Made by a program: the position numbers and the translations under genes. From positions 1 to 53,811 of IMG/VR virus record IMGVR_UViG_3300044712_000302: a stretch of 53,811 bases of DNA; one strand, written 5' to 3'. This DNA is from a virus. The stretch's first letter is position 1. Each line of letters opens with the position of its first letter. The notes beneath the pieces are model-generated. The model was not told the DNA's origin. It saw only the letters and a list, made by a program, of their open reading frames with translations, and did no database searches. Positions 1 through 53,811 of the stretch are shown here, piece after piece.

Positions 1-127
1 GGGTGGGTTTGTTCATTGCGGGGTCTCGGTTGGTTGTGTGGTGGGGATGCCCATGGCCAGAACATCGGCGTACTCTTTGGCGCTCATGCCTGCGCCGTCG
101 TCGTTGCGCATCCATTCGATGATGCGC
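1..127. repeat. Direct terminal repeat, left copy
   Basis: Bases 1-127 are identical to bases 53685-53811. The length of exactly 127 is a common assembler k-mer size, so this is best read as an assembly overlap showing that the contig is circular or circularly permuted, rather than a physical end. The gene at 13..321 crosses the junction without disruption. Confidence 0.95.
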
Positions 128-321
128 TGGCGCTCAGCCACACCAGCGTCCAGTGCGGACTGCTCGATGGCGGCTTGGATGCGGGGTGCAATTTGCGCCA
201 TCGCTGCCTGCACCTGTTGCTTGCCGTAAGCCTCGAGCAAGACCTGGGCAGCCGCATCGCCTTCGCAGGCGCGGATCTTCATAGTGGTGAAGAACGGGTC
301 CATAGGTTCGGTGGTGCTCAT
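13..321 (-). CDS. Hypothetical protein between small and large terminase
   Basis: A 102-aa protein, mostly helical and rich in Ala and Gln, with no domain I recognise. The ATG at 321 overlaps the stop of the small terminase gene as TGATG. Its own stop overlaps the start of the next gene (53700 in the closed circle) as ATGA, so it is translated as part of the packaging operon. An in-frame TTG three bases upstream is possible but unnecessary. The middle carries a short DAGVAERQRI-type helix and the C terminus is Pro/Thr-rich. The gene spans the contig junction, so the copy ending at 53811 is only partial. Confidence 0.8.
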   Translation of the reverse strand: MSTTEPMDPFFTTMKIRACEGDAAAQVLLEAYGKQQVQAAMAQIAPRIQAAIEQSALDAGVAERQRIIEWMRNDDGAGMSAKEYADVLAMGIPTTQPTETPQ

Positions 322-785
322 CAATCGCTCCCGTTGGCTTTTTGCAACAGCGCCTGCATCTGCGCCAGCTCGGTGTCGTTGAGGCCCTTGAGGTCAACGC
401 TGGAGACCGCAATCGCGCCGCCGTCCTTGCCGGTGTGCTCGTGCTTTTGGGTCTCGGACCACTTCATCTGGGTTTTGGTCCACCAGATCATGGCCGTCGT
501 GTCGCCGCTCGTCGCCTTCTGGAACAAGGTGCGCCCGACCTGGCTGTTCGCCTTGGCCTTGCCGCTGAGCAGCTCCTCGGCAAAGTGCGTCGTCAGGGTC
601 TCAGCGCTGATGCCATTGCGCACCAGGATGGCGATTTGCTCAAGCGGCAGGCCGTAGCCCGACATGGCTTCCACCTGCTTTCGCTCGGTTTCCGTGGGTT
701 CAAATGCAGGTCGGCCAGCCCCAGGACGAGCCCCGCCGTTTTTGCCTGGTTTTTTTAAAACCGATTTTTCAGTCGCTTTTGTCAT
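321..785 (-). CDS. terS: Terminase small subunit
   Basis: A 154-aa DNA-packaging protein that should recognise viral DNA and load the large terminase. The N terminus has the GGARPGAGRP motif typical of one small-terminase group (residues about 17-26). A helical DNA-binding region follows (residues 30-70), then the block GRTLFQKATSGDTTAMIWW, which is characteristic of the family. The length is normal. The start at 785 is preceded by the strong ribosome site CTGAAAGGAGC, a motif reused before several late genes. It lies downstream of the methyltransferase gene and is translationally coupled to 13..321. The family call rests on motif recognition, without a search. Confidence 0.85.
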   Translation of the reverse strand: MTKATEKSVLKKPGKNGGARPGAGRPAFEPTETERKQVEAMSGYGLPLEQIAILVRNGISAETLTTHFAEELLSGKAKANSQVGRTLFQKATSGDTTAMIWWTKTQMKWSETQKHEHTGKDGGAIAVSSVDLKGLNDTELAQMQALLQKANGSD

Positions 786-827
786 GAATCGCTCCTTTCA
801 GTGCAGTGATTCGGTTGGTTTTGGTCA

Positions 828-2186
828 TCAATCCGGCTTTTTGGCCGGTTTGGTCTTGTCGGCCTTGGGTTTGTCGGCCTTCCCGATCTCGCTCCCGATC
901 AGGCTGTTGGGGCTGCGTTCGCCCATCACCTCGGTGAAGGATCGCCCGTCGGCCTCCAGGTGCGCGTGCTTGCCGGTGAACTGCTGCCAGCGGGTGACGA
1001 TCACGTCGCAGTATTTTGGGTCCAACTCCATGAGCCTGGCAACTCGGCCGTTTTTCTCGGCTGCGATAAGGGTGGTGCCAGAGCCTCCGAAGCTGTCCAG
1101 GACGATGTCGCCGCCCTTGGTGTTGTTGAGCATCTGGTACTCGAAAAGGGCCACGGGTTTCATGGTCGGGTGCTCGCCGTTGCGGGCGGGCTTGTCGAAC
1201 TCGAGGATGGTGGTCTGCTTGCGGTCGGCAGCCCAGAGGTGGCCCGCGCCGTCTTTCCAGCCGTAGAGACATGGCTCGTGCTGCCACTGGTAGTCTTGGC
1301 GGCCGAGGACAAGGCTGGACTTCTTCCAGATCAGGCACTGGCGCACGGTCCAACCGGCGTCCTTGGCGGCTCCCCGGAAGTTGTAGCCCTCGCTGTCGGC
1401 GTGCCAGATGTAGAAAACCGCCCCGGCTTTCATGACCGCGTTGGCTGCGGTGTAGGCATCGCGCAGGAACTCGCGGAACTGGGTGTCGCCCATCGAGTCG
1501 TTTTTGATGGTGAGCTTCTCTTTGGTACCGCCCTCATAGGCCACGTTGTAGGGCGGGTCGGTCAGCCACATGTCCACAGGTTGTCCGGCGCAGAGCTTTT
1601 CCAGGTCGTCGATGCTGGTGGAGTCTCCGCAGAGCAGTCGGTGACTGCCCATGACCCACACGTCGCCTTGGACGGTGACCGGGTTGGCCGGGGCCTCGGG
1701 CGCGTCGTCGGGGTCTGTGAGGCCTTCCTCCAGCTCCAGGGGCATCAGGGCGTCGATCTCTTCTTCGGTGAAGCCTGTGAGGCCAACGTCGAAGCCGAGG
1801 TCCATCAAGTCTTTGAACTCGGTGGCCAGCATGGCGTTGTCCCATCCGGCGTTGAGGGCGAGTCGGTTGTCGGCAATGATGTAGGCGCGTTTCTTGGCCT
1901 CGGACCAGCCGGTGGCGACCATGACCGGGACCGTTTTGATTTTGAGGCGCTGTGCGGCCATTGTGCGGCCGTGTCCGGCAATGATGCCGCCTTGCTCATC
2001 GACCAGGATGGGCGTGGTCCAACCCCACTCTTTGATCGAGGCTGCGATCTGTCCGATCTGCTCGTCTGAGTGGGTGCGGCTGTTGCGTGCGTAAGGGATA
2101 AGTTTGTCGATGCTCCACTGCTCGATTTTGTCGGCAGGGTTTCCGGTGAGTTTTTCGGCGGTGATTTCCGTGGTGGGTTTTGTCAT
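828..2186 (-). CDS. ParB-domain DNA methyltransferase (N6-adenine/N4-cytosine type)
   Basis: A 452-aa fusion. Residues about 20-120 form a ParB/sulfiredoxin-like domain (RNSRTH, then GGIIAGHGRTMAAQ). Residues about 195-440 form an S-adenosylmethionine-dependent methylase with the catalytic DPPY motif near residue 209 and the SAM-binding DSFGGSGTT near residue 364. Such phage enzymes methylate exocyclic amino groups and usually act as orphan methylases that shield viral DNA from host restriction. No restriction endonuclease is seen. The start is at 2186, after an AAGG ribosome site; a longer upstream reading frame has no convincing start. It sits between a small conserved gene and terminase. 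The target site cannot be read from the sequence. Confidence 0.92.
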   Translation of the reverse strand: MTKPTTEITAEKLTGNPADKIEQWSIDKLIPYARNSRTHSDEQIGQIAASIKEWGWTTPILVDEQGGIIAGHGRTMAAQRLKIKTVPVMVATGWSEAKKRAYIIADNRLALNAGWDNAMLATEFKDLMDLGFDVGLTGFTEEEIDALMPLELEEGLTDPDDAPEAPANPVTVQGDVWVMGSHRLLCGDSTSIDDLEKLCAGQPVDMWLTDPPYNVAYEGGTKEKLTIKNDSMGDTQFREFLRDAYTAANAVMKAGAVFYIWHADSEGYNFRGAAKDAGWTVRQCLIWKKSSLVLGRQDYQWQHEPCLYGWKDGAGHLWAADRKQTTILEFDKPARNGEHPTMKPVALFEYQMLNNTKGGDIVLDSFGGSGTTLIAAEKNGRVARLMELDPKYCDVIVTRWQQFTGKHAHLEADGRSFTEVMGERSPNSLIGSEIGKADKPKADKTKPAKKPD

Positions 2187-2211
2187 GAGGTGCCTTCGGT
2201 GGTGGTGGGGA

Positions 2212-2433
2212 TTATGCAACGCGCCAGCAGCGGGCACCGCCTTCGACTGTGTTGCAGGTGAATTTTTTGCCTGTTTTGTTGGCGTGCCACTGAGCGGAGT
2301 TGCTCAAGGCTCTTGCGCTCATCTTGGGGGCAAAAAACGAATCGCCGATCTCCATTTTTGCAAACGGGTACTTGGGTCGAGCGCCGCCACCGGTGTGCTC
2401 AGGGGCGGGGATATTTTTCTCTATTTCGAACAT
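2212..2433 (-). CDS. Small conserved phage protein
   Basis: A 73-aa protein with a block reading KYPFAKMEIGDSFF and a C-terminal region with SARAL, WHANKTGKKF and two Cys. This pattern is familiar from many small phage proteins of unknown function. It has a good AAGGAT ribosome site and a start at 2433. It is the first gene after a 322-bp regulatory gap, so it probably leads a transcript that continues into the methyltransferase gene. No enzymatic motif is visible. Confidence 0.8.
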   Translation of the reverse strand: MFEIEKNIPAPEHTGGGARPKYPFAKMEIGDSFFAPKMSARALSNSAQWHANKTGKKFTCNTVEGGARCWRVA

Positions 2434-2585
2434 GGGCCATCCTTGGTTTGAACTTGGGCCTTTATTGTTGATCGAGTTGCAAAAAAATCAAATTCAATAC
2501 CCGACCCGTGTGATCGGGAATTTTTGGCACAACCTGGCACCGGTGGAACCGGATAAAAGCAGACATTTTCACTGTGTTCTTTCTT

Positions 2586-2612
2586 GCGTGTGTGTGTGCG
2601 TGTGTGCATGTG
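2586..2612. repeat. Alternating purine-pyrimidine (GT)n tract
   Basis: 27 consecutive bases alternate strictly purine-pyrimidine (mainly GT steps with GC and AT steps). This is the kind of simple repeat that can adopt Z-form DNA under negative supercoiling. It lies in non-coding DNA 20-30 bp beyond the promoter-like element at 2624-2654. Confidence 0.85.
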
Positions 2613-2623
2613 AATATAGGCGT

Positions 2624-2654
2624 TTTATCTTGTGCATGGTTGTGCCAAAGTCAA
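2624..2654 (-). promoter_or_regulatory. Candidate leftward promoter with embedded repeat motif
   Basis: The minus strand has TTGACT at 2654-2649, then AAGATA, AGATAA or GATAAA 17-19 bases downstream. One GTTGTGCCA repeat (as TGGCACAAC) fills the spacer, so a protein binding that repeat would block the promoter. It would drive the gene 2212..2433 and those downstream. The -10 element is weak. Confidence 0.4.
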
Positions 2655-2698
2655 AAACACCAATAAAATCAAAGGGTTGCACGGTTTTTTGTCGGTCG

Positions 2699-2728
2699 AA
2701 AAAAGTTGTGCCAGCTTGCACCGGCACA
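2699..2728 (-). terminator. Intrinsic terminator after primase gene
   Basis: On the minus strand a TGTGCC/GGCACA stem (2728-2723 with 2712-2707) and 10-base loop is followed after two bases by six T residues (2704-2699). It lies about 30 bp beyond the primase stop codon. The stem is short, so it may be leaky. Confidence 0.5.
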
Positions 2729-2755
2729 CCTTTAAGTTGTGCCAAAAGCCGGATT

Positions 2756-5395
2756 TCAGAATGGCTCAGCATCGCTTTCCCAATCGTGACGCAAGCGAAT
2801 GCCGGTGTAGAGGTTCAATCGTGTGCCAGAACCCTCCGTGGCACAGGCTTCCTGACCCCTCGATGTTGTGCCAGAACCGCGTGGTTGGCTGCGTTTGACG
2901 CCCGGGAAAGCGGCCGAAAGTTGGCGGCCAAACGACACCTTGGTGCCTGCGTGATCGCGGCCCTGGGCCTCGCACCACTTCTTCCAAGCCTTGAAAAGCT
3001 CGTCGCGATCGGCTTGGGCGTGCTCGCTGACCACGCACATCTCGTCCACAAAAGCGCGGATCGGGCTGGTCTGATCGACCAGGTCTGAAGCCAGCTCGTC
3101 GGCCGAGGTGGGGCGCTGGAAGTAGCCGCGCTGGTTCAGACGGGCCAGGCCCTCAAGTGCCCACAGGACGATGCCGGGCAGCTCCTTGAGCAGGCGGGCC
3201 GTGAGGCCGTGGTCCTCCTTGCCCAGGAAGCTCGTGTTGAACTTGAAGGGCAGGAACCGGTTGGCCAGGGCGGCCGAGGCGTCCGAGAAGGCGGGCAGCT
3301 CGTTGGAGGCCAGCACGAAGCGGATGGCCATCTTGCCGGACCAGGCGGTCATGTTCTTGCGGTCGATCGTGATGGTGTCCTCGCCCGAGATCCGCAGCAA
3401 GTTTTCCACGATGGGCTGCTGGTCTGCGCGGCCGGAGAGGCGGGCGTCGGAGATCATGGCCAGGCGCTTGCCGATCAGGGGCTGCAGGCCGAACTGCGTG
3501 CCAAGCGACGCGAGGCTGGGGCTCACCCGGTTGGCGTACCCGACCAGGGCTTCGAGGATGCGCAAGATGGTGCCCTTGCCGCAGCGTGGGGGGCCGATCA
3601 GCATGAACATCTTTTGCTGGCTGGTGTCGTCGGTCAGCAGGTAGCCGAACATCTCGGCCAGGGTGCTGATGGACTCGGGGTCGTCGGGCCAGAGGCTGTG
3701 CAGGAACTTCAGCCACTCGGTCGGCGCGCTGGCGCTGGGGTCGTAGTCGAAGTCCAGGGAGGACACGCAAAACAGCCGGTCCGTCGACGGCATGATGGTG
3801 CGGGTCGGGTGGTGCAAGAAGCCGTTTTTGAAGGCCACGATCTCGTGGGCCAAGTGGTCGCCAGGCTTGGGTTCAATCCAGACTTGGGGCTCGGGCAGGT
3901 CGGCGTAGCACACCGCGCGCAGGGCGTGGGCGACGTCGTTGACCGTTGAGGTTTTCGGGTTGAAGGCCACCGTCTCGCTGTCGCCTGTCTTAGGGTTGAC
4001 TTTGAGCGTCAGGCACCCGGCCATGAAGTGGTACAGGCGCTGGTCGATGTAGACCCGGTCCCGAGTGACGTAGCGCGTGGCGTCCCAGCTGTAGAACTCG
4101 CCGCGCCAGTGGATGATGCGCCCGCGCTCGGGCAGCGTCTCGTGGAACAGCTCGGCCGTTTTCATGGGCGAGCTCGAGAAGATCATCGGCTGATCATGGC
4201 TGTCCGGCGGAATGTTGTCAGGGGCCCGGGGTGGCTCAGGGGGCGGGGGCGTGTGCCCAGCGTGGTCCGAAACGTCGGGGATGGGTGCGTCGTCGAAGTC
4301 GGGCGGCAGGTCGTCCCAGGGCGGCTCAAAATCGGATGGAAACGGGTCCGAATCGGGTGGAATCGGTTGTTTTTCTGGCGGTGGCTCATCCGGTGAGCCT
4401 GCCTTCATGATGCAGTCCTCGACGGCGGCCAGGCCGTCGGCCAGGTGCAGGTCGTTGAAGTCGGTACCGGTGCCCCGCGTTGAGACGTTCCAGACCGGGA
4501 TGGCCAGCAGCGCGTTGACGGCTTGGGCGGTCTTGCGGGCGTAGGTCAGGCCAGGGTTGCCCTCGGTTTGAGCGTCGTCGTCGGCCGCGATGATCAGGCG
4601 GGCCTCGGGTAGCGCGGCGCGAATCTTGCGGGCAACCGGCTCCAGGTTCCCGGCGTTGAAGGCAACAACCACGCAGTGCCCGGTGGCCATGCGGATGGAG
4701 CAGCAAGTGGCCCAGCCCTCGGCGATCACCACGGTGCCTTGCTTGTCGGGCTTGCCTAGCACTGTGTAAGCGCCGCCCGATGGCGTGCCTTTGAGAAACA
4801 GCTTTGTGCCGTCAGACTTGATGCGTTGGAGGCCAACCAGTGCGCCGGGGCCGTGGCGCAGCGGGATGAGCAGCTCGTCGCCCAGCATGCGGGCACCCTC
4901 GGGCTCGATCTGCTTGCGCTGAGGGTAGGGGTGGCTGGTGACCGTGGTGGCCCGAGCCCACATCTCGGCGGCGCGGGTGGCAGCGGCGTCGCGCTCTATT
5001 TTGGCCTGGGCCTCCTCGGCTGCCATGCGGGCCTCGCGCTCGGCGATGCGGCGGGCACGTTCCTCTGGGTCGACCGGCTTGCGGTCCTGGGCTGTTGATT
5101 TGTAGCCGCCCTCTTTGGCCAGGGCGATCAGGGTGCCTATGGTGGCGCGGTTGGAGCCGCCGCCGGGTTTGCAGGATTTCCAAACGTCGCGTGCGTCGCG
5201 GCTGTTGTAGTTTGAGCCCTGCTGGCTCCAGGCGTCCCACGCTTCGAAGGCGGGCTCACCGAATTCTTCTTTGAGGATGAAGGCCATCTTCACCCAGGTC
5301 TCGCGGTCATCGACGCCGCGAACGAATGAGAGCATGCGCTCCGCTGTCTCGAGGGAAATGGGGTCCCTTGGCCCTGTAGTTTTTGTTCGTTGCAT
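2756..5395 (-). CDS. Primase-helicase (PriCT, Toprim and D5-type helicase domains)
   Basis: An 879-aa replication protein expected to prime and unwind viral DNA. The N terminus (residues 10-90) resembles the PriCT-2 domain. A Toprim-like catalytic core follows, with the acidic IAEGWA motif at Glu226 and DDD at 272-274. A Pro/Asp-rich linker spans about 335-405. The C-terminal D5/SF3-type helicase has Walker A GPPRCGKGT at 601-609. The tail after residue 830 is low-complexity, and its DNA carries copies of the GTTGTGCCA repeat. It starts at 5395, downstream of a 412-bp structured gap, and stands next to VRR-NUC and SF2 helicase genes. No DNA polymerase gene is seen, so the host polymerase is probably recruited. 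Confidence 0.93.
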   Translation of the reverse strand: MQRTKTTGPRDPISLETAERMLSFVRGVDDRETWVKMAFILKEEFGEPAFEAWDAWSQQGSNYNSRDARDVWKSCKPGGGSNRATIGTLIALAKEGGYKSTAQDRKPVDPEERARRIAEREARMAAEEAQAKIERDAAATRAAEMWARATTVTSHPYPQRKQIEPEGARMLGDELLIPLRHGPGALVGLQRIKSDGTKLFLKGTPSGGAYTVLGKPDKQGTVVIAEGWATCCSIRMATGHCVVVAFNAGNLEPVARKIRAALPEARLIIAADDDAQTEGNPGLTYARKTAQAVNALLAIPVWNVSTRGTGTDFNDLHLADGLAAVEDCIMKAGSPDEPPPEKQPIPPDSDPFPSDFEPPWDDLPPDFDDAPIPDVSDHAGHTPPPPEPPRAPDNIPPDSHDQPMIFSSSPMKTAELFHETLPERGRIIHWRGEFYSWDATRYVTRDRVYIDQRLYHFMAGCLTLKVNPKTGDSETVAFNPKTSTVNDVAHALRAVCYADLPEPQVWIEPKPGDHLAHEIVAFKNGFLHHPTRTIMPSTDRLFCVSSLDFDYDPSASAPTEWLKFLHSLWPDDPESISTLAEMFGYLLTDDTSQQKMFMLIGPPRCGKGTILRILEALVGYANRVSPSLASLGTQFGLQPLIGKRLAMISDARLSGRADQQPIVENLLRISGEDTITIDRKNMTAWSGKMAIRFVLASNELPAFSDASAALANRFLPFKFNTSFLGKEDHGLTARLLKELPGIVLWALEGLARLNQRGYFQRPTSADELASDLVDQTSPIRAFVDEMCVVSEHAQADRDELFKAWKKWCEAQGRDHAGTKVSFGRQLSAAFPGVKRSQPRGSGTTSRGQEACATEGSGTRLNLYTGIRLRHDWESDAEPF

Positions 5396-5491
5396 ACCTG
5401 GCGTCTGTTGGCTGGCGAATAAAAGGTGGGGCAGCCCTCGCCAGGGTCAGGCCTTGTCACCGGTGGATCAGACCGGTCAAGCCCCGTGAAC

Positions 5492-5522
5492 AGTATAAGG
5501 GCGTGCGGGCGGAAAAACGCAA
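5492..5522 (-). promoter_or_regulatory. Candidate promoter for primase gene
   Basis: Minus strand: TTGCGT at 5522-5517 and TATACT at 5497-5492, separated by 19 bases. The -10 is good and the spacing slightly long. The -35 overlaps the heptamer GCAACAC (plus strand 5519-5525), which is also half of the palindromic operator at 10408-10430. Confidence 0.45.
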
Positions 5523-5577
5523 CACCTGCGAAAATAAATGTGCGGTTTTGCGCAACGGTTGTGGTAGCATCGTTGCT

Positions 5578-5634
5578 GACGCCAGTGCTCACGGAGTCCT
5601 GCAAGGAACTCGGCGAAACGCGGGTGCTGGCGTC
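5578..5634 (-). other. Nested inverted repeat in primase leader
   Basis: A perfect 8-bp outer stem pairs GACGCCAG (5578-5585) with CTGGCGTC (5627-5634). Inside it, 5606-5611 pairs with 5594-5599 through six pairs, including one T-G wobble that forms only in the leftward RNA, with a 6-base loop. The wobble suggests that the leftward transcript is the folded molecule. Confidence 0.5.
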
Positions 5635-5760
5635 ACATCACGCATGCGGCTTGGCATAAATGGCACACCCTGCTGGCATAAACCGACAAAACCGGGGTTC
5701 TGGCCAAGTCGGGCTAACAGGCTGCAGCCGTGATGGTGTAGTTCAAGTTTTGGAGAACAG

Positions 5761-5802
5761 CCCGTCAGTGGATGACGGGGAAATGCCGGGATCAGCACCG
5801 GC
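5761..5802. other. Two adjacent hairpins after VRR-NUC gene
   Basis: First hairpin: CCCGTCA (5761-5767) with TGACGGG (5773-5779) and a 5-base loop. Second: GCCGG (5785-5789) with CCGGC (5798-5802) and an 8-base loop. No T run follows on either strand, so these are not ordinary terminators. Confidence 0.5.
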
Positions 5803-5807
5803 CACCA

Positions 5808-6122
5808 TCAACCTCCATTCACCGCCAGCCTGGCATCCTCCACCGACCGAACGATTGCCGCCAGGGCCCCGCGCTTTTTCATCGCGGCGATGAATGCGAG
5901 CTGCTCGGGTCTGGCACGGCCCTTGGCGGTTTTCACCTCCAGATAGAACGCCCGCGCATCGCTGGCCCGGTGTCCAAACAAATCCGAGAAGCCTTTGGGC
6001 AGACCTGTTTTGACAGGCCGACCATCTTTGGTGAAAAACATCCCCACATTGGCCCTGGCCACGAAGTGCCCGTCGGTAGACAGCGCAATCATGATCTGAT
6101 GCATTAAATCAGTCTCGCTCAT
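5808..6122 (-). CDS. VRR-NUC domain nuclease
   Basis: A 104-aa stand-alone VRR-NUC protein (PD-(D/E)XK fold). Typical blocks are KGFSDLFG (catalytic Asp), FYLEVKTAKGR (E-V-K core) and PEQLAFIAAMKKRGALAAIVRS. Family members cut DNA structures and are common in phage replication operons next to SF2 helicases and D5-type primases, as here. The ATG at 6122 overlaps the stop of the upstream gene as ATGA. An upstream extension exists only because the frame is open. The substrate is not deducible. Confidence 0.9.
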   Translation of the reverse strand: MSETDLMHQIMIALSTDGHFVARANVGMFFTKDGRPVKTGLPKGFSDLFGHRASDARAFYLEVKTAKGRARPEQLAFIAAMKKRGALAAIVRSVEDARLAVNGG

Positions 6123-6394
6123 CGCCTGCCATGCTCCCAAACACGCCGCACCAAGGCCTCGAGCTCCTGGCACGCCTTCTCGCCGCGCACCTGCAGGATG
6201 CCGCGCTTGACGATCTTGCCCGCCTCCTCACGGCCGCGCAGGTACTCGCGCCGGGCGACCTTGTCGGGGATGGACAGGATGTGGCGGGCCTCGCACTCAG
6301 CACGCCAGGCCTCGCAGTAGGTGCACACCGTGGTGCCGTCGATCAACTTCACGACCTGGTCGGTTTCCAGGCGGTTGCAACCAGCGCAGCTCAT
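6119..6394 (-). CDS. Zinc-ribbon-like small protein in replication operon
   Basis: A 91-aa protein starting with a Cys pair (CAGC, residues 3-6) and a second pair (CTYC, about 25-28) that together look like a zinc ribbon. A basic helical stretch follows (WRAECEARHIL, RREYLRGREEAGKIVKRG). The pattern is common in Burkholderiales phages at this position. It overlaps both neighbours by ATGA, between the SF2 helicase and VRR-NUC genes, so a role in replication is plausible, but the function is unknown. Confidence 0.8.
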   Translation of the reverse strand: MSCAGCNRLETDQVVKLIDGTTVCTYCEAWRAECEARHILSIPDKVARREYLRGREEAGKIVKRGILQVRGEKACQELEALVRRVWEHGRR

Positions 6395-7812
6395 CGCTTC
6401 TGGGCCTCCTTGGCGGCGCGGGCGCGGAGCACGTGGCGCGCCCAAAGCTCGGGGCGTTTCATGCCCCGGGCGCGGCCGATGCGAATGAGGTCGGCCTCGG
6501 TCTGCGACCTGCCCTGCTCCATCTTGCGCTCCTTGACCGCCTGGGCCTTGGCGGCGGCAGCGGTGATCTCCTCAAGTTGCCCATCCACTTCTTCGATCTC
6601 GCGGCCAACGGGCTCGAAGTGGTGGCCACAAGCGCAGTCGGTGACGATGGAAGGCACAGTGGCAAAGCACACGGGACAGGTTTTCACCGGCACCTCGGAC
6701 TTCTTGGAGTTTTTGCGCTTTTCGACGGCGGCCAGGGTCCACTCGCGCAGGTCGGTGGGCAGCCCATGGCGCTTCACGTTGCCCGCGTGGTCGAGGATGA
6801 TGCAGTCGTCCTTGCCAGGGTGTGTGCGCAGGCCACGGCCAACGGATTGCAGGTACTTCACGACCGACTGCGTAGGCGCGAGCTGGATGATGCAGCCGAT
6901 GGATGGCGCGTCCACACCGGCCACCCACAGGGCGCAGTTGCAGACCACATCCAGGACGCCGTCGCGCAGGCCTTGCAGGGCAGCGTCGCGCTCAACGGTG
7001 TCGGACTCGCCGCTGATGGCCACGGCCCGGTACCCGGCCTGGCGAAACTGCTCGGCCACGTTGGTCGCGTGCTCCACGGTCACGCAAAACGCCACGGCCG
7101 GGCGACCATCGGCCAGCTTGCGGTAGTGCTGCACGGCGCTGCCGGTAATGACAGGCTTGTCCATGGCGGCGGCCAGCTCGCCCTGGTTGAAGTCGCCCAT
7201 GCTGGTGTGCACACCGGACAGGTCCGGCTCGCTGGGCGCGTAGTAGCGGATGGGAGCGAGCAGCCCCTCGTCGATCAGGTCCTGCGTGCTGCAGGTGGGC
7301 ACCAGGATGTCAGCGACCTCGTTCATGCCTCGGCCGTCCAGGCGGCAGGGTGTGGCCGTGAGGTGCAGCAGGTGCGCGCCGCCGGGTCGTTTGAACTTCG
7401 GGCCTGCGCCAGCCCACTCGAAAATCTGCTGGTAGGTGTTGGCCACGGCCAGGTGCGCCTCGTCCACGATGATGAGGTCCGGTGGCTGGTACCGGTCCAG
7501 GCGGCGCACCAGGGTCTGCACCATGGCCACCTGCACGGGCAGGCGGTGGTTGCCGTCGCGGCCCGCTGCGATCCAGCCGTAGGGGATGCCCGCATCGGTC
7601 AGGCGGTTGCTAGTGTCGTTCAGGATTTCCTTGAGGTGCGCGATGAACCACACGCGCTTGCCTTTGTCGAGTGCGTTTTGGATCATGCAGATCGCGGTTG
7701 CGCTCTTGCCAAAACCGGTCGGGGCAATCATGACCGGAGCCTTAAATCCACGGCGGTAGGCCGCACGCAAATCCTCGATGGCTTTTGCTTGTCGGGGGCG
7801 AGGTGTGATCAT
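6391..7812 (-). CDS. DEAH-box superfamily 2 helicase
   Basis: A 473-aa SF2 helicase with Q-motif-like PRPRQAKAI (5-13), Walker A APTGFGKS (30-37), DEAH (117-120), TAT motif III (152-154) and motif VI QSVGRGLR (322-329). A four-Cys cluster (Cys379, 382, 393, 395) follows the helicase core, then a coiled, basic C terminus. Such phage helicases probably unwind replication or recombination intermediates. The start at 7812 overlaps the upstream stop as ATGA; the 42 codons upstream in the open frame read like a shadow of the preceding gene. The neighbouring VRR-NUC and primase genes indicate a replication module. Confidence 0.93.
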   Translation of the reverse strand: MITPRPRQAKAIEDLRAAYRRGFKAPVMIAPTGFGKSATAICMIQNALDKGKRVWFIAHLKEILNDTSNRLTDAGIPYGWIAAGRDGNHRLPVQVAMVQTLVRRLDRYQPPDLIIVDEAHLAVANTYQQIFEWAGAGPKFKRPGGAHLLHLTATPCRLDGRGMNEVADILVPTCSTQDLIDEGLLAPIRYYAPSEPDLSGVHTSMGDFNQGELAAAMDKPVITGSAVQHYRKLADGRPAVAFCVTVEHATNVAEQFRQAGYRAVAISGESDTVERDAALQGLRDGVLDVVCNCALWVAGVDAPSIGCIIQLAPTQSVVKYLQSVGRGLRTHPGKDDCIILDHAGNVKRHGLPTDLREWTLAAVEKRKNSKKSEVPVKTCPVCFATVPSIVTDCACGHHFEPVGREIEEVDGQLEEITAAAAKAQAVKERKMEQGRSQTEADLIRIGRARGMKRPELWARHVLRARAAKEAQKR

Positions 7813-8042
7813 CGCTTCCCCGGCAACGGCTGCCGCTCCACAAAATAGCGCCCCGTGCTGTTTATGAACTTGGCGTTTAATCCTCGCTCGGCAAGCAAAT
7901 GCTCGAAGGTCTCGTTGTGCGGAATGTGCGCCATCCAAACGGCGGCGATCTCGTTGGGCTGGCCGGTCGTTGCGATGCGGTTCAGGAAATCAAGGACCTC
8001 AGCGTAGGCGCGGTTTTCGAGGGCGGGTTTGAGGTCAATCAT
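7809..8042 (-). CDS. Hypothetical protein
   Basis: A 77-aa protein beginning MIDLKPALENRAYAEVLDFL, mostly helical, with a basic C terminus ending PLPGKR. It overlaps both neighbours by ATGA. The following gene product also ends in QPGKR, probably because the same overlap and ribosome-site sequence is read in both. No domain recognised. Confidence 0.75.
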   Translation of the reverse strand: MIDLKPALENRAYAEVLDFLNRIATTGQPNEIAAVWMAHIPHNETFEHLLAERGLNAKFINSTGRYFVERQPLPGKR

Positions 8043-8356
8043 CGCTTCCCCGGCTGAATCCACGCCTGCTTTTCTGTGCGACGCCACGTGGATTTCTCGA
8101 TCGCCTTGAGGTCGGCCAGGACCTCACTGTGCACAACCTCCATGCCGTGCAGGTGCAGGTATGCGTCGATCACGTTGTGCTTGTTTTTCGCAAACATGAA
8201 TCGAGGCTTGCGGTGCATGCGAACGCGCAGACGGTAAATGGTGGCGCTGTGGCTGGCGAAGTCGTACCAGGCCCACAGCAGCACGAAGCCGCCGGGCGTA
8301 AAGCGGAAGTTCAGACCCAGGCGCAGGTACTCGCACTCGCGGGTGTAATGAATCAT
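8039..8356 (-). CDS. Hypothetical basic protein
   Basis: A 105-aa protein, rich in Arg, Tyr and Trp, with a central VLLWAWYDFASHSATIY segment and a basic middle (RLRVRMHRKPRFMFAKNKHN). It starts at 8356, overlapping the upstream 51-codon gene by ATGA. No domain recognised. The position suggests an accessory early function. Confidence 0.75.
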   Translation of the reverse strand: MIHYTRECEYLRLGLNFRFTPGGFVLLWAWYDFASHSATIYRLRVRMHRKPRFMFAKNKHNVIDAYLHLHGMEVVHSEVLADLKAIEKSTWRRTEKQAWIQPGKR

Positions 8357-8508
8357 TCGTCGTCCTCCTGGTGATCCTGAATCAGCTGGGCCTTAACCAG
8401 GTCCAAGCAGCCAAGCGCGGTGGGCAGCAGCATGGTCTGTTCGTATTTGTGGACAACGGCGAGCAGCTCATCGACCAGGGCTTGGGTGATTGCGCCGTGG
8501 TAGTTCAT
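8353..8508 (-). CDS. Short hypothetical protein (51 aa)
   Basis: The reading frame MNYHGAITQALVDELL... encodes 51 residues and ends in an acidic tail (HQEDDE). It has ATGA overlaps at both ends, which strongly supports it as a real gene despite its size. A good helix (ALVDELLAVVHKYEQ) is visible. Function unknown. Confidence 0.75.
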   Translation of the reverse strand: MNYHGAITQALVDELLAVVHKYEQTMLLPTALGCLDLVKAQLIQDHQEDDE

Positions 8509-8909
8509 GGGGTTTTCCTATTGAGCTTCTCGTTGAGGCTGACGACCCGGTCGCTCTCGTTTATGGCCCACGCGACCTGCCTGAGTTTTCGGATAGCCTT
8601 GTTCTCGATCTGCCGAACGCGCTCACGCGTGACGCCAATTTTCAGACCTACTTCTTCAAGAGTCTCGCCGTAAATAACCCTTGCCAAAAACACAAGGCAC
8701 TGCTGATTGTTCAGGTTTGACCGTTCCCAAATCTTGCGCATGTAGTCCTGCATTTCAAACTCCATGTCGTAAGAGTTTGTTGGTTCCCCAACCAGCAAGG
8801 GGAGTTCATCCAGGTCGTCGTTGCGCGTGAGCCAGATCCGATAAACCTCGGGGTCCAGATTCTTGACCTGCAGCTTTCCGTAGTGGGGGAGTGCTTTACC
8901 GCGCATCAT
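8505..8909 (-). CDS. Sigma-70 region-4-like DNA-binding protein
   Basis: A 134-aa protein whose C-terminal half (about 70-125) reads as sigma-70 region 4: a helix, ETLEEVGLKIGVTRERVRQIE and NKAIRKLRQ, matching the -35-binding helix-turn-helix. There is no sigma region 2, so it cannot be a full sigma factor; it may alter host polymerase specificity or act as a repressor. Residues 1-60 are unlike known domains. I chose the ATG at 8909 because it overlaps the upstream stop as ATGA and has GGAG five bases before it; a longer form from 8930 is possible. Confidence 0.82.
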   Translation of the reverse strand: MMRGKALPHYGKLQVKNLDPEVYRIWLTRNDDLDELPLLVGEPTNSYDMEFEMQDYMRKIWERSNLNNQQCLVFLARVIYGETLEEVGLKIGVTRERVRQIENKAIRKLRQVAWAINESDRVVSLNEKLNRKTP

Positions 8910-9220
8910 GGCTGCTCCGGTGTTGGCCACTGCGCCCAGATCAGCGGCTTGCCGACCAAGTGCTCTTTTTCCAAAGTCATCGTGACAAACTCCAGGGGGG
9001 AAACTTGCACCGGGCCTTGCGCCAGCTCTGGGGCATCGGCGTACACCTCCCTTGGGTCAATGCGCTTGTCGCCCTTGCTCCAAGCGCTGCCAAAGGTGGC
9101 CACGTCGCGCAGCATGTCTTGCGCGAGCTGCTCCGGCGTGCTGGGCCCGGTCTGCGCGCCGCAGCGCTGGCAGCTCAGGATGTTTCTGGCGGTGAAGTGC
9201 CAGTCGTGTTTGCAGGTCAT
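8906..9220 (-). CDS. Hypothetical protein with N-terminal Cys pairs
   Basis: A 104-aa protein beginning with Cys3, His5 and His8, followed by CQRCG, a possible small zinc site. A helix (PEQLAQDMLRDVATFG) follows, then a hydrophobic C-terminal segment. It overlaps both neighbours by ATGA and precedes the sigma-like gene. Function unknown. Confidence 0.75.
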   Translation of the reverse strand: MTCKHDWHFTARNILSCQRCGAQTGPSTPEQLAQDMLRDVATFGSAWSKGDKRIDPREVYADAPELAQGPVQVSPLEFVTMTLEKEHLVGKPLIWAQWPTPEQP

Positions 9221-9561
9221 GATTGGCTCCTTGCGCGAATGGCGACAGCGGCTCCAAGCAACCCAATGTTGCGTTCATATCTTTCCACGGTCAGCATATC
9301 CTCACATAGCTTCGCGCAGGCCTCGCGCTCTGCTGCAACGCGCTCCTTAACCTGCCAGTCCAGCTCTGCAAGCAAGTCCTCCATCGTGTCGCCGTGGCCA
9401 GTGGCGAAGCCGAACTGGATCATCCATGCGGCCAGCTTGTTGCGCTCTGCTGCGATTGCTCGCACAAGGTCTTCATGGCGAACCCAACGACCGTGCTCAG
9501 CGGGCTCCATGGATCCGTCCATATCAAGGTTAAACCGGGTGATGTCTTCGCGGCTCACCAT
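9217..9561 (-). CDS. Hypothetical protein with EREACAK motif
   Basis: A 114-aa, mainly helical protein. Its segment VAAEREACAKLCEDM recurs in two proteins on the opposite arm (12834..13109 and 13106..13327), so the three are probably paralogues. The motif is common in small phage proteins of unknown function. The start at 9561 overlaps the upstream gene by seven bases. No catalytic signature. Confidence 0.75.
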   Translation of the reverse strand: MVSREDITRFNLDMDGSMEPAEHGRWVRHEDLVRAIAAERNKLAAWMIQFGFATGHGDTMEDLLAELDWQVKERVAAEREACAKLCEDMLTVERYERNIGLLGAAVAIRARSQS

Positions 9562-9686
9562 GGTGCCTCCTCGGCCTCGTCGCGCTGCTGGCGGCGATAG
9601 GCGGCCTCTTGCTTAGGAGTCCAGGGCACAGGCCCGGTTGGGGGTGGAAATGGCCAGACGCTGGCCGGGGTGTTATTCAGGCTCAT
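9555..9686 (-). CDS. Short Pro-rich hypothetical protein (43 aa)
   Basis: A 43-residue frame, MSLNNTPASVWPFPPPTGPV..., with an excellent GGAGG ribosome site six bases before the ATG at 9686. It has a Pro/Trp-rich first half and a charged helical end (RRQQRDEAEEAPW). It overlaps the next gene by seven bases. Confidence 0.7.
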   Translation of the reverse strand: MSLNNTPASVWPFPPPTGPVPWTPKQEAAYRRQQRDEAEEAPW

Positions 9687-9705
9687 ACAGCCCTCCGTTA
9701 AAAAA

Positions 9706-9918
9706 TCAGGCGGGCAAAACCACCTGATGTTTGCACCCCACACACTTGTGATCTGCCTGTCCGAGCGCGGTGTGGGTGTACTGGCACTCGGGCGACATGC
9801 GAAACGGGGAGGCGACCATCTTGGCCACTCGGGTCTGGCCATCAAGCCACCAGCCGTCTTGCACGGGTAGCATCTTGCGATACTCTGGGCGGTTATAGCA
9901 ACCATATTTTTTGGTCAC
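9706..9918 (-). CDS. Hypothetical protein, GTG start
   Basis: A 70-aa protein starting with GTG at 9918, overlapping the upstream stop as GTGA. The C terminus contains ECQYTH and HKCVGCKH, giving a possible Cys/His metal site. The rest is unremarkable. Function unknown; probably an accessory early gene. Confidence 0.7.
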   Translation of the reverse strand: MTKKYGCYNRPEYRKMLPVQDGWWLDGQTRVAKMVASPFRMSPECQYTHTALGQADHKCVGCKHQVVLPA

Positions 9919-10118
9919 GAAATCCTCGCTTGTTTTGAGCGGTACAAAAAGCAGGTCGGCCCCGGCACACGCTCCAAAAGCCCAGCGCGAATCAAACGCC
10001 CAAGGGAGCCGTTTATTTTTCGCCGCCCAAGCCTGGTGGAAATGTCCCGTGGAAGCTCATACCTGGTGGCCGACACAGCGGCCAGCACCATGCGATCGGT
10101 GACGGTCTTATTGGCCAA
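9915..10118 (-). CDS. Small winged-helix-like DNA-binding protein
   Basis: A 67-aa protein. Residues about 8-55 (VLAAVSATRYELPRDISTRL, KINGSLGRLIRAGLLERV) look like a helix-turn-helix followed by a wing, as in small phage transcription regulators. The frame begins with TTG at 10118; an internal ATG at 10091 would give 58 residues, and neither has a strong ribosome site. It follows the Cro-like gene, so it may help to switch between arms. Confidence 0.65.
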   Translation of the reverse strand: MANKTVTDRMVLAAVSATRYELPRDISTRLGRRKINGSLGRLIRAGLLERVPGPTCFLYRSKQARIS

Positions 10119-10132
10119 GTGCGGTGCCCCGG

Positions 10133-10399
10133 TTAAACGGCCCAGTCCTCTGCGGTGCGCAGGATCAGGTCCTCGGCGGTGAGGTTCAGTCCACGCGCCT
10201 GGGCCATGGCCAGGATTCGGCCCTGCAGGGCTGATGGCACAGCCCCGGCGCTGCCGCCCTCGTCTTTGGGCTTGCGCCAGCGCACCACGGAGCTGGGGTT
10301 TCGCTCCAAGGCGCGTGCCAGCGCACGGACTCCGCCGAAGGCTGTGATGGCCTTATCGGCAGGGGTTTCGGGGCCGGGATCTTTGATTTCTGAGGTCAT
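10133..10399 (-). CDS. Cro/YdaS-like helix-turn-helix repressor
   Basis: An 88-aa protein. Residues about 15-60 form a YdaS/Cro-type helix-turn-helix (ITAFGGVRALARALERNPSSVVRWRK). The C terminus (VPSALQGRILAMAQARGLNL) matches the usual layout of these one-domain phage repressors. It starts at 10399, nine bases from a 23-bp palindrome (10408-10430) that is the obvious candidate operator, so self-repression is likely. It is the first gene of the leftward arm, divergent from the early rightward genes. No partner CI or integrase is present. Confidence 0.85.
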   Translation of the reverse strand: MTSEIKDPGPETPADKAITAFGGVRALARALERNPSSVVRWRKPKDEGGSAGAVPSALQGRILAMAQARGLNLTAEDLILRTAEDWAV

Positions 10400-10634
10400 G
10401 GGCCTAAAGTGTAGCGTAAAAAGCAACACTCGACCGAAAATATCTCGAAGAAACCCACGTAAACCCCTTGCGTTCCATTTTAAACCGAGTGAAGATGCAG
10501 TTATCGCAACACCTCGCCAGGATCACGATATGAACCGCCTGCACCCGATCATGCAGCAAGCCCTGGCCCCATTCGTCGGGGCCGCTTTTCACCAACCCGC
10601 GTTTAAAAAACCCGCCTTTCACCAAGGAGAAAAC
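10400..10634. promoter_or_regulatory. Divergent control region of the two arms
   Basis: 235 bp between the start of the Cro-like gene and the first well-supported rightward gene. It holds the operator (10408-10430), a second GCAACAC half-site (10506-10512) and a weak rightward promoter (TTGCGT at 10468-10473, 17 bases, GAAGAT). On the leftward strand TACACT (within the operator) is a possible -10. An ATG at 10530 could extend the first rightward gene. Confidence 0.6.
10408..10430. promoter_or_regulatory. Palindromic operator
   Basis: AGTGTAGC (10408-10415) and GCAACACT (10423-10430) form two 8-base arms that match as inverted repeats except for one A/T position, separated by GTAAAAA. The size and place, nine bases upstream of the Cro-like start codon, are typical of a lambdoid-type operator. 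Confidence 0.7.
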
Positions 10635-10880
10635 ATGGAAATCGAAACCCGCGTCTCGGGCATCCCTTGCATTGCCAAGGTGACGCACTTCTTCCGCCAG
10701 GCGCCGCACCGAGGCAGCGCGCACACCTGCGACAGCGACATGGACTACTACGGATACACAGAATGCGAGTTTGAAATCCTGGACCGACGAGGCAGGCCCG
10801 CCGCCTGGCTGGAGCGCAAGGTCACCGACGACGACCGCCAGCGCATCGAGCAAGAAATCACTGAGCAACTGGAGGACTGA
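10635..10880 (+). CDS. Conserved small phage protein, first rightward gene
   Basis: An 81-aa protein with VSGIPCIAKVTHF, an acidic YTECEFEILDRRGRPAAWLERKV block and a charged helical end. This arrangement is familiar from many phage hypothetical proteins. I chose 10635 because AAGGAG lies seven bases upstream. An in-frame ATG at 10530 would add 35 residues (MNRLHPIMQQALAPF...), with a weaker ribosome site, and may be the start in some relatives. Function unknown. Confidence 0.7.
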   Translation: MEIETRVSGIPCIAKVTHFFRQAPHRGSAHTCDSDMDYYGYTECEFEILDRRGRPAAWLERKVTDDDRQRIEQEITEQLED

Positions 10881-10883
10881 ACC

Positions 10884-11066
10884 ATGACGACCAAGAAAAC
10901 CAAACCCGACCTGATACCTGCGGCGCGCCCCGAGGTGTTCAGCCGCCCGATCTACGACGGCAAAGAGCTGCGCCGCAACCCCGGCATCACAGACGAGCGG
11001 TTCCGCGCCTACGAGCTGCCTAGCCTGCGCGGCGGCCGCCTGGTTTACCCCAAGGAGAAAGCATGA
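10884..11066 (+). CDS. Hypothetical protein (60 aa)
   Basis: A short basic protein, MTTKKTKPDLIPAARP..., with RNPGITDERFRAYELPSLRGGRLVYP. It begins just after the preceding stop, with GGAGG upstream, and overlaps the next gene by ATGA. No domain recognised. Confidence 0.7.
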   Translation: MTTKKTKPDLIPAARPEVFSRPIYDGKELRRNPGITDERFRAYELPSLRGGRLVYPKEKA

Positions 11067-11317
11067 ACACCACGATGTTGAAAATGGCCCGCCGACTTTG
11101 GTGCGTTGGCCACGCCGACCGCGCAACGCAGCGCGCCAACATGCGCAAGTGGGTGCGCTCGGTTCGCATGCTTGGCGACCGCTGGGTTTTGGCAAGGCAG
11201 GAAATAAAGCTGGCCGCGCCGATCCCTGAGGGCAAGATTTCCAGCATGGTGCTGCCATTCCCTCTGCGCACGCCGCGCAGCCTGGAAGAGGCCCGCGAAG
11301 CCCGGAGAAAAGCATGA
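11063..11317 (+). CDS. Hypothetical basic protein
   Basis: An 84-aa, Arg-rich protein with a helical first half and a charged helix at the end (PRSLEEAREARRKA). An AAGGAG site precedes the ATG, which overlaps the upstream stop. It overlaps the next gene by ATGA. Function unknown. Confidence 0.7.
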   Translation: MNTTMLKMARRLWCVGHADRATQRANMRKWVRSVRMLGDRWVLARQEIKLAAPIPEGKISSMVLPFPLRTPRSLEEAREARRKA

Positions 11318-11697
11318 CGGACGCCGCGCCGCGCCAGGCCTACACATGCACCAGGTGCAACGGCACGGGCCGGTACAGCTTTAACCTGATGCACGGCACC
11401 ACCTGCTTTGGCTGCAAGGGCACCGGCAAGCAGCTCACACAGCCAAAGGCACCGACGCCCAAGTGGGCTGTGTTTGGCCAGCACCGCGAGACGGGCGCTT
11501 GGCTGCGGCTCTACAACGTGGTGGCCAGGTCCAAGCCCGCAGCGATCGCCAAGGCGCAAGCGACCTACGCCGACGCCAGCACCGACTGGAAGAACACCTA
11601 CACGCTGGCCACCGCCCGCGCAATGAAATGGACCGACATGGCCAGCGTTGAGGCGCTGACGTGGGATGAGGCTTTTAAACCGAAGGAGAACACATGA
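11314..11697 (+). CDS. DnaJ-type zinc-finger protein
   Basis: A 127-aa protein. Residues 10-45 hold two CxxCxGTG repeats (CTRCNGTG and CFGCKGTG), the DnaJ central-domain zinc motif. The C-terminal part is a WAVFGQHRETGAW... alpha/beta segment of unknown nature. There is no J domain, so it is not a true DnaJ; it may bind protein or nucleic acid. It overlaps both neighbours by ATGA. Confidence 0.75.
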   Translation: MTDAAPRQAYTCTRCNGTGRYSFNLMHGTTCFGCKGTGKQLTQPKAPTPKWAVFGQHRETGAWLRLYNVVARSKPAAIAKAQATYADASTDWKNTYTLATARAMKWTDMASVEALTWDEAFKPKENT

Positions 11698-12191
11698 AGA
11701 AGATCAAGATTTACCGGCTGCAAGCTGATTATTTGTATGGCGAAGACAGGGAGGAAAAGCGAGCCAAACAACTGCAGGCGGTGGCCGATGTTGGAGTCAA
11801 AGAGGAGTCGACCGAATCCTCGGTTATTTGCACAGCGGAGCAAGCAATCGAGTTAATTGCTGCGGGGTATTCCGGTAGTTATTTCAGCGCAAACCACATT
11901 CAAGAAGTTGCGGTTGTTGATGGCGGCCCCGATGTTGAAGGACTGTTTTCAATCCTGGCCGACAAGATCGCCAGCATGCCAGCGGCCAGCATGAATGAGC
12001 GATGCAACCAGCAGCAGCCAGGCAACGCGCTGATGGGAATTGCCGAAACAAAACTGCTGCAGGACTCATGCACCGACGTCTTGCAAGAAAACCTCGCGGG
12101 CGGTTGGCGAATCATTGCTGTCCAGCCGCAACCAGATCAACGTCGACCAGACTACATCCTGGGCCGACCACTTACGAGCGCCATGCGCTGA
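11694..12191 (+). CDS. Hypothetical protein
   Basis: A 165-aa protein. The N terminus (KKIKIYRLQADYLYG) looks like a beta strand and turn, and the middle holds ICTAEQAIELIAAGYSGSYF. After about residue 100 the sequence resembles a separate C-terminal tail. It overlaps the upstream gene by ATGA and has GGAG before the start. No known domain. Confidence 0.65.
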   Translation: MKKIKIYRLQADYLYGEDREEKRAKQLQAVADVGVKEESTESSVICTAEQAIELIAAGYSGSYFSANHIQEVAVVDGGPDVEGLFSILADKIASMPAASMNERCNQQQPGNALMGIAETKLLQDSCTDVLQENLAGGWRIIAVQPQPDQRRPDYILGRPLTSAMR

Positions 12192-12198
12192 AACCAAA

Positions 12199-12435
12199 AT
12201 GATGACACTGGAGGCTTTTGATGTTTTCTCTATCTTTGTGGCGGGGCTCGCGATCGGGCTCATCGGAGCGCAATACCTCAACAAGTGGGAGCGCGAATCA
12301 GAATACAAGCGAGGCGTCTTGGACACCTTATGGGAAATCCAGCGCGTCGCCATGCGAGAGCACCTTGCTCGCGTGCTCGGCACTCCCAGAGACAAAAAGG
12401 CTGGTGGTGCAGACGGCGGTAAACCACCTGTTTGA
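12199..12435 (+). CDS. Small membrane protein
   Basis: A 78-aa protein with one hydrophobic segment (VFSIFVAGLAIGLIGAQYL, residues 9-27), then a charged cytoplasmic-type helix. Two adjacent ATGs occur at 12199 and 12202, and the ribosome site is weak. It overlaps the next gene by about 30 bases. Function unknown; small single-span proteins recur through this arm. Confidence 0.65.
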   Translation: MMTLEAFDVFSIFVAGLAIGLIGAQYLNKWERESEYKRGVLDTLWEIQRVAMREHLARVLGTPRDKKAGGADGGKPPV

Positions 12436-12661
12436 GCAGACGCATTTCAGCATTTGCGAGCTTCGCAACGTGATGGAGCTGGTCGGCGCACGCAAGGGTG
12501 GTGAAGCGTACACACTGCTGCAAAACCTGCACTGCGTGCATTACGCCAAGATGCCGCCAGAGCTGCGTGAGCGCATTCCGCACTTGGTCAACGAGTGCCT
12601 GCGCCAGCAAGACGATGTAATTGAAGCGACCGGCGTTGCGCTGGAGGGGGTAAGAATATGA
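12404..12661 (+). CDS. Hypothetical helical protein, GTG start
   Basis: An 85-aa protein. I infer a GTG start (12404 or 12407) after AAAAAGG because the longer frame upstream is a shadow of the overlapping gene. The body (TAVNHLFEQTHFSICELRNVMELVG) is helical and looks like a genuine conserved core. Its stop overlaps the next ATG as ATGA. Confidence 0.6.
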   Translation: MVQTAVNHLFEQTHFSICELRNVMELVGARKGGEAYTLLQNLHCVHYAKMPPELRERIPHLVNECLRQQDDVIEATGVALEGVRI

Positions 12662-12837
12662 AAACCTACCCGTACCTGGCCGTTGCCATCTGGGCTGTGG
12701 CTGCCGCGCTGGTGCTGCTGTACGCCCCGCGCACCGACAGCAAGCGCATTGATTGTTCCCAGGCCGAGTTCCACCCGGACTTCACCGCAGACATGAAAGA
12801 GCAGTGCCGACTGGCGCGCTCGGGGAGGTTGCTGTGA
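12658..12837 (+). CDS. Small membrane or secreted protein (59 aa)
   Basis: The frame MKTYPYLAVAIWAVAAALVL... has an N-terminal hydrophobic stretch (residues 5-22), acting as a single-span anchor or signal sequence, followed by a polar region with two Cys. ATGA overlap with the gene before and GTGA overlap with the gene after support it. Confidence 0.75.
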   Translation: MKTYPYLAVAIWAVAAALVLLYAPRTDSKRIDCSQAEFHPDFTADMKEQCRLARSGRLL

Positions 12838-13109
12838 AGGACACGGTGGACATGGCCCGTAAGGCGGGGTTCAGAGTGGGCCCGTCAAGAGATGGCCCAG
12901 ATGATGTGTGGGGCGTTGTCGCAAACCTTAAGCGCTTTGAAGCCTTTATCCGTGTTGATGAGCGTGAGGCAAGAAGTATGCGGTGGGATGAGTTGATTGC
13001 CAAAGCTGTTGAGGCCGAGCGAGAAGCGTGTGCAAAGGTGTGTGAGGACGCGCCTGAGCCTGATGGCCGCGATTTGGCAGAGCGTATCCGAAACAGGGGG
13101 AACACATGA
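12834..13109 (+). CDS. Hypothetical protein with EREACAK motif
   Basis: A 91-aa protein starting with GTG at 12834 after a strong GGGGAGG site, overlapping the previous stop as GTGA. Its second half contains VEAEREACAKVCEDA and ends AERIRNRG. It is a probable paralogue of the next gene and of 9217..9561. Function unknown. Confidence 0.75.
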   Translation: MKDTVDMARKAGFRVGPSRDGPDDVWGVVANLKRFEAFIRVDEREARSMRWDELIAKAVEAEREACAKVCEDAPEPDGRDLAERIRNRGNT

Positions 13110-13327
13110 ACATCAGAGAAATCGAACACATGTGGAAGATTGCCAGCAACAACCCAAACCACGACACCAACTGGCACGACCCAGTCGTTGTGGCCTTTGC
13201 CAAGCTGGTAGCACAACATGAGCGCGAGGCGTGTGCAAAGTTTGTGGAAGACGGGTATGTGCGTCAGTTTGAGCGACCTTGGCGAGAAGACCTTGCCGCC
13301 GCCATCCGAGCAAGGGGGCAGGCATGA
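13106..13327 (+). CDS. Hypothetical protein with EREACAK motif
   Basis: A 73-aa protein beginning MNIREIEHMWKIA, with HEREACAKFVEDG and the ending LAAAIRARG. It lies directly after its apparent paralogue and overlaps both neighbours by ATGA, which suggests a local duplication. Function unknown. Confidence 0.75.
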   Translation: MNIREIEHMWKIASNNPNHDTNWHDPVVVAFAKLVAQHEREACAKFVEDGYVRQFERPWREDLAAAIRARGQA

Positions 13328-13422
13328 AGTACCCATCCTATTGCTGCCAGAAATGTGGCGAACTTATTGGGTGGCTCGGTCGAGTCATGCCATTTCACAA
13401 ATGCAAGGAGAAGCAAGCATGA
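13324..13422 (+). CDS. Zinc-finger-like microprotein (32 aa)
   Basis: The 32-codon frame MKYPSYCCQKCGELIGW... contains CCQKC and, 15 residues later, HKC, enough for a single metal site. ATGA overlaps on both sides make it credible despite its length. Confidence 0.65.
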   Translation: MKYPSYCCQKCGELIGWLGRVMPFHKCKEKQA

Positions 13423-13610
13423 CCCCGCTTCCCTTCGACTACAGCCGCTGCCTGCCCGCCACCGTGTGCGACAAATGCCAAAACTGCCGCCGGTGGATGG
13501 ACCACCCCGAGCAAGAAAACCACCCGTACAGGCAATCGTTTGTTGCAGCATCCAGCAGCCGCGATGCCGCGTGCTGTTACCTTCCGATCAGCCTTTTGGA
13601 GAACAAATGA
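13419..13610 (+). CDS. Cys-rich small protein
   Basis: A 63-aa protein with CDKCQNCRRW in the first third and DAACCYLP near the end, suggesting metal binding. It overlaps the upstream microprotein and the next gene by ATGA. Function unknown. Confidence 0.7.
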   Translation: MTPLPFDYSRCLPATVCDKCQNCRRWMDHPEQENHPYRQSFVAASSSRDAACCYLPISLLENK

Positions 13611-14041
13611 AAAAAACGCCCGACCTGAATGCCTGGCGCGACCACGCCAGTGACTACGAGCGCGGCTTCATCGACGGCATGCAAAAGCAGGCGCAGTCCA
13701 GTGTGGACCGGGCGATTAACGCATCGCTGGACCGCACAGCCGACGCCATGGACGAAGTTGCCCACCGGTTTGCCCACCGGTTGGCGCTGGACCTTGAGTG
13801 CGTCCTGGCCAAGTACGACGGCCCTTGGTACGACCAAGCCTGGGAAACGCTCAGCCAGTACCGAAGCGAGATGAACAAACTGCACGAACAGGTGAGCCCG
13901 ACGTTTATGGGCGAGCCGGTCGCGCAGAAGTGGTTTTGTCTCAGCTGCAAAAGCAGCACGCCTGGGCACCATGGAACGCTCAATGATCGAACCACGCCAT
14001 GCCCCGAAGGGTTGCGTGCCAAAAACAAGGAGAACAAATGA
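13607..14041 (+). CDS. Hypothetical protein with C-terminal zinc motif
   Basis: A 144-aa protein, helical in its first 95 residues (RDHASDYERGFIDGMQKQA), with a C-terminal CLSC...PGHHG...C segment likely to bind zinc. The start at 13607 follows TTGGAG and overlaps the previous stop. Similar Cys motifs occur in several neighbours. Confidence 0.75.
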   Translation: MKKTPDLNAWRDHASDYERGFIDGMQKQAQSSVDRAINASLDRTADAMDEVAHRFAHRLALDLECVLAKYDGPWYDQAWETLSQYRSEMNKLHEQVSPTFMGEPVAQKWFCLSCKSSTPGHHGTLNDRTTPCPEGLRAKNKENK

Positions 14042-14172
14042 AACACTGCTCTGAATGCAAACGCGATCGCCTGCCAGAAGGCGGCATTTTCCTGACCGCC
14101 ACGCGATGGCTGTGCGCTGAGTGCTGGCTGAAATTCCTCCAGGGGCGCCGCTCCGTGAAGGAGGCGGCATGA
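14038..14172 (+). CDS. Zinc-ribbon-like microprotein (44 aa)
   Basis: The 44-codon frame MKHCSECKRDRL... holds CSEC and CAEC pairs separated by about 20 residues, a clear zinc-ribbon spacing. ATGA overlaps occur at both ends, with GGAG before the ATG. Confidence 0.72.
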   Translation: MKHCSECKRDRLPEGGIFLTATRWLCAECWLKFLQGRRSVKEAA

Positions 14173-14558
14173 AGCACGAAATCAAAAAGCCAAACGGCGA
14201 GGTTTATGCCGAGGTGTGGGTGGAGGATGGTTTGTTTATACAGAGAATGAAAAGCCATCCAGCCCTTCGAATCACTATGGACAAAAAAATCATCCCGCAA
14301 CTGATTGAGGCTTTGAAATTAATCGAACAGGAGACACCCATGAACTGCTGCGACGAATACGGCAACTGCAATCAGGGCCGCAACTGCCCGGTGCGCAAAG
14401 AACAGGCTAAATGCCCGTGGTGCCACGGCCTTGGTTATGACGCCAGCGGGCAAAAATGCCCATGCCAACCAGATAACACCGGCAAAATGCTGGCGTGGCT
14501 TTTAGGTGGATTTGTTGCGGTCATGCTGCTTTTAATGACGCTCAGGAGCTGCGTGTGA
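14169..14558 (+). CDS. Small protein with Cys motifs and C-terminal membrane segment
   Basis: A 129-aa open frame. Residues 1-57 form a beta-rich KHEIKKPNGEVYAEVWVEDG unit. Residues 58-105 hold Cys pairs (NCCDEYGNCNQGRNC, CPWCHGLGY, CPC), and residues about 108-125 form a membrane span (WLLGGFVAVMLLLMTL). An internal in-frame ATG at 14341 has its own GGAG site and would yield the Cys/membrane part alone. This may therefore be two nested products or a fusion. Function unknown. Confidence 0.7.
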   Translation: MKHEIKKPNGEVYAEVWVEDGLFIQRMKSHPALRITMDKKIIPQLIEALKLIEQETPMNCCDEYGNCNQGRNCPVRKEQAKCPWCHGLGYDASGQKCPCQPDNTGKMLAWLLGGFVAVMLLLMTLRSCV

Positions 14559-14704
14559 TTTACACCCCATACACCGGCCCTGCCAAGCCCATCCCAACAC
14601 AATCGGAGCGCGGTATTTTTATCGTTGAATATGTTGTATTTTTGTCTGGAATTTTGATCGTTGGACTTGATGTTTACGTGTGGAGAGCGAACATCGTCCT
14701 GTAG
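14555..14704 (+). CDS. Small membrane protein (49 aa)
   Basis: The GTG at 14555 overlaps the previous stop as GTGA and has GGAG upstream. The 49-residue product has one membrane segment (GIFIVEYVVFLSGILIVGL) near its C terminus. Function unknown. Confidence 0.68.
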   Translation: MIYTPYTGPAKPIPTQSERGIFIVEYVVFLSGILIVGLDVYVWRANIVL

Positions 14705-14740
14705 TTTTTAAACCGTAACGGAAGCTGAAAGGAGCGACCT

Positions 14741-15049
14741 ATGAAACACACACGGCACACACCTGGGCCATGGATTGCGGTCGGTTTTTGGGTTGAGCAC
14801 CCAAACGATAAACGCCCTGATATTTGCAACTGCGACCCAAGAAGCATGGATCAAGAGGGGCGTTCTGACGCTGAGATTCTTGCCAACGCCCGCCTGATCG
14901 CCGCAGCGCCTGATCTGCTGGAGGCGTTGCAATCCGCAGAACGCGCCATGAGCAACAAGCACTTTGCCGCCGAAGTGCTGGCCCACGACAGCGTAGTGCG
15001 CGAAATGATCCTCGCCGCCATCGCCAAAGCAACCGGAGAGCAACCATGA
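14741..15049 (+). CDS. Conserved phage HTPGPW-family protein
   Basis: A 102-aa protein with the widespread phage signature HTPGPW near the N terminus and NARLIAAAPDLLEAL in the middle. These proteins occur in early regions of very many phages, with no assigned function. It has the extended ribosome site CTGAAAGGAGC (14725-14735), otherwise found before late genes. It overlaps the next gene by ATGA. Confidence 0.85.
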   Translation: MKHTRHTPGPWIAVGFWVEHPNDKRPDICNCDPRSMDQEGRSDAEILANARLIAAAPDLLEALQSAERAMSNKHFAAEVLAHDSVVREMILAAIAKATGEQP

Positions 15050-15264
15050 AAATCCACCGCGTTCAATGGTTCACCAGCGGCAGGGGGCTGGTGGGCATCG
15101 TCGAGGCCACGCAGGACGACGGAGAGCACGGCTACTGGATCGCGCCGTGCGACGGCTTCAATGAGGTGATCGACGCCAACATGGTGGCTGCGCACGGGGC
15201 AAAGTTTCCACCAGCCGCAGGGCGGGCGATTTTTGGACTGCCAGCGGGGAGTGAAGATGAGTGA
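15046..15264 (+). CDS. Hypothetical protein (72 aa)
   Basis: A short protein, MKIHRVQWFTSGRGLVGIVEAT, with several beta strands and an acidic end (GSEDE). It overlaps both neighbours. No domain recognised. Confidence 0.7.
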   Translation: MKIHRVQWFTSGRGLVGIVEATQDDGEHGYWIAPCDGFNEVIDANMVAAHGAKFPPAAGRAIFGLPAGSEDE

Positions 15265-15589
15265 CCGAGAACTACTGGAACTAGCGGCAAAGGCGGCTGG
15301 CGACTTCACCATTCCAAAGTATTACCGCGTTGCGGATGATCTGCCGGTGGTTTTTATGCTGAATGATAAACCTTGGAACCCCCTCAAAGACGACGGCGAC
15401 GCGCTGCGTCTGGCGGTGAAGTTGAGGATGTCTCTTGTGATGTTTTCAATTTATGTCCGGGTGGACACCGTGGATTACGAGGCCATTTACGAGGAATACG
15501 GCGACGACCCCCACACCGCCACCCGCCGCGCCATCGTGCGTGCGGCAGCCGAGATCGGAAAACAAATGGAGAAAAACAATGGCAACTGA
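15257..15589 (+). CDS. Conserved phage protein, NinX/DUF2591-like
   Basis: A 110-aa protein. The block RELLELAAKAAG near the start, WNPLKDDGDALRLAVKL in the middle and DPHTATRRAIVRAAAEIG at the end are typical of a common phage family related to NinX-like proteins. No activity is known to me. The start at 15257 lies eight bases inside the previous gene; the end overlaps the exonuclease start by 11 bases. Confidence 0.72.
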   Translation: MSDRELLELAAKAAGDFTIPKYYRVADDLPVVFMLNDKPWNPLKDDGDALRLAVKLRMSLVMFSIYVRVDTVDYEAIYEEYGDDPHTATRRAIVRAAAEIGKQMEKNNGN

Positions 15590-16535
15590 AATCATCGTCC
15601 CCAGCAATCAAGAACACTGGCTTGCCATGCGCAAGCAAGACGTCACCAGCACCGAGTCTGCGGCGCTGTTCTCAATGTCTCCATACGTCACGCATTTTGA
15701 CCTCTGGCACCGCAAGCGCACAGGCATCGTGCCCGAGTTCAAGACCAACGACCGCATGGCATGGGGCAACCGACTGGAGGCCGCGATCGCGCACGGCATC
15801 GCCGAGGAGCAGGGTTGGGAAATCCGGCCCATGAAGGAGTACTTCCGCGACCCCGACCTGCGCATGGGCAGCTCGTTTGACTTCGTGATCACCAACCTGC
15901 CGGGAGGCCCGGTGCACCTGGAGATCAAGAACGTCGACTACCTGGCCTTCCGCGACGGCTGGCTTGAGCACGAGGACGGCAGCATCGAGGCCCCGGAGCA
16001 CATCGAGATGCAGGTCCAGCACCAGATGGCCGTCTCAGGCTTTGAGCGAGCGTTCATTGGCGCGTTCATCGGCGGCAACAGAGGCGTGGTGATCGAGCGC
16101 CTGCGCGATGAGGACGTCATCAAGGCGATCAAAGCCAAGGTGGCGGCCTTCTGGAAAACGGTCGACGAAGGCCAAGAACCAGACCCAGTGATGCCAGGCG
16201 ACGCCGAGGTGATCATCCGGCTCAACCAGTACGCCAAGCCTGGCAAGGTGCTCAGCGCAGACGGCGACGAAACGCTGGCCGAGCTGCTCGAGCAGTACAA
16301 GTCGGCAGCCGCCACCGAGAAAAACGCCAAGGAGGACAAGGACGTTGCCAAGGCCAAAATCTTTAAGCACATCGGCGACGCCGAGAAGGTCCTGACCAGC
16401 GCCTGGAGCGTGAGCTGCGCGATGCAGGCAGACACCCCTCCGACCCTGATCACCGCCGACATGGTGGGCAAGTCCTACGGTGGCCGCGCAGGGTTCAGAA
16501 ATCTTCGTTTATTCCCACGCAAGCCCACGAAATGA
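15579..16535 (+). CDS. YqaJ/lambda-exonuclease-family recombinase nuclease
   Basis: A 318-aa exonuclease expected to resect double-stranded ends to give single strands for RecT annealing. Family features are WLAMRKQDVTSTESAAL near the N terminus, MAWGNRLEAAI, GSSFDFVI (catalytic Asp), GPVHLEIKNVDY (E-x-K core) and IEMQVQHQMAV. A helical C-terminal region follows (residues 210-300). The ATG at 15579 lies inside the end of the upstream gene. A RecT gene 78 bp downstream completes the usual Red-type pair. Confidence 0.92.
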   Translation: MATEIIVPSNQEHWLAMRKQDVTSTESAALFSMSPYVTHFDLWHRKRTGIVPEFKTNDRMAWGNRLEAAIAHGIAEEQGWEIRPMKEYFRDPDLRMGSSFDFVITNLPGGPVHLEIKNVDYLAFRDGWLEHEDGSIEAPEHIEMQVQHQMAVSGFERAFIGAFIGGNRGVVIERLRDEDVIKAIKAKVAAFWKTVDEGQEPDPVMPGDAEVIIRLNQYAKPGKVLSADGDETLAELLEQYKSAAATEKNAKEDKDVAKAKIFKHIGDAEKVLTSAWSVSCAMQADTPPTLITADMVGKSYGGRAGFRNLRLFPRKPTK

Positions 16536-16577
16536 TGGTACACTGATTGGAAATTCCAAACAGGAATCCACCCCGCA

Positions 16578-16599
16578 GCCGGTCGGCCACCGGCGTTTT
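16578..16599 (+). terminator. Weak terminator or attenuator hairpin before recT
   Basis: A GCCGGT (16578-16583) and ACCGGC (16589-16594) stem with a 5-base loop, followed by GTTTT. It sits in the 78-bp gap between exonuclease and recT, about 15 bp upstream of the recT start, so it may tune the ratio of the two products. Confidence 0.45.
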
Positions 16600-16613
16600 C
16601 AGGAGCAACTCAA

Positions 16614-17465
16614 ATGAGCCAAGTCGCTGTTATCAATGAAGTCCGAAGCGCCATCGAGCGCATGTCCCCTCAGTTCAAAGCCGCCCTGCCAGCCCACGTC
16701 AGCGTCGACCGTTTTGTGCGCGTCACGCTGACCGCTGTGCAGACCAACCCCAACTTGCTCGAAGCTGACCGCCGCACGCTGTTTGCCGCAGCCACCAAGG
16801 CCGCGCAAATGGGCCTGCTGCCAGACGGCCGCGAGGGCGCGATCGTCACGTTCAAAAACCAGGCGCAGTGGATGCCGATGGTCGCGGGCATCATGAAGCT
16901 GGTGCGCAACAGCGGCGAGATCAGCACCTGGTCGGTCCAGGCGGTCTACGAAAACGACACCTTCGATTTCTGCCTGGGCGACGAAGAGCACATCACGCAC
17001 AAGCCCAACCTGGCCAACCGTGGCAAGCTGATTGCGGTTTACTCGATCGTGACCATGAAGGACGGCGAGAAGTCCCGCGAGGTGATGAGCGTCGAGGATG
17101 TGCTGGCAATCAAGGCCCGCAGCCGCTCCGGCAGCTCTGGCCCTTGGGTGTCCGACTTCGCCGAAATGGCCAAGAAGACCGTCATCCGCCGCCACAGCAA
17201 GCGCCTGCCTTTGAGCACCGACATTGACGGCGTGCTCAAAGAGGACGACGAGCTGTTCATGCCCGAGCCCGCACAGGCCGCGCCAGAGGCCGCACAAGCC
17301 GAGGAAAAGCCGTCCGCAGCGCGACGCCCCAGTCGCCTGAATAAAGTCGCTGAGCAGGCGCCAGAGGCCGCGCAGCCCGACTCCGACGGCGTAATCGACG
17401 TGCCGCACACCGACGTCCAGAACGCCACCTACGCGGGCGAAAACGAAGCCGACAGCCCGATCTGA
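16614..17465 (+). CDS. recT: RecT-family single-strand annealing protein
   Basis: A 283-aa RecT protein. The core (residues about 25-200) shows VSVDRFVRVTLTAVQTNPNL, FAAATKAAQMGLLPDGREGAI, MVAGIMKLVRNSGE, and SDFAEMAKKTVIRRHSKRLP, all characteristic. A Pro/Ala-rich acidic tail follows. It should anneal complementary strands produced by the YqaJ exonuclease, for recombination or replication-dependent repair. It has an AGGAG ribosome site before 16614. Confidence 0.94.
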   Translation: MSQVAVINEVRSAIERMSPQFKAALPAHVSVDRFVRVTLTAVQTNPNLLEADRRTLFAAATKAAQMGLLPDGREGAIVTFKNQAQWMPMVAGIMKLVRNSGEISTWSVQAVYENDTFDFCLGDEEHITHKPNLANRGKLIAVYSIVTMKDGEKSREVMSVEDVLAIKARSRSGSSGPWVSDFAEMAKKTVIRRHSKRLPLSTDIDGVLKEDDELFMPEPAQAAPEAAQAEEKPSAARRPSRLNKVAEQAPEAAQPDSDGVIDVPHTDVQNATYAGENEADSPI

Positions 17466-17559
17466 TTTTTGGGCCGAAAGCCAAACCCCGGGACGGGCGG
17501 AGTTCTTGCCGCTGACGGGGTGGCAAGTAGGCCCACCATTTAACCCACAGGAGAACCCC

Positions 17560-17766
17560 ATGGAATACCGCATTTACGTGATTCGCGAGCAAGGCAAGGA
17601 CGACATTCGTCTGGTCCGCGCAGGCAGCCTGGCCCAGGTGCTGCGCCACCTGGTCAAGGACCGCTTTGAAATTGATCGCGCAAGCACCGCAGATGTTGCA
17701 GACTACGTGACGGCCGGTATTCCGGTCGAGCGCGTGGCCAACAACGACAACGCCGACGCCGTTTAA
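17560..17766 (+). CDS. Hypothetical protein in recombination block
   Basis: A 68-aa protein beginning MEYRIYVIREQGKDDIRLVRA. Its alternating strand-helix pattern and AGSLAQVLRHLVKDRF segment look like a compact alpha/beta fold. Strong AGGAG site. It lies between recT and the 17785 gene. Function unknown. Confidence 0.75.
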   Translation: MEYRIYVIREQGKDDIRLVRAGSLAQVLRHLVKDRFEIDRASTADVADYVTAGIPVERVANNDNADAV

Positions 17767-17784
17767 CCCAACCAGGAGCATTTC

Positions 17785-18141
17785 ATGAGCGACAACAAAC
17801 CATCCCCCATCAGCGTCGCAGCCGCGACCGACGTTTCCGAGTTCTTCACCGACCTGGACGGCGGCATCTTTGAGCGCAAGCTCTCGATTGCCCTGTCCCA
17901 AGTGGCCGCTGCCTGCACCGACCACGACAAGGTCGGCGAGGTCAACATCAAGCTGTCGTTTTCGCAGATTCCTGGTACCGGCCAGGTGCGCTGCGAGCAC
18001 ACGCTGAAATTCGTCAAACCCACCCTGGACGGCAAGTCTGGCGAGGAAGAAAAACGCGCCACCGTCCTGCACGTTGGCAAATACGGCGCTCTCTCGCTTG
18101 CTCAGCCCTCGCTGATGGGCAAGCAGGGCGAGCTGGTCTAA
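17785..18141 (+). CDS. Conserved protein next to DUF2303 gene
   Basis: A 118-aa protein of alternating strands (FERKLSIALSQVAAACTD, EVNIKLSFSQIPGTGQV, RCEHTLKFVKP). It is regularly seen beside DUF2303 genes in phages, from memory. AGGAG precedes its ATG. It may act in the recombination or replication block, but no activity is known. Confidence 0.75.
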   Translation: MSDNKPSPISVAAATDVSEFFTDLDGGIFERKLSIALSQVAAACTDHDKVGEVNIKLSFSQIPGTGQVRCEHTLKFVKPTLDGKSGEEEKRATVLHVGKYGALSLAQPSLMGKQGELV

Positions 18142-18150
18142 GGAGCTGAC

Positions 18151-18960
18151 ATGATCGACAAAGACGCCATCGAAGCCCTGCAACTGTCAGAAGCCATCAC
18201 CGCCGCCAACAACAATGTCGGCGCATCTTTTGTGACCGCGCTGCCCGATGGCTTCCGGCTGCATGACCTGGAGAAACACCAGACCAATCGCCGCCGCGCC
18301 ATCGGCGTGATGAAGACCAACGCGCTGCCAGATTTCGCCACCTATGTGGAAGCGCACGCCGAAATTGGCGCTACGGTGTTTGTCAACGCACAAGCCATGT
18401 CGGCCACAGCGGTCTTGAATCTTGGCGTTCCAGAAGAGCCAGGTCAGGCCGACAACCTGGCCGTGCTTGAGGCTCGCCGCACAGCCGCGTTTTCAGCCCT
18501 GCAGCACATCGCCAACGGCCAGCCACGCAGCCAGCAAGAGATCGCCGAGTTCATGGAGGACTGGCCCAGCATGGTGTCCTGCTTCAACGACGAGGGCACC
18601 ATCTCGCCCGCCAAGGCCATCGCCGCTGTTCGCAAGGTCACCATCGAGGCGATGCGCAAGATGGAGAGCCAGGAAAAGCAGCTCTCAGCGAGCCGCAGCG
18701 CCTTCGAAAGCGTCCAGGCCACCAGCACCGAGCCGCTGCCCACCTTGGTTTATTTCGAGACCGTTCCTTATCACGGCCTGGCATCGCGCTTGTTTGTGCT
18801 GCGCCTTGGCGTGCGCACAAGCGGCGACAAACCCACCATCACTTTGCGTGTCCAGAATCTGGAGCAGCACGAAGAGGAAATGGCAAACGAGCTGGCCGAG
18901 CTGGTCAGCGCAACTGTGAAAACCACCGCTGTGCTTTTGGGCACATACCAACCTAAGTGA
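18151..18960 (+). CDS. DUF2303 (YfdQ-like) protein
   Basis: A 269-aa protein. LPDGFRLHDLEKHQTNRRRAI near residue 35 and DFATYVEAHA plus FMEDWPSM further on are hallmarks of the DUF2303/YfdQ family, found in phages and prophages near recombination genes. The biochemical role is unknown. It starts 9 bp after the previous stop, with AAGGAG. Confidence 0.88.
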   Translation: MIDKDAIEALQLSEAITAANNNVGASFVTALPDGFRLHDLEKHQTNRRRAIGVMKTNALPDFATYVEAHAEIGATVFVNAQAMSATAVLNLGVPEEPGQADNLAVLEARRTAAFSALQHIANGQPRSQQEIAEFMEDWPSMVSCFNDEGTISPAKAIAAVRKVTIEAMRKMESQEKQLSASRSAFESVQATSTEPLPTLVYFETVPYHGLASRLFVLRLGVRTSGDKPTITLRVQNLEQHEEEMANELAELVSATVKTTAVLLGTYQPK

Positions 18961-18967
18961 GAAACCC

Positions 18968-19183
18968 ATGACAAACCAACCCATGAACGACCAAACCATC
19001 ACCCTCAAGCTGTCCGTCAGCGAGTTCAACTTCCTGCACGCCATTCTTGGCGACCTGCCCACCAAGACCAACGCCTGGGTGCTCTTGAACAACCTGGAGA
19101 GCCAGGCCAAAGCGCAAGCTGAGGCGCAAAACATCCCTGTGGTGAACCCCGCCGCAGAGACTGCCCCAGCAGCCGCTGAATAA
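18968..19183 (+). CDS. Hypothetical protein (71 aa)
   Basis: A short protein, MTNQPMNDQTITLKLSVSEF, with one helix (NFLHAILGDLPTKTNAWVLL) and an Ala/Pro-rich end. It lies directly after the DUF2303 gene. No function can be inferred. Confidence 0.7.
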   Translation: MTNQPMNDQTITLKLSVSEFNFLHAILGDLPTKTNAWVLLNNLESQAKAQAEAQNIPVVNPAAETAPAAAE

Positions 19184-19192
19184 CGCAAACAA

Positions 19193-19212
19193 GGGCCGCC
19201 TTCGGGCGGTCC
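19193..19212 (+). other. UUCG-loop hairpin before excisionase-like gene
   Basis: GGGCCGCC (19193-19200) pairs with GGCGGTCC (19205-19212), with one G-T wobble, around a TTCG loop. C(UUCG)G loops are unusually stable in RNA. No T run follows, so it is an imperfect terminator or a 5'-end stabiliser placed just before the ribosome site of 19228..19437. Confidence 0.6.
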
Positions 19213-19227
19213 GCAAGGAGTACCCGC

Positions 19228-19437
19228 ATGGAGAAGTTTGAAAACCAGATGCTGACGCCGCAGGAGGTCTCCCAGTTGATCAAGATTTCGGTTGGCACGC
19301 TGGAAAACTGGCGCCTGGCAGGCAAAGGCCCCAAATTCATCAAGCTCGGTGGCGGCCCCAAGGGGCACATCCGCTACCGGCTGCAAGACGTCGAGGATTG
19401 GATGTTTGAGGACGCAAAAACAGGAGAACAGAAATGA
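19228..19437 (+). CDS. MerR/excisionase-like helix-turn-helix protein
   Basis: A 69-aa protein matching the HTH_17 type: MLTPQEVSQLIKISVGTLENWRLAGKGP, then a basic strand and IRYRLQDVEDWM. These proteins act as excisionases or small regulators. No integrase is present, so a regulatory role is likelier. It has AAGGAG upstream and overlaps the next gene by ATGA. Confidence 0.83.
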   Translation: MEKFENQMLTPQEVSQLIKISVGTLENWRLAGKGPKFIKLGGGPKGHIRYRLQDVEDWMFEDAKTGEQK

Positions 19438-19745
19438 GTATTCCACCCACATTCCAAAAAGCTGGCGATCATTTTGACCCTTACGCCAGTGAGGCTGACA
19501 CCGCAGAGCTGTTGCGCATCGGCAAGATGCCAGAGGCCTTGCGCCTGGCTGACATGCTGGAGATGGAAATGCAGCACCCAGGGCACGGCAGAGCCGCCGA
19601 TTGCCTGCGCAAGATGTATATGTTGTTTCAACACTGCGAAAACGAGATGCGTTACGCAGGGTGGGACAAGCGTGAAGCTGACAACTACGTGAGAAACGAT
19701 GTGTACGAAGAGGTCAAGAAATGCCTGGGAAACAGAAATGACTGA
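19434..19745 (+). CDS. Hypothetical helical protein
   Basis: A 103-aa, mostly helical and acidic protein (ADTAELLRIGKMPEALRLADML, KREADNYVRNDVYEEVKKCL). It overlaps the upstream gene by ATGA and the next by eight bases. Function unknown. Confidence 0.72.
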   Translation: MSIPPTFQKAGDHFDPYASEADTAELLRIGKMPEALRLADMLEMEMQHPGHGRAADCLRKMYMLFQHCENEMRYAGWDKREADNYVRNDVYEEVKKCLGNRND

Positions 19746-19857
19746 GGCCCAAATCGCCACATTGACCAGCAGCGTTTTCCTTGCTGCGTATCTTGGCAAG
19801 CACTGGCTTTCCGCTGTGTTTTGCGTGGCTTACGCAGTGGCATCGTTCCTGAAATGA
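19738..19857 (+). CDS. Membrane microprotein (39 aa)
   Basis: The 39-codon frame MTEAQIATLTSSVFLAAYLG... consists largely of one membrane segment (residues about 13-37). It overlaps both neighbours, the downstream one as ATGA. Function unknown. Confidence 0.6.
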   Translation: MTEAQIATLTSSVFLAAYLGKHWLSAVFCVAYAVASFLK

Positions 19858-20093
19858 ACCAGTCCCGCACCGCCTCGCTGATTGAGTCCGTGTTCAACGT
19901 GGTCATCGGCTACGGCGTGGCGCTGGCCAGCCAGCTGGCGATCTTTCCGATGTTTGGCATTCACCTGCCACTGTCCGACAACCTAGCGATCGGCGCTTGG
20001 TTTACCGTCATCAGCCTGGTGCGCAGCTATGCGATCAGGCGCTGGTTCAACGCGCGGCTGCACCGAGCCGCCAACAAACTCGCAGGTTTATGA
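19854..20093 (+). CDS. Small two-span membrane protein (DUF7220-like)
   Basis: A 79-aa protein with two hydrophobic segments (VVIGYGVALASQLAIFPMFG and AIGAWFTVISLVRSY) and a basic end (RRWFNARLHR). This matches a widespread family of small phage membrane proteins, DUF7220 if memory serves. Their role is unknown. ATGA overlap at the start. Confidence 0.78.
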   Translation: MNQSRTASLIESVFNVVIGYGVALASQLAIFPMFGIHLPLSDNLAIGAWFTVISLVRSYAIRRWFNARLHRAANKLAGL

Positions 20094-20611
20094 AACGCAA
20101 AAAACACAGCCGAACGGTCTACGTGTACCGCTACAGCCTCATTGATGTGATGCTGGCCAGCCCCACGGAGCCACTACCAGAGTCGCATCGTGTGCACCAG
20201 CTCACTCGAATGCACCAGGGGCTTGAAGCGATGGAGAAGGCCCCACAGCCGACTACCGACGACTGGCGAGTTGTGAGCGATGCGGTGAACATCATGGAAA
20301 CGCTGGTCACATCCGGGCCGTGGCCAGACTGCAGTGGCGAGCCGGTTGAAATTACCGACTCCAGCGGCTTGCTGCAGGATGCCGTCACCGCCATGGCCCT
20401 GGCCGGCAAGCGCCACAAGGCGGGCGGCAACATCCGGCTCGACGGCGCAGGCATCCAGGCCGTGCGCGGCGTCCTGGCCGATTACAGCGACATGCTCGAA
20501 GCGCTGCCAGCGCGCACAATGATCAAGGCGCACCGGGAAACCGAGCGGCGCTTGCATGAAATCTTGAGCGGGAAGAAACGCCCGCACGACGTTGAAATCT
20601 GTGATCTCTGA
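20090..20611 (+). CDS. Hypothetical helical protein
   Basis: A 173-aa protein with a basic N terminus (MKRKKHSRTVYVYRY), then long helices (RVHQLTRMHQGLEAMEKA, LQDAVTAMALAGKR, ETERRLHEILSGKKR). It overlaps the upstream stop. Similar proteins occur in early regions of related phages. Function unknown. Confidence 0.72.
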   Translation: MKRKKHSRTVYVYRYSLIDVMLASPTEPLPESHRVHQLTRMHQGLEAMEKAPQPTTDDWRVVSDAVNIMETLVTSGPWPDCSGEPVEITDSSGLLQDAVTAMALAGKRHKAGGNIRLDGAGIQAVRGVLADYSDMLEALPARTMIKAHRETERRLHEILSGKKRPHDVEICDL

Positions 20612-20623
20612 GGAGCTCTGAAG

Positions 20624-20896
20624 ATGACCCCCGAAGAAATGAAACTCGACATGCTTGTCGCTGAGCTGGACTACGAGAACCGGCTGCTGCGGGCGCGCAA
20701 TGAGCGGCTGACGAATGAAAACGAAGCGCTGGAAAAGCAGGTCAAGGAGCTGCAGGACAAGCTGACACCTCCTCCGAAGTTCAGAATTGATCCGGACGAC
20801 CCATGCCCAGGATGCCGCAAGGGCGGCGTTTGCCGCACACCAAAATGCGGTCGGCTCGCTTTGCCAGAAAACCACCCATACCGTGTCGGCAACTGA
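20624..20896 (+). CDS. Coiled-coil protein with C-terminal Cys cluster
   Basis: A 90-aa protein. Residues 5-48 form a Leu-zipper-like coiled coil (ENRLLRARNERLTNENEALE). Residues 58-77 hold CPGCRKGGVCRTPKC, a four-Cys zinc site. It resembles a dimeric zinc-binding accessory factor. AGGAG lies upstream. Confidence 0.72.
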   Translation: MTPEEMKLDMLVAELDYENRLLRARNERLTNENEALEKQVKELQDKLTPPPKFRIDPDDPCPGCRKGGVCRTPKCGRLALPENHPYRVGN

Positions 20897-21092
20897 AACC
20901 CCTTGGCCGTACATCCACGCCCTGCTTGGCCCGGGGTTGCACTGGTCAAAGTCGCCTGCCAGCGTCCAGGCGGCGATCGACCGGGCCGAGCGTGAAGGCC
21001 AGCGCGCGGCGGCCGATCACCTGCGCATCATCCTTGACCAGATTCGGGTTGTCGGGTTTGTGCTCCAGGAAGAAAAAACTCCGCCGGGTTAG
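20883..21092 (+). CDS. Hypothetical protein, last gene of rightward arm
   Basis: A 69-aa frame with an inferred GTG start at 20883, overlapping the previous gene by 14 bases. There is no ATG; a TTG at 20787 would lie deep inside the previous gene. Sequence such as WPYIHALLGPGLHWSKSP and ADHLRIILDQIRVVGFVL looks genuine. Its 3' end overlaps the leftward terminator. Confidence 0.55.
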   Translation: MSATETPWPYIHALLGPGLHWSKSPASVQAAIDRAEREGQRAAADHLRIILDQIRVVGFVLQEEKTPPG

Positions 21093-21100
21093 GGCGGGGT
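21073..21100 (-). terminator. Intrinsic terminator of the leftward late operon
   Basis: ACTCCGCC (21078-21085) pairs with GGCGGGGT (21093-21100): eight pairs including one wobble, with a 7-base loop. On the minus strand the stem is followed by a run of six T (21078-21073). It ends the late transcript 37-60 bp after the stop of 21137..23152 and overlaps the end of the convergent arm. Confidence 0.8.
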
Positions 21101-21136
21101 AAGTCCTGATTTCTCAGGCGAGGGAGACAACTGCAA

Positions 21137-23152
21137 TCATTCCAGCGTGTCGGGCGCTGTCTGTTTGGGCGCGTTCATCTTGCGCCACTCGCGCTCCAGC
21201 TCGCTTTCGCCTTCGGGCATTTCTGGCGTTGTGGGCATCGCGGCCTCGATGCCGCCAGAGGTGTCGCCTTCCACGGCGGGTGGGTTGAAAATCGATGTCG
21301 TGGTGCCCATCACTGCGCCAGCCTCGCCCGCCGTTGCCTTGACCGCCTTGGGCACCTGGCCAGCGGCGTAATCCTCGAGGAACTTCACCACAGAGGCCAC
21401 CTCGGCCGGGTTCTTGGCCATCAGCATGTCGGCCAGCTTGTCGGCCACCTGCGGGGTGATCGTGGCGCTGTTGGCAAAGCGCGTGGCCAGCCCGGACAGC
21501 GCGCCGCTGAAGTTGCCGAAAGCACCCTGCACCATGGCCTGGCCGATGCCTGGGCCTTCATCCAATCCCTCGGCCATGGCTTGTCGCTTAGCTGTCTGCG
21601 AGCCGCCCAGGATTTTGTTGGCCTGCTGGAACAACTGGGCCTCACGCTCCAAGGCCGCCTTGAACAGACGGAAGTGCGCGGGGTCGTCGAACAGGGGCTG
21701 GAGTTTGGCCGTCGTCTCGGGCGAGTTGATGATTCTGTTGGCCGCGTTGAAGTTCGTCGACGGGTCCATGATGGTGCCGTACAGATTGCGCGCAACACCC
21801 GTGCGGAAGGCTTCTTTTTCTGCGTTGCCCATGCCGGACACCAGCTTGATCACCTGTTCATGGTCGAGCTTGTTGAAGTCGCTCATACCGGCGCGCATGG
21901 CGTCGATCACCTCCATGTCGCCCGCGTAGGCCTTGCGAGCGTCGCGGTACGCTGGGACGTTCTCGTCGATGGCGTTCACAAACACTTTGCGCAGGTCGCG
22001 CAGGGCGCTGGCCTCGGTCTTGGACAGGCCCTTGCCCGCAAAGCCGGACTCGATGGTGGCGTCGATGCCGCGCTTGATGTAGTCCAGCGTGCGCACATCG
22101 GGCAGTCGGGTCAGCTCCAAGACCTCGGCACCGCTTTCGGTGAACTTACCCGATGGCTTGTAAATCTCGGGCAGCGCAAACTTTGACGGGTCTTCGCCGC
22201 GCAGTTTTGCAGCCATGGCCTCGGTGTCAGCGATGCTGCGGGCCTTCTGGAAAAACTGCTGGAACTGCGGGTTCTTGAGCGCCTCAACGATACGAGGGTC
22301 ATCCACATCGCCGTGGGCATAAGCGTCGTCGTAAACGGTCTGGGCCCGGCTGCGCAGCTCTTTGACCAGATTGGCCTCGTCTGCGTAGTAGTCGCCAGGC
22401 TGCAGGCCTTTTGCGACCTGCTGGTATGTGCGCTCGCGTGCGCCGGTTTTCTGCTGCGTGAGGGTCTTTTCGACCTTGCGCGTGCCCTTGCCGGTGCGTT
22501 GCGCGACAGCCTCGGCCAAGTCGGCCATCGCCCCGTCCACGTTGGCCAGCGTGCTGGGCACATTCATGGAGCGGTCCTTGGCCATCATCTGCTCGATCTG
22601 CTGGGGCGTCAGATTGGACTCGCGCATCGCCCGGGTCATTTTCTCGCCAGCCCGTGCGGAAATGGTCGCCTCTGTGGGAGCCAAGCGATCGCGTAGCCAC
22701 TGGCCCGCGCTCTTGGTGCCGCGAAGCACAACGGGAGCGCCGCCGCCGATGATCGTGCCCAGCGTGCCGCCAACGACGGCCCCTGTGCCCCGATCGCCCT
22801 CTGTGGCCGACCCAGCGCCAGACACTGCGCCCGTGGCCCCACCAAGGGCTGCCAGACGCCCAAGAGCGCCAACAGTGGACCGCTGAGCCTGAGCAACAGC
22901 CGCCGGTTGCGCCCCAGGCACAAACATCATCCCAACAGCCGGAGCCATGCCACCAGCGAACTCGGCGGCCATGGCTGTTGCGGGGTTCTCGCGGGCGTAC
23001 TGTGCGTACTCCTGGCGAATCTGCTGCAAAGCCTGCTCGTAGGGTTTGCCACCCAGCTTGGAGCGCAACCAGGCCTCGCCCTCGTCGCCCCAGCCCATGC
23101 CAAGGCCCTGGCCCAGAAAGGCGCGGGCCGTGTTCGTGATGCCGTCAGCCAT
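21137..23152 (-). CDS. Large virion-associated or internal protein
   Basis: A 671-aa protein, the last of the late operon. Residues 55-150 are Gly/Ala-rich and hydrophobic (AAEFAGGMAPAVGMMFVPG, GAVVGGTLGTIIGGGAPVV), as in proteins that enter membranes during DNA ejection. Residues 160-560 are long helices, and the C terminus is acidic. Its place after other Gln/Ala-rich proteins suggests an internal (ejection) protein, but no family is recognised with certainty. Start and upstream stop overlap as TAATG. Confidence 0.7.
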   Translation of the reverse strand: MADGITNTARAFLGQGLGMGWGDEGEAWLRSKLGGKPYEQALQQIRQEYAQYARENPATAMAAEFAGGMAPAVGMMFVPGAQPAAVAQAQRSTVGALGRLAALGGATGAVSGAGSATEGDRGTGAVVGGTLGTIIGGGAPVVLRGTKSAGQWLRDRLAPTEATISARAGEKMTRAMRESNLTPQQIEQMMAKDRSMNVPSTLANVDGAMADLAEAVAQRTGKGTRKVEKTLTQQKTGARERTYQQVAKGLQPGDYYADEANLVKELRSRAQTVYDDAYAHGDVDDPRIVEALKNPQFQQFFQKARSIADTEAMAAKLRGEDPSKFALPEIYKPSGKFTESGAEVLELTRLPDVRTLDYIKRGIDATIESGFAGKGLSKTEASALRDLRKVFVNAIDENVPAYRDARKAYAGDMEVIDAMRAGMSDFNKLDHEQVIKLVSGMGNAEKEAFRTGVARNLYGTIMDPSTNFNAANRIINSPETTAKLQPLFDDPAHFRLFKAALEREAQLFQQANKILGGSQTAKRQAMAEGLDEGPGIGQAMVQGAFGNFSGALSGLATRFANSATITPQVADKLADMLMAKNPAEVASVVKFLEDYAAGQVPKAVKATAGEAGAVMGTTTSIFNPPAVEGDTSGGIEAAMPTTPEMPEGESELEREWRKMNAPKQTAPDTLE

Positions 23153-24435
23153 TACTCAAGCCCTCCTGCTGAGTTCGTGTCGCGGTACAAACCCTGGTTG
23201 ATCTCGTTGAAGCGTTTTTGCAGTTTGGCCTGGCCGCGCTGCAGGGCACCGTAAGCGTTGAGCATGATGCGCTTGCGCTCTTCCTGGTTCTTGGACTTGG
23301 CGCCAGAAACCATGGTCAGCAGCTTGATGTCTGAGTCGGACAGAACGCCCTTCATTTTCTCTGCTGCCGAGCTGATCATCTGGTCGGTGAGCAGGTTTTC
23401 CAGCTCTTGCGTGTTAACCAGGACCGGGTCCTTGGAGCCAGCGGCCTCAAGTGCAACACGGGTCGCCTTGTCCACCAGGGAACCGGACATGCTGTTTTTG
23501 TTGAGGTCGAAGGCACGCTTCAAAATCCCCATAGAGCCGTTGATGTTGCTCAGTGCATCCTCTGTTTCGGTCTTGAGTTTGAGCTCCGGAGCCGTCAGCT
23601 TGGTGGCCTGCTGTTGCTGGAAGTTGAACTTCTGCTGGGCCAAGGCAAGGTTTGCCTGAGCGGTGCCCATCTGCGCCAGTGTGGCGTTGATGCGGCTCAT
23701 CTGCTGCTCAGTGTTCATCTCGGCAATCTGGGCGACGCGCTTTTGGAACTCGGGCGTTCCTGGGACAAGCCCCTCATCCTTGGCCTGCTTGCCTGCGGAC
23801 GACTCGGGTTGGCCGGACTTCACGTAGTCCTTGATCAGCTCGGTAGCGATTGTGCGCTTATCCTTCATACCCTCGGCGGCTAGTGCGCGCAGGGTGTTGA
23901 GGTCCTCCTTGGCGCCTGTCATCCGCAGCTTTTGAGCCTCAAGACCAAGCTGCAGACGGCGGTCGCGCGCTTCCTTCTCTGATGCGCGTCGCTCTTCAAG
24001 CATTTTGGAAGCCGCGCCACCGGCTGTGCCCAGCGACTCCATGAAGTTGCCGGTCTTGGTCGGAGCACCAAATGCGGCGGCCAGTCGGAAGTACATCTCG
24101 GCCTTGCTGGGGCCGGACTCTTGGGGCTGCTTGATGGCCTCCTGCAGGAGCTTGTTGAAGGCCTCGGACTCTTTGGTCATTGTGGCACGCGCAGCCTTGA
24201 GCTCGGAGCCGTAATCGTCGCCCTGGGGAAAGTACCTGCCAATCAGGGACAAAAGCTGGTCGCTCCGACCAGGGGCGGCGGCTGGCGCTGCTGCAGGCGT
24301 TGAGGCCGCAGGCATGGGCGGCAATTCGGTGGCGGGAGCAGCCATTGGAGCGATGGGCGCACCGACAACCGGCAAGCGAATGCCTGGCTCTTCGCCAATG
24401 TTGTAGTTTGAGGCCAGGTCGTAGATCGATGGCAT
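23152..24435 (-). CDS. Helical virion protein
   Basis: A 427-aa protein with an Ala/Pro-rich segment (residues 25-60), then extended helices rich in Gln, Lys and Glu (KMLEERRASEKEARDRRLQL, NLALAQQKFNFQQQQATKL). It is probably an internal virion or ejection protein, from its neighbours and composition. The start at 24435 has GGAGG six bases upstream; a TTG at 24447 is less likely. Confidence 0.7.
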   Translation of the reverse strand: MPSIYDLASNYNIGEEPGIRLPVVGAPIAPMAAPATELPPMPAASTPAAAPAAAPGRSDQLLSLIGRYFPQGDDYGSELKAARATMTKESEAFNKLLQEAIKQPQESGPSKAEMYFRLAAAFGAPTKTGNFMESLGTAGGAASKMLEERRASEKEARDRRLQLGLEAQKLRMTGAKEDLNTLRALAAEGMKDKRTIATELIKDYVKSGQPESSAGKQAKDEGLVPGTPEFQKRVAQIAEMNTEQQMSRINATLAQMGTAQANLALAQQKFNFQQQQATKLTAPELKLKTETEDALSNINGSMGILKRAFDLNKNSMSGSLVDKATRVALEAAGSKDPVLVNTQELENLLTDQMISSAAEKMKGVLSDSDIKLLTMVSGAKSKNQEERKRIMLNAYGALQRGQAKLQKRFNEINQGLYRDTNSAGGLE

Positions 24436-24450
24436 GTTTGCCTCCAAAAA

Positions 24451-25887
24451 TTAACCGCCGAGCAACTTGCTCAGACCGGCGGATGCGGACAGGCCGGTTG
24501 CCAGCTGCTGCAACGGCGATGCCGAGTAGGTCTGGCCGGTGCTCTGGCCGGTTTGCGTTGTCGACGACTGCACGTTGGGCGCCATGCCGCGCACCTGAGT
24601 GGACAGCCAGTCGAGCTGTGTTTTGGGGTACTGCAGCTCCGTGAGGTATTGCTGGTACTTCGCATCGGCCTCGCGCTGTGAAAGTTGCTGCTGAGCGGCG
24701 CCAGCGGCCTCCAGTGCGGCAACGTCCTGAGTGCGCATCTGCTGGCCTTGCTGGGCCTGCGTTGCCATCTGCTGGAGCACAGATTGCTGGCGCTGCAGGT
24801 CGGCTTGCGTGAGCTGGCCAGCCTGCGAGCCCAAGGAGGCAAGCAACTGCTGCTGCTGACCCGTCAGAGCGCCGGTTTGCTGGGCGGCGCTCAAAAGCGC
24901 CTGCTGCTGAGACTGCGTGAGGCCGCCAAGCTGCGTGCCCACGCCGCCCAAAGCCTGGGCGCGTGCGATTTCTTGCTGCGCTGCTTGTTGCTGGGCAGAG
25001 GTGAGAGCCTGCCCACCTTGCAAAATGGCCTGCTGCTGGGCGGTACCGAGGCCGCCAGCGGTGGATGCCAGCTGAGCCTGGCGGGCGGCTTCTTGCTGGG
25101 CGGCGGACAGGGCCTGGCCGTAGCCTGCTTGCAGCGCCTGAGATTGCTGGGCAAGCACCGATTCCTGCGTGTCGCGCAGTGCGCGGCTGCCAAACTCACC
25201 CATGCGCGTGCCGCCGAATTGGCCAGCACGAATGAATGAGTCAGACACCGCAGGCAGCAAGTTTTCAGACAGGTTTCGAGCCCCAAGCCTAGCGATCTGG
25301 TTGGTGACCGACTCGGTGTAAGGGTTGAAGAACTGCCCAATATCCTGTGCAGAAGTTTGTGCAGCCTGCTGCATGTACGGAGCGGCAGCGGTCAGGCCTG
25401 AGCCCTCAAGGCTGGCCTGCACGTATGGCGACAGCGTGCGTGCACCGGTACTGGTGTCAACACCTGCCAAGGCGGCGGCCTGCTGGTTCAAAAACGGCTG
25501 AGCCGCGCCAACGCCGGTTGTGCCTGTGGCCTGAGTGATCAAACCCTGGGCGGCCTGCAGCGGGCTCATGCCTGCGGCCTGCGTCATGTAAGGCGTGGCT
25601 GCCGACATGGCACCAGGCGCGGCGGAGAGCTTTTCGAGGCCAGTCTGGGCGGTCTCAAACGGCGCTTTCCAGAGGCCCTGGTTTGCACTTACAGCCTCGT
25701 AGGCCTGTTTCTGTTGGGGCGTTGCGCCTGCTACCAGCGTCCCGCCATAAGGCGTGAACGGCGTGTTGGCCACGTTGGTGGCTTGGTAGATTTGATTGTA
25801 GATGGCGTCCTGCAGCCACTTTGGCGTCTCGGTGGTGCTGGTGACGTAGGACGTCGCCTTCTGGGGTTCACCCTTAAACAAGCTCAT
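24451..25887 (-). CDS. Gln/Ala-rich virion protein
   Basis: A 478-aa protein. The first 60 residues look globular (TPKWLQDAIYNQIYQATNVA) and the rest is low-complexity Gln/Ala/Gly with repeated AQQQA-type units (residues 245-400). The bias extends through the whole second half. Its position and composition suggest an internal head or injection protein. Its ribosome site is a variant (CTGAAAGGCGC) of the motif seen before other late genes. Confidence 0.7.
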   Translation of the reverse strand: MSLFKGEPQKATSYVTSTTETPKWLQDAIYNQIYQATNVANTPFTPYGGTLVAGATPQQKQAYEAVSANQGLWKAPFETAQTGLEKLSAAPGAMSAATPYMTQAAGMSPLQAAQGLITQATGTTGVGAAQPFLNQQAAALAGVDTSTGARTLSPYVQASLEGSGLTAAAPYMQQAAQTSAQDIGQFFNPYTESVTNQIARLGARNLSENLLPAVSDSFIRAGQFGGTRMGEFGSRALRDTQESVLAQQSQALQAGYGQALSAAQQEAARQAQLASTAGGLGTAQQQAILQGGQALTSAQQQAAQQEIARAQALGGVGTQLGGLTQSQQQALLSAAQQTGALTGQQQQLLASLGSQAGQLTQADLQRQQSVLQQMATQAQQGQQMRTQDVAALEAAGAAQQQLSQREADAKYQQYLTELQYPKTQLDWLSTQVRGMAPNVQSSTTQTGQSTGQTYSASPLQQLATGLSASAGLSKLLGG

Positions 25888-25888
25888 A

Positions 25889-27808
25889 TTAAGCGCCTTT
25901 CAGATATGCCAACGGCGATTTGGCGTTCGCGCTGAACTTGCCCCGGGCCATCGATTTGCCTTTGTGTTGGCGAATTTTAGCCCGCATCTGGTCCAGACGG
26001 CGAGCCCCATCGCTGGTCGAGCCGTCGCCCAAAAGAGCCACTGTCTCGGCGTCCATCACGTACTCGCCGTCCGACAAACGCGCCGGGATGGTGTCATCGC
26101 GACCAGAGCCACCGCCACGGGCCAGACGGCTCAGAGCGCCGCCACGGGCCAGGTTTTGCGTTGGCTCGGCTGGGTTGTCGTATTGACCGCCGCCAACCTT
26201 GTCCCAGTTGCGGGCGATGTAGCTGCCGATCGGCAGACCTTGAATCTTGGCCGCCGCGTTGAGCGTGTCCCAATTCCAGGTGCGCATCGGGCGGTTGAAG
26301 TACTCCTGCTGCTCAGGCGTCATCTGAGAGACCACCTGCTGCACCTGCTCGGGCGTTTCGGCGGCGCTGAACAGCGAAAGCAACGGCAGCATGTTGGCTG
26401 CTGTGCCGACGGTGAAACCCTTATTCGCAGGAGCATCGCCGACCGTTCCCTTGACGCCAGGCGTGGTGGCAGCCGTCTGGGCCGCGATCACATTGAGCGG
26501 TGATGCCTTGATGCCCGTGCCCAACTCAGGCTGAGCAGAGCCGACGGGGGCTTGAGGCTGGCCATAAAGCGAGTAGTCCACTGCAAAATTGTCTGGGCCT
26601 TTGAAGGTCGGCGTCTGGCTGCCACCAAGGCTGTAATCGAAGCCAAGGCCCATTTCGGGAACGCTGGCGGTATTTACAGCTGGAGCTTTCAGGCCTTCGA
26701 TGGCAATGTCGGACGGGGCTTTCAAGCCCAAGCCGCCAGTCTCGGCGGGTGTGATGTCGTATGGAGATTTTGCAGGGGGAGCCGTAAATCCTGCGGTCAA
26801 ACCGGCGATGGCCGACTGCCCCAGAGCCTCGGTCGGGCTTGCCCCCATCGTCAGAGCGTTGCCAAACTGCTGGCCAGCTGCCTGCAAGCCCGTGCCCATC
26901 TGACCGCCAATCCCGCTCGCCGCGCCAGAAAGCGTGCTGCCTGCATAACCGCCCAAAGCACCCTGCATGGCACCAGAGGCAAAATCCCCGCCACTCAGCG
27001 CGCTTTGTGCGCCGCCGGTGATGGCGCTGCCCACCACGTTTTTGGCCGTGTCTCCGAGCGCCATGCCCAGCGTGTCACCAACGGCTCCGCCGATCACGGG
27101 TGCAACACCAGCGCCCAGGGCTCCACCGATCGCGCCATTAAGAAAGTCGCCGCCGGAGGCCGCCGAGGACAGGCCGCTGATCGCTGCACTGCCGAGCATA
27201 TTGGCAGCTGTACCGGCAAGAGCCCCGCCAGAAAGAGCGCCACCTAACGTGCCAGCCAGGGCTGCACCGCCGGGAATGAAGGCCAGAGCCAAAGGCAAAA
27301 CAGGAGCCACAGCCTTAACGACCTTTTTCAGAGCACGGCCCAGTTTTTTCAGAAAAAACTCGCGCTGGCCGGTGTATGGGTTCACCGTGCCGGAGCCGCC
27401 GTAAGCCTGCAGGATTCGGGCCTCGAAGGGATTGATGTGCGCCAGCTCCGTGTCGCCATAACGACCCATGCGAGCGATCTGGTTCAAGCCACCGCGTGCA
27501 AAACGAGGCATATTGCCCTCTTGCATCTGCTGTTGGACGACCTTCAAAGCCATGAGCGCGATGGTCAGCATCGCCTCATCGAACTCCATCGGCAGGTCCT
27601 CTTCGTCCATTGCACCGCTCTGGATGGCGCTCATCCTGAAATCGCCGTAGGAGTCCGGGTTTTGAAGCACGAACTCGAACATTCGAATGATCTCGTCAAT
27701 GTTCTCAGGCGTGATGTCCTGATCCTGGAGGATTTCCTGGATGGCCTGGCCAAGGGCCTGCATGGCCTCGGGGCTCGACTGAATAGCGCGCAAAATTTCT
27801 TGATTCAT
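25889..27808 (-). CDS. Gly/Ala-rich virion protein with DGEYVM motif
   Basis: A 639-aa protein. Residues 1-90 are helical and acidic. Residues 145-330 are Gly/Ala-rich hydrophobic repeats (GGALSGGALAGTAANML, GAIGGALGAGVAPVIGG). The C terminus carries DDTIPARLSDGEYVMDAETV and a basic tail, a motif often found at the end of phage structural proteins. It is probably an internal or ejection protein able to insert into membranes. The start at 27808 overlaps the upstream stop as ATGA; the much longer frame upstream is spurious. Confidence 0.75.
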   Translation of the reverse strand: MNQEILRAIQSSPEAMQALGQAIQEILQDQDITPENIDEIIRMFEFVLQNPDSYGDFRMSAIQSGAMDEEDLPMEFDEAMLTIALMALKVVQQQMQEGNMPRFARGGLNQIARMGRYGDTELAHINPFEARILQAYGGSGTVNPYTGQREFFLKKLGRALKKVVKAVAPVLPLALAFIPGGAALAGTLGGALSGGALAGTAANMLGSAAISGLSSAASGGDFLNGAIGGALGAGVAPVIGGAVGDTLGMALGDTAKNVVGSAITGGAQSALSGGDFASGAMQGALGGYAGSTLSGAASGIGGQMGTGLQAAGQQFGNALTMGASPTEALGQSAIAGLTAGFTAPPAKSPYDITPAETGGLGLKAPSDIAIEGLKAPAVNTASVPEMGLGFDYSLGGSQTPTFKGPDNFAVDYSLYGQPQAPVGSAQPELGTGIKASPLNVIAAQTAATTPGVKGTVGDAPANKGFTVGTAANMLPLLSLFSAAETPEQVQQVVSQMTPEQQEYFNRPMRTWNWDTLNAAAKIQGLPIGSYIARNWDKVGGGQYDNPAEPTQNLARGGALSRLARGGGSGRDDTIPARLSDGEYVMDAETVALLGDGSTSDGARRLDQMRAKIRQHKGKSMARGKFSANAKSPLAYLKGA

Positions 27809-28032
27809 GATAGTGCTCCAACCAGCCTTTCGGCCCATTCTTTCCAATCGGTAAATCCGTAAGGATTGGGCAAGTTTCGCCCAATCGTCGTGTTGTTCAG
27901 GAACTGCACCCCCCAGTCCTGCCAGCGGTCCGGGTCCTGCAGCCGCCCAAACGAGCCGTAGGCGTCGAGGTCGATGATGACCTGCGACGACCAGTCGAGC
28001 AGCTCCATTCCTGTGGGCAGCGTGATGATCAT
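27805..28032 (-). CDS. Hypothetical late protein (75 aa)
   Basis: A short protein, MIITLPTGMELLDWSSQVIIDL, with many Trp and an NPYGFTDWKEWAERLVG ending. ATGA overlaps with the tail gene upstream and the virion gene downstream. It may be a small tail-associated or assembly factor; unrecognised. Confidence 0.72.
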   Translation of the reverse strand: MIITLPTGMELLDWSSQVIIDLDAYGSFGRLQDPDRWQDWGVQFLNNTTIGRNLPNPYGFTDWKEWAERLVGALS

Positions 28033-29858
28033 CCCAGCACCGTCCTGTCGCCAGCGTCGATGTGGCCAATGATCTGGCCCATCTGGTAGTCGCCATACAG
28101 CGCGTTGGACTCAAAGCGCACACGCAGCTCGCGGCGCTGCTCCTTGAGCATCACGATCTGCTCGAAAGGCTGGTCGGCCTGCTCGGGGAATGTGAAAATC
28201 GAGCTGATCACTTCGGGCGCACGGGCGTTGGCGCGGCCGGTGACCTGCACGGTCATGGGGCCCTTTTGCACGAAGTCCGGCTCGATGGTGGTGATGCGCA
28301 GATAGCCGTCCTGGCCTTGAGCCACAGACGACAAGTCCGCTGTTTCAAAGTAGGACTGAATGGGCGCGGCCAGTGTGCCGTCAATCTCGTCCACACCCTG
28401 CTCATGCACCCAGGTGCGGTAGCCGCTGGCCGTTGGGACGGCATCCACCAGGATGGGAGCCATGAAGGCGTTGTTGTAGCCACCGGCTGAACGACCCGAT
28501 GCGGGCAGAGCGGTGTCGTACCAGGTGTTCTCGCGCACGTTGTAGATCACGGCGTGCGTGCATTCGGTGGCGTCCCCCTTGGGGTAGGCCCACCAGATTT
28601 CGCCGAAGCGCGGCACCTTCCAGGCAAACACCTTGCTGTGCTGCTGGGGGTTCAGACCTTCGAGGAAGTAGTTGATGTTCAGCTGGTTGGGCACATCGCG
28701 CACCACGCCGTTGAACATGAAGAACCGGTCCACGCCTGCCCAGTAGAAAACGCCATCGTAGTCCACGACCGAGTCGGCGGACAGGATTGAGGTGTCGGTG
28801 GCGATCGTGTCGAACTGGAAAACCGTAGCGCCGCCCGTGAAAGTGGCACGAATCACCGCGTCATAGGCCCAGAAAATTCCAGCAGGGGCCGATCCGGAGC
28901 CTGCGCGCAGTGGCATGCCCTTGACAATCTTTTGGCTCCAAACCCGGGCGATGCCTGAGCCGGAGCCGATCAGGTCGGTGGGCTCGCCAGCCACGGACCA
29001 GCCGATGATGCCAGCCGTGCCGTAGTAAAACAGGTACGGGTGAAGGGCCACGATGCCGCCCGTGGCGTTTGCGCCTGCTGGCAGCTGCACGCTTTTTAGG
29101 GGCGCGGTGCCGAGCAGGTCGCCGTAGAAAATCTGCCCGCCGACGTCATTGCACAGGCAGCGACCGTTGGGCGAGACGTGCGCCAAGAGCGCGTTGTACT
29201 GCGTGGACGAGTCAAACACGGCCTGGAACATCCAGCGGTTGGCATCCGATACCGCAAGCGCGTCAGAGCCGCCCACCATGTCGGTGTCGGTTGCTGTAAT
29301 TGTTGTTGTGGCCGCAGCGACCACGTACCCGTTGGTGGCAACACCTGCCGTCACTGCCGTGATAGTGATCACCGGGCCAACGGCCACGGCGGTGTAATTT
29401 GGGATCGATGTGTGCAGGTTGATGTTGGTGGCCACGGCCGCCGCTGTGGTGGCCAGGTCTGTTGTGAAGGACACCGCGCCGGACATGATCTGAACGCCGT
29501 TGACCGTGATGCCGTTGACCGCCCCAGAAGCCCCGCCCGTGAGCGTCACTGTGCCCGTTGCGGCCACGGCCACGGGGGTGCGGTCGGAAATCAGGCTGGC
29601 GTTCTTGCTGGCGTCGATGGTGAAACGCTCTAGCGTTCCAGGGCCACCGCTGTGACAGTACTGCAGCAGCTGCTGCGTAAAACTCATGAAGCCACGCGAA
29701 ATCTCGGTCAGGTACTTGGAGATCGAGCGATACCCGCCGATCTTGCGCGGCAGGCCACGCTGAAAACGAACCCACTGTCCGTCGGTGTAGAAATCACCGT
29801 CGAACTTGGTGCCGTCGCGTTTGATGCCCGGCTGAGAGCGCAGGATCTGGGTTGGCAT
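28029..29858 (-). CDS. P22 gp10-like tail (nozzle/stabilisation) protein with inserted beta domain
   Basis: A 609-aa tail protein. The N-terminal part (RDGTKFDGDFYTDGQWVRFQ) and the repeats of the C-terminal two thirds (FYWAGVDRFFMFNGVVRDVP, KVFAWKVPRFGEIWWAYP) resemble P22 gp10-type tail proteins that close the connector. Residues about 95-200 are a Thr/Val/Ala-rich insert (NGVQIMSGAVSFTTDLATTA) that reads as an extra Ig-like or carbohydrate-contacting domain. TGATG overlap with the upstream gene. Confidence 0.8.
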   Translation of the reverse strand: MPTQILRSQPGIKRDGTKFDGDFYTDGQWVRFQRGLPRKIGGYRSISKYLTEISRGFMSFTQQLLQYCHSGGPGTLERFTIDASKNASLISDRTPVAVAATGTVTLTGGASGAVNGITVNGVQIMSGAVSFTTDLATTAAAVATNINLHTSIPNYTAVAVGPVITITAVTAGVATNGYVVAAATTTITATDTDMVGGSDALAVSDANRWMFQAVFDSSTQYNALLAHVSPNGRCLCNDVGGQIFYGDLLGTAPLKSVQLPAGANATGGIVALHPYLFYYGTAGIIGWSVAGEPTDLIGSGSGIARVWSQKIVKGMPLRAGSGSAPAGIFWAYDAVIRATFTGGATVFQFDTIATDTSILSADSVVDYDGVFYWAGVDRFFMFNGVVRDVPNQLNINYFLEGLNPQQHSKVFAWKVPRFGEIWWAYPKGDATECTHAVIYNVRENTWYDTALPASGRSAGGYNNAFMAPILVDAVPTASGYRTWVHEQGVDEIDGTLAAPIQSYFETADLSSVAQGQDGYLRITTIEPDFVQKGPMTVQVTGRANARAPEVISSIFTFPEQADQPFEQIVMLKEQRRELRVRFESNALYGDYQMGQIIGHIDAGDRTVLG

Positions 29859-31057
29859 CAGAACGTCCCGCCCACCACGACGCCAGAAGGCGCAATGCCA
29901 AGGGCCGCATAAGCCGCCGGGCCGTCAGCCGCTGTAAACACCGCGTCGCCCACAGCCGTGCCGCCCAAGTTGATGCGGGCAGCACCTGCGGTCGTTGCGC
30001 CGGTACCGCCGTCAGACACCTGAATGGGTACGGCCAGGCCGCCCGTATCGGCGTTGACCACATCGGTGCCGTCGCAGTACAAGATCGAGCGCGAGCCGGA
30101 CGCCACCAGGACGCCAGTGCCAGCGGCCGTCTTGACCGTGAAGTTGTAGGGGCCCGTAGTCTCGTTGTTGACCCAGTACTGTTGCACCGTGGCCGGAACA
30201 ATGATCACGCGGTTTCCGGTCAGGGTTCCTGTGAAGCCGTAGGCGATTCGGTTGAGCTCCGTGCCGGTCAGGGTGTAGTTGCCCGAGCCCGCCACGTTGA
30301 TCGAGGTGTAGTCGAAGGCAAAGGTCGCGGACTGGCCAAAGCCGATCGTGTAAAACGACGTGCCGTCCGAGACAATGATGGCCGACTCGCCTGGCTGGAA
30401 AGACAGTGTCGGTCCGCCGTCGATCAGCACGGTACCGGTCGGGTCAGCCACGATGGCACCAGACCCGGAGTTGCGAAGGTAGCAGAACCAGTTGTTGCCG
30501 ACGATTGTCGGAGCGGGCAGCGTCAACGTGCCGCCAGCGCCGGTCCAGACGAACATCCGGGCGCGGTCCTGATCGCCTGCCGAGTAGTTGCTGTTGAACT
30601 CGGTGACTGGCACCGACTGAGCGAGCAGCGTGCCGGTGGCCACGATACCGTTGCCGGCCAGCGACGAGGCGTTGACCTGCGAGGTCGATGCGCCGTACTG
30701 CAGCGCCACCCAGGAGCCCGCTGCCGTGCTGTTGTTCGTGAGGTAGACCTGCCAGAGCGTGCCAGAGGCAATACTGACCACCTGCACGCCATCGTCGCGC
30801 TTGACCGTGAATGTCGACGCGCCACGGTTGTTGAACAGGATGGTCTGGCCCGTGCCCGTTTTGTCAGCGGGCGGCAAGGTGATGGACAGGCCGCCGTTTG
30901 CGGGCGTGACGTCCATGATCTTGGTGGCCAGGTTCGAGCTGGTCGAGGTCTCATCGGGCCAGCTCAGCGTAATGTCGGCGGCAAGCGCAATCGCGCTGTA
31001 ATCAATCTCGCTGGGGTAGATGTTTGCCCCACCGAAAACGTCGGTGTATGTGGTCAT
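29858..31057 (-). CDS. Beta-rich tail or fibre protein
   Basis: A 399-aa, Gly/Thr/Val-rich protein of repeated strands (GGLSITLPPADKTGTGQTILF, GGTLTLPAPTIVGNNWFCYL). The C terminus (PIQVSDGGTGATTAGAARINL, ending GGTF) resembles tail-fibre modules with DGGTGA-type repeats. The product at 35067..37613 also ends in GGTF. It probably forms part of the tail tip or fibre. ATGA overlap with the connector gene upstream. Confidence 0.72.
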   Translation of the reverse strand: MTTYTDVFGGANIYPSEIDYSAIALAADITLSWPDETSTSSNLATKIMDVTPANGGLSITLPPADKTGTGQTILFNNRGASTFTVKRDDGVQVVSIASGTLWQVYLTNNSTAAGSWVALQYGASTSQVNASSLAGNGIVATGTLLAQSVPVTEFNSNYSAGDQDRARMFVWTGAGGTLTLPAPTIVGNNWFCYLRNSGSGAIVADPTGTVLIDGGPTLSFQPGESAIIVSDGTSFYTIGFGQSATFAFDYTSINVAGSGNYTLTGTELNRIAYGFTGTLTGNRVIIVPATVQQYWVNNETTGPYNFTVKTAAGTGVLVASGSRSILYCDGTDVVNADTGGLAVPIQVSDGGTGATTAGAARINLGGTAVGDAVFTAADGPAAYAALGIAPSGVVVGGTF

Positions 31058-31683
31058 GCTTCAGTCCTCTGGGCGCTGCGGTCCATGATTTTCTTGAGGT
31101 CCTCGCCGTTGAGCGCCTGGGCCGCACGGTCGTACATCTGCTGCCAGGTGCCGATGCGCTCGTCCTTCTTCAGGAACGGCGTGGCCTCAAGCAGCGTGGC
31201 GTACAGCAGCAGGTCCGGTGCGTACTCGGTGAGCCAGTTGGTCTGGAAGTCCTCGCCCAAAAAGCGCGGCTGCTCGTAGTAGACCACCTCCAGCGTGCTC
31301 GCTGCAACCGGTGTGGGCGTGATCAGCCAGTGGTTGTAGTCGTAGTCGGCGTAAAACTGCGGTGCGCCGGTTTCGGCCTCGTCGGGCCAGTAGTTGCGGC
31401 AGTACTCGTAGGAGCGCGCAAAAATCGGCGTTCCGTCAACGGTCATGCTCACCGTGTCGCGCCAGCGGTCGGGCTTGCGGTAGGTGGCCACGCCAATCTG
31501 CAGGGGGGTCTGGACAGCGCGGATGAAGCCTTGAATCTTCAGCTCACGCGAGATGCGGCGCTCGCCCAGTGTGATCAGGCGTGGCAGTTGCTCGTAGACA
31601 ATCTGGTCGCTCTCAGCGGTGAAACCCCGCTCAAGGTAGCGGCGCACATCTTCAAGCAGGCTGCTGTACGTCATCGTGTACAT
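31054..31683 (-). CDS. Head-tail connector or adaptor protein
   Basis: A 209-aa protein of the phage adaptor type: DVRRYLERGF, EQLPRLITLGERRISRELKIQGF, LEVVYYEQPRFLGEDFQTNWL and ATLLEATPFLKKDERIGTWQ. These motifs recur in podovirus proteins between portal and tail. It is expected to join the portal ring to the tail. Start at 31683 after GGAG; an alternative ATG lies three codons in. A strong promoter lies 54-83 bp upstream. Confidence 0.82.
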   Translation of the reverse strand: MYTMTYSSLLEDVRRYLERGFTAESDQIVYEQLPRLITLGERRISRELKIQGFIRAVQTPLQIGVATYRKPDRWRDTVSMTVDGTPIFARSYEYCRNYWPDEAETGAPQFYADYDYNHWLITPTPVAASTLEVVYYEQPRFLGEDFQTNWLTEYAPDLLLYATLLEATPFLKKDERIGTWQQMYDRAAQALNGEDLKKIMDRSAQRTEA

Positions 31684-31736
31684 GGGGACTCCAGTAGGGT
31701 GTGAAGCCGCTGGTCCAGCAGGCGCTGTGTTGCAGA

Positions 31737-31766
31737 ATTATAGGCTGGGCGGCCGCCAGGAGGCAA
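31737..31766 (-). promoter_or_regulatory. Late promoter before connector/tail genes
   Basis: Minus strand: TTGCCT (31766-31761), 18 bases, TATAAT (31742-31737). The -10 is a perfect consensus. The surrounding sequence shares TGTTTGCC-n-CCT and CTAyAATTC, at identical spacing, with the element at 38982-39011. A NotI-like palindrome (31748-31757) lies in the spacer. Confidence 0.7.
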
Positions 31767-31774
31767 ACAGGAGA

Positions 31775-32188
31775 TCACCGCGCCACACCCTTGGTTTTCT
31801 CGAACGACCGCATGCCAGCGATGCCCAGGATGCCAGAGAGGATCACCCAAAGCTGATCAGCGTCCAGGACCGGTGGTGGAGTCAGCTCTTTGGGAATCCA
31901 GCCCATGCCCTGCAGGTAGGTCCAGACCCAGAGCATCAGCGGGTAAAGCAGAAATTGGTAGGCCATGGCCGCCGCGCCAATCCAGCCGATCGCGGGTCGC
32001 CATCCGGCGACAAAAACGCTGCTGTGCGCGGCCTCGGCCTTGTTGACCTCAATCTGCGCCAGGTCGATGGCCTGGTCGAGCTTGCGGCCCTCCAGCTCCA
32101 GCTGCATGCGCTCTTTTTCCGTGGTGATCAGGTCGCCAGCCACCTTGCCGACGGACTCGATCATGCTTCCAATGCCCAGGATATTCAT
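31775..32188 (-). CDS. Holin (3-TM, gene-transfer-agent type)
   Basis: A 137-aa protein. A helical N-terminal half (residues 20-50) is followed by hydrophobic segments: VAGWRPAIGWIGAAAMAYQF (about 60-80), LYPLMLWVWTYL and QLWVILSGILGIAGM. AGWRP and the closing segments are typical of the 3-TM holin family. It should permeabilise the inner membrane to release the endolysin encoded just upstream. It starts at 32188, overlapping the endolysin stop as ATGA. Confidence 0.88.
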   Translation of the reverse strand: MNILGIGSMIESVGKVAGDLITTEKERMQLELEGRKLDQAIDLAQIEVNKAEAAHSSVFVAGWRPAIGWIGAAAMAYQFLLYPLMLWVWTYLQGMGWIPKELTPPPVLDADQLWVILSGILGIAGMRSFEKTKGVAR

Positions 32189-32703
32189 GTGACGTCCTTC
32201 AGTGTGCGGTTAATCCAGCCGAGCAGGAACTTGGCCTGCGTGCGGTCGCGGGTCACAATATCCCGGTACCGGGCGATCTTGGCCAGGGCGTAGGCCATGA
32301 CGAATTTCTCGGGGTCGTAGGCGTTGAGAGCCTGCAGCGTGCGCTGACCGAAAGAGCCGTCGGGCGTTGCGCCAACCACCAGCTGCGCGAGCTTGACGGC
32401 CACGGTGGGCCGCTTGGGCGCACTGGAGTTGACGGCAAAGCTGAAAATCGAGGTCGCGATTTGCTGGTGGGCGATGTGATCGCCCATGATGGGCAGCCAG
32501 TAGTTGGTGTGGTACCAGTTGCGCACCATCGGCGTTGGCGGCGTCTCCCCCCGGTCGATGAACCCCCAGCCCTCCCAATCGGGGTTGAAGTTCCTGGCGA
32601 TGCCTGCGTAGGTTTGGCCACCCCGGTCGCCTGGGACGTTGTGCAGCACGTAGCCGCCCTCGTCTCGAATCATGGACTCAAAAGCTGGCAGAAAATCAGC
32701 CAT
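32185..32703 (-). CDS. Endolysin (GH108-type muramidase with peptidoglycan-binding domain)
   Basis: A 172-aa lysozyme-like enzyme. MIRDEGGYV (catalytic Glu15) and GDRGGQTYAGIA define the GH108 domain. PDGSFGQRTLQALNAYDP near residue 115 belongs to the C-terminal PG_binding_3 type domain. It should cleave the glycan backbone of peptidoglycan at lysis. There is no signal peptide, so export depends on the holin next door. It overlaps the upstream membrane microprotein gene by 8 bp and the holin gene by ATGA. Confidence 0.9.
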   Translation of the reverse strand: MADFLPAFESMIRDEGGYVLHNVPGDRGGQTYAGIARNFNPDWEGWGFIDRGETPPTPMVRNWYHTNYWLPIMGDHIAHQQIATSIFSFAVNSSAPKRPTVAVKLAQLVVGATPDGSFGQRTLQALNAYDPEKFVMAYALAKIARYRDIVTRDRTQAKFLLGWINRTLKDVT

Positions 32704-32791
32704 AAATCACCTCAAATCCAATTTTGACGGACCAAAGCACCACACCGACGATCAGGACGGCGGCGATCAGTGCTTCGGCCCAGTCTCTCAT
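32696..32791 (-). CDS. 31-aa membrane peptide in lysis cassette
   Basis: The frame MRDWAEALIAAVLIVGVVLW... encodes 31 residues, nearly all one membrane span flanked by charged ends. The ATG overlaps the upstream stop as ATGA, and its stop lies eight bases inside the endolysin gene. Its location suggests a second holin, an antiholin or a holin regulator; this is inference. Confidence 0.65.
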   Translation of the reverse strand: MRDWAEALIAAVLIVGVVLWSVKIGFEVIYG

Positions 32792-33138
32792 GCTGACCAG
32801 GGCAGGGGTGGTGTCACCACAGGCGAATTGATCGCGTTGGCGATCTGCGTGGCGACGGCCGACTCGGTGGCGAATTTGTCCACGCCGTTGGCCCAGATCC
32901 AGCCGAGGACCTGAGCTTCGGTGAGCTGGTCGTAGGGCGTGAACGCTGAGCCGGTTGGCGCAGGCAGCGAGCAGGTGCCATACACGGAGCCGTTGTAGGT
33001 CTTACCGTTGACGGTCTGGGCTCCGGAGCAGGTCCAGTGAACGGTAAAAACCACATCGGTTTCGCCATCGGCCTGCGGGTAGCAGTCCATAGCGGTGACG
33101 TCCCAGGTCATGGTGATGGAGGTGAGGGTGTCGGTCAT
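32788..33138 (-). CDS. Tail-fibre-associated protein (DUF7936-like)
   Basis: A 116-aa protein. MTWDVTAMDCYPQADGETDVVFTVHWTC and the C-terminal PYDQLTEAQVLGWIWANG match a family found after tail-fibre genes in podoviruses and cyanophages (DUF7936 from memory). It is probably a small structural or chaperone-like factor of the fibre. The ribosome site is TGAAAGGAAC. Confidence 0.75.
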   Translation of the reverse strand: MTDTLTSITMTWDVTAMDCYPQADGETDVVFTVHWTCSGAQTVNGKTYNGSVYGTCSLPAPTGSAFTPYDQLTEAQVLGWIWANGVDKFATESAVATQIANAINSPVVTPPLPWSA

Positions 33139-33149
33139 GGTGGTTCCTT

Positions 33150-35048
33150 TCAGTTTGATTCGAGTGCCGCGACACGGGCGGTCAGGGTTTGGATGATGGC
33201 TTGCTGTTCTTGGATGGCGGCAGTCAACGTTGCAACCAAGAAACTGGTGTCGATGCCCTGGTACTGTGGGTTGCCTTCGGCATCCACTGCGTCCTTCTCG
33301 CCTGTCACAGCAGCAGGGCAGACTTCGGCCAGTTCGTGAGCAATGAAGCCCTCTCCATCGGAGCCGTCAGACTTCCATTTGTACGTCACCGGCTTAAGGG
33401 CTGCGACCTTAGCCAGCGCACCAGTCATGGGCTGGACGTTCTCTTTCAGGCGGTAATCGGATGATGTGTTGTACGCAACAGCGGTGGTTCCGTTTTGAGT
33501 AATGCCCCCAATTGCTCCGCCGTTGTAAGCGAAGAAAGTGTACGCAGAGCCTGACACTGTACCGTTAGCGTGGTTGACAACAACAACACCGCCGGGGCCA
33601 TTCTTTTGCAGAGCAACCGAATCGCTATTTGTCAAACCAGCACTCGTCGTCCCCACCAGCAGATTCCCGCTGCTGTCGATGCGGGCGCGTTCTGTGCCGC
33701 CTGTCGAAATTGCTACGTTGTTTGTACCGACACCGTAGATGCCGTTGTTGAAGTTTCCGACTGTTCCGGTAAAGAAGATGCCGCTTGTCGATTGGGTGTA
33801 AATGTTTCCCGCAAGAAAATTAACGTTACCAGAGGAGTCGATGAGAGTGCGAGCTGTACCGTCGTTGTTGGAGAATACAAGTGATGGTGCTGCGGAGTCT
33901 GTTGCCCCTATGTAATACCCTTGACCGACCTGCGCTCTCGTATTGTTGTAAGCAACGTGAACGGCGTAAACCGAATCATTGGAGCCGAAGTAAGAACGCC
34001 CGCCCGCAACTTGAAGCCTTGCGTTGCTTGCAAAGGAGGTGGTTCCGAGGCCAAGGTTTCCGGAGTCGGTCAATGCCAGACGCACAGTTGATGTCGCGTT
34101 ATCGATAAACGCCAATATCTTGTCATCAACAGCGGCGGCATCAACAGCAATCTTCCATGTCTGTGTGCTGTTCCTGTTAAGCAACGCAAGCGCAGTTGGA
34201 TTGCTTGCGCTTTCTTGCAAAGTGAGTTTAGTGCCCGATACAGGCGAACTCGTCCCAATACCCAGACCTGTGGAGGTCAGGCGCATTTGTTCGGTGTTGT
34301 TGACCGTGAACAGAATGGGCTGATTGCTCAGTGTGGCAAAGTCAAGCAAATACGCAGACGAGGTAACTCTGGAATACGAAATGTCGGGGCGAGATTCAAG
34401 TGTGGCAATGTTTGATGTTGTTACCGCTTCTAAAATGGTCTGTCCAGACGTTCCTCTGGATGTAACCTTTGCACCACCGATTGCGCTAACTTGCAGCGTA
34501 TTCGTCCCATCAAACGTCAGCGCACTCCCCGTGGTCAGTACTTTGGAGCCGTTCAAATACGCGACCCCGTTTGCTGTGCCGCCCGAGAGCGTTACAGCAT
34601 TCGAGACAGTCAGCGCGTTGGCGGTCAGCGTGGTGCCGTCAAACGTGAGGTTTGCGCTGTCTTGCAGCAGGCCGCCGGTGCCTGCGTAGGTCACGCGGCC
34701 AGAGGTCAGGCCGGAAAACGTGATCGAGCCCGACGAGGTCAGTCCGGTGAGTCCGGTGAGCACGCCCGCGTCGCTGAGAACACCCACCGAGTTTTGCACC
34801 AGCTTGCCCGTGGTGCCATCGAAACGCACCAGTGCGTTGTCGGTCGAGCTGCCTGGGCCGACCACATCACCAGCGGAGCCAGCGGCCGTTGCCAGCACGC
34901 GAACCACGCCGCCGTTGTCCTTGTAGAACAGCTTGCCGTCGGTAATGTTCACGGCCAGCTCGCCAGCGGCCAGGTTGCCTGCCGATGGGGTCGCCGCAGC
35001 GGTGGTGCTGTAGTACAACTGGATGGGTGTGTAGCCTGCCTGAGACAT
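33150..35048 (-). CDS. Tail fibre with C-terminal peptidase S74 chaperone domain
   Basis: A 632-aa fibre. Residues 1-40 resemble the conserved attachment end (PIQLYYSTTAAATPSAGNLA). The middle is beta-repeat material (DSSGNL, GGTERARIDSSGNLLVG repeats). Residues about 530-632 form an intramolecular chaperone: SDYRLKENV (Ser/Lys of the autocleavage site), PVTYKW, GFIAHEL and a final coiled coil. The domain trimerises the fibre then cuts itself off. Bases about 33450-34450 are more AT-rich than neighbours, suggesting recent exchange of the host-recognition part. Confidence 0.9.
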   Translation of the reverse strand: MSQAGYTPIQLYYSTTAAATPSAGNLAAGELAVNITDGKLFYKDNGGVVRVLATAAGSAGDVVGPGSSTDNALVRFDGTTGKLVQNSVGVLSDAGVLTGLTGLTSSGSITFSGLTSGRVTYAGTGGLLQDSANLTFDGTTLTANALTVSNAVTLSGGTANGVAYLNGSKVLTTGSALTFDGTNTLQVSAIGGAKVTSRGTSGQTILEAVTTSNIATLESRPDISYSRVTSSAYLLDFATLSNQPILFTVNNTEQMRLTSTGLGIGTSSPVSGTKLTLQESASNPTALALLNRNSTQTWKIAVDAAAVDDKILAFIDNATSTVRLALTDSGNLGLGTTSFASNARLQVAGGRSYFGSNDSVYAVHVAYNNTRAQVGQGYYIGATDSAAPSLVFSNNDGTARTLIDSSGNVNFLAGNIYTQSTSGIFFTGTVGNFNNGIYGVGTNNVAISTGGTERARIDSSGNLLVGTTSAGLTNSDSVALQKNGPGGVVVVNHANGTVSGSAYTFFAYNGGAIGGITQNGTTAVAYNTSSDYRLKENVQPMTGALAKVAALKPVTYKWKSDGSDGEGFIAHELAEVCPAAVTGEKDAVDAEGNPQYQGIDTSFLVATLTAAIQEQQAIIQTLTARVAALESN

Positions 35049-35066
35049 GATGTTTCCTCTCGAAAT

Positions 35067-37613
35067 TTAGAACGTGCCGCCGGAGATACCCGACCACACT
35101 GGTGTGCCTGCGCCAGCCGAAGTGAGCACCTGCCCCGCCGTGCCGTTGGCGATAAACCCGGTCGCGCCTGCGCCGGTCTGATACGGGATCTGAGACGCTG
35201 CGCCGCCTGCCAAGTTGGTGGCCGACGTTGCGTTGCCGGACAGCGATGCCGTGATTGTCCCCGCGCTGAAATTCCCGGAGGCGTCGCGCGCCACGACCTT
35301 GGAGGCCGTGTTGGCTGATGTTGCGTCCACAGCAAACGTGCGCGCGGCTGATCCGTCAAACGTGCCCGTGGAGGTCAGGAACGCGCCTGCGGTCAGCGCG
35401 TTGGCCACCGAGCCAACACCGGTCACAGAGCCGGGTGCGATGTTGGTCCAGAATGTTCCGTTGTACTGGATCAGGTTGTTGGTGGCCAGGGTGTTGAACT
35501 GCACGTTCGAGTCCGTGCCGCCCAGGACGCTGCCAGGGTTCACCAGGACAAAGAACGAGCCCGAGCCGCCAGAGCCTGCGTGCGTGATGATGCCGAGCTG
35601 CACCTTGATGCCGGGCGCGGACGGCTTGACCTTTGTCGGGTTGCCCGTCGTCGGGTTGTACCAGATCACATCGCCGTCGGCCCAGGTTTCGCCGTAGGCC
35701 GAGCCGTTGGTTGTGATGCCGCGAACGAGGCCGTAGGTGGTGATGCGGCCAAAACCGTTGTTGGCGATCGGCTCAGTGGCGATGCCAAGGATCAGGTTGC
35801 CGTCCGTCAGTCCGGCCACTGTCGGGGCAAAGGTGATTTCGCCGGATGCGCCCACGGTGCCCGTTTGGTAGACGATTTTCAGCGGGCTGTCACTGATCGT
35901 TGCCGAGGCCTTGCCGTAGACGAAAAGCTCCTCGCCGACCTGCTGGGTGATGTTGCCATTGCCCATGCCAAAGTTCAGCGAGCCGGTCGATCCGTTGTAC
36001 CACATGCGCCCTGCGGCCAGGGTTACGGCAGCGCCGTTGTTGAACTGGATGTACGGGTTGGCGTTGTCGATCGTGAGCGCCGACATGGTTGCGCCGTCGG
36101 CAAACACCAGCTTGCCCGAGCCCGTCTCGTCGGTCATCGCTGCTGCCAGGTTGGCAGACGACGGCGTGGCCGCCCAGGTTCCAACGGCAGGCACCGAGAA
36201 CGAAATCGTGCCGGTCGTCGTGATCGGGCCGCCAGTCAACCCGGTACCGGTGCCAACGCTGGTCACGGTGCCCAGAGGGTTCGTGGACCAATCAAAAGCC
36301 GTGCCATTCCAGCGCAGGAAGGTGTCGGTAACGGTCGGGGCGGTGATGAACCCGGTCGCACCCGAGCCGGTCTGGTAGGCGATCCTATTGGCCGCGCCGC
36401 CAGCAAGGTTCGTGGCCGAGGCCGCGTTGCCGCTGATGCCGATGTTCCACGTGCCCGTCGCGTCGGTGCCGTCCGCCTTGGGCGCGCCGACCGTGTTGTA
36501 GGAGATCGTGGCGGTCGCGCTGCCGTTGTAGGTCTGCCCCGGGCTTGCGCCGCCGGTGGTGTTGAACGTGATCGCGTTGGCCACCGAGCCAGCCTGGCCC
36601 GTGGTGTTTTGGTTGAGCACCGGGACGTCTGAGACCTGGATGGCGGACATCACCACATTCGTGCCGTCGCCGCGCAGGAACTGAGCCGTTGTCACCGCAC
36701 CGGCCAGCGTGTTCATAGCCGCCTGGCGCGTGGTCTGGCCCGTGCCGCCCTTGGCGATGCTCACGACGGGCAGGTCGTCGTTGACCAGCGCCCGGAAGGT
36801 CGGGTCGGCGTTGGGGCCCGATGCCGGTCCGCCGAAAAACTGGTTTGCCGGTACAGGGGCCACGATCAGCGTGGAGCCCCAGGTGGGAGCGCCGCTGCCG
36901 CCGGACACCAGCACTTGGCCAAGGGTACCAGCCGTGCCAACATACAAACCGTCCGCGCCTGACCAGATCACCGCGCCGGGCTGCATCACCAGGCTGCGGC
37001 TGGTACCGCCCTGGTCGATGGGCAGGATGCCGTCGATCTGCGTCTGGTCGGCCAGGTCAACAGCCGGGTGGCGGTGGTCTGAGCGCGAGAGGGTAAGCGC
37101 CGTACCGGCCGAGCCAGATCCTGTGCCTGTCAGCGGAGTGCCCCCATATGAAACCGCAAGGGTGACGTTCGAGGACAGCGGCCCGCCGCCCGTGAGGCCG
37201 TTTCCGGCGATCACCTCGCGGCTGGTGGGCACGTAGCCCGAAATCGACAGCGGAACGGTCGTGGCGGCCGTCACGCGGCCAGTGGCGTCCACGGTGACCT
37301 GGGGAACATTCGAGCCATCACCATACACACCAGGCGTCACGCCCGAGGCGGCCAGCTGCGTGGTGCCAATACCACCTGGGGCAACCGACAGGGTCACGTT
37401 CGAGGACAGCGCACCGCCGCCCGTAAGCCCCGTGCCAGCAATCACCTGGCGCGAGGTCGGAACACCGGCCACCTGCAGCAGGTCACCGGCGCGGATTTTG
37501 TACGTCACGCCCTGATAGACGCCAACAAGCAGCGTGTCCTCCGAAGGCAGCGTCACTGGAACCGGCAGGTTCGTGATGCTGATCGGGATGAGGTTTGATG
37601 GGACTTGGGCCAT
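35067..37613 (-). CDS. Large tail fibre protein with internal repeats
   Basis: An 848-aa Gly/Thr-rich fibre. The repeated units are IAGTGLTGGGALSSNVTLSV near residue 58 and IAGNGLTGGGPLSSNVTLAV near 134, and ATNLAGGAANRIAYQTG-type units near 400 and 800. The first 40 residues (LIPISITNLPVPVTLPSEDTL) look like a virion attachment region. It ends GGTF, like the 29858..31057 protein. It probably forms the shaft of a receptor-binding fibre. No enzyme motif seen. Confidence 0.85.
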   Translation of the reverse strand: MAQVPSNLIPISITNLPVPVTLPSEDTLLVGVYQGVTYKIRAGDLLQVAGVPTSRQVIAGTGLTGGGALSSNVTLSVAPGGIGTTQLAASGVTPGVYGDGSNVPQVTVDATGRVTAATTVPLSISGYVPTSREVIAGNGLTGGGPLSSNVTLAVSYGGTPLTGTGSGSAGTALTLSRSDHRHPAVDLADQTQIDGILPIDQGGTSRSLVMQPGAVIWSGADGLYVGTAGTLGQVLVSGGSGAPTWGSTLIVAPVPANQFFGGPASGPNADPTFRALVNDDLPVVSIAKGGTGQTTRQAAMNTLAGAVTTAQFLRGDGTNVVMSAIQVSDVPVLNQNTTGQAGSVANAITFNTTGGASPGQTYNGSATATISYNTVGAPKADGTDATGTWNIGISGNAASATNLAGGAANRIAYQTGSGATGFITAPTVTDTFLRWNGTAFDWSTNPLGTVTSVGTGTGLTGGPITTTGTISFSVPAVGTWAATPSSANLAAAMTDETGSGKLVFADGATMSALTIDNANPYIQFNNGAAVTLAAGRMWYNGSTGSLNFGMGNGNITQQVGEELFVYGKASATISDSPLKIVYQTGTVGASGEITFAPTVAGLTDGNLILGIATEPIANNGFGRITTYGLVRGITTNGSAYGETWADGDVIWYNPTTGNPTKVKPSAPGIKVQLGIITHAGSGGSGSFFVLVNPGSVLGGTDSNVQFNTLATNNLIQYNGTFWTNIAPGSVTGVGSVANALTAGAFLTSTGTFDGSAARTFAVDATSANTASKVVARDASGNFSAGTITASLSGNATSATNLAGGAASQIPYQTGAGATGFIANGTAGQVLTSAGAGTPVWSGISGGTF
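37165..37220. repeat. Direct repeat in fibre gene, copy 1
   Basis: 56 bp near-identical to 37396-37451, 231 bp away and in the same reading frame. It encodes the repeated GLTGGG-LSSNVTL unit and shows that the fibre shaft grew by internal duplication. Confidence 0.8.
37396..37451. repeat. Direct repeat in fibre gene, copy 2
   Basis: Second copy of the 37165-37220 unit (offset 231 bp, 77 codons). Mismatches are mostly at third positions, so the protein repeat is under selection. Confidence 0.8.
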
Positions 37614-37616
37614 TTT

Positions 37617-37931
37617 TTAATCCACAACGAACAGGAAGCGTTGCCCGTCCTCAGAAACGATGAACTGCGTGCCGTCCTGCGTGATCAGGCCCGAAGGATT
37701 GGTCGTCAACGGCACATCCGGGCGCACGAACGGCAGCACGATCTGGTCCTCTTGGCGCGGGGCCAGGCGGTACGGATCGTAGTTGTCCGTGTCCTCCTTG
37801 CAGACCATGAGCGCCGGAAAGTTGGGATCCGGGTTGAGCTCGGCGATCTTGAACTTTCGAGAGCAGCGAGCACAAATGCCCAACCCATACGTCGGGTCGC
37901 TTGCATCTGGGACGATGAACTTGCCGCTCAT
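37617..37931 (-). CDS. Small tail-region protein with Cys motif
   Basis: A 104-aa protein. GICARCSRKFKIAELN holds a Cys pair and VCKEDTD a third Cys; an IVLPFVRPDVPLTTNPSG segment follows. The tail (TQDGTQFIVSEDGQRFLFVVD) is strand-rich. It overlaps the connector gene by ATGA and precedes the fibre. It may be a small tail accessory protein. Confidence 0.72.
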   Translation of the reverse strand: MSGKFIVPDASDPTYGLGICARCSRKFKIAELNPDPNFPALMVCKEDTDNYDPYRLAPRQEDQIVLPFVRPDVPLTTNPSGLITQDGTQFIVSEDGQRFLFVVD

Positions 37932-38920
37932 TTCGTGTAGCACCCAATACCGGGGTTGATGTAAGTCGGCGAGCCGTCGTTGTCGCCGTCCCAGGCGGCC
38001 TGGCGGGCGGCGTACCATTTCTGCTCAAGCATGGCGACCAGGGATGGGTCCACGGCTGGGGTTTCAGCGCCGACACGCGCAGACAAACCAGCGGTAATGG
38101 CCTCCAGCCAGCGCTGGGGAACCTCGACGTCTTGCCGCAGGTTCTCGGTGTCCATGATGTGGCGGTGACGCCACACGATCAGCTGCTGGTGCTCAGCGGC
38201 GGCATTCGGAGACGGCCAGAGGTTCATCACCGGCCGGGGCAGGTCGCGCTGGAACCAGTAGGTCAGCGGACGGCCCATGAACACCTTGTTGCTCTGCGCC
38301 ACGTAGGTGTCGCGGTTGAGCGAGCCCATGGGGATTTCCTGCGGCAGTGTGCCGAGGTACACCTCGCTGAGCAGCATCGGGCTGCTGCTGGTAATGCGAA
38401 ACAGCCGCTTGGCCATCGCCGGGACGATATCCGTCCAAGTCCACTCGCCAGCGGTTGCGATCGTGTTTTGCGTTTCAACCGTGGTCCAGACCAGGCCGTC
38501 GTTGCTGGTCTGGAAGGTCACGTCCACGGACGCGCCGGTCCACTTCATGCCCACCGTGTTGACGGTTCCCACGCCGCCGTCCTGGTCGTTGAAGTCGACG
38601 GTGTAGCTGGTCGGCAGGGACACCGTTGCGCCGGTCAGCTCCTGCAGCGTGCGCAGGTTGGCGTTGAGCACCTCGACGGTGCCGTTGTCCAGCGTGACGA
38701 TGGGCTGGCCTTCGTAGAAGGGGTAGATCTGGCGCTGAATGCACCAGCTGGGGGTTTTCGTGTTGGCAAGCTCGCTGAGCAGCAGGTACAGCGACTCAAG
38801 CGCGTAGGCCTGCATTTCGGACGTGATGGCCTGGGCAGGCAGGCGGCAGCGCCGGAAAGCGTGATCGACGACTTTCAGGGCGTTGAATGTTGTGCTGCTG
38901 ATGCTGCCGGAAAAGGCCAT
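37928..38920 (-). CDS. gp4-like head-tail connector protein with inserted beta domain
   Basis: A 330-aa protein. The N-terminal helices (KVVDHAFRRCRLPAQAITSEM, ALESLYLLLSELAN) and the C-terminal part (VPQRWLEAITAGLSARVG, AARQAAWDGDND) match P22 gp4-type connector/tail accessory proteins. Residues about 85-200 (KWTGASVDVTFQTSNDGLVWTTV) resemble a discoidin or carbohydrate-binding beta-sandwich inserted between them. Start at 38920 after GGAG. A promoter lies 62-91 bp upstream. Confidence 0.8.
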   Translation of the reverse strand: MAFSGSISSTTFNALKVVDHAFRRCRLPAQAITSEMQAYALESLYLLLSELANTKTPSWCIQRQIYPFYEGQPIVTLDNGTVEVLNANLRTLQELTGATVSLPTSYTVDFNDQDGGVGTVNTVGMKWTGASVDVTFQTSNDGLVWTTVETQNTIATAGEWTWTDIVPAMAKRLFRITSSSPMLLSEVYLGTLPQEIPMGSLNRDTYVAQSNKVFMGRPLTYWFQRDLPRPVMNLWPSPNAAAEHQQLIVWRHRHIMDTENLRQDVEVPQRWLEAITAGLSARVGAETPAVDPSLVAMLEQKWYAARQAAWDGDNDGSPTYINPGIGCYTK

Positions 38921-38981
38921 GCTAACTCCGTATTTGGTCGTCAGATGGCCGCCGATTCAGCGCGCCCGTGGGGGTTGGGGA

Positions 38982-39011
38982 ATTGTAGATCAAGAGGTCA
39001 CAAGGCGGCAA
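38982..39011 (-). promoter_or_regulatory. Late promoter before gp4-like gene
   Basis: Minus strand: TTGCCG (39011-39006), 18 bases, TACAAT (38987-38982). It has the same TGTTTGCC-n-CCT ... CTAyAATTC frame and identical spacing as the 31737-31766 promoter, so the two are probably read by the same polymerase form or regulator. Confidence 0.65.
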
Positions 39012-39031
39012 ACATGCCGCCCTGCTCTCGA

Positions 39032-39730
39032 TCAACGCTTGGCAGCCTTGCGGCCTTCGGACAAAGCAATTGCAATCGCTTGCTTGGGCTTCGTCACGAC
39101 CGGGCCCTTTTTGCCCGAGTGCAGCTCGCCCGCCTTGAACTCGCTCATCACCTTGCCGACCTTGGCCTGGCTAACCTTGCCGCCTGACTTCATGGCCAGC
39201 ATCGGCTCACGGGGAGCGACGGGCACCATCTTGCGCATCGGGGCCTCGACCTTGCGGCGGGTCTCCATCGCCTCGCGGCGCATGGTGGGCGTGGCCGCCA
39301 TCTCGCGCTTATCCATGGCCTCCATGCGGGGCATCTTGGCTTGGCCGCCCTTGGCCAGCTTGAGCGTGGGCAGGTCCGGCGCCACAGGCTTGGAGCCTTT
39401 GATGCCAGGGTTTTTGTTGCCCTTGATGCCCAGCTTGCTGTCGTCCTTGAGCATGTTGTTGCCCACGAACCCAGGGGCCTCGACCTTGCCGCCTTTGGCC
39501 AGCTTGGTCAGCGGCTCGCCCTTGTGCAGCGCCTTCTCGTGCTTGTGCACGGCTTTGGCCACGACCTTCTTGTCCATCGCCACATCGCTGTGGACCTTGC
39601 CGCCCTCAGCGTAGCAGGCACCGCCCTTGGCGTAGCCCTTGCCAGACACCTTGCCGCCCATGGCGTACTTCACAGAGCCGTCTTTGCCCTTGGTGCCGAA
39701 ATCAAACTCTTTGACGTATTTGCAGCCCAT
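39032..39730 (-). CDS. Basic Lys/Gly-rich protein with DUF6496-like C terminus
   Basis: A 232-aa, highly basic protein with many GGK and KGG units (KYAMGGKVSGKGYAKGG, LAKGGKV) and a Met-rich middle. The C terminus (KVMSEFKAGELHSGKKGPVV, KQAIAIALSEGRKAAKR) matches the DUF6496 phage motif, from memory. It may be a DNA-binding or internal virion component. The start at 39730 follows GGAG; a four-residue longer form is possible. Confidence 0.75.
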   Translation of the reverse strand: MGCKYVKEFDFGTKGKDGSVKYAMGGKVSGKGYAKGGACYAEGGKVHSDVAMDKKVVAKAVHKHEKALHKGEPLTKLAKGGKVEAPGFVGNNMLKDDSKLGIKGNKNPGIKGSKPVAPDLPTLKLAKGGQAKMPRMEAMDKREMAATPTMRREAMETRRKVEAPMRKMVPVAPREPMLAMKSGGKVSQAKVGKVMSEFKAGELHSGKKGPVVTKPKQAIAIALSEGRKAAKR

Positions 39731-39742
39731 GTTTCTCTCCAA

Positions 39743-39988
39743 TCAATCGCGATCGTGTATTGGCGCTTTGAGGTTGTCGATCTTGCGCTCAAGCCGATCG
39801 AACCGGTCCATGAGCTGTTGCATATCCGCACGAAACTCGCTGCGGGTGATGTGATCGCGCGCGATTTCCTCACGCGTCTTGTTGAGCAAGATGCTGATGC
39901 GCTGAAGCTCTGAGAATTTCTCTTTCACGACAAATCCAAGCAAAGCGACGATCGCTGTCAGTACGATGTTCCAGACCATCATTTCCAT
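39743..39988 (-). CDS. Membrane-anchored coiled-coil protein
   Basis: An 81-aa protein with one N-terminal membrane segment (VWNIVLTAIVALLGFVV), then a long charged coiled coil (SELQRISILLNKTREEIARD, QLMDRFDRLERKIDNL). The layout resembles an i-spanin or a small membrane-tethered phage protein, but it is remote from the lysis genes. GGAGG lies nine bases upstream of the ATG. Confidence 0.72.
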   Translation of the reverse strand: MEMMVWNIVLTAIVALLGFVVKEKFSELQRISILLNKTREEIARDHITRSEFRADMQQLMDRFDRLERKIDNLKAPIHDRD

Positions 39989-40014
39989 GACGCCAAACCT
40001 CCAGCGTCAAAGAG

Positions 40015-40278
40015 TCAGGTGTAAGCGATGTTCACAGTCCCGGCAGCAACAACCACCAGGCCGTTGTTTGCCGCGATACCGTGGCTGGCCCAAGTGGCAA
40101 TCTCACCGACCACCATGGTCTTGGTGTAGAGAATGTTTCCACTGGCTGCAGACGCGCTGTCGTAGACCGTAACCGCGCCTGCAACGATGCAGGTCACGGA
40201 AAACAGTCCGGCGGGAGTTGGCTTGATCACAGCGGTTGCGGCTGCAACCTGCTGATAGCCTAGTTTGTCGGTCATCAT
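40015..40278 (-). CDS. Small beta-rich structural protein
   Basis: An 87-aa protein with YQQVAAATAVIKPTPAGLFS, then VTVYDSASAASGNILYTKTM and GLVVVAAGTVNIAYT. This strand pattern is common among phage head decoration or tail proteins. GGAG lies eight bases upstream. It sits between capsid-region genes. Confidence 0.7.
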   Translation of the reverse strand: MMTDKLGYQQVAAATAVIKPTPAGLFSVTCIVAGAVTVYDSASAASGNILYTKTMVVGEIATWASHGIAANNGLVVVAAGTVNIAYT

Positions 40279-40301
40279 GATTTGATCTCCTGGTTTGAAT
40301 G

Positions 40302-40322
40302 AAACCCCGCCGTCAAGCGGGG
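40302..40322 (-). terminator. Intrinsic terminator after 40342..40551
   Basis: CCCCGC (40305-40310) pairs with GCGGGG (40317-40322) around a 6-base loop, followed on the minus strand by TTT. Next to it, 40324-40335 is a perfect 12-bp palindrome (GCGTCATGACGC). The T run is short, so termination may be partial. Confidence 0.5.
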
Positions 40323-40341
40323 TGCGTCATGACGCAGGAAA

Positions 40342-40551
40342 TCAGCTCAAAGCCGCGCCAACGGCAGTCACCCAAGCAGAGCCGGTGTTGATCACCAAGC
40401 AGAACTCATTGTTGCCCGCGCCATTGTCGGAAATGATGTAAACGGTACCAACAGGAAGGCTGGTGACAGCCGGGAGGTTGGCAGTTGTAACGACCGGAAA
40501 GTCAAAACCGGCCAAAGATGCAACCGGGCCGGAAAAAGTGGTTTGAGCCAT
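40342..40551 (-). CDS. Small head or decoration-like protein
   Basis: A 69-aa protein, MAQTTFSGPVASLAGFDFPVV, with LPVGTVYIISDNGAGNNEF. A strand-rich, compact fold is likely. It directly follows the major capsid gene in transcription order, a common place for decoration proteins. GAGG upstream. Confidence 0.7.
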   Translation of the reverse strand: MAQTTFSGPVASLAGFDFPVVTTANLPAVTSLPVGTVYIISDNGAGNNEFCLVINTGSAWVTAVGAALS

Positions 40552-40639
40552 GATGTGTCCTCACATGCGAGTTGTGCGCAGCCGTCTGCATGTCGTCGGC
40601 CAGGGCGGGCCGTCTGCTGCGCTAAATTGAAGGTGCCCA

Positions 40640-40669
40640 ACAAAGCCCCCGCCTTGTGAGCAGGGGCTT
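40640..40669 (-). terminator. Partial terminator after major capsid gene
   Basis: AAGCCCC and GGGGCTT arms (40663-40669 with 40643-40649) and a 13-base loop, followed on the minus strand by TGTT. A weak T run suggests read-through, so capsid mRNA would exceed that of downstream genes. Confidence 0.45.
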
Positions 40670-40680
40670 CAGTTGGCATC

Positions 40681-41595
40681 TTAGACGCCAGCGGTACCGA
40701 ACACGGCGCGTGGGTCAGTCCAGCCCAGAGCGTAACGCTCGGTGGCCTTGTAACGCATGCTGTCGGTTTCGAAGTCGCCTTCCATGGACTTTTCCAGACC
40801 ACGGCGCATCATCAGCTTCAGACCTTCGGGAGCGTCGGTCTGCACCCACCAGGCGGTGGTGCTGGTGATACGAGACAGGTTGGCTTGGCCTTCGGCCAGC
40901 AGACCCATCGACTTCACAGGGTTGATGTCGTTGTCGGCGGTGCCGGTGCGCAGCACAGACTTCAACAGGACCTCAGCCTGGAACACGTTGGAAGGACCGG
41001 AGACGATCTTCTTGGGTGTCAGGCGGATACGCTTGCCGTTGTTGTCAACAGCGTTGCGAATCTGAATGAGGATCTGCTCGAGCGAGGTCTGAGACAGAGC
41101 GGCGGCGGTGGCCAGCTGGTTGCTGAACGTGCCGTTGACGATCGGGTGAGCCGTGGAAACCAAGGACACGCCGTCACCACCGGTATACGCGCCGTTGAAA
41201 GCGCGGTTCAGGATGTTGGCTGCCAAGGTCTCTTTGGTCTCGATCAGGGACTGCGCCAGGTGCTTGGCGTAGGTCTGACCGATACGGATGTGGTCGCCGT
41301 CTTCAACCAGAACTTTGGTCAAAGCGAAGGCCAAGCCGTACACCTTGTAGAGGTAGCGCTGCAGGAACAGGACGCCACCGGATTGGTAGGTCACTGCCAT
41401 GCCGTCAGGCAGCTCAGGCGCAGCACCGAAGCCGTACAAGACGGGCTCTTCGTGGTAGTTGCGTGGGATGCCTTTTTGCTCGCGGAACACTTGTTTCCAC
41501 TCGTCAGCACGCTGCTCATAAACGCCGTCGAACACTTCGTTCAGGATCGGCTCAACAACGGACCGGAAGTCCGTACTACGCATTGGGGTTGCCAT
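40681..41595 (-). CDS. Major capsid protein
   Basis: A 304-aa protein with the layout of one group of phage major head proteins: STDFRSVVEPILNEVFDGVY and EEPVLYGFGAAPELPDGMAV near the N terminus, then SLIETKETLAANILNRAFNG, GVSLVSTAHPIVNG, and the C-terminal GLEKSMEGDFETDSMRYKATERYALGW (catalogue pattern of HK97-fold capsids). It follows the scaffold and a minor head gene, as expected. Weak but adequate GAGGG site before 41595, and a terminator hairpin after its stop. Confidence 0.88.
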   Translation of the reverse strand: MATPMRSTDFRSVVEPILNEVFDGVYEQRADEWKQVFREQKGIPRNYHEEPVLYGFGAAPELPDGMAVTYQSGGVLFLQRYLYKVYGLAFALTKVLVEDGDHIRIGQTYAKHLAQSLIETKETLAANILNRAFNGAYTGGDGVSLVSTAHPIVNGTFSNQLATAAALSQTSLEQILIQIRNAVDNNGKRIRLTPKKIVSGPSNVFQAEVLLKSVLRTGTADNDINPVKSMGLLAEGQANLSRITSTTAWWVQTDAPEGLKLMMRRGLEKSMEGDFETDSMRYKATERYALGWTDPRAVFGTAGV

Positions 41596-41608
41596 GTTTC
41601 AGCCCTCC

Positions 41609-42208
41609 TTAGATGCTGTTGACGGCTGCTTTGTAGGCGTGTTCGTTGATGCGAACAGTGGCCGTGACATAAGCGTCAGTCAGCGAGTCGTTGATGTTGT
41701 ATCCGAAGCCGGTGATCTGGAACTGGCCAGATGTGGTTTGGATGGCGGTGAGTTGTGTGTTGGACAAGCCCGTCTGGGTGCTGCCGCCAGGGGAGGCAAC
41801 AGTCCAGTCGCACTCTTCGCCCACTGCGGTTTGCACCGTGGTGGAGCCAGGAGTACCTGGGTTGGTGTACTGCACATCAAACAGCGTTTCTGGATCGTCG
41901 TACACCCAGGCGATGATGTTGGTCGCCGTGACGCCGGAGGGCCAGAAGGGGCTGATGGTGGGGCGGCCAGTGGCATCGTTGTACTGGCAACCGGCGAAGA
42001 TACCCAGGAGGGTAACGCCGTCAGTGGTGCCAGAACGGGTGCCGTCAGAGGTGCCCAGTTGAATAACACCAGCGTCAGTCAGCTTCACGGGGTCGCCCGA
42101 GAAGATGTTGGCGGCGTAGGTGCTCGCGATCGTGTAGGCTTTCGGGCGCATTTGACCACTGTTGTGGTACGAGGCACGGAAGCCAAAAGGTGCGCTAGTC
42201 GAGGACAT
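41609..42208 (-). CDS. Head decoration or minor capsid protein
   Basis: A 199-aa beta-rich protein: SAPFGFRASYHNSGQMRPKAY at the start, then DPVKLTDAGVIQLG, LLGIFAGCQYNDATGRPTIS and the closing FQITGFGYNINDSLTDAYV. Such proteins often lie just upstream of the capsid gene in podovirus-like phages and decorate the head. AAGGAG precedes the ATG. Confidence 0.75.
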   Translation of the reverse strand: MSSTSAPFGFRASYHNSGQMRPKAYTIASTYAANIFSGDPVKLTDAGVIQLGTSDGTRSGTTDGVTLLGIFAGCQYNDATGRPTISPFWPSGVTATNIIAWVYDDPETLFDVQYTNPGTPGSTTVQTAVGEECDWTVASPGGSTQTGLSNTQLTAIQTTSGQFQITGFGYNINDSLTDAYVTATVRINEHAYKAAVNSI

Positions 42209-42246
42209 AGTGCGGACTCCTTATGGGGTTGAATGGACTGAACTGT

Positions 42247-42777
42247 TCAGGTCAGCTCGAACTGAGCGGACCGTCTTTGTCCAATTTCCGTCATGCCGTC
42301 ACCCGCATCCATACGCGAGCCAGAGGCGCGCGCTTGCTGCTCCATGAACTCCGCCGTGTCGGTCAGCTTTTCCTCTTCGCGCAGCGGCGCATCGTGGTGA
42401 GCTTCCTGCATGTACTTCTCGTACAGGCTGATCGGGAGTTTGAAAGCAAGCATCTCGTTGACGCCGATGAAGCCTTGCCACTCACCGGTTTTCACGGTGA
42501 CGTAGTCCCAGCCAGGCACGTCGCTTGGCTTCAGAGGCTCATAACCCAGACGCATACGCATGTGGATGGAGTCACGAGGGTTCGAGGTGGTCAGCCAGCA
42601 GCAATGCCAGCCGTCGAGTTTGGGCAAGTCCGGAAGTGAGGACTGGTGGAACTGCTGTCGGAACATTTCAACCCGCTCATCATCGGACAGAGCACGTGAT
42701 TCGGATACGGCGCGATCTACCATTGCGCGGTTATCACGGTTGTCACCAGCGGATTTCTTAAGGCGTTCGTCAGACAT
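42247..42777 (-). CDS. Conserved late protein near scaffold
   Basis: A 176-aa, charged protein: DERVEMFRQQFHQSSLPDLP, then GWHCCWLTTSNPRDSIHMRM, YEPLKPSDVPGWDYV and NEMLAFKLPISLYEKYMQ. Homologues lie beside capsid genes in several podoviruses, from memory, and their function is unknown. It has the CTGAAAGGAGC ribosome site. A promoter lies about 30-55 bp upstream. Confidence 0.75.
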   Translation of the reverse strand: MSDERLKKSAGDNRDNRAMVDRAVSESRALSDDERVEMFRQQFHQSSLPDLPKLDGWHCCWLTTSNPRDSIHMRMRLGYEPLKPSDVPGWDYVTVKTGEWQGFIGVNEMLAFKLPISLYEKYMQEAHHDAPLREEEKLTDTAEFMEQQARASGSRMDAGDGMTEIGQRRSAQFELT

Positions 42778-42805
42778 TTCTCGCTCCTTTCAGCGATTGG
42801 GAAAA

Positions 42806-42833
42806 ATTATAGGTTGAATTTGGAAAAACACAA
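42806..42833 (-). promoter_or_regulatory. Candidate capsid-region promoter
   Basis: Minus strand: TTGTGT (42833-42828), 16 bases, TATAAT (42811-42806). The -10 is perfect and shares CCTATAATT with the 31737-31766 promoter, but the -35 spacing differs. It would boost genes 42247..42777 through the capsid gene. Confidence 0.6.
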
Positions 42834-42842
42834 CGCGTTTTT

Positions 42843-43841
42843 TTACGCGCGGTTGTTGCGGTCGTATTCCGCATAGCGTTTCACGTACTTCATGCGAAGC
42901 ACGGGATCGTCCCAGACACCGGCATCGATCAGCGCTTGCTTGCGCTCGGGGCTGATGTAGACCTCGGTCCGGGTACTTGTCGGCGCGTGCTCGCGGCCAG
43001 AGCCGATGGCAGGGCCGCCGCGTTGCTGGCGCTGAGGCTGCTGAGACTGTTGCGACTGCTGGCGCTGGCTGCCCTGGCCGGAGCCGGACTGCTTGAAGCG
43101 CTCAGGCAGGCGGCGTGCCGCACGCTCGCGCAGCTCGTCCCAGTACTCCTCGGTGTCCGGGCGGAAGCCCTCGCGGTGCAGAGCGCCGTCGATGGCCAGC
43201 ACGATGGCGCTGTCCTCGTCGCCGCCTTTGATGTCGTACCAGGGGTTTTGGTTGATGAACTCCTTGGCGAAGTGCACCGACATGTCGTCCAGGCCGTCGT
43301 TCTTGGGCTGGGCTGCCTGGCGTTGGACCATCGCCTGCTGCTTGGCGTAGGCCAGCTGCTGTGCTTTCTGCAAGGCCTGATCGCGATAGCGCATGGCTTG
43401 CGTGACGTCCTCGCCGTTGCCAGCGGCCACCGCCTTGGCGATCACTCGCTCAGCCATCTCCGCTTCGTTCTTGGCATTGGCGATCTGCGCATCGATCTGC
43501 GACAGGTCAGCCTGGTGCGTGCGCTGCTCGACGGTGCCAAGGCGGCGCTCGAGATCGTCGTTGCGCTTGCGCAAGAAGTCCAGCTCCAGCTTGTCGCGCT
43601 TGATCGCCTGCTCGCGGCGCTCCTTGCGTTCGAGCTTTTCCAGGCGGCGGCGCTCGCGGATCGCCTCACGCTCGGCGTCGTTGCCGTCGTTGTGGCCATC
43701 GTCGTCGTTGCCAGACAGTCGCTCGTCGTCTTCGTGGCCGTCGTCGTTGTCGTCTTGGTTTTGGTTGCCGTTGGGCTGGTCCTCGACGATGACGATTTCT
43801 TCGTTGTTGGGATTGCTGTCGTCTTCAGTCAATGTTGGCAT
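42843..43841 (-). CDS. Capsid scaffolding protein
   Basis: A 332-aa protein. Residues 1-60 are extremely acidic (Asp/Glu/Asn runs). Residues 60-200 are coiled coil (RRRLEKLERKERREQAIKRD, DDLERRLGTVEQRTHQADL). A Gln/Ser-rich linker and a C-terminal basic segment (SPERKQALIDAGVWDDPVLR) follow. This is the usual build of podovirus scaffolds, whose C terminus binds the capsid. Its place between portal and capsid supports the call. CTGAAAGGAGC ribosome site. Confidence 0.82.
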   Translation of the reverse strand: MPTLTEDDSNPNNEEIVIVEDQPNGNQNQDDNDDGHEDDERLSGNDDDGHNDGNDAEREAIRERRRLEKLERKERREQAIKRDKLELDFLRKRNDDLERRLGTVEQRTHQADLSQIDAQIANAKNEAEMAERVIAKAVAAGNGEDVTQAMRYRDQALQKAQQLAYAKQQAMVQRQAAQPKNDGLDDMSVHFAKEFINQNPWYDIKGGDEDSAIVLAIDGALHREGFRPDTEEYWDELRERAARRLPERFKQSGSGQGSQRQQSQQSQQPQRQQRGGPAIGSGREHAPTSTRTEVYISPERKQALIDAGVWDDPVLRMKYVKRYAEYDRNNRA

Positions 43842-43869
43842 GGTCTGCTCCTTTCAGCAGGATGGTTGG

Positions 43870-44268
43870 TTAAACAAGGGCGTGCTCATTGAGCTTGGAC
43901 TTGAGCTCGTAGCCCATGAGCGGCCAGATTTTCTGCACGGCGTTGGCGCGAGCAACCTTGCGGCCGATCTCGGCGTCAAAGTTCTCGGGGCTGGCGCAGG
44001 CCGACTCGCCGGTGACGGTGAAGCCGTTTTTCAGCACCAGCACGCAAAAGGTCAACAGGTCGAGTGGAGCCTTTGCGTTTTCAAACGAGCCGACAACGAT
44101 TTCGGGCGAGTGCTCTTTGGCTTGCGCAATCACAGCGCCGAGCGTGCCTTGGGCGGCTGTGAAGTAAACCTCCTCAAAGATGTTGGCCTCGATGTCGGCA
44201 GGTGTGATGCGCGGGGCAGTCTTGCCTTTGGCTTGGATTTCAGCTTCGATTTGTGCGTCGGTGGTCAT
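43870..44268 (-). CDS. Gp49/Gp66-family protein (N4 gp49/Sf6 gp66-like)
   Basis: A 132-aa protein. Its second half (GFTVTGESACASPENFDAEIG, ARANAVQKIWPLMGYELKSKL) matches the Phage_gp49_66 family, found in many phages and of unknown function. Its first half adds a helical region (ITPADIEANIFEEVYFTAAQ). It overlaps the RyR gene as ATGA, forming a three-gene cassette with the Acb2-like gene. Confidence 0.88.
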   Translation of the reverse strand: MTTDAQIEAEIQAKGKTAPRITPADIEANIFEEVYFTAAQGTLGAVIAQAKEHSPEIVVGSFENAKAPLDLLTFCVLVLKNGFTVTGESACASPENFDAEIGRKVARANAVQKIWPLMGYELKSKLNEHALV

Positions 44269-44627
44269 GATGCGTCCTTTGTGGGTGAGGTTGGGCGCAG
44301 GGCGTGCACCACTGCGCGGAAGATGAAGTCCTTGGCTTGCTGAGCTTGGGGCAGCATGTCAAATGGAACGATGCAGTGATGCGTCTTAGCCTCGGGGTCT
44401 TTGACTGGGCCATACACCCAGCCATCGGCAACCTTTTGCGCCATCCAACTTTCGTGGCTGGCTTCGGGTCCGACGTTGTTGTCGCAGTGCAGGTTCACGC
44501 CCATCATGGCGCTGTCTCGCTGCCACTGCGGTGCATCTTCCCAGGCTGGCTGGCTCATGTCGCCCAGGGCTTCGCAGTAGGCTCGGTTCACCTCATGGCA
44601 AACGCGGGCGATCTGTTCGCGGTTCAT
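44265..44627 (-). CDS. RyR-domain protein
   Basis: A 120-aa protein. WMAQKVADGWVYGPVKDPEA and KTHHCIVPFDMLPQAQQAKD (about residues 58-100) are diagnostic of the RyR domain, named after ryanodine receptors. In bacteria RyR domains have been proposed to bind nucleotide-derived signals. The first 50 residues are a helical, conserved extension. It starts at 44627 and overlaps the Acb2-like gene before it and the Gp49/66 gene after it by ATGA. The ligand is unknown. Confidence 0.88.
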   Translation of the reverse strand: MNREQIARVCHEVNRAYCEALGDMSQPAWEDAPQWQRDSAMMGVNLHCDNNVGPEASHESWMAQKVADGWVYGPVKDPEAKTHHCIVPFDMLPQAQQAKDFIFRAVVHALRPTSPTKDAS

Positions 44628-44869
44628 GAGTGGCTCCAAGTGATGGCCTTGACAGCCCACATCTGAGCGGTTTGTGCTTCTGTGATTGCGATGCTGAGCA
44701 TGCGTTTGACTTCGGCGTCAGTTGCTTCTTGGCGGCGGAGGTTCAGGTTGTCCACCAAATTGGCGAACTCCTGCTTCACGAGTGCCACGGACAAATTGCC
44801 GCCAGGGTTGAACGACACGCCACAGGCTTTTTCGCCAAATGTAAATTCACGGTTTGGTGTTTCGGTCAT
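44624..44869 (-). CDS. Acb2/Tad1-like hairpin protein (candidate anti-CBASS/anti-Thoeris sponge)
   Basis: An 81-aa protein. FGEKACGVSFNPGGNLSVAL is followed by a helix (VKQEFANLVDNLNLRRQEA) and a second helix (EVKRMLSIAITEAQTAQMWAVKAITW). The two-helix hairpin and AxTxxQTxxMWxVKA pattern look like the Acb2/Tad1 domain. Some such proteins form hexamers that sequester cyclic nucleotide immune signals. I recognise the pattern from memory; a profile search is needed. ATGA overlap with the RyR gene. Confidence 0.65.
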   Translation of the reverse strand: MTETPNREFTFGEKACGVSFNPGGNLSVALVKQEFANLVDNLNLRRQEATDAEVKRMLSIAITEAQTAQMWAVKAITWSHS

Positions 44870-44881
44870 GTCAGTCCCCCG

Positions 44882-45292
44882 TCAGATGAAAGCACGGATG
44901 GCCAGCGGGTCGCCGGTCACCTGGCCGATGATGTCCAGATCGTTGAAGATCACGAACAGGGCGGACTCGCCGTTGGGAAGCGGCACCTCCCAGCGGTCGC
45001 CGCCGTATTTCGGCACGCGAACGTAGTCGCCCGGGCTGCACCAGCTGCCTTCGGGCCAGGGGTCCATGGTGTTTCGGTTCTTAAAGGCAAGGGTCCCAAC
45101 GGAGACGACGCGCGCCACCTGGGTGTTCCACTTCTCGGTGTCCCGAGAGCCGTTGTCAATGATGATTCCGGATGCCGTTTTGGTCTTGGGGGTGCGGATC
45201 TGCACCAAGACTCGGCTCCCGAATGGGACGATCCCAGGATTCGCCTCGGGGAAGGCTTCTCGCATCGCTTCAATCAGCGCGTCAGCTGTCAT
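44882..45292 (-). CDS. GroES-like co-chaperonin
   Basis: A 136-aa Cpn10-like protein: GIVPFGSRVLVQIRTPKTKT, ASGIIIDNGS (mobile-loop region), VARVVSVGTLAF, then PGDYVRVPKYGGDRW and FNDLDIIGQV. Phage GroES proteins pair with host GroEL to fold capsid proteins. No GroEL gene is present, so it must partner with the host. It is longer than E. coli GroES by about 40 residues. CTGAAAGGAGC ribosome site, with a hairpin upstream. Confidence 0.85.
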   Translation of the reverse strand: MTADALIEAMREAFPEANPGIVPFGSRVLVQIRTPKTKTASGIIIDNGSRDTEKWNTQVARVVSVGTLAFKNRNTMDPWPEGSWCSPGDYVRVPKYGGDRWEVPLPNGESALFVIFNDLDIIGQVTGDPLAIRAFI

Positions 45293-45317
45293 CTTCTGCT
45301 CCTTTCAGCAGGTGTAC

Positions 45318-45336
45318 GGCGGCCACAACGGCCGCC
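45318..45336. other. Hairpin in GroES-like leader
   Basis: GGCGGCC (45318-45324) and GGCCGCC (45330-45336), a perfect 7-bp stem with a 5-base loop. On the leftward RNA a T run precedes rather than follows it, so it is not a terminator. It may stabilise the mRNA or control translation of 44882..45292. Confidence 0.5.
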
Positions 45337-45365
45337 ATCAAAAAATCTTCACAGACCAGTGCAAA

Positions 45366-45563
45366 TCACAGGTCTCGGTCGCCGTTTCGCTCGTCGTTCA
45401 GAAGGTCAAGCAGGGCTTTGATGGCTGCTTCGTAACCAGCAACCATGCCCACTCGGTATCCGTACTCGAAAGCGTCCCGATCGACCGGGCGCTTGAGGGC
45501 TTCAAGCGCGAAAACCTGCTGGTCAGCCTTGAGCTTGCCGAGCAGGCGGTCTTCGATGGCCAT
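45366..45563 (-). CDS. Hypothetical late protein (65 aa)
   Basis: A helical protein, MAIEDRLLGKLKADQQVFAL, with EYGYRVGMVAGYEAAIKALL. It starts immediately after the stop of the 45-aa gene. Function unknown. Confidence 0.7.
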   Translation of the reverse strand: MAIEDRLLGKLKADQQVFALEALKRPVDRDAFEYGYRVGMVAGYEAAIKALLDLLNDERNGDRDL

Positions 45564-45701
45564 TTAGCAGGGCGTCTTGGGCATCGATGGGGCGGCCGGG
45601 GTCGTTTGGCCGTTCACTGGCTGGCCAGCGGCCATGCGGTGGTGCTGTTTGACCAGCGCGCCAGTCATCGGGACGGTGCCGGGGGTGGGTTTGTCGCTCA
45701 T
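45564..45701 (-). CDS. Short hypothetical protein (45 aa)
   Basis: The frame MSDKPTPGTVPMTGALVKQH... has 45 residues, Pro/Thr-rich, with no fold apparent. GGAG precedes its ATG and its TAA abuts the next start codon. It lies right after portal in transcription order. Confidence 0.6.
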   Translation of the reverse strand: MSDKPTPGTVPMTGALVKQHHRMAAGQPVNGQTTPAAPSMPKTPC

Positions 45702-45714
45702 GGTGGGCTCCATT

Positions 45715-48234
45715 TCAGGGTTGTGGGTTGATACCGGTGCCGGTGGACACCGCTACTTTTTCGCCAGAGGCAATTTCTGCTGCGGCCAGACGCATGGCCG
45801 TCACGTTGTCGGCCGTGTTCATCTCAACACGGGCGCTGATTTCGGCTGCGGTCCTCTGGTTTTCGGCAAACTCGCGCATCTGATCGGCCTGGAACTGCTC
45901 CGAGCGGGCCTGCTGCTTGTCGGCCAGCGCGGCGGCATCGGACTGAACCTTCTGTGCTGCCTTCTGCTGCTCGATCTGCAGGCGCTGCTGGTCGGTCTGT
46001 GCGCGCTGCTGCAGGGCAAGTTGCTGCACCTGCGCGTTGAGCTGCGCAATCTCCATGCTTTTGTCCTGCGGCATCTGAGGTGGCTGAGGGGCAAACTGCT
46101 GGGCCATCTGATCGATCTGGGCCAGCTCCTTGGAAAACTGCGCCAGCTGCTGCTCGATGATCTGCTGCACGCGCACGATGACCTTGACCTGCTGCTCGGC
46201 GTCGTCGGTGATCAAATGCTCGCGCTCGGCGCGCTGCACGGCCTCGTGGGCTTGCGTCAGGTAGAAGTTCAACAGGTGGTCGCGCAGGTGCTGCGCCATC
46301 GGGTAGATGTAGGTCTTGACGATGGCCGGGTTCATGCCAAACACCGGCGACTTCAAGAACGCCAAGTGCGTCTGGATGTGCGCCACGTGGTCCTGCTTGG
46401 GCAGCACGTAGACCGGGCGGCCCATCGAGGCGGCCACGTTCTCGCTAACCGGGTCGACGTCGTCCTGACCAGGCTGAGGCTGCAGCACGTCGTCCGGGCT
46501 GAGCTTGAGGTTGCGCAGGAACATTTCCTCGACCTTGCGCAGGTCGTACATCTGCGGCATGGCAGATGCACGGGCCTGCACGGCCTGGACCTGGGCGAAG
46601 CGCTGCGCCTCGCTGAAGATGGCCGGGTCGGACACGGGCACAACGTCCATCGGGCCGTCGAAGTCCTCGGGCTTCACATCCAGGCCGTTTTCCATGGCCT
46701 CGATGTCTTCTTCGGTCAGGTACGCGCTGTTGATGCGGTGCAGGATGGCAAACACGCGTGCCATGCTGTTGTGCAGGCGCGAGTGGATGGAGCTGAACAC
46801 CACCATGCCCTGCTCGATGAGCGCCAGGGTCGTGCCCACCGGGGCGTTGGGGTTTTGGTCGGACAGCTTCTCAAACGAGGTCTGCACCACGCCCTTGCCC
46901 GCGTCCACCAGGAAGCCGAGCAGCTGGAACAGCGTGGGGCTTGGGCCGTTGAACGGCAGGGCCATGGCCAGCTTGCGAATGTCGTCGACCAGAGCTCCGC
47001 CCTCAATCTCGACCACCTCGGTCGGCTGCAGGTTGATCGTCTGGCCGCCAGGGCCGCCCTTGAGTTTCAAAAGCGTCGGGATGTTTTGGATGTGGGCCGA
47101 GTCCAGCAACGCACGCAGCGCGCCAGTGGCTGCGCCCGACAAGCCGCCGATCATGTGGGTCAGGCCAATCGGGTACGCGCCGCGCCAAGGCACGAACGGG
47201 AACTCGACAATCCAGTCCAGCTCCTTGCGGCGCTGGTCCTCTGGCTCCCAGTTGCGGTACAGCGAGAGCGCCTTGCGCGTGGACTTGTCGATGCTGATGA
47301 TGTACGGCTCCATGCCGTCACCAAAGTCCAGGTGGGTGTAAATCTCGAAGATGGTCCGCAGGCCGTCCTCGTTGTAGCTGGTGTCCTCGCGGCCCTCGAT
47401 CTTGTCGTTGGCGATCGTGGCCTTGCTGAACTCGACCTGATCGGGCGAGCCCAGGTCCACCTCGGTGTACATGCCCGCCTTCATGCGGCGGTTGAACTCG
47501 GCCTTGGTGACGTACTGCACGTGCGTCTTGCGCTCGGCCGAGTAAAAGTTGGTGGCCGCAAACGGCAGGTAAATGTCGTCGATGGCGATGAACTCGGCCG
47601 TCGGGCGCTTCCACTGCGGGGACCACATGAGCTTGAGGTACTGGCCGCCACCCAGGGGGAGTTGGGTGGACAGCTGCTCCAGCTCGCCGCGCAGCTCGGG
47701 CATTTGCTGCGTGGTCTGCCAATTCATGAACTCGGCCTTGCGGCGGGCCTTTTCCAGCTTCTCGGGCTCAGCCTCGCCCAGAATCTTGGACTTGACCGGG
47801 CCGGAGGGCGGGAAAACCTCCTTCATGAATCGTGCGCTGAAATCGACACAGGCCTCGACCAGCATCGGGTGCACCACCTTGTTGGCTCCCGAGAACTGAG
47901 CACCGCCGGGTGCATCGTCGCCCAGGCCGGTGCGGCGCAGGCCTTCCTCGTAGAGCTTGTCGCGCTTGGAGCGGGCGTCCTTGTCGCGCTCGATCTTGTC
48001 GAGCAGGTCAACGACCGCGTCGGACAGCATGCTGCGATCGACCTCGTCGACGATGTTGGCAAAGTGAGCCTTCTTGTCGGCCACATCCTGCTCGTTCTTC
48101 ATGCGGATGACCGCGCCACCGTCCTCGGTATCTTCAACCTCCAGATCGTCGTCGGGCATGGAGACGGTTTCGCCTCGCTGCTCATCGTCGCTTGGGTTCT
48201 CGTCTTCGCCGTCGTTCAGGAGTTGGTCAGCCAT
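45715..48234 (-). CDS. Portal protein
   Basis: An 839-aa portal, the DNA entry ring at one capsid vertex. The core (residues about 60-560) has DAPGGAQFSGANKVVHPMLV, PLGGGQYLKLMWSP, AFIAIDDIYLPF-type strands, WIVEFPFVPWRGAYPIGLTH and SIHSRLHNSMARVFAILHRI. The C terminus (650-820) is a long Gln-rich coiled coil, probably the helical barrel extending into the capsid. Size matches large P22-like portals. The N-terminal 50 residues are strongly acidic. It follows the PcfJ-like gene by 4 bp. Confidence 0.9.
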   Translation of the reverse strand: MADQLLNDGEDENPSDDEQRGETVSMPDDDLEVEDTEDGGAVIRMKNEQDVADKKAHFANIVDEVDRSMLSDAVVDLLDKIERDKDARSKRDKLYEEGLRRTGLGDDAPGGAQFSGANKVVHPMLVEACVDFSARFMKEVFPPSGPVKSKILGEAEPEKLEKARRKAEFMNWQTTQQMPELRGELEQLSTQLPLGGGQYLKLMWSPQWKRPTAEFIAIDDIYLPFAATNFYSAERKTHVQYVTKAEFNRRMKAGMYTEVDLGSPDQVEFSKATIANDKIEGREDTSYNEDGLRTIFEIYTHLDFGDGMEPYIISIDKSTRKALSLYRNWEPEDQRRKELDWIVEFPFVPWRGAYPIGLTHMIGGLSGAATGALRALLDSAHIQNIPTLLKLKGGPGGQTINLQPTEVVEIEGGALVDDIRKLAMALPFNGPSPTLFQLLGFLVDAGKGVVQTSFEKLSDQNPNAPVGTTLALIEQGMVVFSSIHSRLHNSMARVFAILHRINSAYLTEEDIEAMENGLDVKPEDFDGPMDVVPVSDPAIFSEAQRFAQVQAVQARASAMPQMYDLRKVEEMFLRNLKLSPDDVLQPQPGQDDVDPVSENVAASMGRPVYVLPKQDHVAHIQTHLAFLKSPVFGMNPAIVKTYIYPMAQHLRDHLLNFYLTQAHEAVQRAEREHLITDDAEQQVKVIVRVQQIIEQQLAQFSKELAQIDQMAQQFAPQPPQMPQDKSMEIAQLNAQVQQLALQQRAQTDQQRLQIEQQKAAQKVQSDAAALADKQQARSEQFQADQMREFAENQRTAAEISARVEMNTADNVTAMRLAAAEIASGEKVAVSTGTGINPQP

Positions 48235-48238
48235 GTGT

Positions 48239-50410
48239 TCAGCCCGCGTTCATTGCGTGGAGCTCGTCCACGATGGACCCGATTCTAGCCGGGTCAAAGT
48301 CGTCTGTGTGGAAATTCGCACCGGACACCAGGCCGCCGGATGCGAAGCCTTCCGCGTTCTTGCGAACGATGTCCTTGTACTCGTCCTCGGTGACGAACCG
48401 CTGGCCGCCGCGCATCTCGGCTGGCACGCCCATCTGCTGGAGATCAACAAGGCCCGTGTTTTTCAGGTCGCCGACGTTGCTCCAGTTTTGGCTGCGCACA
48501 AAGTCATGAACCATTGGAAGCAAATGCGCATCTGGATTATCTTTGTAACCGGTACCGGCATGTCGAATTTTTTGTCCAGGGTCTTTTTTTCCGGAACCTT
48601 TGATTTGAACGATCTCATGAGGAAGACTGCGAACCCACTCCGCATATTCAGGTGTTGCCTCAATGTCTGAAATAAGCAAATCTTGAGATGCAATTTTGCT
48701 TGACTTTGGATAAAGCTTTTGAGCCTCTTTTTCAAGATCAAGATTTTTTGATGCCAAATACTGATACACGGAACCTTCACCAGGTCGCACCTCGATCGTC
48801 ACGTGCGGCTGGCCCTTCTTGTCGCGCAGGCTGAAAATCTTGGATCTGCCTTCGATCACATCCGGGCAGTAGCCGCCGACGCAGTGGCCCATGGTCTCGC
48901 CCTCGTACTTGAGCGCGTCCTCCAGGGCTTTGTAGGACTCGTCCATTTCGACCTTCTTCTTCCGATTAAAGTCGGTCATCAGGTTGCGCACAAAGTCGTT
49001 GAACTCCGGAGTGCCTTCGTCAAATCCCTCGTCAAATGCCATGTCCTCAGCCACTTCGCGCATCTGACGCTGGTCCATGTCCGGAGGTAAATCCATCTCG
49101 GATTTCTCGACGGTGATCTTGCGTCCAGTTTCCTTGGGTGCTTTGAGCTCGACCCATTTGAAGCCCTGCTCGGGGTACTCCTTGAAAACCTGCGTGGCCG
49201 GGCCCATGGCGCGGGCCATGTCAGCCTCGACCTTTTGGGCCGCGCGCCAGGCGTTGATGTCCGCCACGCGCTGAACGGCCTGGGGCACCGTGACCTTCTC
49301 CAGGTCCTGGTACTTCCAGCGCAGGTTCTCGGGCAGGCCGGACGTTGGATTGATGGCGTTTTTCAGCTCGTCGACCAGGTGGCCAAAGCCAAGCATGCCC
49401 TGCCCTGCGGAGCCTTGCAGCATCTCGTACACCGGTGTCTCTGGAGGAACCTTGAGCAGCCAGGGGTTTTCCTTCACGGTCTCCGGGTAGTAGCCGGTGA
49501 TGTCCGATGCTTTGAGCGGGTTGATGAATGTGTCCGCCCGATCCTCCCAGGTCTTGGCCAGCGGCGACACGCCCATGCCTTCCTCGGGAAATCCTGCCTC
49601 GCGGCGCGCGCGGGTGACGTTGTAGCCAGTGGGCAAAATCTCGGAGTGAATCGGGCCCTTCTCGGCCAGGGCTCGAATGGGGTCCTCGGCGGTCCCCATC
49701 TCGTTTTTGATGTACTTGGCCAGCTTTGTGTCGAGCCAGCGGTTCATGGCCGCCTCAGACTCAAGTCGAGAGCGCTCGCGAGCAAAAAGCTCTGGATTTA
49801 CTTCAACGCCAGCTTCAACATTTTGCGCATAAGCCGCATCAAGGTCGCGCAGTCGAGCGGCTGGGTCTTGTCCAATGACTTTCACCCGCATCGGGGCAAT
49901 CTCGCGCTCGATGCTGCCGGCCAGCCAGTTGCCGCCCTTGGGCTTGACCACCTGCGATCGGGATCCTGTGACCATGTCCTGCATCAGCTGCGCGCCGATG
50001 CCGCCACGCTCCATCACCTGTGGCACAACGCGCTCGGCCAGGCGTTCGCCAGCGCGGCCAGCAGCCATGGCGCCACGTGTGGCGGTTTTGCCGGCCATCG
50101 CAGCGAGAGGCGTGACGTTCATCGCAACATCAGCAACGTCTGCAACCCGAGGATCAAGCCTGAAAGTGCCGATGCCACCGGTGGCCACGTTGCCACCACG
50201 AATCAGGGCGCGCGGCCCGTAGTAAGAAACGTCCTCAGCAAGGGAGGCGGCGCCGGGTAGCGAAAGCAGCTCGTCAACGCTGGTGCCGCCAAGCAGCGGA
50301 ATGCGTGGATCGACCTGGTACTGGCCAGCAAGTTGTTGCAGTGAGCGCAAACCTCGCGCCAGTGCGCCCGTGTATGGGTTTTGAGGCGTTGCCCGGATGT
50401 TGTCAGCCAC
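48239..50410 (-). CDS. Large PcfJ-like protein, probable virion or polyvalent effector
   Basis: A 723-aa protein between the JAB-like gene and portal. Residues about 500-550 hold MGHCVGGYCPDVIEGRSKIF and SLRDKKGQPHVTIEV, the PcfJ signature known from conjugative plasmids. The N-terminal 400 residues are helical with no family I recognise. It may be a packaged or injected polyvalent protein. It starts with GTG at 50410, with AAGGAG seven bases before it. Bases about 48490-48790 are far more AT-rich than the rest, hinting at recombination in the C terminus. Confidence 0.75.
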   Translation of the reverse strand: MADNIRATPQNPYTGALARGLRSLQQLAGQYQVDPRIPLLGGTSVDELLSLPGAASLAEDVSYYGPRALIRGGNVATGGIGTFRLDPRVADVADVAMNVTPLAAMAGKTATRGAMAAGRAGERLAERVVPQVMERGGIGAQLMQDMVTGSRSQVVKPKGGNWLAGSIEREIAPMRVKVIGQDPAARLRDLDAAYAQNVEAGVEVNPELFARERSRLESEAAMNRWLDTKLAKYIKNEMGTAEDPIRALAEKGPIHSEILPTGYNVTRARREAGFPEEGMGVSPLAKTWEDRADTFINPLKASDITGYYPETVKENPWLLKVPPETPVYEMLQGSAGQGMLGFGHLVDELKNAINPTSGLPENLRWKYQDLEKVTVPQAVQRVADINAWRAAQKVEADMARAMGPATQVFKEYPEQGFKWVELKAPKETGRKITVEKSEMDLPPDMDQRQMREVAEDMAFDEGFDEGTPEFNDFVRNLMTDFNRKKKVEMDESYKALEDALKYEGETMGHCVGGYCPDVIEGRSKIFSLRDKKGQPHVTIEVRPGEGSVYQYLASKNLDLEKEAQKLYPKSSKIASQDLLISDIEATPEYAEWVRSLPHEIVQIKGSGKKDPGQKIRHAGTGYKDNPDAHLLPMVHDFVRSQNWSNVGDLKNTGLVDLQQMGVPAEMRGGQRFVTEDEYKDIVRKNAEGFASGGLVSGANFHTDDFDPARIGSIVDELHAMNAG

Positions 50411-51215
50411 AGCTGCACTCCTTCACGTGGTTGAGGGCGCCGCCGACGCGGCCGCCTTTCTGGAATTTCTTGGAGCGAAGCACCTCGACCGCTGGACCCT
50501 CGAGCCGGCGGAACAGCTCAGTGTCGGTTGCCTCGGGCGTTGGCGTGAGCTGCTTGTTGCCAAGCTGCAGCTCGTGGCGGCCAAGGCCCTGGCCAGAGCG
50601 GTACCGGAGCAGGGTCAGCGGGGAAACATCCTCGAGCAGCTCGCCCAGGTCGCCGCCGTAGTCGAAGTACTCGCGGAAAAGCGGGTCGTCCTGGATCGAG
50701 CGGAAGGTGCCCTTGCTGCCTGCGCGCTGCAGCTCGAAGCGCGCAGCGTCGAGCATCTTCGGGTCGAAAACCCGCTGCGGGTTGTCGGTGGCAAAAAAGT
50801 TGTACGAGGTGACACGGCGCATGCCGTCGCGCGTCGGTGGCACAGCAATCAGCGTGCGAACGTCGCGGCCAGTCCTGGTCGGCGGGTAGTTGGTGCTGTA
50901 GAAGCTGAAGTCTTGGCGGCTCGGGGCGGTCTCAAAGATCGAGAAGCCGGATCCGGGGTGCGTGTGGAAGTCCAGGATGGCCGGACCACCAGGAGCGCGC
51001 ACTGCCTGCCGAAGGTCGTAGGCGTTGGGCGTCACGCTGGACTCGGTGCCGCGTGTGATTGCCGACGCGCCGCCTTCGTTGGCCAGGCCAATGACCGAGT
51101 GCTCGCGCCCGGTCTGCGCTGTCTGGCGCAAGGCCTCGCGGATGACGTCGGCTTGCTGTGGTGCCTCACGCGCAAGAAGTGCGCGCAGCTTTGCGAGGAC
51201 TGAAACTGGAGGCAT
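50403..51215 (-). CDS. JAB/MPN-like metalloprotease-domain protein
   Basis: A 270-aa protein. LDFHTHPGSGF (His84, His86) followed by SRQD (Ser99, Asp102) is a JAMM-type zinc motif, with a longer gap than the usual seven residues. Candidate upstream Glu residues are 38, 47 and 58. Other JAB enzymes cut isopeptide or peptide bonds, including ubiquitin-like tags. The remainder (residues 120-270) is unrecognised and ends in a Cys pair (ECSCG). It overlaps the PcfJ-like gene by eight bases. Activity is unproven. Confidence 0.7.
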   Translation of the reverse strand: MPPVSVLAKLRALLAREAPQQADVIREALRQTAQTGREHSVIGLANEGGASAITRGTESSVTPNAYDLRQAVRAPGGPAILDFHTHPGSGFSIFETAPSRQDFSFYSTNYPPTRTGRDVRTLIAVPPTRDGMRRVTSYNFFATDNPQRVFDPKMLDAARFELQRAGSKGTFRSIQDDPLFREYFDYGGDLGELLEDVSPLTLLRYRSGQGLGRHELQLGNKQLTPTPEATDTELFRRLEGPAVEVLRSKKFQKGGRVGGALNHVKECSCG

Positions 51216-51218
51216 GAT

Positions 51219-51494
51219 TTACCACTTCACTTTGTTGGCCCAATAGGCCGCGCTCGACGGCCCCTTGGCGATGTTCTTGGCGTGGCGGGCCTTGAAGCTG
51301 TCCCGCTTGTCCTTCATGGCCTGGGACTCGCCGGCCTTGGGCTTGCCGGCGGTCTTGGCGCCCTGCTCGCCGAAGCGGATCACCTTCTCCTGGCCATCAA
51401 AGCAGGCTTTGACGATGTGGGACTTCTTCGGGTGGTCCGGGGTGCGTTTCGGCTGGTTGCAAGCCATCTCGGATTTCTTGGCGGTCTTTGTCAT
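51219..51494 (-). CDS. Conserved phage protein (DUF6321-like)
   Basis: A 91-aa basic protein. HIVKACFDGQEKVIRFGEQG and KRDSFKARHAKNIAKGPSSA, ending YWANKVKW, are a recognisable phage signature (DUF6321 from memory). These proteins lie near terminase and portal genes. They may bind DNA or help packaging, but no activity is known. ATGA overlap with the gene upstream. Confidence 0.82.
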   Translation of the reverse strand: MTKTAKKSEMACNQPKRTPDHPKKSHIVKACFDGQEKVIRFGEQGAKTAGKPKAGESQAMKDKRDSFKARHAKNIAKGPSSAAYWANKVKW

Positions 51495-51664
51495 TTCGAC
51501 CTCCGCGCGGCGCGCATGTTGTCGACCAGGTTGGGGTAAGGTCGTCCGGCCTTCTCGGCTGCGCGCTTGGCGCTGGACTTGGCGCTGGGGGAGAGAGCCT
51601 TGGGAGCGCCCAGGGAGGTGGGGCGCTTCTTGTCCCAGATGGGCTTGGGTGGCTTAGACGGCAT
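51491..51664 (-). CDS. Small basic protein after large terminase
   Basis: A 57-aa, Lys/Arg/Pro-rich protein, MPSKPPKPIWDKKRPTSL, ending in RPYPNLVDNMRAARRSK, a pattern common next to phage terminases. The ATG at 51664 lies 11 bases inside the terminase end; an in-frame TTG at 51709 is unlikely. Probably structural or DNA-associated. Confidence 0.72.
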   Translation of the reverse strand: MPSKPPKPIWDKKRPTSLGAPKALSPSAKSSAKRAAEKAGRPYPNLVDNMRAARRSK

Positions 51665-53234
51665 ACGGGTTGACCTTTCCTTCACGACGATGGGGCCGAT
51701 CTTCGTCAACGTCGCGTGCCTGTGGCAGCTCGAACCAGCCGTCGTTCTTCAGGTAGATGACCGCCTGCGTGAAGGTGTCCACGTAGTCGTCATGTTCCGC
51801 GACGGGGAACTTCGCCACTTGGGTCAGGAACGGCTGGGCCCAGCTCACAGGCTGGCCGGGGTTCTTGGCAGACTCCGGGATCCACAGCAGTCCAAGCTCC
51901 AACGTCGGCGCGGTCTGGTGCGCCCTCGACACCTTGTCCGCTTGGCCCGGATTGTAGCCAACGGCCGGCACCTTGGCCAGACGCAGGTCCTGCAGCAGCG
52001 ATTGGCCACTGGCCTTGGCCTCGACCAGGATGCGGTCGGGCTTCCTTCCCTTGGTCGGCATCCCAGCCTTGGCCGACTTGTCCGCCCCGTACTCGCTGGT
52101 CCAGTCGCGGATCACCTTGGAGCGCAGGTCGGGGTAGCCCAGGTGCTCGTCCCAGGCGTCGAGCAGCATGGCGTTGCGCAGGCCTCGGTGCGTGAACACG
52201 CCCCAGACCGTGCAGGCCGTCGGGTCGCCCGTGGTCCGCTCGGTGAAGGCGCAGTCGTAGCTTTGCAGGATGTACTCAAAGGGCGGCAGGCGCTGGGCCA
52301 CCGGCCAGAGGTTGAAGCAGTCGGCCTTCAGGATGCCGCCCTCGGCGGGCGACGGCTCTTGCTGCAGCTGGCCAGCGGTGCCGTAGGTGCCCAGCAGCTG
52401 CTTGAGCTTGGTGATCTCGGCCTCGCCGAAGCGGTCGGGGCAGATCAGCTCGCCCTTGGTGCGGCGCGGGTCGTAGGGCCCGAGCACCGTCCTGCGCTGT
52501 TTGCCGTCCCACTCGGCCGGGATGCAGATGTGCTCCCAGCCTTTGATGTCGTTGAGGATGTGCCCGCTGATGTCCTTCTCGTGCAGGCGCTGCATGACCG
52601 TCACCATGGCGTCGGTCTTGGGGTTGTTCAGACGCGTGGACCAAACCATGTCGAACCACTCGAGCGCGCTCTCGCGCATGGTCTCGGACTGCGCGTCCTG
52701 TGCGCCGTGCGGGTCGTCCAGGATCAGGCGCGAGCCGCCCTCACCGGTTGCGGTACCGCCCACCGAGGTGGCCAGCCGGTAGCCGGTCTTGTTGTTCTCG
52801 AATCGCTGCTTGGCGTTTTGGTCCCCGGCCAGCTGGAACATGTGCCCCCAGCGCTCCTGGTACCAGGGCGACTGGATCAGCCGCCGGGCCTTGAGGTTGT
52901 CTCGGATGGACAGCGTGCCGGAGTAGGACGCGGCGAGGAACTTCTGCTCGGGCGAGGTCAGCCACTCCCAGCAGCACCAAGCCACCGAAACGATGGTGGA
53001 CTTGGAGTGGCGCGGCGGGATGTTGATGAGCAGGCGCTGAATCTCGCCGAAGCTGACGGCCTCCAGGTGCTCGCAGATCAGCTCGATGTGCCAGCTGGGC
53101 ACAAACGGGACGCCGGGCTCCATGACGTGCCAAGCCTGTTTGACGAACTCGTACAGGCTGGCGCTGGCGCGGCGGCGGTCCTGTTCCTTGGCGATCAGGT
53201 CCAGCATGACGGCGGGGGAGACGGGTGCGTTCAT
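51654..53234 (-). CDS. terL: Terminase large subunit
   Basis: A 526-aa packaging motor with ATPase and nuclease domains. Walker A is PPRHSKS (73-79) and Walker B LILDD (170-174). The nuclease domain has Asp327 in SYDCAF, Glu405 in VEAKASG and HDDYVD (481-486). Together these translocate DNA into the prohead and cut the concatemer. Size is normal. TGA/ATG overlap with the gene upstream. Packaging mode cannot be read from motifs alone. Confidence 0.95.
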   Translation of the reverse strand: MNAPVSPAVMLDLIAKEQDRRRASASLYEFVKQAWHVMEPGVPFVPSWHIELICEHLEAVSFGEIQRLLINIPPRHSKSTIVSVAWCCWEWLTSPEQKFLAASYSGTLSIRDNLKARRLIQSPWYQERWGHMFQLAGDQNAKQRFENNKTGYRLATSVGGTATGEGGSRLILDDPHGAQDAQSETMRESALEWFDMVWSTRLNNPKTDAMVTVMQRLHEKDISGHILNDIKGWEHICIPAEWDGKQRRTVLGPYDPRRTKGELICPDRFGEAEITKLKQLLGTYGTAGQLQQEPSPAEGGILKADCFNLWPVAQRLPPFEYILQSYDCAFTERTTGDPTACTVWGVFTHRGLRNAMLLDAWDEHLGYPDLRSKVIRDWTSEYGADKSAKAGMPTKGRKPDRILVEAKASGQSLLQDLRLAKVPAVGYNPGQADKVSRAHQTAPTLELGLLWIPESAKNPGQPVSWAQPFLTQVAKFPVAEHDDYVDTFTQAVIYLKNDGWFELPQARDVDEDRPHRREGKVNPYAV

Positions 53235-53428
53235 TGCAGCCGAATCTCCCCACGCTCGAGCTTGTCGCGCTGGTCCATGGCGTTGTGCAGGATCACGTCC
53301 GGGTGTTCCTCATGCACCCTTGGGTGACACCAGCAAGCACGGCTGACCTCGTGCTCCTTGAAGTCCCCGAGCGGGATGATGTGGCAAAGCGCCTGTTCAT
53401 CGCCCGGGTAAACCGCTGAGGCAGTCAT
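53231..53428 (-). CDS. Small Cys/His-rich protein upstream of terminase
   Basis: A 65-aa protein, MTASAVYPGDEQALCHIIPL, with ACWCHPRVHEEHPDVILHN. The Cys15, His16, Cys and His cluster may bind metal. It overlaps both neighbours by ATGA in the packaging operon. Function unknown. Confidence 0.75.
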   Translation of the reverse strand: MTASAVYPGDEQALCHIIPLGDFKEHEVSRACWCHPRVHEEHPDVILHNAMDQRDKLERGEIRLQ

Positions 53429-53700
53429 GCGGCGTTGATCGCCTCTTGCAGCAGACGCACGGCGTCGAGCTGGGCGTTGACCACCACCGAGTTGGCGTGG
53501 CCAGTTTCGCTCAGCGCCATGCCCTGGGCCGTGCACTGCTCGCCGAAGGCGTCCAGCAAAGCCAGAATGCGGGCGCGTTCAAAGGCGATCATGTCCTCGC
53601 CGTGCTGGCGCACCAGGTCCTCAGGGAACAAGGCCTGAAAGCGACCGTCGTGGTCAAGCAGGGCGGGCAGGGGGGACTCGGGGAGGGTGGGTTTGTTCAT
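53425..53700 (-). CDS. Hypothetical protein in packaging operon
   Basis: A 91-aa, helical protein (DHDGRFQALFPEDLVRQHGE, FERARILALLDAFGEQCTAQ). Its start at 53700 overlaps the stop of the junction-spanning gene as ATGA, so it lies between small and large terminase genes. No domain recognised. Confidence 0.75.
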   Translation of the reverse strand: MNKPTLPESPLPALLDHDGRFQALFPEDLVRQHGEDMIAFERARILALLDAFGEQCTAQGMALSETGHANSVVVNAQLDAVRLLQEAINAA

Positions 53701-53811
53701 TGCGGGGTCTCGGTTGGTTGTGTGGTGGGGATGCCCATGGCCAGAACATCGGCGTACTCTTTGGCGCTCATGCCTGCGCCGTCGTCGTTGCGCATCCATT
53801 CGATGATGCGC
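53685..53811. repeat. Direct terminal repeat, right copy
   Basis: Exact copy of bases 1-127. It holds the start codon of the gene 53425..53700 and the 3' end of the gene whose complete copy is at 13..321. The unique genome length is therefore about 53,684 bp. Confidence 0.95.

Follow-up and report, generated by a model that had tools for sequence, protein, structure and literature searches.

The DNA analysed here, an IMG/VR virus record of 53,811 bases referred to below as the window, contains a 412-bp gap bounded by the ATG of a primase gene at 5395 and the stop codon of a VRR-NUC nuclease gene at 5808, both of which are read leftward. No DNA match to positions 4800-6600 was found in INPHARED, where all primase relatives fall below 60% identity. 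Related-primase loci were taken from IMG/VR (46 loci), and in 23 of them the VRR-NUC gene is present together with the start of the primase; the gap measures 155-901 bp in these 23, and adding the window and removing two identical sequences left 22 distinct homologous gaps. Approximately 170 bp adjoining the primase is conserved among these relatives, and the remainder of the gap is modular. Elsewhere in the window lie genes for a terminase large subunit (51654-53234), a tail fibre (33150-35048) and a DEAD helicase (6391-7938), and in the related locus L026 (3831 and 5001-6416) strong matches cover the N-terminus of the primase and its residues 404-879 but not the middle, which suggests that the middle has been swapped.

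The gap consists of two back-to-back features, a minus-strand primase promoter and leader (5396-5497) and a set of plus-strand RNA modules (approximately 5562-5810), made up as follows.

2756-5395, minus strand: primase-helicase gene with PriCT_2, Toprim_3, D5_N and DUF5906 domains (Pfam, translation)
5396-5491, minus strand: primase 5' leader of ∼96 nt with a compensated hairpin (alignment A2, 16 distinct leaders)
5492-5522, minus strand: leftward primase promoter, -10 TATACT at 5492-5497 and -35-like TTGCGT at 5517-5522, spacing 19 (comparison of relatives)
5548-5555, no strand assigned: TTGCGCAA palindrome, in the upstream portion of the region of the rightward promoter (replaced in several relatives)
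5562-5570, plus strand: putative extended -10 TGGTAGCAT serving the rightward RNA array (comparison of gaps)
5577-5635, plus strand: element A, a 59-nt hairpin RNA with a long stem and three G.U pairs (8 loci, covarying stem; z -4.2)
5636-5736, plus strand: element B, comprising CATCACG, CATG, a 7-bp covarying inner stem, a hypervariable loop, CAGC and CGTGATGG (48 sequences; model R1, E 3.5e-20)
5731-5810, plus strand: element C', a cloverleaf, tRNA-shaped RNA overlapping the VRR-NUC stop (MFE fold, z -4.0)
5808-6122, minus strand: VRR-NUC nuclease gene, the upstream neighbour, in an ORF open to 6173 (Pfam, ORF)

The primase promoter, its leader and the proposed rightward array

The promoter that a first-pass annotation of this DNA had placed in the gap is found as a leftward -10 element, TATACT, seen in all 22 gaps examined; a strict sigma-70 scan of the region returned zero promoters, and the call therefore rests on the comparison of relatives. 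Downstream of it, one hairpin of the leader (ACCGGT..ACCGGT in the window) carries 12 double-change cells across 16 distinct leaders, compared with 2.8 in shuffles (0/500), while CCTGGC and GCCAGG, which might pair at the start codon, are invariant, so that covariation neither supports nor excludes this pairing. The earlier proposal of a regulatory leader accordingly finds support only in the ∼96 bp beside the primase. Folding of the whole region beats chance on both strands (z -2.5 minus, -1.8 plus), and A, B and C' folded singly give z -3.0 to -5.3.

Rightward, the TTGCGCAA palindrome is present as first reported, and TGGTAGCAT is followed after 7 nt by the first of the three RNA modules of the window, A, B and C'. 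The motif TGGTANNAT occurs once per gap in 18/18 module-bearing gaps and in 0/4 module-free gaps, such that modules and -10 are both present in 18 of the 22 distinct homologous gaps and both missing in four. It lies 6-7 nt upstream of the first element in the 14 gaps in which that element was assigned, and this applies to gaps that open with a tRNA-like sequence as well as to those that open with element A. Judged from sequence, this placement fits an extended -10 that would give a leaderless RNA. The modules themselves are swapped between close relatives, at times for real tRNAs: between the window and L003 the modules are exchanged and the flanks kept, whereas between the window and L037 B and C' show zero differences and the rest of the gap 23. 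In 7 of the 29 loci scanned, ARAGORN recognises tRNA-Met, tRNA-Tyr or tRNA-Thr in the position of the array and on its strand.

Element A, which contains a hairpin already noted in the gap (a 9-bp perfect stem, 5577-5585/5627-5635), was found in eight loci, all belonging to the phage group of the window. Its stem occurs in the compensated variants GACGCCA/TGGCGTC, GACGCTA/TAGCGTC and GACACGC/GCGTGTC and is partly broken in L037. Several further sequences recur among the loci. A block of approximately CAATC.TTAACTGYRGTGRCGGGCGSAGAAA near the arrays of L072, L097 and L023 resembles a further RNA family; a 3' end similar to GACACCCCGGAGAGACGGGGACCA, consisting of a small hairpin often followed by ACCA and resembling a processed-RNA end, is present in L006, L023, L031, L046, L076 and L110; and a GTCAGCAAGGTATTCCGATTCCTTGTAAACAAATTCGGCGCACTG-like block, possibly another family, lies 5' of the B-like hairpin of Enterobacteria loci (L107 at about 1850-1920, L108, and L113 at 1310-1370).

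Elements B and C beyond the window

Element B was sought in IMG/VR with an exact two-end pattern allowing 25-86 free bases between the ends, which matched 21 plus 38 stretches extending far beyond the primase relatives. The resulting alignment (A3) comprises 47 sequences from viral contigs and one (L103) from a bacterial genome contig, all 48 of them distinct. Because the search pattern dictated the outer arms, these are invariant in the alignment by construction; across the 48 sequences 97.4% of cells are paired, with 74 double-change cells against 19.2 in shuffles (0/500), and at the first position of the inner stem alone 23 sequences have C-G and 21 have G-C. The outer stem is itself changed on both sides in L209 (CAACACG/CGTGTTG around the same CATG core) and, by eye, in Burkholderia phage CSP3 (CTTCACA/TGTGAGG). 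In the first six inner pairs G.T outnumbers A.C by 32 to 4, which favours a plus-strand RNA, although 28 of the 32 wobbles fall at one position. The first-pass annotation had described a wobble pair forming only in the leftward RNA; for A and B the reverse was found, their G.U pairs forming only in the rightward, plus-strand RNA. Two of its three TGGCATAAA-like repeats are exact copies (5652 and 5674), both within the hypervariable interior of B, and the third (5661) has three mismatches.

The window carries one B, and B is missing from four of the six related 54-56 kb records searched whole (G001, G002, G003 and G005) and is thus accessory. Bacterial genome contigs yielded four matches to the B pattern, of which only L103 was retained. 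The others, L104-L106, are chance matches that lack the inner stem and apparently lie in coding sequence, which we take to be TadA-like and LexA-like, yet they still reach 31-35 bits with model R1; with three of the four matches due to chance, a spread of B across bacterial phyla was dropped. Model R1 finds no match to the B-like hairpins of Enterobacteria loci, CSP3 or AP1, which are therefore linked to B by architecture only. In L079 (6080-6158), L080, L090, L092 and L096 the outer stem of B is extended (CCCATCACG/CGTGATGGG) with TTTTTC directly 3', and in these loci B may double as an intrinsic terminator. T-loop-like motifs occur in 5/48 B interiors, against 0.3 in shuffles (L055 at 397-497, L091 at 4425-4525, L069, L071 and L093), and the interiors of L055 and L091 resemble a tRNA body.

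The third module of the window, C', contains the nested inverted repeat reported before, whose outer stem is perfect over 8 bp (5731-5738/5803-5810), and is predicted to fold into an 8-bp acceptor, UA, a D-like arm of 4 bp, a 7-bp arm closed by a loop of 5 nt and a T-like arm of 5 bp. The anticodon position is thus occupied by a 5-nt rather than a 7-nt loop, and the T-like loop is GATCAGCA rather than TTCRANY. Its match to R2, the model of family C, is weak (27.7 bits, E 1.4e-4), which makes it a divergent member or a hybrid. In family C the first strand of a 7-bp acceptor-like stem is followed by AA, by a D-like arm whose loop is GGCTGA, by a variable segment, by a 5-bp T-like arm whose loop is AGATCAGCA and by the second acceptor strand, the acceptor being stacked on the T-like arm in the predicted shape; the variable insert replaces the anticodon arm, and the two loops are complementary (GCTGA/TCAGC), although both were part of the search motif and their pairing therefore falls outside the covariation test.

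The first set of C sequences required at least six of seven acceptor pairs, which biased its covariation, and 4/28 rows were dropped as false; an earlier motif-anchored set gave 22/23 fully paired copies, against 15/364 in the swap control. The fairest test came from scanning IMG/VR with the 19-nt D-like arm alone, which matched at least 120 stretches, with 80 loci listed and 78 of these new. Among the new loci listed were 58 distinct copies with the T-like arm motif and 19 of 77 without it. The acceptor is fully paired (7/7) in 48 of these 58 listed copies and paired at 6/7 in seven, with 26 different acceptor sequences and three copies that pair poorly, and swapping partners between listed copies with different acceptors restores 7/7 pairing in only 82/3016 cases. 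The strand signal is not decisive for C, G.T against A.C being 9 to 4 in the 55 well-paired listed rows and 10 to 7 in all 58. CCA is usually unencoded at C, and a CCA-like discriminator was rejected, since an A follows the acceptor in only 28/58 listed copies of this unbiased set, compared with 19/24 in the first, biased one.

Where B precedes C, the 3' outer arm of B overlaps the 5' acceptor strand of C (5732-5736 in the window), so that the two folds exclude each other. By eye, the three strands covary by lineage (CATCACG/CGTGATGGTG/CACCATC, CACAAC/GTTGTGGTG/CACCACAAC and CAACACG/CGTGTTGGTG/CACCAAC), and because they change together a built-in switch was considered. An exact 7-mer partner forming a B-like hairpin lies upstream of only 6/54 listed C copies (control 0.7%), which argues that B and C are separate modules and that the overlap applies to a minority. 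A general role of the shared strand in UGG-CCA pairing was discarded, several C acceptors being without TGG.

A short query spanning the B/C junction matched 106/50,697 INPHARED records at E <= 0.01 and 35/5,426 E. coli genomes, and C occurs in HK620, in BASEL phages Bas77-80 and in phages of Pseudomonas, Burkholderia and Acidovorax. The loci read include Bas80, beside tRNA-Met, the Gamaleyavirus IME11, HK620 between qut and tQ, a prophage of E. coli ET776 between Q and holin, plasmid pBVIE05, PMG1, CSP3 and AP1. Model R2 finds C in 10/10 such loci fetched, by construction in L107-L114, which belong to alignment A6, and independently in L133 and L134. The feature tables of the loci read carry no RNA annotation at C, and hypothetical ORFs overlie it in some. 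Across the 48 B loci, the stretches within 400 bp of B make up 9.6% of the sequence and contain all eight ARAGORN tRNAs, each on the strand of B; across the 78 listed C loci, the stretches within 600 bp of C make up 12.6% of the sequence and contain 13 of 21 tRNAs, 13/13 on the strand of C, a recognised tRNA being nearby in only 8/78. By sequence comparison, B and C are predicted phage RNA families that turn up repeatedly, in many unrelated phages, within arrays that also bear tRNAs. The first suggestion of an uncharacterised structured RNA is supported, with two changes: the structures read from the strand that does not encode the primase, and they form three separate modules belonging to wider families.

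Interpretation and rival readings

We consider it probable, at roughly 70%, that the gap combines a primase promoter and leader with a divergent, rightward cassette array of putative tRNA-shaped noncoding RNAs. The basis of this array reading is the observed structures, covariation, strand, modularity and spread. Transcription would start from the array's own extended -10, within a few bases of the promoter, and the machinery that processes tRNAs would cleave the polycistronic transcript to release the tRNA-shaped RNAs. As to function, these RNAs might occupy, decoy or divert host enzymes that act on tRNA, including tRNA-cutting defences, and an arms race with the host may lie behind the hypervariable interiors and rapid swapping of modules. 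The tRNA shape and company, the fast exchange of modules beside steady genes and the conserved scaffolds around hypervariable interiors make decoys or competitors for host tRNA-acting enzymes our leading guess, albeit a tentative one. More speculative still is a general form of this idea, in which many phages of Gammaproteobacteria and Burkholderiales, including the lambdoid HK620, would share an unrecognised class of anticodon-less tRNA mimics that have a Watson-Crick elbow between D- and T-like loops, are processed by the host and shield the phage by occupying tRNA-cutting defence enzymes or other tRNA-binding proteins, the strand shared by B and C acting as a processing switch where B precedes C. 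If the array reading is right, well-studied phages and prophages hold overlooked tRNA-shaped RNAs in stretches considered empty or assigned to hypothetical ORFs, which would account for hypervariable noncoding gaps annotated only with stray tRNAs. The presence of C in the laboratory phages HK620 and Bas77-80 makes transcription, processing and a role against tRNA-targeting defences directly testable.

The reading of the region as a phage replication origin, with TGGCATAAA iterons and with hairpins serving as initiator or primase sites, draws on the adjoining primase and on a detrended cumulative GC-skew maximum that falls in the gap in 5/7 genomes, one of them module-free. The primase gene carries most of this signal, however, contributing +131 to +208 net G-C on its own, and masking it leaves only 3/7 genomes with their maximum in the gap, a result that lends the modules no support as an origin; a skew maximum is, moreover, more usual for a terminus than for an origin. 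The repeats sit in the variable loop of B and are lost where its interior changes, and the modules are dispensable, being absent from four of the 22 distinct gaps. The first-pass proposal of an origin was therefore abandoned for 5571-5807, an origin in the conserved part (5396-5570) is possible but weak, and we regard an origin reading of the region as quite unlikely. Less probable again is that the regulatory leader of the primase mRNA, read leftward, takes in the whole region: the leftward promoter and the compensated hairpin leader are conserved, but A and B make their G.U pairs on the opposite strand, the tRNAs of the gap lie on that strand too, and the leftward promoter is downstream of A, B and C', which places the modules outside the primase leader barring read-through.

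Two other readings accept the modules and deny them an RNA function, and both appear unlikely to us, to a similar degree. The modules could be mobile cassettes at the DNA level, attC-like hairpin recombination sites or selfish inverted repeats with shared ends CCATCA...TGATGG and incidental RNA, as the rapid swapping between close relatives, the conserved ends around hypervariable interiors and the arm common to adjacent modules would suggest; against this stand the one-strand G.U excess in B, the 21/21 nearby tRNAs on the element strand (eight for B, 13 for the listed C loci) and the position of the -10 only 6-7 nt before the first element. Alternatively, they could be degenerate tRNA genes, functionless and in decay within an accessory site that is hypervariable. 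The cloverleaf of C' without a normal anticodon or T loop, the partly broken stem of A in L037 and the T-loop-like motifs in B interiors agree with decay, whereas the compensatory changes of B and C across many phages would be unexpected under it, and B and C' have stayed identical between the window and L037 beside 23 changes elsewhere in the gap.

Comparison with known systems

At the gathering score, Rfam returned only tRNA matches for the window and 13 + 6 loci, with no riboswitch, GOLLD or ROOL, and at loose E-values it gave only tRNA or sub-threshold matches for the gap, HK620 and one E. coli locus; A, B and C' of the window received no tRNA call from Rfam or ARAGORN. Family C and C' resemble tRNA (RF00005) in their acceptor, D-like and T-like arms and share arrays and strand with tRNAs, but in C an insert stands where a tRNA has its anticodon arm, and loops with Watson-Crick complementarity (GCTGA/TCAGC) replace the D- and T-loop signatures. 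Integron attC sites also have paired conserved ends, a variable terminal structure and cassette behaviour, with a core of GTTRRRY/RYYYAAC. Element B shares the paired conserved ends, the variable terminal structure and the cassette behaviour, although its canonical ends, CATCACG/CGTGATGG in the 48 B sequences, do not fit that core and its strand-specific G.U pairing points to RNA.

Among mostly openly readable papers and a few preprints, consulted in part, no published description of elements A, B or C was found, nor do the available portions of PMC4104026, PMC13192938, PMC12286853 and PMC11990801 contain one. The lambdoid late-region small RNAs EcOnc01-03 and AgvB are described as prophage RNAs downstream of Q and PR', EcOnc01-03 being 51-60 nt long, recovered with Hfq, sharing 3' regions of ∼42 nt and arising from convergent genes (PMC4104026). 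The C element of HK620 likewise lies in the late region, between qut and tQ, a likeness drawn by description only. GOLLD and ROOL are noncoding RNAs of phages and prophages that are structured, frequently neighbour tRNAs and have an unknown function; they assemble nanocages, and many GOLLD RNAs exceed 800 nt (PMC12286853). The predicted RNAs described here are likewise structured, noncoding, carried by phages and found near tRNAs, but A, B and C span only 56-214 nt.
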